From a virus: 21,037 bases of DNA. Positions 1 through 21,037 of the stretch are shown here, one piece after another. The notes below the pieces were generated by a model, which was not told where the DNA came from, did not search any database, and saw only the letters and a list, made by a program, of their open reading frames with translations. The stretch is from positions 1 through 21,037 of IMG/VR virus record IMGVR_UViG_3300010883_016936; one strand, written 5' to 3'. A program made the translations under genes and the position numbers. Position 1 is the stretch's first letter; every line of letters begins with the position of its first letter.

Positions 1-1
1 C

Positions 2-226
2 GCATGGACCCTGGTAACACTTCATCACAGTATTTATTGGACAAGCCTTCATAGGTCTTCACACGATTTAGAACATAATTGGGTAGAAAAGTTGCCGAAC
101 TATAAAAAAAAGAGGAGGCACCACTTACTACACCACTTAAATCCAAATAAGAATTTTGGAGTAGTTTATTCGTGGGTTGATAGATTTTTTGGAACATTTA
201 TTAAAAATTACGAAAGTTATGTATAA
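2..226 (+). CDS. Fatty acid hydroxylase / sterol desaturase superfamily protein, C-terminal fragment
   Basis: The window opens inside this gene; 74 codons remain before TAA. The fragment shows the C-terminal signature of the membrane di-iron fatty acid hydroxylase/sterol desaturase superfamily: an H-x2-E-H pair (HDLEH), then RRHHLLHH containing the HxxHH box, then NFGVVYSWVDRFFGTF, which matches the family's closing N-[FY]-G-x-W-D-R-x-F-G-T pattern. Members are integral membrane oxygenases that use His-bound di-iron to hydroxylate or desaturate lipids, sterols or carotenoids. The substrate cannot be inferred here. The N-terminal histidine box and the membrane helices lie outside the window. 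The next ORF starts directly after the stop codon. In a phage this would be an auxiliary metabolic gene acting on host lipids (inference). Confidence 0.75.
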   Translation, partial: AWTLVTLHHSIYWTSLHRSSHDLEHNWVEKLPNYKKKRRHHLLHHLNPNKNFGVVYSWVDRFFGTFIKNYESYV

Positions 227-388
227 ATGAAAAATAGATATATATTAGAATGTTTTTATTTAGATAGATTTCATTATAGAGACCCTGGTAAACAAGTTTG
301 GAAAATTTATAACCTAAAGAGTCAAAAATACATTCCTTCTTATTATGACACAGAAGAAGCTGGTCAAAAAATGTTAAAAATGATTTAG
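227..388 (+). CDS. Small hypothetical protein (53 aa)
   Basis: The ATG lies immediately after the stop of the hydroxylase gene (TAAATG), so translation is probably coupled to it. The 53-residue product starts MKNRYILECFYLDRFHYRDP and is rich in aromatic and basic residues, with no membrane segment or cysteine motif. I do not recognise a family. Support is the tight junction and the open frame that fills the gap before the tRNA gene. There is no obvious independent Shine-Dalgarno sequence. Confidence 0.5.
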   Translation: MKNRYILECFYLDRFHYRDPGKQVWKIYNLKSQKYIPSYYDTEEAGQKMLKMI

Positions 389-407
389 AACACGATTATA
401 AATATAT

Positions 408-486
408 AGCCCTGTGGTGTAATGGTAACATTAGAATCTCTGAATCTCTGAAATTCTAGTTCTCCGTTCAAATCGGAGCAGGGCTA
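408..486 (+). tRNA. tRNA-Gln(CTG)-like gene with an 8-nt duplication in the anticodon loop
   Basis: A cloverleaf can be drawn by hand. The acceptor stem 408-414/479-485 has 7 perfect pairs, the D stem is 417-420/428-431 with an AATGGTA loop, the anticodon stem 433-437/453-457 (AGAAT/ATTCT) has 5 perfect pairs, and the T arm 462-466/474-478 (CTCCG/CGGAG) has loop TTCAAAT. The discriminator is A486. The anticodon loop has 15 nt (438-452) instead of 7, because the 8 bases CTCTGAAT are followed by CTCTGAA. Removing one copy leaves a canonical loop CTCTGAA with T33 and anticodon CTG (Gln). No CCA is encoded. It could be a tRNA with an expanded loop, a pseudogene, or an assembly artefact. Confidence 0.75.
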
Positions 487-700
487 CTGTTAGTTAAACT
501 AATTCAACACGTTAACGGCTATTTGTCCCTAGGCGTGGGTTTAACTAACTACCTAATTTAACTGGCAAACAAATGAACTCCTTTATAGGAGAACATTGGC
601 GAATGTTTGCGCCAAAGGTTCGCCCCGATGGATAAAAGGTTAAATTAGGATACGTGGCGGTGACTTCGACCATATCGAAGGGGCTGGTTGGTGGGAATAA
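487..700 (+). ncRNA. Structured non-coding RNA candidate between two tRNA genes
   Basis: No convincing ORF is present. Two perfect 11-bp inverted repeats sit back to back: 489-499 (GTTAGTTAAAC) with 539-549, and 552-562 (CCTAATTTAAC) with 639-649. Inside the first, CACG 508-511 can pair with CGTG 534-537. Inside the second are hairpins CTCCT/AGGAG (579-583/587-591) and AACATT/AATGTT (592-597/602-607). The GGCG loop of the latter can pair with CGCC at 621-624, giving a possible pseudoknot, and TGGC+AAAC 563-570 can pair with 605-614. A last hairpin is CTTCGA/TCGAAG (664-669/675-680). Strand is assigned from the flanking tRNAs. I see no group I intron core, tmRNA or hammerhead signature. The family is unknown to me. 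Confidence 0.6.
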
Positions 701-772
701 TGCGGTGTAGTGTAATGGTTAACACGGTAGGCCTTGAACCTATAAAACTCAGTTCGATTCTGAGTTCCGCTA
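701..772 (+). tRNA. tRNA-Gln(TTG), with atypical acceptor and C33
   Basis: The D stem 710-713/722-725 (GTGT/ACAC), anticodon stem 727-731/739-743 (GTAGG/CCTAT) and T arm 748-752/760-764 (CTCAG/CTGAG, loop TTCGATT) all pair. The anticodon loop 732-738 is CCTTGAA, so positions 34-36 read TTG (Gln). Position 33 is C rather than the near-universal T. The acceptor 701-707/765-771 has T-T mismatches at 1-72 and 6-67 and a G-T at 7-66. A weak 1-72 pair is known in Gln tRNAs, but the discriminator here is A rather than the usual G. CCA is not encoded. The isotype is therefore only moderately certain, and the gene could be degenerate. Confidence 0.65.
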
Positions 773-789
773 TTTAGAAAGGGCTTCTT

Positions 790-966
790 ATGACAGTTTT
801 TATTAATAAACTAATAACGACAGAAAGATTTGTTAATGGAGACATAAGAGATGTTATTAACGATATTATACGAGCGTGTCAAAATATTGACCATAAAGAC
901 ACAATTATAGAATTAAAACTTAAAAGCATTGAAAGCACTGTGAACAAATTGCCACCACCTGAATAG
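790..966 (+). CDS. Small hypothetical protein (58 aa)
   Basis: The ORF starts at ATG shortly after the second tRNA; the sequence just upstream (AAAGGG, 778-783) can serve as a weak ribosome binding site. The product begins MTVFINKLITTERFVNGDI and ends NKLPPPE. It looks helical and soluble, with no cysteine cluster or membrane segment. The stop codon lies within the loop of a hairpin-plus-T-run terminator, which suggests that the tRNA/ncRNA segment and this ORF form one transcript ending here. The family is not recognised. Confidence 0.5.
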   Translation: MTVFINKLITTERFVNGDIRDVINDIIRACQNIDHKDTIIELKLKSIESTVNKLPPPE

Positions 967-981
967 GTTGGTGGTTTTTTT
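952..981 (+). terminator. Rho-independent terminator overlapping the end of the 58-aa ORF
   Basis: CCACC 952-956 pairs with GGTGG 970-974, extended by CCT/AGG after a small internal loop, with GAAT as the apical loop. Seven T residues follow (975-981). It would end the tRNA/ncRNA transcript just before the dUTPase ribosome binding site. Confidence 0.7.
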
Positions 982-995
982 ATGGAGTAAGGTTT

Positions 996-1487
996 ATGTT
1001 GAACAAAGTAAATGTTAATATCCCGATTCGTTGTAAAGATTTAACAGAGGACAAACAGGCTAAACTCCCTACTAAAAAAATGGGAGATGTTGGTTGGGAT
1101 TTATATTGTATCCCAGATGATATGTGGCATCATTCATATTTAAATGGTCCTGATTTATATTTCGAATTAGCACCTAAACGCAGACATATATTTCATACCG
1201 GAATATCTATGGCAATTCCACAGGGTTATGCAGGTTTTATTTGGGACCGTTCGGGTCTATCTGCTAAAAAAGGTGTTCATAGATTAGCCGGTGTAATTGA
1301 CTCCTCTTATCGTGGAGAAATTTTAATCTGTTTAGTCAACCTTGGAAAAGAAACGGTTCTGATTGAAAAACATGACCGTATTGCCCAAATGATTATACAA
1401 AAAGAAGAACCCTGCACTATGACATGGTCTGATTCATTAAGCGAATCAAACCGAGGCGAGAAAGGCTTTGCATCCAGTGGTAGATAA
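996..1487 (+). CDS. dut: Deoxyuridine 5'-triphosphate nucleotidohydrolase (dUTPase)
   Basis: This protein hydrolyses dUTP to dUMP and pyrophosphate, keeping uracil out of phage DNA and feeding dTMP synthesis. All five motifs of the trimeric dUTPase family are visible in the 163 residues: motif 1 GDVGWDLY (30-37), motif 2 DRSGLSAKKG (84-93, RSG), motif 3 AGVIDSSYRGEI (98-109, with the catalytic-type Asp102), motif 4 DRIAQMII (127-134) and the C-terminal P-loop-like motif 5 RGEKGFASSGR (153-163), which closes over the active site. Length is normal for a phage or bacterial dUTPase. GGAG at 984-987 precedes the ATG. With the dCMP deaminase, RNR and dNMP kinase elsewhere in the window it forms the dNTP-supply set. 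Confidence 0.95.
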   Translation: MLNKVNVNIPIRCKDLTEDKQAKLPTKKMGDVGWDLYCIPDDMWHHSYLNGPDLYFELAPKRRHIFHTGISMAIPQGYAGFIWDRSGLSAKKGVHRLAGVIDSSYRGEILICLVNLGKETVLIEKHDRIAQMIIQKEEPCTMTWSDSLSESNRGEKGFASSGR

Positions 1488-1545
1488 ATTAGATATAGAA
1501 CCGAAAAGTGGATTTTGCTAGACGTAAAAGCGGGTGAGTGATAAT

Positions 1546-1869
1546 ATGGAACTGAATAGCTACAAACTCCGGAAGTGGCGTAGATTCTGTCTGGTTCGAG
1601 ACAAATCAACATGTCAGCTTTGTGCCGTAGTACCAGGAGTTCGCCGGCTTGAAGTCCACCACACTTACCCGAAATCACTTTACCCTGAACGGGCTTACCT
1701 GCTCAATAATGGAGTAACCTTGTGCGTTCGTTGTCACCGGGGTTGTGTACACGCCGAGAATACGTGGGACTTAGGTAACTGGAAGCGATTCGTTGTTGTG
1801 TTTGGCTACTGGCAGACCTTGAAACATTGGCGTGATTTTAATCAGCGTGAACAACACCGAATTGGTTGA
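1546..1869 (+). CDS. HNH endonuclease
   Basis: This 107-aa protein carries a compact zinc-supported HNH nuclease fold: RDKSTCQLC (C23-x2-C26), LEVHHTYPKS (His38-His39), LLNNG (Asn54/55) and TLCVRCHRGC (C60-x2-C63, H64). Such small proteins are usually free-standing homing endonucleases in phages. I place the start at ATG 1546, because GGTGAG at 1533-1538 sits at SD distance; an in-frame GTG at 1534 would add four residues. The gene is visibly richer in G+C than its neighbours, which fits recent independent transfer. It lies between dUTPase and small unknown ORFs without interrupting either. Confidence 0.85.
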   Translation: MELNSYKLRKWRRFCLVRDKSTCQLCAVVPGVRRLEVHHTYPKSLYPERAYLLNNGVTLCVRCHRGCVHAENTWDLGNWKRFVVVFGYWQTLKHWRDFNQREQHRIG

Positions 1870-1901
1870 TGAGATAATGATGAATTATGTTTTGGGTAAA
1901 A

Positions 1902-2036
1902 ATGGTATGCCAATTGAGGAACAGGACCGGGGCTATATGGTATAATGGTAAAAGGTTAACAGAAGCTCTTATTTCTGTTGGCTTTGGCAGACTTGTTAGA
2001 AGAGATGAAAGGAAAACAAAACCGTGGGTAGAATAA
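1902..2036 (+). CDS. Small ORF, possible remnant (44 aa)
   Basis: A short open frame ends inside the start of the next ORF. Its product contains WYNGKRLTEALISVGFGRLV, which loosely resembles the C-terminal part of staphylococcal-nuclease-like domains (pattern nG-x3-xE-x-LV-x-x-G-x-A). It is far too short to be a complete nuclease, and the start has no good SD sequence. It may be a decayed fragment or a chance frame. A promoter-like TATAAT lies inside it at 1941. Confidence 0.25.
   Translation: MVCQLRNRTGAIWYNGKRLTEALISVGFGRLVRRDERKTKPWVE
1938..1946 (+). promoter_or_regulatory. Extended -10 promoter candidate (TGGTATAAT)
   Basis: TG-N-TATAAT at 1938-1946 is a perfect extended -10 box. The surrounding 13 bases at 1936-1948 (TATGGTATAATGG) match 12 of 13 positions of the -10 region at 2401-2413. 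TTGAGG at 1914-1919 is too far upstream to be a normal -35. Predicted start near 1953 would serve the membrane ORF at 2024. Confidence 0.35.
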
Positions 2037-2296
2037 TAGGGTACGTTATAATGTTGTTTATAGCCTTTATATTGGGTGGGCAAACAAATACAAATAGTAA
2101 AATTAATATATTTGAAACCCAATTATCCATACAAGAAAATATTGTACAACACGAAAAAGTTAAATTGCAAAACTTTATGGACAAAATATGCAAAGTGTTG
2201 CCAGAAGGAGCTTGGTTAGAAAAACAACATAACAAACAAGAAAATCATGCCCCTGCTGTAAAATCTATTTTAGAAGGCATAAATGAGAATAATTGA
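2024..2296 (+). CDS. Small N-terminally anchored membrane protein (90 aa)
   Basis: The frame starts with GTG at 2024 after GAAAGGAAAA, a plausible if slightly distant SD sequence. A single hydrophobic segment spans about residues 4-20 (IIGYVIMLFIAFILGG). It is followed by a polar, mostly helical region with many Gln, Asn, Lys and Glu residues, one cysteine and no lipobox. An N-terminal anchor with a helical extramembrane part resembles inner-membrane spanins or other small phage envelope proteins in layout only; no sequence family is recognised. A later ATG at 2051 would cut into the hydrophobic segment, so the GTG is preferred. Confidence 0.5.
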   Translation: MGRIIGYVIMLFIAFILGGQTNTNSKINIFETQLSIQENIVQHEKVKLQNFMDKICKVLPEGAWLEKQHNKQENHAPAVKSILEGINENN

Positions 2297-2383
2297 TGAT
2301 ATTAAACTAGATGCAGAGGAACTTTTGTTAGGGTGAATCGAACTCATAATACGGTTTTTAAATAAAATTCCAGCGATTCCCCC

Positions 2384-2411
2384 TTGACAGAGGGGTATTT
2401 TATGGTAAAAT
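2384..2411 (+). promoter_or_regulatory. Sigma-70-type promoter for the glycosyltransferase/sigma-factor operon
   Basis: TTGACA at 2384-2389, a 16-bp spacer and TAAAAT at 2406-2411 make a near-consensus promoter in the 130-bp gap before the ATG at 2427. Transcription would start around 2418. The -35 hexamer overlaps a hairpin: CCCCT 2380-2384 pairs with AGGGG 2391-2395, leaving TGACAG as loop. The hairpin followed by TATTTTA could also act as a weak terminator for upstream transcription. Confidence 0.6.
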
Positions 2412-2426
2412 GGAGGAAATGGGATA

Positions 2427-3494
2427 ATGAATTTAAATTTTTATACAAGCCTGTCTGAAACGGGCTACGGCATAGCCGGATATAACATAATAAACGCTTT
2501 ATTAAAGAAAAATATAACCGTGGCGACCTTCATGGTGGGAGGGAGGGTGTGTCCCGATTGCCCTCCTAGCGTTGTCGAATCAGTCAAACAAAGTTGTCAA
2601 AGATTTGATAATGATGCTCCTTTTGTTAAATTATGGCATCAATTTGATTTGATAAACAGAGTAGGCAGAGGACCATATTTGGGATGGCCTATTTTTGAAT
2701 TGGACCAATTTAACGACCATGAATTGTTACACCTAAAGGTGCCTGATGAGCTTATTGTTTGCTCTAATTGGGCGGCAAATGTTTTAAAAGATAACGGGTT
2801 TATTAACGTACATACTGTTCCCCTGGGTGTTGATAATGACATATTTTATCCGTCTGGCATACATAATGAAAGTGGGCCGTATAAATTTTATACAGCAGGT
2901 AAATGGGAAACTCGTAAAGGACACGATATTTTAATCAATTGTTTTAGTAAAGCATTTGAATTAACTGATAATGTTGAATTACATTTGTTGACCCATAATC
3001 CATTTTTAGACGAACAACAAACCCAATACTGGACTAATCTTTGTAAGAGTTCTAAACTTGCTAACAAAATACGTATTTATGACCGAGTAGAATCTCAATC
3101 AGATGTAGCAGAATTTATGCACCAATGTGATTGTGGAGTTTTTCCTTCTAGAGCAGAAGGATGGAATTTGGAATTATTAGAAAGTATGGCATGTGGAAAA
3201 CCAGTTATAACCACAAACAACACAGCACATAAGGACTATTGCAATTCAGATAATGCTCGTTTAATTGAAACACCTAACAAGGAGTTAGCCCATGATAATA
3301 AGTGGTTCTTCGGACAAGGCAATTGGGCAGAATTCGACCTAGATGAAGAAGAACAATTAATACATTATATGAAAGAATGTTATAGAGATAAACCAGACAA
3401 TCCTGGAGGTCTAGATACTGCTAGACAATTTTCCTGGGATAATTCCTCCAATATATTGACAGGAGTATTAAATGGACTCACTTGCAGAATATGA
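2427..3494 (+). CDS. Glycosyltransferase, GT4-like (GT-B fold)
   Basis: This 355-aa protein has the C-terminal half of a retaining GT-B glycosyltransferase: the nucleotide-sugar-binding GKWETRKGHDILINCF segment and the EX7E motif (E244 to E252 in AEGWNLELLE), followed by MACGKPVITTNNTAHKDY. The N-terminal half has the glycine-rich start (LSETGYGIAGYNI) and the IVCSNWAANVLKDNGF segment typical of acceptor-domain variants. It would transfer a sugar from an NDP- or UDP-sugar. The acceptor is unknown and could be phage DNA bases, a virion protein or host surface glycan. GGAGG at 2412-2416 is the SD sequence. It is the first gene of an operon, and its last 23 nt overlap the sigma factor gene. Confidence 0.85.
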   Translation: MNLNFYTSLSETGYGIAGYNIINALLKKNITVATFMVGGRVCPDCPPSVVESVKQSCQRFDNDAPFVKLWHQFDLINRVGRGPYLGWPIFELDQFNDHELLHLKVPDELIVCSNWAANVLKDNGFINVHTVPLGVDNDIFYPSGIHNESGPYKFYTAGKWETRKGHDILINCFSKAFELTDNVELHLLTHNPFLDEQQTQYWTNLCKSSKLANKIRIYDRVESQSDVAEFMHQCDCGVFPSRAEGWNLELLESMACGKPVITTNNTAHKDYCNSDNARLIETPNKELAHDNKWFFGQGNWAEFDLDEEEQLIHYMKECYRDKPDNPGGLDTARQFSWDNSSNILTGVLNGLTCRI

Positions 3495-3996
3495 TATAAC
3501 TGCAAAAAAAATTCTAATGACCGTAGCACCGTCTGTGGCTATAATAATTATTAATGACCCAGACCGTTTTGGCTATGTTGTTGGAGAAGTTATGAAAGCA
3601 GACTGGAAATGGAATGGTAACGGAACTAAATATGGTTATCGCAAACAAAGAGTAATTTGGGCAGTAAAGAAAATATTGAGTTCTATCAAAAAGAATCAAA
3701 AAACTTTATCTTTACATCAATTGGTTAAAGATTCTAGTAATACTATTCTAGACATAGTAGACAATAGACATAAAAGCCTAGTCGATGAATATGATTATGT
3801 TGGCTTTATAAGAAAGAAAGTAGAAAATTCTTCCGTTCTAAGTATAAGGGAAAAAGAATGTATTCTATCTTACTGTTTTGACGACGCATCTTTACGTGAT
3901 ACTGGAACAAAATTGGGTATCCACAGAGAGTCCGTTCGTCAAAATGTCAGACGAGGACTAAGAAAATTAGGAATAACTAATGGGAATAAGAAATGA
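3472..3996 (+). CDS. Phage RNA polymerase sigma factor (sigma-70-like, T4 gp55-like role)
   Basis: This 174-aa protein has a region 2-like segment (about residues 25-70, ending TKYGYRKQRVIWAVKKIL) and a C-terminal region 4-like helix-turn-helix (about 122-168: LSIREKECILSYCF, then KLGIHRESVRQNVRRGLRKL, the -35-recognition-helix layout). It is about the size of T4 gp55 (185 aa) but has a clearer region 4. The likely job is to direct host core RNA polymerase to a class of phage promoters, probably middle or late ones (inference). AGGAG just before the ATG is a good SD. The start overlaps the glycosyltransferase end, and the stop overlaps the next gene by 17 nt, so the three are co-translated. 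Confidence 0.75.
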   Translation: MDSLAEYDITAKKILMTVAPSVAIIIINDPDRFGYVVGEVMKADWKWNGNGTKYGYRKQRVIWAVKKILSSIKKNQKTLSLHQLVKDSSNTILDIVDNRHKSLVDEYDYVGFIRKKVENSSVLSIREKECILSYCFDDASLRDTGTKLGIHRESVRQNVRRGLRKLGITNGNKK

Positions 3997-4453
3997 CCTA
4001 GCAAGAGGAAAATCTGGTGAAGATAAAGTTCGGGATTTATTTGAACAGGCCGGATGTGTAGTTACTAATAACGATGAAAAGGGTAAATTATCAGACCATG
4101 ATTTGCTTGTATCATATGGAGACGAAAGACCTTTTACTATTGAGGTTAAAAACGATGAGTACGCTGCTAAAAGTGGCAATATTGCCATTGAAGTGTGGAA
4201 TACAAGGTCAGATAAACCAAGCGGTTTAACTGCCACACAAGCTGAATGGTGGTGCCATATTACAGATACTTTGTATTTTATACAGACAAAACAATTACGA
4301 GTCATTATTGCAAATACTGCTCCATTAAGGGTGATAAATAACGCTGGAGATGGCAACGCGAGGATATTATTATATAAAACAGACAATATGCTAAAAAATT
4401 TCCTAAAAGTGGATAAGTCCAATTTAGATTTAGCCACCTTTTTTGGGGTATAA
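3980..4453 (+). CDS. PD-(D/E)XK-fold nuclease, Holliday-junction-resolvase-like
   Basis: The 157-aa protein starts MGIRNDLARGKSGEDKVRDL, with a conserved Glu (E14) in the first helix, followed by SDHDLLV (D41) and FTIEVKND (E55-x-K57). This E...D...ExK arrangement is the active site of PD-(D/E)XK nucleases such as archaeal Hjc-type resolvases and VRR-NUC relatives. A following KSGNIAIEVWN segment resembles the substrate loop of the resolvase group. The likely role is cleavage of branched DNA during recombination or packaging, but a restriction-like role cannot be excluded. It overlaps the sigma factor gene, and its stop TAA lies inside a TATAAT sequence. Confidence 0.65.
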   Translation: MGIRNDLARGKSGEDKVRDLFEQAGCVVTNNDEKGKLSDHDLLVSYGDERPFTIEVKNDEYAAKSGNIAIEVWNTRSDKPSGLTATQAEWWCHITDTLYFIQTKQLRVIIANTAPLRVINNAGDGNARILLYKTDNMLKNFLKVDKSNLDLATFFGV

Positions 4454-4454
4454 T
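4449..4454 (+). promoter_or_regulatory. TATAAT box at gene junction, 6 nt before an ATG
   Basis: TATAAT at 4449-4454 overlaps the stop codon of the nuclease gene. If it is used as a -10 box, transcription would begin at or very near the ATG at 4461, giving an almost leaderless mRNA. No convincing -35 is seen (TTTAGC 4429-4434 with a short 14-bp spacer). The same GTATAAT string recurs at 6618, 8839 and 9827. Confidence 0.25.
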
Positions 4455-4460
4455 AACCAT

Positions 4461-4883
4461 ATGGGTATTATCAAATGGTTTAAAAATTTCTTTCAACCGA
4501 ATAAACAGTCGGACATTAATACAGAAGTTCAAGATTTTCTAGCAAATAGTTTTGACAACCAAGATACTATCGCCACGGTTACTTTTGCAATTATGGAAAA
4601 TGCCGATATTAATATCACTTGTAACTGGAACGAAGACAGTGAAGAACAAGAAGGAGGTTTATACGGATATCTATTGCACCAAATCAATAGTGGTCAATGT
4701 TCAGATATAATTTTGGGTATTTTGAAACAAACAGTAATGGAAAAAAAAGAAAATGAAGAATTTGTTAATGCAACTTTTCTAGCATGGAAGCAATTGTATG
4801 AATCTGAACCAATAGTAAAAAAAACAACCAAAGGGGAATCTGTTATTCATCCATTAAAAACATTTGGCGCATCTAATCTATGA
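4461..4883 (+). CDS. Hypothetical protein (140 aa)
   Basis: The product starts MGIIKWFKNFFQPNK and continues as an acidic, helical protein without cysteine clusters or membrane segments. I prefer ATG 4461 over the in-frame TTG at 4443, because the extra codons add nothing conserved-looking and no SD precedes the TTG. No good SD precedes the ATG either, so translation is probably coupled to the upstream stop 8 nt away, or the mRNA is leaderless. The end overlaps the next gene by 4 nt (ATGA). The short basic-aromatic N terminus could lie at a membrane surface (inference). Family not recognised. Confidence 0.6.
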   Translation: MGIIKWFKNFFQPNKQSDINTEVQDFLANSFDNQDTIATVTFAIMENADINITCNWNEDSEEQEGGLYGYLLHQINSGQCSDIILGILKQTVMEKKENEEFVNATFLAWKQLYESEPIVKKTTKGESVIHPLKTFGASNL

Positions 4884-5314
4884 AAAAAAAGACACAACAA
4901 TTTTCTGCTAAGGGAAATCTTCGCCTAATGAAAGAAAACGAGAATAGAATTGTCTGGGAGAAATGGATACACCCCGAAGACAATCCAGACATTAAATCAG
5001 ACGGTTGGGACGACGAAGAAGATATATCCTATGAAGATAAAACGGAACCAGATATTAGACAGGTAATTCTTGGTCCTGCGTCAAATATACCTATGAACCC
5101 TCTTTTGGACGAAAGGGAATATGATTTTTGGATGGGTCATTCTAATTTTAAACTAGATGACGATATTATAAAAATTATTTGCGAGTCCACAGGATTAGAA
5201 TCCGTGGACATTGTTACTCCATATAGATTCCGAATTTCTGTAGGCAGGCTTTTTTCACCGAGTCGTGTAACCAATGGAATTTCTAAATCTATTGCAGAGT
5301 ATTTTTCAACATGA
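4880..5314 (+). CDS. Hypothetical protein (144 aa)
   Basis: Starts at an ATGA overlap with the previous gene and ends in another ATGA overlap with the protease gene. The N-terminal third is charged and probably disordered (acidic stretch GWDDEEDISYEDKTEPD, about residues 38-54). The C-terminal part (about 75-144) looks like a small folded domain, with DFWMGHSNFKLDDDIIKIIC followed by a predicted beta segment (IVTPYRFRISVGRLF). I do not recognise it. Its fixed place directly upstream of the ClpP-like protease makes it a possible substrate, scaffold or adaptor, but nothing in the sequence proves this. Confidence 0.6.
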   Translation: MKKKTQQFSAKGNLRLMKENENRIVWEKWIHPEDNPDIKSDGWDDEEDISYEDKTEPDIRQVILGPASNIPMNPLLDEREYDFWMGHSNFKLDDDIIKIICESTGLESVDIVTPYRFRISVGRLFSPSRVTNGISKSIAEYFST

Positions 5315-5976
5315 GAGATAAAACATTTATAAATAATATTGTTGAAGAAATTCATGATTATAATATAGATGTAGAAGCACGAGAAATCTATTTACACAGT
5401 CATATATCTGGAGACCAAGATAGTGACCCTGGTGTAGATTATAGAATGGCCGCAACTTTTATCAAGAATTTGCGCTATTTAAATAACGAATCAAATAACG
5501 AGATTTTTGTACATCAATATAATATTGGTGGAGGTTGGGAACCCGGCATGGCAATATTTGACATTATTAAACAATGCCGATGCCATATCACAATGATTCT
5601 ACATGGAGAAGCTAGTTCTATGGGGGCAATTATTCCGCAGGCCGCAGACCTGAGATTAATTATGCCTAATACAATGTTTTTAGTCCATGAAGGAAACATA
5701 CAAGGAGTAGATGTAACTGTAAAACAGGCTCGTTCTCATCAAAAATGGTATGAACGAACTAGTAAAATTTTATTAGACATTTTTGTACACAAGAGTAGAT
5801 ACGGAGAATATTTTAAAGGGCAACCTCCATCAAGAGTAAAGAGTTTTATTAAAAGAAAATTAGATATGCACGAAGACTGGATTTTGTCAGCAGAAGAAGC
5901 ATTACATTTTGGTTTTGTTGATGGGATAATTGGAAGCAATAAGTATCCGTCTATTAGCAAACTAAAACAATTATGA
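5311..5976 (+). CDS. ClpP-like serine protease
   Basis: This 221-aa protein has the Clp/crotonase fold layout and the full ClpP-type triad: Ser103 in GEASSMGA (99-106), His126 in MFLVHEG (122-128) and Asp189 in the MHEDWILSAEEALHFGFVDGI segment, which matches the ClpP D-x-F-M-S-A-x-E-A-x-x-Y-G-L-I-D pattern. Family members cut peptide bonds inside oligomeric rings. In phages they often serve as prohead maturation proteases, but no capsid genes are nearby, so it may instead act on host or regulatory proteins. No separate ATPase is encoded in the window. It overlaps the preceding and following genes by 4 nt each, so the three should be made in step. Confidence 0.85.
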   Translation: MRDKTFINNIVEEIHDYNIDVEAREIYLHSHISGDQDSDPGVDYRMAATFIKNLRYLNNESNNEIFVHQYNIGGGWEPGMAIFDIIKQCRCHITMILHGEASSMGAIIPQAADLRLIMPNTMFLVHEGNIQGVDVTVKQARSHQKWYERTSKILLDIFVHKSRYGEYFKGQPPSRVKSFIKRKLDMHEDWILSAEEALHFGFVDGIIGSNKYPSISKLKQL

Positions 5977-6623
5977 ATTTTTATCATGAAATAAATTTAT
6001 ATGCAAAAGATAAATCTGAAAAAGAAATTTTACAAGACGCATTTCAAGCAATAGAAGCCGATGTGGACGGTATCTCTACAAATATTGTTCATTTACCAGC
6101 TATCAAAGACATCATACCTCAAAGCAAGACTCTTTCTTGCCCGATTGATTACCCCAATGGATTAAACGATACTTCTATGAGGCAACATTCTGTTATTACC
6201 GCAATTCGCAAAGGTGCCAATACGATTGATTTGGTGGTTAATTCTGTTTTTGTGGTTGATAAAAAAGAAGCAAAATTGGTCGAAGATGTCGGGGCTATTG
6301 TTCAAATTTGTAAAAAAAGTGCAGCAACATTAAGAGTAATGCTAGACTATCGTTTGTTTGAACCCAAAGTGTTTATGCGTACCGCCAAGTTGTTAGTAGA
6401 TTGTGGTGTAGATTATTTTTATCCTTCAACCGGCCACTTTTTGGACAATTATATAGACAATTTGCTTGCTGCCCAAGAAATACAAAAGAAACATAAAGTT
6501 ATGGTAATCGCAAATGGTAACATTTGGCACGAGACTCAATATGACAACATACACGATTCTGGGATATTTGGTATAAGATTTAAGTCTCCGCATAATTTAG
6601 CTTTTATTAAAAATGGTGTATAA
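5973..6623 (+). CDS. DeoC/class I aldolase-like protein lacking the Schiff-base lysine
   Basis: The 216-aa protein follows deoxyribose-phosphate aldolase (DeoC) along its length: CPIDYPNGLNDTSMRQHSV (56-74) matches the phosphate-sugar-binding region, KGANTIDLVVN (80-90) the GA-x-E-I-D-x-V-x-N segment with Asp86, LRVMLDYRL the buried strand, and CGVDYFYPSTG (144-154) the GADFIKTSTG active-site strand. At the lysine that forms the Schiff base (E. coli K167) this protein has Tyr150, and the second lysine (K201) corresponds to Arg202 in FGIRFKSP. It is therefore unlikely to be a normal aldolase. It could be a sugar-phosphate-binding or regulatory homologue, or an enzyme with other chemistry. It overlaps the protease gene by 4 nt. 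Confidence 0.7.
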   Translation: MNFYHEINLYAKDKSEKEILQDAFQAIEADVDGISTNIVHLPAIKDIIPQSKTLSCPIDYPNGLNDTSMRQHSVITAIRKGANTIDLVVNSVFVVDKKEAKLVEDVGAIVQICKKSAATLRVMLDYRLFEPKVFMRTAKLLVDCGVDYFYPSTGHFLDNYIDNLLAAQEIQKKHKVMVIANGNIWHETQYDNIHDSGIFGIRFKSPHNLAFIKNGV

Positions 6624-6624
6624 T
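6619..6624 (+). promoter_or_regulatory. -10 box candidate (TATAAT) for the 6689 gene
   Basis: TATAAT at 6619-6624 overlaps the stop of the DeoC-like gene. TTTAGC at 6596-6601 is a 3-of-6 match to a -35 with a 17-bp spacer. A start near 6631 would give a leader of about 58 nt containing the palindrome at 6661. The 6689 gene has its own terminator, so a dedicated promoter is expected here. Confidence 0.4.
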
Positions 6625-6660
6625 AAAGCAGGATTATGATTTTAGGACCGATGAGGAATG

Positions 6661-6676
6661 TATGTATATATACATA
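6661..6676 (+). repeat. Perfect 16-bp palindrome in the leader of the 6689 gene
   Basis: TATGTATATATACATA is its own reverse complement. It ends two bases before GGAG (6678-6681), the SD sequence of the ATG at 6689. It could be an operator for a dimeric regulator or an RNA hairpin controlling or stabilising the leader. Confidence 0.6.
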
Positions 6677-6688
6677 TGGAGTTTTTAA

Positions 6689-7315
6689 ATGGCTGATTAT
6701 ACTATTTTTCAGAGCACAACCACAACTTTTGCGGTAGTTACTGGTGGCACGGTTTTAACTGCTGGCGCTGTAACAGGAACTGTTGTGGCTGCTGGTACTG
6801 CTAAAAATCTTGGCTCTAATAGAGACACTCTAGATAATTCTGCTTTAGGCATTGCCGAACCAGGGTTGTATGGAGCTACAGTTGCTAGTGGAGCCCGTGT
6901 GGGAACAACTGTGATTGACAATAGCATTACTACTGATAGCAATGACATTGGCAATCAAGAAGCTGAAAATTACCACATGAAAAGAGTGGCTTCTAATGTA
7001 GGCAAATCCGCAAGTACATCTTTAGCTTCTGGGGCTTCTGAAAAGGGTTCTAAGAGAGATAAGATTCATAATGTTCTTAGTGCCAGAATGGTGCAAGTGG
7101 CTACGGCATTGCGTGAGGGTAAATGGGATGTTTACTCTGGCTCGTTTAGTGCCGGTCCAACTGGCGTGAATGATTTCACAGATATGCATCCTGACAATGC
7201 TATTGCTAATGATGGTAATAATTTCGGATTAAAAGGTGGTTTGACATATTCAACCGCTGGTAGTTCCGTTATTACTACAGGTACTTATGAAGACAAGGGT
7301 GGTTCTACATCCTAA
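6689..7315 (+). CDS. Probable structural or secreted protein, Ala/Gly/Ser/Thr-rich (208 aa)
   Basis: The product has no cysteine and is dominated by Ala, Gly, Ser, Thr, Val and Asn, as in virion surface, fibre or decoration proteins. A central charged helix-like part (GASEKGSKRDKIHNVLSARM through ALREGKWDVYS) separates two beta-rich segments; the C terminus (GLKGGLTYSTAGSSVITTG) is again beta-rich. The first 35 residues are hydrophobic and small but lack an n-region of positive charge, so they are not a typical signal peptide. Codon choice differs visibly from the AT-rich neighbours (more GCT, GGT, GGC), as in highly expressed genes. It forms its own transcription unit, with putative promoter, palindrome, good SD and strong terminator. 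The exact function is unknown. Confidence 0.6.
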   Translation: MADYTIFQSTTTTFAVVTGGTVLTAGAVTGTVVAAGTAKNLGSNRDTLDNSALGIAEPGLYGATVASGARVGTTVIDNSITTDSNDIGNQEAENYHMKRVASNVGKSASTSLASGASEKGSKRDKIHNVLSARMVQVATALREGKWDVYSGSFSAGPTGVNDFTDMHPDNAIANDGNNFGLKGGLTYSTAGSSVITTGTYEDKGGSTS

Positions 7316-7323
7316 TTAAATAA

Positions 7324-7355
7324 AGTCCGCCGACGAAAGTTGGCGGGCTTATTTT
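7324..7355 (+). terminator. Rho-independent terminator with GAAA loop
   Basis: AGTCCGCCGAC 7324-7334 pairs with GTTGGCGGGCT 7339-7349 around a GAAA tetraloop, with only G-T wobbles as imperfections, followed by TATTTTA. It lies 8 bases after the stop of the 208-aa protein gene and isolates that gene from the REC operon. Confidence 0.85.
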
Positions 7356-7390
7356 ATGTAATAAAGTATTGTTAAACCATTCGGATAATT

Positions 7391-7813
7391 ATGTATTGCC
7401 TAATTATAGATGACAACGAAATAGACATTAAGAAGATATGTAGATATGCTAAGTGCTCACAATCTGATTCTGCCCAAACAATAGCAGAATCTTTGCAATA
7501 TTTAGACAAAGCAGAAAAATATGATGTTGTTTTTATAGACCATAAATTACCAGACGGAAACAGTTTTACTCTAATAGAACAAATACGAAAGCGCAACAAA
7601 ATAGTACCTATAATAGTAGTAACCAGATGGGCAAATTATAAATTAGCTGTAGAGACATTAAAAGCAGGAGCATCTGGATTCTTATCTAAAGAAGGTTTAA
7701 ATGAAACAATGGTACAAGAAGCTATAAGTGATGCCATTGGAGAAGCCGAAAAAATAGAAACTGTATTAATTCAATTAGACCAAATCGAGCGCAAACTAGA
7801 TGGGCATAAATGA
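7391..7813 (+). CDS. Stand-alone REC (response regulator receiver) domain protein
   Basis: The 140-aa protein is a complete receiver domain: acidic pocket D7-D8 (LIIDDNE), phospho-acceptor D50 (VVFIDHKLPDG), T78 (IIVVTRW) and K100 (GFLSKEG), in the expected order and spacing. Receiver domains take a phosphoryl group from a histidine kinase at the acceptor Asp and change conformation. No DNA-binding or enzymatic output domain follows; only a helical tail of about 30 residues remains (EAEKIETVLIQLDQIERKL), which could be a dimer or partner-binding helix. No kinase is seen in the window, so a host kinase or phosphate donor would be needed. The end overlaps the coiled-coil membrane protein gene by 14 nt, which points to that protein as partner. 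Confidence 0.85.
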   Translation: MYCLIIDDNEIDIKKICRYAKCSQSDSAQTIAESLQYLDKAEKYDVVFIDHKLPDGNSFTLIEQIRKRNKIVPIIVVTRWANYKLAVETLKAGASGFLSKEGLNETMVQEAISDAIGEAEKIETVLIQLDQIERKLDGHK

Positions 7814-8216
7814 CGAAGTATTACGACGTATTCTCTCTACATTAGATATATTAACCGAGAGATTTGCCAGACTAGATGAACGTAGTAAACATATTAGTGA
7901 AAAGCACGATAAACTTACTTCACAAATTATTAAACTAGATACGGAAATTATCGACCAAAAAGATTGTTTAAATAAATATGCTAATAAATTAGAACAATTA
8001 GTAGAAGAAACAAAGGATTTTGACAAGTTTAAAGAAGATTTATCAAATCTTTATACGGAAACAAAACAGGTTAAATATACTTTGGGAAAAATACTCGATA
8101 TAGGACTAAAAATAGCAATGGCATTATTAATAACATACCTTACCTTAAAATTAAATTTGTCCGATAAACATGAAAATAATAAGCCTACCATACAAAACAG
8201 CCAGGGCGCTGATTAA
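7800..8216 (+). CDS. Coiled-coil protein with C-terminal membrane segment (138 aa)
   Basis: Residues about 10-95 have heptad-like spacing of Leu/Ile with many Lys, Glu and Asp (for example EVLRRILSTLDILTERFARL, then KLTSQIIKLDTEIIDQKD), a strong coiled-coil pattern. One hydrophobic segment follows at about 98-117 (ILDIGLKIAMALLITYLTLK), then a polar tail of about 20 residues. The protein would be a tail-anchored or membrane-spanning stalk. It starts inside the REC gene and its end overlaps the hydrolase gene by 47 nt, so the three are translationally linked. The layout would suit a membrane partner of the REC protein or a tail/lysis accessory protein. Family not recognised. Confidence 0.65.
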   Translation: MGINDEVLRRILSTLDILTERFARLDERSKHISEKHDKLTSQIIKLDTEIIDQKDCLNKYANKLEQLVEETKDFDKFKEDLSNLYTETKQVKYTLGKILDIGLKIAMALLITYLTLKLNLSDKHENNKPTIQNSQGAD

Positions 8217-8844
8217 AGAAGGTGATATATTACTTTTTAGAGGTCAAGGAAGAATTTCAAAACTCATTGGAGCAATGACAGAGACTAACTATAGTCATGT
8301 CGGAGTAGCGTCTTGGGTAAATGGGCACCATGATGATGATGCTTTGCTAGAATGTGTAGAATTTAAAGAAGGAAGCGCATTAATGAGCTTAATCAACTCT
8401 AATGCTGGTGGCGGGGGCAGGTCAATAAATTTAGAACAAGCGGTTAAAAAACAACCAGACTGTATTGATGTTTACAGACCGGCGACTCGTTTTACAACCG
8501 CAGAATTTAATCCGGAAACCAAAGAAGTAGAATGGATTACTAGGGAATTTGATGGCAAATGTGTTACCAGAGTAATGCGTAAAATGACAGGTCTTCCTTA
8601 TGGCTGGAAACGAATTTGGTGGATGATAAAACATAAATTGGTTCTATTTCGCTTAAGAAATAGGGCTTCTTTAATGAACGACGAATTACAAGACGTTATT
8701 TATCCAGTGTGTAGCACATCTTTATCTTATGCTTTTACAAAATGTTTGTTTGATTTAGTTAACAATCGAGCTGATGCTTGGATGGAACCAGGAGACATAG
8801 CGAAAAGTGCCCGTTTAAATTATTTGTTTACATTAGGAGTATAA
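8170..8844 (+). CDS. Permuted papain-fold (YiiX / NlpC-P60-like) hydrolase
   Basis: The 224-aa protein opens with the hallmark of circularly permuted NlpC/P60 (YiiX/YebB-like) enzymes: LIKEGDILLFRGQGRISKLI (14-33), then NYSHVGVASW with His43, an acidic partner (ALLECVEF, E61), and the nucleophile-type Cys181 in YPVCSTSLSYAF. In this group the His comes before the Cys, the reverse of ordinary NlpC/P60. Members cut amide bonds in peptidoglycan peptides, or act as acyltransferases or amidases on lipids. There is no signal peptide. A role in cell-wall opening or lysis is plausible from the flanking membrane proteins but not shown. No clear SD precedes the ATG, which fits coupling to the gene it overlaps. 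Confidence 0.65.
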   Translation: MKIISLPYKTARALIKEGDILLFRGQGRISKLIGAMTETNYSHVGVASWVNGHHDDDALLECVEFKEGSALMSLINSNAGGGGRSINLEQAVKKQPDCIDVYRPATRFTTAEFNPETKEVEWITREFDGKCVTRVMRKMTGLPYGWKRIWWMIKHKLVLFRLRNRASLMNDELQDVIYPVCSTSLSYAFTKCLFDLVNNRADAWMEPGDIAKSARLNYLFTLGV

Positions 8845-8845
8845 T

Positions 8846-9235
8846 ATGCAACTAACGCGCTATCACGCTAATAGAATTGGCGCAAAGGTTAAAAATCTAC
8901 ATACTTCTGATAAACAAGAAGTATTTTTTGACCCCGCTACTATTACTTTAATTACTACTATTGTTTTACAAGTTATTAAACTGATTAAACATTGTACTAA
9001 AGATTCTGAAACACCAGAAAAAGAGGCTTTGGAAGTAGCTCACCGCCCGTCTTATTCTAATCAAAGACAATTAAACAGAATCTTGCGTAAAAAACTAGGG
9101 TGGCGAAAATATTGGAAAGAAGGAACCAAATATAAAGAAGCTATTTTAGATGAAGGTAAAATATTAACTAAAGAAGACATATTGGGTCTTTATACAGACG
9201 AAGAGCAACAAGCTTTATATATAGAAAATAGTTAG
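8846..9235 (+). CDS. Small protein with one hydrophobic segment (129 aa)
   Basis: The ATG follows the upstream stop by one base, with AGGAG at 8835-8839 as SD. A hydrophobic stretch of about 18 residues (ATITLITTIVLQVIKLIK, near 31-48) could span the membrane. The rest is polar and basic, with a predicted helical C-terminal half (LNRILRKKLGWRKYWKEG, then acidic). It follows the hydrolase directly, as holin-like or accessory proteins often do in lysis clusters, but there is only one candidate helix and no recognisable family. Confidence 0.55.
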   Translation: MQLTRYHANRIGAKVKNLHTSDKQEVFFDPATITLITTIVLQVIKLIKHCTKDSETPEKEALEVAHRPSYSNQRQLNRILRKKLGWRKYWKEGTKYKEAILDEGKILTKEDILGLYTDEEQQALYIENS

Positions 9236-9242
9236 GATAAAA

Positions 9243-9824
9243 ATGGAAAAAGAGGATAAGATTTTATCTTTTGATGCCTCTCAGCTTTTAGAAAAATGGA
9301 AAAAGAAACAAGAAAAAGTTAAAAGAGAAGATTGGATAGATTATTTTATTTTAAAAGCCTATCGAATATCTACCCGTAGTTTAGACCCCCAGACGCAATG
9401 TGGGGCTATAATTATAACTCCAGAAAAAGATATTGTGGCTACAGGCTACAATAGTTTCGTTCGTGATATAGATGATTCTGTCTTGCCTAATCTGCGACCA
9501 GAAAAATATGACTGGATGCTACACGCAGAACACAATGCCATTCTTTCCTGTGCTAGACGAGGGGTTTCTTGCAATAAATGCTACGCGTATATTACTGGAC
9601 CTCCGTGTATTTACTGTACACAATATATGTATCAAGTGGGCATAAAAAAGATATTTTATACAGAATTAAACCCTGCAAATATGTGCCAAGGCAAAGAAGC
9701 TAAAATAAAGTGGGAAATTTTAACATATCTTTTAAATAAAAAAATAGAATTTTGTCCCATTTTTCCAGGAGAAAAATTAAAGCGAAAAATTTTAGAAATT
9801 AAAAGTTGTAGGACACTTGATTAG
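9243..9824 (+). CDS. Deoxycytidylate (dCMP) deaminase
   Basis: This enzyme converts dCMP to dUMP, the substrate of thymidylate synthase. The zinc site is intact in the 193-residue protein: HAEHNAI (H94, proton-shuttling E96) and PPCIYCTQYM (C122, C125). The MDP-type layout is clear: an N-terminal helix (DWIDYFILKAYRIST) and TQCGAIIITPEKDIVATGYN as the first beta hairpin of the cytidine deaminase fold. Length suits phage dCMP deaminases, which are often regulated by dCTP/dTTP. The start follows a short gap, with AGGATAAAA before the ATG. It is the last gene before the non-coding block at 9825-10108. Confidence 0.92.
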   Translation: MEKEDKILSFDASQLLEKWKKKQEKVKREDWIDYFILKAYRISTRSLDPQTQCGAIIITPEKDIVATGYNSFVRDIDDSVLPNLRPEKYDWMLHAEHNAILSCARRGVSCNKCYAYITGPPCIYCTQYMYQVGIKKIFYTELNPANMCQGKEAKIKWEILTYLLNKKIEFCPIFPGEKLKRKILEIKSCRTLD

Positions 9825-9833
9825 GGGTATAAT
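9806..9833 (+). promoter_or_regulatory. Promoter candidate for the non-coding RNA at 9840
   Basis: TATAAT at 9828-9833 is a perfect -10 box, with TTGTAG at 9806-9811 as a 3-of-6 -35 and a 16-bp spacer. The predicted start near 9840 coincides with the first paired base of the RNA's opening stem (9839-9846), and no coding region follows for about 275 bases. Confidence 0.5.
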
Positions 9834-9839
9834 AAGGTA

Positions 9840-10084
9840 GACCGGAGTTAAAAGAGCGTCTTGACATATAATGTCTAACAGCTAAGCGGCACGTTTTCGG
9901 TCTTTACATCTTAGTCAACTGAAGCACAAAATAAGTACACTCATAAAGCAACAAGTAGTTAACAGTACTTCACATACTGTATCTACAGTTGAAAAAAACT
10001 TTATACAAGCGCGTGCGAAGTATAACTTTTCATCGTGTCGCTTTTTAATAATCACAAGGCCCATCTTCGGATGGGCCTTTTATT
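9840..10084 (+). ncRNA. Structured non-coding RNA candidate (about 245 nt) with own promoter and terminator
   Basis: This gap between dCMP deaminase and the 93-aa ORF has no credible frame but many complementary segments: AGACCGGA 9839-9846 with 9896-9903 (8 bp, one G-T); inside it GTTA/TAAC and GACAT/ATGTC (9863-9867/9871-9875); TCAACTG/CAGTTGA 9915-9921/9986-9992 (7 bp) enclosing AAGTAC/GTACTT 9933-9938/9965-9970 or the alternative ACAGTA/TACTGT 9962-9967/9975-9980; TGAAAA/TTTTCA 9990-9995/10027-10032 with TTATAC/GTATAA 10001-10006/10020-10025; and a UUCG terminator. An alternative stem AAGCG/CGCTT (10007-10011/10039-10043) precedes T5. I find no B12 box (it lies upstream of a B12-dependent RNR), no 6S or tmRNA features. 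It could be a trans-acting sRNA or a long leader. Confidence 0.55.
10056..10084 (+). terminator. Strong Rho-independent terminator with UUCG loop
   Basis: AAGGCCCATC 10056-10065 pairs perfectly with GATGGGCCTT 10070-10079 around the extra-stable C(UUCG)G tetraloop and is followed by TTTATT. It ends the candidate RNA at 9840 before the replication operon begins. Confidence 0.92.
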
Positions 10085-10108
10085 ACTAGGACATATATAG
10101 GAACAATA

Positions 10109-10390
10109 ATGAAAAATTTAGACATTGGTAGTTCAAAACAAACTAATAAGACATTTGAAATTACTTTGTTGGTCAAAGACAATCAGGGTAATTCTACTGG
10201 TTTCAAAAAAAATTATACCACAGATGACCCCGTTAAACTTTCTAACTTTTGGAATTGTTATTCTGGGGTTCATAAAAAGAAAAAAAGAAAAACTAAAGCT
10301 GCAACAGGTCAGGAAGTTAACAGAGGATTAAAAGAAGCCGCTGAATATGCGGATAAAATACAAAAGGAGAAAGATGTCAGCACTGAATGA
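10109..10390 (+). CDS. Hypothetical protein (93 aa), first gene of the RNR/replication operon
   Basis: The ATG has AGGAAC a few bases upstream. The N-terminal half (FEITLLVKDNQGNSTGFKKN, then DPVKLSNFWNCYSG) looks like a small beta-sheet domain, followed by a lysine-rich hinge (KKKKRKTK) and a helical, charged tail. The tail ends inside the RNR gene (17-nt overlap), and the SD of the RNR (AAGGAGA) lies within this frame. The basic hinge could bind nucleic acid, but there is no recognisable domain. Confidence 0.6.
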   Translation: MKNLDIGSSKQTNKTFEITLLVKDNQGNSTGFKKNYTTDDPVKLSNFWNCYSGVHKKKKRKTKAATGQEVNRGLKEAAEYADKIQKEKDVSTE

Positions 10391-12695
10391 GTTGATGAAT
10401 TATACGTTTGTTTCCCGTTATTCGAGATGGCAACAGGATAAACGTAGAAGAGAAACATGGAAGGAAGCAACTGATAGAGTACGAAACATGATGTTGGAAT
10501 TTTATAAAGATAAAGATGTTGAGAAAGATATTGATTGTGCCTATGATATGATGGCTAATAAAAAGATATTGGGCTCACAAAGAGCATTACAATTTGGTGG
10601 AAAACCTATTCTACAAAAACATGCACGGTTATATAACTGTGTGTCTTCTCCGTGTGATAGACCAAGATTCTTTCAAGAATATTTTTGGCTATTATTATGT
10701 GGCTGTGGGGCTGGATTTAGTGTTCAAAAACACCATATAAAGAAATTACCAAGACTATTTAATACTGTTCAACGATATTGTGACAAGCCTATAAAAGAAT
10801 TTGTTATTCCAGATACCATAGAAGGCTGGGCGGACGCTATTGGTATTTTGCTTACCAGCTATTTAAACATAGCTATTGATAAACAATATAAAGAATATGT
10901 AGACTATAGAGTGCGTTTCAAATTTCATAAAATTAGAAAGAAAGGTTCTCCCCTTAGTTCTGGAGTTGGTAAGGCCCCAGGGCCAGAAGGCTTAGCGAAT
11001 AGTCTAAAACAAATTGATGCCTTGTTATTAAGGTGTCTACAAAACAAACAAGCGAAACTTAAACCAATTGATGCCTACGATATTTGTATGCATATTGCCG
11101 ACGCAGTTCTTAGCGGAGGAGTTAGACGTTCAGCTACAATAGCACTATTTAGTCCTGACGACGAAGATATGCTGAATGCTAAAACGGGTAACTGGTTTAT
11201 TGATAATCCCCAACGAGCCCGTTCAAACAATTCGTGCGTACTATTGAAATCTGATACATCATACCCAGATTTTCAAGACATATTACAACATACCAAAGAA
11301 TACGGGGAACCGGGGTTTGTATGGGTTGACGATTTAGAACACCTTGTAAATCCTTGCGTTGAAATTTCGTTTTGGTGTTACAACATAGTAGACCAAACCA
11401 AGTACGACAAATACATGGAAACTTATGACGGCAAAGGATATGATTGTAACTTAAAAAAGATAGGTTTAGAATCTGGTTGGCAAGGATGCAATTTGTCCAC
11501 TATTAATTCCGCATCTGTTAAGAGTACAGAAGATTTTTTTGAAAGAGCAAGGGCGGCAGCTATTATTGGAACATTTCAAGCGGGATATACGACTTTTAAC
11601 TATCTAACTCCTGCCTCAGAAGCTATCTTTAAACGAGAAGCTTTACTAGGGGTAAGCATGACAGGAACAATGGAAAACTTTGATATTGTTTTAGACCCAA
11701 ATAATCAAAAAGAAGCAGCAAGAATTATCAAAGAAACAAATAAAGAATTTGCCCAAAAAATTGGCATCAATCAGGCCGCTAGACTCACCTGTTTAAAGCC
11801 AGAAGGAACCACATCTTGCATTTTAGGAACATCGTCTGGTATTCATCCTCACCATTCTAAGAGATACCACAGAGTTGTTCAGGCTAATAAAACTGAGACT
11901 CCTTATAATCATTTTAGAACTATCAATGAGACGGCGTGTGAAACGTCTGTTTGGTCTAATAACAATACTGATGATGTTATCCGCTTTCCGATAGAAGTTC
12001 CAGATGGAGCAAAAACCAAAAACCAACTTCCGGCTTTGGCCTTATTAGAAATAGTAAGAAGCACGCAGCAAAATTGGGTTATAGCGGGAACCAATAAAAA
12101 TCTATGCACACAACCGTGGCTGACGCATAATGTTAGCAATACTATTAATGTTTTGGACGACGAATGGGAGGACGTAGGTGAATTCATCTATAAAAATAGA
12201 AGGTATTTTTGCGGTATTTCTTTACTGCCTCATTCTGGAGACAAAGACTATCCACAAGCACCGTTTACGGCAGTATATACGTCTAGAGAGATAGTCAAAG
12301 AATATGGAGAACCGGCTCTTTGGACTTCTGGATTAATAGAATTGGCTTTGCAGTCATTTGAAAATAACCTATGGACAGCTTGTGATTTTTGTCTTATAGA
12401 ACGACAAAGAGAAGACGCACTATCAACTGTAAATGGCTCTAAAGGTGCAGTATATAGAAAACTGGGTAATAAATTAGAGTTTTTTGAACGAATGAAAAAA
12501 TATGCTAAAAAATATTTTGACAATGATTTAAAGAGATTGACTTATTGTATGAAAGATGTATATAATTGGAAACTGTATTGTGATTTAAGGAAAACATTTA
12601 AAGCCGTAGATTATACAACTATGATAGAAGACGAAGACAATACTAAATTAGAAGAAGAGATTGCCTGTGCAGGAGGTGCCTGTGAAATCGTATAA
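10374..12695 (+). CDS. nrdJ: Class II (adenosylcobalamin-dependent) ribonucleoside-triphosphate reductase
   Basis: This enzyme reduces ribonucleotides to deoxyribonucleotides using adenosylcobalamin. I start at ATG 10374, since AAGGAGA lies just upstream and MSALNELMNYTFVSRYSRW is the usual N terminus of the monomeric RTPR group; this gives 773 aa, close to the L. leichmannii enzyme. Key residues: Cys89 in LYNCVSSP and Cys372 in GWQGCNLSTIN (the redox pair), the radical Cys328 and Glu330 in NPCVEI, the phosphate-binding CLKPEGTTSCILGTSSGIHP segment, and the C-terminal CAGGAC pair (Cx4C) that passes reducing power to the site. About 30 extra residues separate NPCVEI from GCNL compared with the classic enzyme, as in other phage-type members I recall. 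No B12 riboswitch is seen upstream. Activity depends on host cobalamin. Confidence 0.92.
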   Translation: MSALNELMNYTFVSRYSRWQQDKRRRETWKEATDRVRNMMLEFYKDKDVEKDIDCAYDMMANKKILGSQRALQFGGKPILQKHARLYNCVSSPCDRPRFFQEYFWLLLCGCGAGFSVQKHHIKKLPRLFNTVQRYCDKPIKEFVIPDTIEGWADAIGILLTSYLNIAIDKQYKEYVDYRVRFKFHKIRKKGSPLSSGVGKAPGPEGLANSLKQIDALLLRCLQNKQAKLKPIDAYDICMHIADAVLSGGVRRSATIALFSPDDEDMLNAKTGNWFIDNPQRARSNNSCVLLKSDTSYPDFQDILQHTKEYGEPGFVWVDDLEHLVNPCVEISFWCYNIVDQTKYDKYMETYDGKGYDCNLKKIGLESGWQGCNLSTINSASVKSTEDFFERARAAAIIGTFQAGYTTFNYLTPASEAIFKREALLGVSMTGTMENFDIVLDPNNQKEAARIIKETNKEFAQKIGINQAARLTCLKPEGTTSCILGTSSGIHPHHSKRYHRVVQANKTETPYNHFRTINETACETSVWSNNNTDDVIRFPIEVPDGAKTKNQLPALALLEIVRSTQQNWVIAGTNKNLCTQPWLTHNVSNTINVLDDEWEDVGEFIYKNRRYFCGISLLPHSGDKDYPQAPFTAVYTSREIVKEYGEPALWTSGLIELALQSFENNLWTACDFCLIERQREDALSTVNGSKGAVYRKLGNKLEFFERMKKYAKKYFDNDLKRLTYCMKDVYNWKLYCDLRKTFKAVDYTTMIEDEDNTKLEEEIACAGGACEIV

Positions 12696-12704
12696 AGGAC
12701 ATGA

Positions 12705-13382
12705 ATGACAAGAAAACAAGAAGCCCGTACTAAACACAACAGACTTGTTGGTAAAACTGCCAATCAAAAGAAATATATTCAATCAATTAAAAATAATCGT
12801 ATTACTTTGTGCATTGGTCCTGCTGGAACAGGTAAAACATATATAGCTGCTACATCAGGATTATTAGGCTTATTAGATAACGAATATAAAAAAATTGTTT
12901 TGACTAGACCTTTAGTTCAAGCCGGTGAAGACACCGGGTTTTTACCAGGAGATATAGATAATAAATTAGCACCTTATATCCGTCCAATCTTCGATGAATT
13001 TTTACTAAAAACAAGACAGTCAGAGCTACAAACTCTTAGAGGTCAAGGGGCTATAGAAATAGTCCCATTTGCCTATATGCGTGGTCGAAATTTCTATAAT
13101 TCGTTCATTTTGTGCGACGAAGCACAAAACGCGAGTAAAAAACAATTAAAATTACTCTTGACAAGACTGGGTCAATCGAGTAAAATGGTACTAGCGGGAG
13201 ACATCGCACAGTCCGACCTCGCTTCCGGCGGTAATCAATTTGTAGATATAATAAATAAATTAGAAGGTTTAGAGAATGTTGGAATAGTTAGATTAACTAC
13301 TAGCGACATCATTAGAGACCCATTAATTGAGAAAATTTTAGAGAGACTGGAAGATGAAAAGAAAGAGAACATTAGTACTTAA
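12705..13382 (+). CDS. phoH: PhoH-like P-loop ATPase
   Basis: The 225-aa protein has the PhoH core: N20-Q21 with the preceding Lys (Q-motif-like), Walker A GPAGTGKT (38-45), the family signature LTRPLVQAGEDTGFLPGD, Walker B FILCDEAQN, and LLTRLGQSSKMVLAGD with the sensor-like Asp and Gln (GDIAQSDL). PhoH proteins bind and hydrolyse ATP and are related to superfamily 1 helicases; an RNA-related role is suspected. They are common in marine and freshwater phages. The start follows the RNR stop by 9 nt, and its end overlaps the HNH gene by 29 nt. Confidence 0.93.
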   Translation: MTRKQEARTKHNRLVGKTANQKKYIQSIKNNRITLCIGPAGTGKTYIAATSGLLGLLDNEYKKIVLTRPLVQAGEDTGFLPGDIDNKLAPYIRPIFDEFLLKTRQSELQTLRGQGAIEIVPFAYMRGRNFYNSFILCDEAQNASKKQLKLLLTRLGQSSKMVLAGDIAQSDLASGGNQFVDIINKLEGLENVGIVRLTTSDIIRDPLIEKILERLEDEKKENIST

Positions 13383-13938
13383 TGCGGACTATCAGGGGCT
13401 GGGTTTAATTGGGTGGCAAAGTGCTATGAAGCAGGTTGTCAAATACCAACTCACCCAAAAAGACGGCGCGCATTTAATTGATTGGTATAATGATGATTTT
13501 ATATTAAGCTGCAATGGGGATAAATTTCCTGTTCCTGCCGTAATACGCAGGGCTCAATATGTTAAAAAGAAACATGTTCCTTTTTCTAAAAAGAATGTTT
13601 TTTTGAGAGACCAAATGACATGCCAATATTGTGGCAAATTGGATTTAACCTGTTATACCTTGACCTATGACCATGTGGTTCCTCGTAAAAAATGGAAGTT
13701 AGAAAAAAGAAAAGGAACTCCTACTCATTGGGGTAATATTGTTACTTGTTGTCGTAAGTGTAATCTTCGAAAAGGAGATAAAACACCAGAACAGGCTGGA
13801 CTAAGACTAAAAAAAGAACCTCGTGCGCCTAGCTCTCATATGTATATATTGGGCATTACTCCGTGGACCAATATAGAACCAGAATGGGAATCGTATTTAA
13901 CCCCTTTATATAAATTATTAACCAATGGAAATGGCTAA
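13354..13938 (+). CDS. HNH endonuclease (VLNADY-type)
   Basis: The 194-aa protein belongs to the HNH group that opens with a VLNADYxxLGLIxW segment (8-21). The nuclease site is MTCQYCGK (C90-x2-C93), YDHVVPRKKW (D106-H107), NIVTCC (Asn of the motif) and CRKCNLRKGD (C133-x2-C136, N137). These zinc-bound enzymes cut DNA. In phages they include packaging-associated nicking enzymes and free-standing homing-type nucleases, but this subgroup is widespread and may have a housekeeping role. Unlike the HNH at 1546, its base composition matches the surroundings and it is translationally coupled to phoH, so it looks like a resident gene rather than a recent insertion. Confidence 0.88.
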   Translation: MKRKRTLVLNADYQGLGLIGWQSAMKQVVKYQLTQKDGAHLIDWYNDDFILSCNGDKFPVPAVIRRAQYVKKKHVPFSKKNVFLRDQMTCQYCGKLDLTCYTLTYDHVVPRKKWKLEKRKGTPTHWGNIVTCCRKCNLRKGDKTPEQAGLRLKKEPRAPSSHMYILGITPWTNIEPEWESYLTPLYKLLTNGNG

Positions 13939-14297
13939 TGCCACTATATGTATTTGAATGTTACGAAGAAGACGGTGGTTGTGGTCGTGCTTTTGAGATT
14001 AAGACCACAATGGACAAAATCTCATCAACCCATCCCTCCTGTCCTTCGTGTCGTAAACGAAAATCTGTAGCCAGAAATTTTCATACAGATATTACTGTAT
14101 TTGATGCTGCTCCTAAAACAGTAGGAACACTAGCCGAAAGAAATGTGTCCCGTTTAAGCAAAGACGAACGTATTGCTATAACGAAAGAGCATAATGAGTA
14201 TAGAGATAAACCTTTTACCGGAAGTCTCCCAAAAGGAGGCTCTTTATATCCTGTTGATAGTCAAGGACAAAAAGTGCCTAGACAGAGGAAAACATAA
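13938..14297 (+). CDS. FmdB-like zinc-ribbon protein (119 aa)
   Basis: The N terminus MPLYVFECYEEDGGC, followed by HPSCPSCRK, is the pattern of FmdB-family regulatory zinc ribbons: C8, C15, C35 and C38 would bind one zinc. The family usually starts MPxYxYxC. The C-terminal two thirds (FDAAPKTVGTLAERNVSRLS, then a Lys/Glu-rich helix and a Gly/Pro-rich tail) are outside the zinc ribbon and not recognised. The ATG overlaps the preceding stop (TAATG). The role in phages is unknown; nucleic acid or protein binding is likely. Confidence 0.75.
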   Translation: MPLYVFECYEEDGGCGRAFEIKTTMDKISSTHPSCPSCRKRKSVARNFHTDITVFDAAPKTVGTLAERNVSRLSKDERIAITKEHNEYRDKPFTGSLPKGGSLYPVDSQGQKVPRQRKT

Positions 14298-14728
14298 TGA
14301 CTGAAAAGAAAAGTAACCCAGACCGCATTTCTCTTAAAGATATAGACAAAGCTATTTTTCGTCCAAATGAAGACGAAGACACTTTAGAAGAACCGGAGAC
14401 AAGTACTGTTGTATATACGTGGTGGGGCAAAAATGATACCACTCTAAATGGGTATCCTATTTTATTAAGCTCAGAAGATGATGAAATAGCTTATGCTAAA
14501 ACTACAACATACAAGGAAACTAAAAGGTATTTTGTTAAAATAGGACCTAATGGAACGTTGGCAAACCCAGAAGGGCTTTATGCTAATAGAGATATGCAAA
14601 AGAAAATTGGTGATGAGTCGGCGTGGAGATGGAAGGAAATTAATCCTAGAGTTTTTAGATTCTATATTGAATTTTTAAAAACTAAGAACAGAGCATTTTT
14701 AAATAATGCTGAAAGAGAGGTATTTTAA
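14297..14728 (+). CDS. Hypothetical protein (143 aa)
   Basis: The gene starts and ends at TAATG junctions, so it is coupled on both sides. The N-terminal 35 residues are charged and likely disordered. The remainder looks folded and aromatic-rich (STVVYTWWGKNDTTLNGYPI, YFVKIGPNGTLANPEG) with a helical C terminus (VFRFYIEFLKTKNRAFLNNA). There are no cysteines, P-loop or HTH that I can see. The position between the zinc-ribbon and HTH proteins in the recombination/replication operon suggests a DNA-transaction accessory role (inference). Confidence 0.6.
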   Translation: MTEKKSNPDRISLKDIDKAIFRPNEDEDTLEEPETSTVVYTWWGKNDTTLNGYPILLSSEDDEIAYAKTTTYKETKRYFVKIGPNGTLANPEGLYANRDMQKKIGDESAWRWKEINPRVFRFYIEFLKTKNRAFLNNAEREVF

Positions 14729-15273
14729 TGGCTAAGGGCAAATTATCACTGGAAGAAAAACACAAAATACAATTGAAATTATCAGAAGGTAAAACACATG
14801 CTGATATAGGAAAATTGTTAGGACGCAAGGAAGCTACAGTTAGTAAGTATGTTGGTGGAGAATTAACAGAGCTATATAGCGCTATGTTTAAATCCGAAGA
14901 CGAAGACCAAGAAGAGATTGAAGAACCCAAAGAGTCTAAAGAACCTAATATTAGCGTGACTATAAAAAATCAGGTTATCAACAGACTGGTACATGATAAT
15001 AGTAATTTAACTGTTAATAAGGCAACTTCGTTGGTCAATAAAGTATGTCGTAAAGTAACAGTGAAAGTGACGAATCCAGATTTGTTATATAATGCATGTC
15101 TTAAAAATCTAGGTGCGGGGGATATGATGTTGACCCAAACACAAGGAAAAAAAGGGGGAATTGCTATAATGACAAAATCTGCGTCAGAAAAATCCGACGA
15201 AGGTAAAGCAAATGTCACCCCGATTTCTAGAACAGCTAGAGGGGCCATTTTTAAACAAGAAGATGTTCGATAG
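14728..15273 (+). CDS. Helix-turn-helix protein of unknown function (181 aa)
   Basis: Residues about 6-42 (LSLEEKHKIQLKLSEGKT, then HADIGKLLGRKEATVSKYV) form a classic helix-turn-helix as in HTH_38/resolvase-like domains: a helix, ADIGKLLG turn region and the recognition helix EATVSKYV. An acidic linker (about 53-70) leads to a second domain (about 74-150) that I do not recognise, containing LVNKVCRKVTVKVTNPDLLY and a KKGGIAIMTKSASEKSDE stretch. DNA binding is likely; it could regulate the operon or recognise an origin. The start is a TAATG overlap and the end a 1-nt overlap (TAGTG). Confidence 0.65.
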   Translation: MAKGKLSLEEKHKIQLKLSEGKTHADIGKLLGRKEATVSKYVGGELTELYSAMFKSEDEDQEEIEEPKESKEPNISVTIKNQVINRLVHDNSNLTVNKATSLVNKVCRKVTVKVTNPDLLYNACLKNLGAGDMMLTQTQGKKGGIAIMTKSASEKSDEGKANVTPISRTARGAIFKQEDVR

Positions 15274-15716
15274 TGGCGATAGAACTCTCAGACAAAAACA
15301 GGTATCCCTCTAGATATTCTCCAGGAGGATGGGTAAGAGCAGACCAATATATTTCTGAGTTAATGTGTGAAAGACGAGCTAGGCATCTAGATAAAGACTT
15401 GCCAACAAAGTTTTGGAATCTAGACGAGTGGAAGGGATACTTTATGTACCAATTAAAACTAGCTCAAAAAATGATAACAGAATATCAAACCAAGGCTATT
15501 ATTATGGCTTTGCAAGATAGTAGAACATTTAAGACATATAGTTTAAAGGTCAAATGGTTTAAAACCATTGTAGAAGAATATAATTCCAGTTTGAAAAAAC
15601 AAGAAACCAATGAGCCAGATTTATCTCCTGTGCAAACTGGAACATCATTTAAGCGCAAAGAATTTAATAAGAAAAAAAGTATTTTGAATAGATTGGATGA
15701 ATTAGATGACAGTTGA
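15273..15716 (+). CDS. Hypothetical protein (147 aa), possibly a replication accessory
   Basis: The GTG start shares its G with the preceding TAG stop; no later ATG gives a better start near the N terminus. The protein is helical and basic, with a Trp-rich central part (PTKFWNLDEWKGYFMYQLKL) and a charged tail (RKEFNKKKSILNRLDELDDS). Its last 11 nt overlap the recombinase gene. The position directly before the RecA/UvsX homologue is where T4-like phages and relatives place accessory proteins such as helicase loaders or ssDNA-binding proteins, but there is no sequence match that I can state. Confidence 0.6.
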   Translation: MAIELSDKNRYPSRYSPGGWVRADQYISELMCERRARHLDKDLPTKFWNLDEWKGYFMYQLKLAQKMITEYQTKAIIMALQDSRTFKTYSLKVKWFKTIVEEYNSSLKKQETNEPDLSPVQTGTSFKRKEFNKKKSILNRLDELDDS

Positions 15717-16683
15717 TAAGGCTTTAGAAAAAGAATATGGCAAATCATCGTTTTTTACAGCAGACTCACTGCTTGAAACAGAAGATGTTGTTATTCCTAT
15801 AAGTCCAGCATTGGACTTAATTTTGAGCGGTGGCATACCAGAAGGTAGTTTTGTTTTAGTAACAGGGCCTCCTAAAATCGGCAAAACAACTATGTGTTTG
15901 CAGTTTGCGGCAAATGCTCAAAAAGAAGAGTTTGGTGGTCGTGATGTTCATTTCTTTAATGTAGAAGGACGACTTAAAAAACTAAATATCTTAGGTATTC
16001 GTGGTCTTCAAGCGGATAAAATACAAGTTATCGGTTCTTCTCAGGAAAAAATCCTGTACGCCGAAGACTACCTGGATATATTAATCAAGTACGTGGAATC
16101 TAAACCAAATTCCGTTTTCATTTTAGATTCTTTGTCACAACTTTGTAGCAAAGAAAGACAAGCAAACGACATTGGAAATAGATTTCGAGACAACGTACCT
16201 CTTATGCTGGCTGACTTCACAAAGAAAATCAGCAATATCTTGCCAATTAATAAGAGCATTTTTCTGGGCATTACTCACTTAATTGCCAATCAGGGCCAGG
16301 GTCATAAGGTGTGGCTTGAGGCATCTGGTCAAAAGGTACAATATCAAGCTGATGTTAAACTAAAAGCCACACATCAAAACCCACATTTAGACGGAGATAA
16401 ACAAGTAGGACAAATTATTCATTGGCTATGTGAAACTTCTGCTTTGGGGCCTCCTATGATGAAGGCTGATTCGTTACTTAGATATGGGCAGGGTCTAGAT
16501 ATGGAATATGAATTGCTAAACATGTGTATAGACATTGGTATTGTACAAAAGGGAGGTTCGTGGCTTACTATGCCGGACGAAACCAAAATACAAGGCATTG
16601 AAAAGGCATGTGCTAAATTGAGAGAAAATCCAAATTTATATAACGAATTAAATAAACAATTTAAAACGAGTCTGGGTCTATGA
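15706..16683 (+). CDS. uvsX: RecA/UvsX-type recombinase
   Basis: The 325-aa protein carries the RecA-fold ATPase core: SPALDLILSGGIPEGS before Walker A GPPKIGKTT (54-62), VFILDSLSQL as Walker B, the FLGITHLIANQGQG segment corresponding to the end of the ATPase core before loop L2, and the following ASGQKVQYQADVKLKA region that matches the GG-x-ALKFYASVRL strand of RecA. It ends with DMEYELLNMCIDIGIVQKGGSWL, as UvsX and RecA do after the core. It would form filaments on ssDNA and drive strand exchange for recombination-dependent replication and repair. It overlaps the genes on both sides. Whether it is nearer UvsX or RecA needs a phylogeny. Confidence 0.85.
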   Translation: MTVDKALEKEYGKSSFFTADSLLETEDVVIPISPALDLILSGGIPEGSFVLVTGPPKIGKTTMCLQFAANAQKEEFGGRDVHFFNVEGRLKKLNILGIRGLQADKIQVIGSSQEKILYAEDYLDILIKYVESKPNSVFILDSLSQLCSKERQANDIGNRFRDNVPLMLADFTKKISNILPINKSIFLGITHLIANQGQGHKVWLEASGQKVQYQADVKLKATHQNPHLDGDKQVGQIIHWLCETSALGPPMMKADSLLRYGQGLDMEYELLNMCIDIGIVQKGGSWLTMPDETKIQGIEKACAKLRENPNLYNELNKQFKTSLGL

Positions 16684-17105
16684 AAAGGTGGGTTAAAACT
16701 TTATCAGGACACAGGTGTGAATGGAAACTGCCCTCAAAAGTTATACAGGGCAATAAGCGCAAAACCAGCAATTACCACAGTGCTGCTAAAAAACTATTAC
16801 AAGAGACATATTCGACCATCCAAATATTTGAAGAAGTTCCAATTCATACGGACACATTGCGCACATTATATTTAGATTTTTATATTCCTAGCCTAGACTT
16901 GGCCATAGAAGTACATGGAGAACAACACTATAATTTTAGTTCTCATTTTCATGGTTCTCGCAGGAAATTTTTAAAAGCACGGGCCAATGATAGGGATAAA
17001 ATAACTTGGTGTGAACTGAATGGTATATTTATAGCAATTTTGTCTTATAAAGAATCTTTATCACAATGGAAAGAAAAGATAGTCAATTATGAGTACGATA
17101 GATGA
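16680..17105 (+). CDS. PD-(D/E)XK endonuclease, Vsr/DUF559-like
   Basis: The 141-aa protein has TLYLDFYIPSLDLAIEVHGE (D66 and E77-x-H79) followed by QHYNF, an active-site block typical of very-short-patch-repair-like and DUF559 endonucleases, in which His can replace the usual Lys. Downstream, RANDRDKITWCELNGIFIAI resembles the conserved D-x3-K-x2-W/Y-x-x2-NGI helix-strand. Upstream residues (KTLSGHRCEWKLPSKV) are not recognised. Its start overlaps the recombinase stop by 4 nt and its end overlaps the next gene by 17 nt, so it is probably used in recombination intermediates or mismatch/branch cleavage. Confidence 0.7.
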   Translation: MKRWVKTLSGHRCEWKLPSKVIQGNKRKTSNYHSAAKKLLQETYSTIQIFEEVPIHTDTLRTLYLDFYIPSLDLAIEVHGEQHYNFSSHFHGSRRKFLKARANDRDKITWCELNGIFIAILSYKESLSQWKEKIVNYEYDR

Positions 17106-17589
17106 CCAAACCAAATTGTTCACTATGCTTAAAGATTATGAGTCATTATGTGGGATTCCTGATAATAAGTTGCCTGGACCTAAAGAAGAAATACAAAAAT
17201 ATCTTACTATGTCTAGGGAAGAATTAAAAGGCCTGAATATAGAAGATTGTGCAGAAATATCATGTCGTTTAGCACAGTATTCAATATATGTTCAGCGTTT
17301 GATGAATATAGAACGGGGAATTTTAAAATGGGCAGAACACAAAATATTAGAGGCGGTTTCTGTTGAATCCCAACAATATGATAAATTTATTAAACATGAG
17401 GTTAAAGTCCGTTTAATTGCCAAAGAAAATAGCCATGTACAAAGGTTGCTAGATTTGATAAATTATGCAACGCAAACATCTACAAGATTAGAATACTTCG
17501 CCGGAGACATTAAAGAATTATTTCATGTAATAATAGAACTACAAAGAGCCAAAACCAACGTAATGAGAATAAACAATGAATCTAGATGA
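17089..17589 (+). CDS. Possible UvsY-like recombination mediator (166 aa)
   Basis: This entirely helical, cysteine-poor protein sits two genes after the UvsX homologue. Its middle (CRLAQYSIYVQRLMNIERGI, LKWAEHKIL, then YDKFIKHEVKVRLIAKENSH) has the same order of features as T4 UvsY (MLYSKWLNKHSSIKKE, then DRYEKSEMKTVLSADKDV), with a following helix pair in both. UvsY loads the recombinase onto SSB-coated ssDNA. The similarity is judged by eye and is weak, so the call rests as much on position as on sequence. If not UvsY, it is a helical accessory protein of the recombination operon. Confidence 0.45.
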   Translation: MSTIDDQTKLFTMLKDYESLCGIPDNKLPGPKEEIQKYLTMSREELKGLNIEDCAEISCRLAQYSIYVQRLMNIERGILKWAEHKILEAVSVESQQYDKFIKHEVKVRLIAKENSHVQRLLDLINYATQTSTRLEYFAGDIKELFHVIIELQRAKTNVMRINNESR

Positions 17590-18070
17590 TTTTTTAAGCA
17601 CATTAACATCAGAACAAAAAGAAAAGTTAAAAAGCGCCCTGGACGATTCTCCGTTGCCGGAACCAATAGAAAAACCTAAGCGCAGACAAAGAAGAACCAG
17701 CTCAAAAACTAGTAGGTCTTCTGGTAAAATTAAAAAAGTAGGTAAAGTTACAGCAAAGTCTGGTAAAAGCAAAAAAAATCGTCGCGTAGAACCGGTTTCT
17801 ACAGAACAACAAGAAAATATATTTAAAACCAATCGCCGCGCGCTTATTACAGATACAGAGTTTAAAAAGGGCAGGGATAAAGACAATAGAGATGACAAGT
17901 TATTAAGCGGCGAAAACGAACTTACTGATAGAGGAGAACAACGTTTAGGTTATTTAGAAGCCAAATGTAGTAAATGTGAATTTATGTATGAAAATGTTCC
18001 AAGTAACAGGTGTTATACCGACGATAGTGAATCCGTATTTATTTGTGACGACTGTGTAGGTAGGAGATAA
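17576..18070 (+). CDS. Basic-linker protein with C-terminal zinc-binding site (164 aa)
   Basis: The first helix (MNLDDFLSTLTSEQKEKLKS) is followed by a long Lys/Arg/Ser-rich linker (about 33-70) and a C-terminal domain with C131-x2-C134, C146 and C157-x2-C160, which would bind one zinc. The linker is low complexity and probably disordered. A nucleic-acid-binding role is likely from the charge and zinc site. The position right before the replicative helicase makes a helicase-loader or ssDNA-binding function conceivable, but no match to known loaders is visible. It overlaps the upstream gene by 14 nt and ends one base before the helicase start. Confidence 0.6.
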   Translation: MNLDDFLSTLTSEQKEKLKSALDDSPLPEPIEKPKRRQRRTSSKTSRSSGKIKKVGKVTAKSGKSKKNRRVEPVSTEQQENIFKTNRRALITDTEFKKGRDKDNRDDKLLSGENELTDRGEQRLGYLEAKCSKCEFMYENVPSNRCYTDDSESVFICDDCVGRR

Positions 18071-18071
18071 A

Positions 18072-19493
18072 ATGAGTAATCCTCTTGCTGATGTAGCAGC
18101 AGAAAGAGCGGTTTTATCAGGAATATGTCAATTTGGACAAAATGTTTATTTAGATATAGCCGATATTGTTAAGGAAAAAGCTTTTACCAACGAATATAAT
18201 CAGGCAATTTTTGCGTGCTTGAAACATGTTCTATGTAAAGAAGATATAGTAGAAATAGATGCTGCTTCTATTTACTCTGCTGGAGAAGAACTCGGGTTTT
18301 CTAACTTATTGGCTAAGAAAAGCTGTTCTCAACATATTCAATCGTTATTTAATTTTCCTGTTTCTCAAAAGAATATTCGACGTTTTGCCGGTAAAATTAC
18401 CAAACTACAAATAGCCAGAGACTATAGAACTAAACTAAATACAGTTTGTGATGATTTACTAGAAATTAATGGAGATGAATCTATTACCCATATTCTTGGA
18501 ATTGGGGAAAATGCCATATTCGAATTTTCAGAGCATTTATTAGATTCAGACAACGAACCAAAATTATTAGGCGAAGGTTTGGTGGACTATGTAAACTACC
18601 TTGCTACAAACCCCGTGGACCAACTAGGCTTACACACAGGTTTTCCTCAATACGACGCAGCAATAGGAGGAGGATTAAGACCTGGAACTGTCAATGTTAT
18701 TGGGGCTCGCCCAAAAGTGGGTAAAACTCTTTTAGCAAGTAACATGGGATACCATTTAGCGGCTAATGAAAAAATTCCTATCTTGAATATGGATACGGAA
18801 ATGCAATTGGAAGACCATCAACACAGAACATTGGCAATGACATCCGATTGTTATATTTATGATATAGAAACTGGTAAATTTGCACAAAAACCAGGATATC
18901 GCAAAAAGGTTATGGATGCTTCCCGCAAAATAGAAGATGGAAAGATACCATATTATCATCGCTCAATAGCAAGTATTCCGTTTGAAGAACAATTGGCTAT
19001 TATGAGAAGATGGTTGGTTAAGAAGGTAGGATTTGATAATGAAGGCAAAGCGAAGCCGTGTGCTATTATTTATGACTATCTAAAATTAATGACATCAGAA
19101 AGTATTGATAAGAATTTAGCAGAATTTCAGGCGCTAGGATTTATGATGACTAGTCTGCATAATTTTGCAGTAAAATACAAACTTCCCATTTTGTTATTTA
19201 TACAGTTAAATAGAGACGGTATTAATAGGGAGGGAACAGATACAGCAAGCGGTTCAGATAGAGTCATTTGGTTATGTTCAAACTTTACAATATTTAAACT
19301 AAAATCTGATGAAGAAACCGCCGCAGATGGCCCTCATGTGGGCAATAGAAAATTGGTGCCCGTTGTAGCTAGACACGGTTCTAGCTTAGCAGACGGAGAT
19401 TATATTAACTGTTTTATGAAGGGTAGTACTTCTAGTATTATTGAGGGCAAGAGAAAATTTGAAGCTTCAAAACAAGACAACAAATCATTCTAG
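18072..19493 (+). CDS. dnaB: Replicative DNA helicase, DnaB family
   Basis: The 473-aa protein is built like DnaB: an N-terminal helical domain beginning with PLADVAAERAVLSGICQFG (the standard E-x-A-x-L-G-x(4) motif region), a linker, and a RecA-like C-terminal ATPase. Motif H1 is GARPKVGKT (211-219), preceded by HTGFPQYDAAIGGGLRPGTV. NMDTEMQLEDHQHR is motif H1a, AIIYDYLKLM motif H2 (Walker B), and LLFIQLNRDGINREGTDTAS motif H3 with the Gln/Asn sensor. It would unwind DNA at the fork on the lagging strand together with the primase that follows. GAGATAAA precedes the ATG. The last 53 nt overlap the primase frame. Confidence 0.9.
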   Translation: MSNPLADVAAERAVLSGICQFGQNVYLDIADIVKEKAFTNEYNQAIFACLKHVLCKEDIVEIDAASIYSAGEELGFSNLLAKKSCSQHIQSLFNFPVSQKNIRRFAGKITKLQIARDYRTKLNTVCDDLLEINGDESITHILGIGENAIFEFSEHLLDSDNEPKLLGEGLVDYVNYLATNPVDQLGLHTGFPQYDAAIGGGLRPGTVNVIGARPKVGKTLLASNMGYHLAANEKIPILNMDTEMQLEDHQHRTLAMTSDCYIYDIETGKFAQKPGYRKKVMDASRKIEDGKIPYYHRSIASIPFEEQLAIMRRWLVKKVGFDNEGKAKPCAIIYDYLKLMTSESIDKNLAEFQALGFMMTSLHNFAVKYKLPILLFIQLNRDGINREGTDTASGSDRVIWLCSNFTIFKLKSDEETAADGPHVGNRKLVPVVARHGSSLADGDYINCFMKGSTSSIIEGKRKFEASKQDNKSF

Positions 19494-20613
19494 TGTCAAA
19501 CAAATTGAAACAAAAATTGTAGCTAATTTTACCAAAATCATAGACCATTTTCAATTAGACCTAGAAGAAAGCTCAAGGTTTTATGTTGGGGCCTGCCCAA
19601 TTCATAACGGGGATAATCCAACCGCATTCAATTTTTATCATCAGGGAGAATCATACGCAGGTAATTGGCAGTGCCATACTCAACAGTGTGAAAAGACCTT
19701 TGTTAGTTCGTCAGTCGGATTAATAAGAGGTCTTTTGTCTAAGTCTAGATTGAAATGGGAAGTACCAGGAAACGAAATAGTTTCATTTGCAGACACATTG
19801 AATTGGTGTGAAGATTTTTTTGGGTGTAAAGTATCAAAAGAAATTGATATATATTCAGAAGATGATAATTTGACCAGATGTATTAATTATGCATATAAAG
19901 GCATTAAAATTCCGTACAGCTTCAAAATTTCCTCCCAGGCATTTAGAGACAAGGTGCAAATTCCAAGCACCTATTTTGTCAATCGGGGATTTAGTCCACA
20001 AACAATGGATACATTTGGCGTGGGCTTATGCTCTGCTCCAGGGAAACCCATGAATAACAGGGCAGTTGTTCCTATATATGATATTAATGGTCAAAATGTC
20101 ATCGCATGTACTGGTCGTAGTATTTACGAACGGTGTAAATTATGCAAAGGATACCATAGTAATCTAATGCCTTGCCCCAATCCTAAATATGCTAGAAAAT
20201 TAAGTAAGTGGAATCATTCTCCTAATTTTCCCGGCCAATATATGCTATACAATTATCACAATGCTATTTCAGAAATAAAAAAGAGTGGTACGGCCATCTT
20301 AGTTGAAGGATGCCCAAATGTTTGGAGACTGTGGGAAGCTGGATTTAAAACAGCCTTGGCATCTTTTGGTTCTAAATTTAGCGAACATCAAAAAAAACTA
20401 CTAGACACTATCGGGGCAACCACTATAGTAATAGTACCAGACGTAGATAAGGCTGGTTCAAAAATGGTAGAAACGGTTAAAAAACAGTGTCAACACAGTT
20501 ACAATATTTATGTAATTAAACCGGATTATGAAGATGATATAGCAGAATGCGATATCAAAAAAGTACAAAGTTTAGTCAGACCAGCAATAGAGAGATTTAA
20601 TAGTGGAAACTAA
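19441..20613 (+). CDS. DNA primase (DnaG-type, zinc finger plus TOPRIM)
   Basis: The frame contains a zinc-binding motif of CHC2 type (CPIHNGDNPTAFNFY, then WQCHTQQCEKTF), an additional Cys pair (RCKLCKGYHSNLMPC) and a TOPRIM domain (GTAILVEGCPN with the conserved Glu, then IVIVPDVDKAGS with D-x-D). It lays down RNA primers for lagging-strand synthesis. There is no in-frame ATG near the start; the open frame begins with TTG at 19441 (or TTG at 19459), inside the helicase gene, so the exact start is uncertain. Length is about 380-390 aa, shorter than bacterial DnaG because the C-terminal helicase-binding domain is missing. It overlaps the dNMP kinase gene by 11 nt. Confidence 0.85.
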   Translation: MRARENLKLQNKTTNHSSVKQIETKIVANFTKIIDHFQLDLEESSRFYVGACPIHNGDNPTAFNFYHQGESYAGNWQCHTQQCEKTFVSSSVGLIRGLLSKSRLKWEVPGNEIVSFADTLNWCEDFFGCKVSKEIDIYSEDDNLTRCINYAYKGIKIPYSFKISSQAFRDKVQIPSTYFVNRGFSPQTMDTFGVGLCSAPGKPMNNRAVVPIYDINGQNVIACTGRSIYERCKLCKGYHSNLMPCPNPKYARKLSKWNHSPNFPGQYMLYNYHNAISEIKKSGTAILVEGCPNVWRLWEAGFKTALASFGSKFSEHQKKLLDTIGATTIVIVPDVDKAGSKMVETVKKQCQHSYNIYVIKPDYEDDIAECDIKKVQSLVRPAIERFNSGN

Positions 20614-21037
20614 AATTTTAGGACTAAGTGGTAAAAAGCAATCTGGTAAGAATACATCTGCCAATTTTATACTAGGTCAGTTTATGAAAAATGTTAATCT
20701 CATAAGCGACTTTCAAATTACAGGTGAAGGGCAATTATGGATTGTGGATTTGCTTGGAGATGAAAGTGTTAGGGGTGTTTTCGATGTCTTTAGAAAAAAT
20801 TCCGATATGGACAAATTCAAGGAAACAGAATTAAACCATTTTATTCAATTGTACAGCATGGCTGACCTGTTGAAAGAAAACATCTGTATAAATGTTCTGA
20901 ACTTAACAAGAAAACAGTGTTATGGAACCGATGAGCAAAAAGATACTAAGACACATTTAAAATGGGAAAATATGCCGGGAATTACAACAAATCCACATAT
21001 GCTTCAAATTGGCGCTGTTGATTTAGGATGTAAAACA
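20603..21037 (+). CDS. Deoxynucleoside monophosphate kinase, N-terminal part
   Basis: The gene starts with GTG inside the primase stop region and runs off the window end after 145 codons. Residues 7-18 (GLSGKKQSGKNT) are the P-loop. YSMADLLKENICINVLNLTRKQCYGTDEQ continues as in phage dNMP kinases: the (F/Y)-A-D-x-LK segment followed by L-x-QCYGTDExK, and then LKWENMPG. The enzyme phosphorylates dNMPs, completing the route from RNR, dCMP deaminase and dUTPase products to dNTPs. A stretch at about 28-60 (FQITGEGQLWIVDLLGDESV) is an insertion relative to the compact kinases, seen in other phage members that I recall. Confidence 0.85.
   Translation, partial: METKILGLSGKKQSGKNTSANFILGQFMKNVNLISDFQITGEGQLWIVDLLGDESVRGVFDVFRKNSDMDKFKETELNHFIQLYSMADLLKENICINVLNLTRKQCYGTDEQKDTKTHLKWENMPGITTNPHMLQIGAVDLGCKT

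Follow-up and report, generated by a model that had tools for sequence, protein, structure and literature searches.

Gene organization at the locus

The stretch of DNA analyzed here, referred to as the window, is a virus record of 21,037 bases from an uncultivated tailed phage. Its recognizable genes encode a glycosyltransferase, a sigma-70 region 4 protein, a ClpP-like protease, a DeoC-like aldolase, dCMP deaminase, RNR, PhoH, a UvsX-like recombinase, a DnaB-like helicase and a primase. Two tRNA-Gln genes with anticodons CTG and TTG lie close together at positions 408-487 and 701-772.

Four genes, designated REC, CC, HYD and SMP, lie between g6689, which encodes a putative virion protein, and the dCMP deaminase gene (Table 1). 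Their positions and tight spacing in our open reading frame calls (overlaps of 14 nt and 47 nt, and a one-base gap) agree with those given in an initial annotation of this DNA. Because the group is flanked on both sides by predicted terminators, REC, CC, HYD, SMP and dCMP deaminase can form a single transcription unit. A hairpin terminator is present 3' of g6689 in nearly all relatives of the window.

Table 1 Coordinates of the REC-CC-HYD-SMP module and its borders in the window.
Feature	Position	Strand	Remarks
g6689, putative virion protein	6689..7315	+	clade-conserved; homologues at the same position in relatives; fixed left border of the module
Intrinsic terminator 3' of g6689, ahead of REC	7323..7350	+	12-pair stem, T-rich tail; strong
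REC, stand-alone receiver domain	7391..7813	+	140 aa; PF00072 match
CC, charged coiled-coil-like protein with one C-terminal membrane helix	7800..8216	+	138 aa; 14-nt overlap with REC
HYD, permuted NlpC/P60 (papain-like) enzyme	8170..8844	+	224 aa; 47-nt overlap with CC
SMP, small one-helix protein	8846..9235	+	129 aa; one base past the HYD stop; upstream of dCMP deaminase
dCMP deaminase	9243..9824	+	PF00383 and phrog_174; fixed right border of the module
Intrinsic terminator 3' of dCMP deaminase	10056..10079	+	terminator prediction

The receiver and the adjacent membrane protein

REC matches the Pfam Response_reg model (PF00072) over residues 4-109 with 64.1 bits (E 1.6e-17; curated cut-off 30.2), and Pfam identifies no output domain. 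The acidic pair (D7 and D8), the phospho-aspartate (D50), the threonine (T78) and the lysine (K100) are all kept. With all five residues in place and the whole domain matched, the earlier description of a complete receiver lacking an output domain is confirmed, and as judged from its sequence REC is a complete, conventional stand-alone receiver that would be phosphorylated at D50. The base composition of the gene is phage-like (GC 0.326 and GC3 0.213, compared with a GC of 0.356 for the window). It starts 75 bases after g6689, just beyond the conserved terminator, and thereby lies between this terminator and the CC-HYD pair. A single-protein scan of viral contigs returned no close REC relatives, and a search of GTDB genomes gave only three distant matches, none with a matching neighbor. 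No kinase was recognized within the 21-kb fragment.

None of 84 related viral and phage records contains a receiver above the Pfam cut-off. The scan of these records gave one sub-threshold match (17.7 bits), located elsewhere in the genome of the nearest relative, G001; it was not counted, being below the cut-off and resembling the divergent receiver-like (cREC) type of jumbo phages. This weak receiver-like protein, possibly of the cREC type, is encoded at L085 1426-1776 (minus strand), near a DUF4326-like ORF. Jumbo-phage cREC resembles REC in being a phage-encoded receiver-like domain, and has been tied to NAD/ADP-ribose enzymes (PMC7824862). In contrast, REC is a conventional receiver, and no NAD/ADP-ribose processing genes were found among the window ORFs scanned, its neighbors included.

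CC is predicted to have one helix near its C-terminus, at about residues 94-117. The initial annotation had described a coiled-coil protein with a single C-terminal membrane helix; the helix stands, while the coiled-coil character is plausible and statistically modest (z = 2.0, p = 0.065 in a simple heptad test). XhlA-type holin-associated proteins have a layout of a coil followed by a C-terminal helix, and the likeness of CC to them is in overall layout only, with no match to the corresponding Pfam model at E 0.1. No recognized holin is present at the window locus.

A permuted papain-fold hydrolase encoded by viral contigs

A scan with the single HYD protein returned no close relatives in viral contigs, but alignment queries did recover relatives. 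Together these form a family of permuted papain-like enzymes that is encoded in 35 viral contigs and has a recurrent membrane partner. HYD was not found in the GTDB genomes searched. All 30 distinct homologues share H43, E64, Y144 and C181. The residue order His-Glu-Tyr-Cys, with the cysteine near the C-terminus, is that of permuted NlpC/P60 enzymes; in BcPPNE the catalytic residues are His49, Glu64, Tyr127 and Cys154 (PMC3142127). When the HYD family profile was compared with solved sequences, exactly one match was obtained, to BcPPNE (3kw0, E 2e-9), and the profile alignment places the histidine and glutamate of HYD in register with H49 and E64.

The AF2 model of HYD (pLDDT 82.7) matches BcPPNE (Foldseek 4.5e-7; Z 17.9 over 167 residues, rmsd 2.9), YiiX (2if6; Z 14.2) and TseH (Z 7.7), and also permuted papain-like enzymes from phages and giant viruses. 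A three-sequence AF2 model was discarded, its quality being too poor. The His43/Cys181 hydrolase recognized earlier is thus well founded, given the invariance of both residues and the match of its fold to permuted NlpC/P60 enzymes. No Pfam family is matched by HYD, Peptidase_C92 (PF05708) included, and C92 was not found in 50 related records. Since the C92 model is not reached, HYD is filed under the wider permuted superfamily rather than under Pfam C92. It is like the YaeF/YiiX-like permuted NlpC/P60 enzymes (BcPPNE, YiiX, and the T6SS effectors TseH and Tox-Act1) in catalytic order and fold. Unlike them, it is phage-encoded, has no evident signal peptide and no Pfam match, has a longer Tyr-Cys spacing and is paired with a membrane protein.

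Cell-wall opening, one of the functions first suggested for the module, is doubtful, since the class to which HYD belongs is documented with lipid rather than peptidoglycan substrates (PMC3142127, PMC12994826). Fatty acid provides evidence of a lipid-type substrate for YiiX (PMC3142127), and phospholipase activity has been described for Tox-Act1 and TseH (PMC12994826). Because the permuted superfamily is associated with such substrates, attack on acyl bonds is the likelier activity, and by analogy the likely targets of HYD are such bonds in membrane lipids or in lipoproteins. At E 0.1, HYD matches no known peptidoglycan hydrolase family in Pfam. T4-type lysozyme, M15_3, Amidase_2 and SLT domains were not found in 20 related records, which gave only a sub-threshold M23 match; the missing families are weak evidence, because many of these records are fragments and other endolysin families exist. 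In L088 (8756), L093 (8600), L094 (8660) and L111 (8805), HYD is followed by a trypsin-like protease with a predicted N-terminal signal-like helix.

Variation of the module among related viruses

For comparison, we retrieved 80 viral loci that encode a related RNR. The slot from g6689 to dCMP deaminase is conserved in this clade, and its gene content varies. About ten genes fill it in most of the clade; they include SMP, the gene for a 308-aa peptidase, genes for small membrane proteins and one for an 81-aa protein with weak likeness to transglycosylase-associated proteins. In the part of the clade to which the window belongs, the slot holds HYD together with a small membrane protein. No slot contains both HYD (31 intervals) and the papain-like C1-type peptidase (15 intervals). 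This peptidase, of about 308 aa, has no Pfam or PDB sequence match and carries the NSWG motif in all 35 distinct copies. QTTGDCVSH accompanies NSWG in the protein at L063 7188-8108 and in the 34 other distinct proteins, all from slots without HYD.

In 32 of 34 relatives a small membrane protein lies directly upstream of HYD, usually overlapping it or separated from it by a few bases. The helix of this protein is near the N-terminus in nearly all relatives, whereas that of CC is near the C-terminus. REC-CC occupies the place of the usual membrane protein, as REC begins just past the g6689 terminator. Thus, in the window, REC-CC replaces the N-terminally anchored membrane protein of the clade, exactly past the conserved terminator. 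In three other loci, L114 (7469-8002), L119 and L120, the one-helix protein before HYD has a PAS-like region (PAS_9, E 0.001, below cut-off), and these weak matches may represent a second kind of signaling domain at the slot.

SMP has one predicted helix and 57 homologues at the same position, most of them in genomes without HYD; it is a wide-clade gene with nothing specific to REC or HYD. The four genes had been proposed to act as a set, for which co-occurrence in other viral contigs was the suggested check. Such a conserved cassette is not observed. The genes are instead found separately, with HYD present in 35 viral contigs without REC, SMP distributed across the clade without HYD, and REC and CC confined to the window within the clade. 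HYD evidently works without REC, since REC is absent from every HYD relative.

Receivers beside small membrane proteins in unrelated phages

Stand-alone receivers adjoining a small single-helix membrane protein were nevertheless found in phages unrelated to the window: in the Alteromonas phages R9Y1-3, R8W, H4/4, PB15, XX1924 and PT11-V19, and in L127. Several of these pairs sit within recognizable holin/endolysin cassettes. L127, an IMG/VR phage contig with an SU10-type capsid protein (E 2.6e-7), was found by a viral scan with a REC alignment. Its PAS histidine kinase gene is followed by two receiver genes and then by the gene for a coil protein whose helix is C-terminal. The coil gene overlaps that of the second receiver by 14 nt, so that order, overlap and topology are those of REC-CC in the window. 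The cultured Alteromonas phages were reached by searching phage records with the first receiver of L127.

R9Y2 has its receiver gene between those of a membrane coil protein and a GH108 endolysin (E 1.8e-23), with a 4-nt overlap at each junction. R8W and H4/4 (Autographiviridae) have a class II holin gene ahead of the membrane coil and receiver genes, and the receiver gene is followed by that of another membrane protein, again with 4-nt overlaps; in H4/4 this last protein has two helices by annotation. In the PB15 cassette the coil protein carries its helix at the C-terminus; the receiver comes next, followed by an M15 endolysin (E 2.7e-13) and then by a 3TM holin (E 3e-16). XX1924 has the same coil protein and receiver. 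Of 50,697 phage records, 6 encode the R8W coil and 2 the PB15 coil, and in every one of them the receiver is adjacent; the R8W pair occurs in both podophages and siphophages. In PT11-V19, the receiver next to the membrane coil protein has lost the phospho-aspartate, and phosphorylation may therefore not be needed there.

Several other candidates were set aside. L126 is probably a bacterial signaling island, and Stenotrophomonas phage Bhz63 encodes a full PhoP-type regulator rather than a stand-alone receiver. Many REC matches in records labeled as phage were left uncounted, since they look like bacterial contamination (AtoC, BaeR, CreB and CheA annotations).

The sample was drawn through the receiver and not through its neighbor, and for each module a small one-helix protein would be expected as one of the two neighbors with a probability of about 0.31. 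For four or five independent modules, the observed adjacency would arise by chance with a probability of roughly 0.003-0.01, which is modest and supportive but not overwhelming. What recurs is an arrangement rather than one family, because CC has no BLAST similarity to the PB15 coil and no homologue among the fetched related loci. The suggestion made from the window alone, that the receiver's partner is the membrane stalk encoded next to it, is strengthened by this recurrence in unrelated phages, and REC may bind CC.

Possible roles of the module

We tentatively favor the reading that the window carries an envelope-attack or lysis module in which host signaling, acting through REC and CC, sets the time of envelope breach. 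The old core of this module would be a small single-helix membrane protein together with the permuted papain-fold HYD. REC could be phosphorylated at D50 by a host histidine kinase or by a small phosphodonor, and its phosphorylation state may alter docking on the cytoplasmic coil of CC. Altered docking would open or block a membrane step, either CC oligomerization or the access of HYD to its substrate, and the envelope would then be breached at a time set by the signaling state of the host.

A somewhat unlikely alternative gives HYD and its membrane partner a part in virion assembly or entry, namely the processing of lipid-modified or membrane-associated proteins, with REC-CC being an accessory insert in the operon. 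The module always comes after g6689, a putative virion gene, and in most cases after a ClpP-like head-maturation protease as well. Moreover, permuted papain-like enzymes are encoded by eukaryotic large DNA viruses, and viral enzymes of this type have been suggested to act in particle maturation (PMC3142127). However, in nearly all relatives the conserved terminator stands between g6689 and the module, the genes downstream belong to nucleotide metabolism and are not structural, and genomes without HYD fill the slot with small membrane proteins and the papain-like peptidase. It is also conceivable, although quite improbable, that the adjacency is incidental, REC-CC having been acquired recently from a host or another phage and sharing only a promoter with its neighbors. 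The phage-like composition of REC and the recurrence of receivers beside single-helix proteins argue against this, even though REC and CC are found only in the window among its relatives and the gene content of the slot is fluid.

Another unlikely explanation, in which REC is unrelated to HYD, is that it acts as a phosphoryl sink or decoy rewiring a host two-component system (for example for phosphate or stress), with CC anchoring it near the host kinase. Stand-alone receivers can indeed act as phosphate sinks. Phage proteins that target host two-component systems exist (PMC10714779), and the R8W gene was read by its authors as a PhoB-type DNA-binding regulator, an auxiliary gene for low phosphate (PMC8228385). 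Yet the product of this gene (MW043865, L131, 4001-4462) is a 153-aa receiver with no DNA-binding domain, encoded in a holin cassette, and the receiver reading would correct its label. Placement in lysis cassettes, with 4-nt overlaps leading to the endolysin in R9Y2 and PB15, is likewise not expected of a general decoy.

Known controls of phage lysis timing are holins, antiholins and superinfection signals. Extending the lysis-timing reading beyond the window, it is possible, if open to considerable doubt, that these loci represent an undescribed recurring lysis-control unit, assembled repeatedly, in which a phosphoreceiver acts on an adjacent membrane coil and host two-component input sets lysis timing. 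The lytic effectors of such a unit might, with equal reservation, include GH108 and M15 enzymes, class II or 3TM holins, and the permuted papain-fold, lipid-type hydrolase of the window. If true, a phage-encoded receiver in a lysis cassette would constitute a new input, by which burst timing would respond to nutrient status or stress in the host. This idea is directly testable, because the pair is present in cultured phages that have laboratory hosts (R9Y on Alteromonas macleodii ATCC 27126, R8W, H4/4 and PB15).

In the literature searched, no description of receivers in phage lysis cassettes was found. The Alteromonas phage cassettes (R9Y1-3, R8W, H4/4, PB15 and XX1924) are like the window in having a stand-alone receiver, a small single-helix protein and a lytic gene nearby, and differ from it in their sequence-unrelated coil, their gene order and their classical endolysins or holins in place of HYD. 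They are not presented as a lysis unit in PMC8228385 and PMC9430817, and neither a receiver nor a response regulator turned up in a term search of the latter, the R9Y paper. The lysis timing regulators gp62 and gp63 of phage N4 (PMC12642591) share with the proposed window module a small membrane-bound lysis protein whose cytoplasmic part is regulated. The "Receiver domain" of gp63, unlike REC, is a named region only and not a phosphoreceiver fold (PMC12642591).
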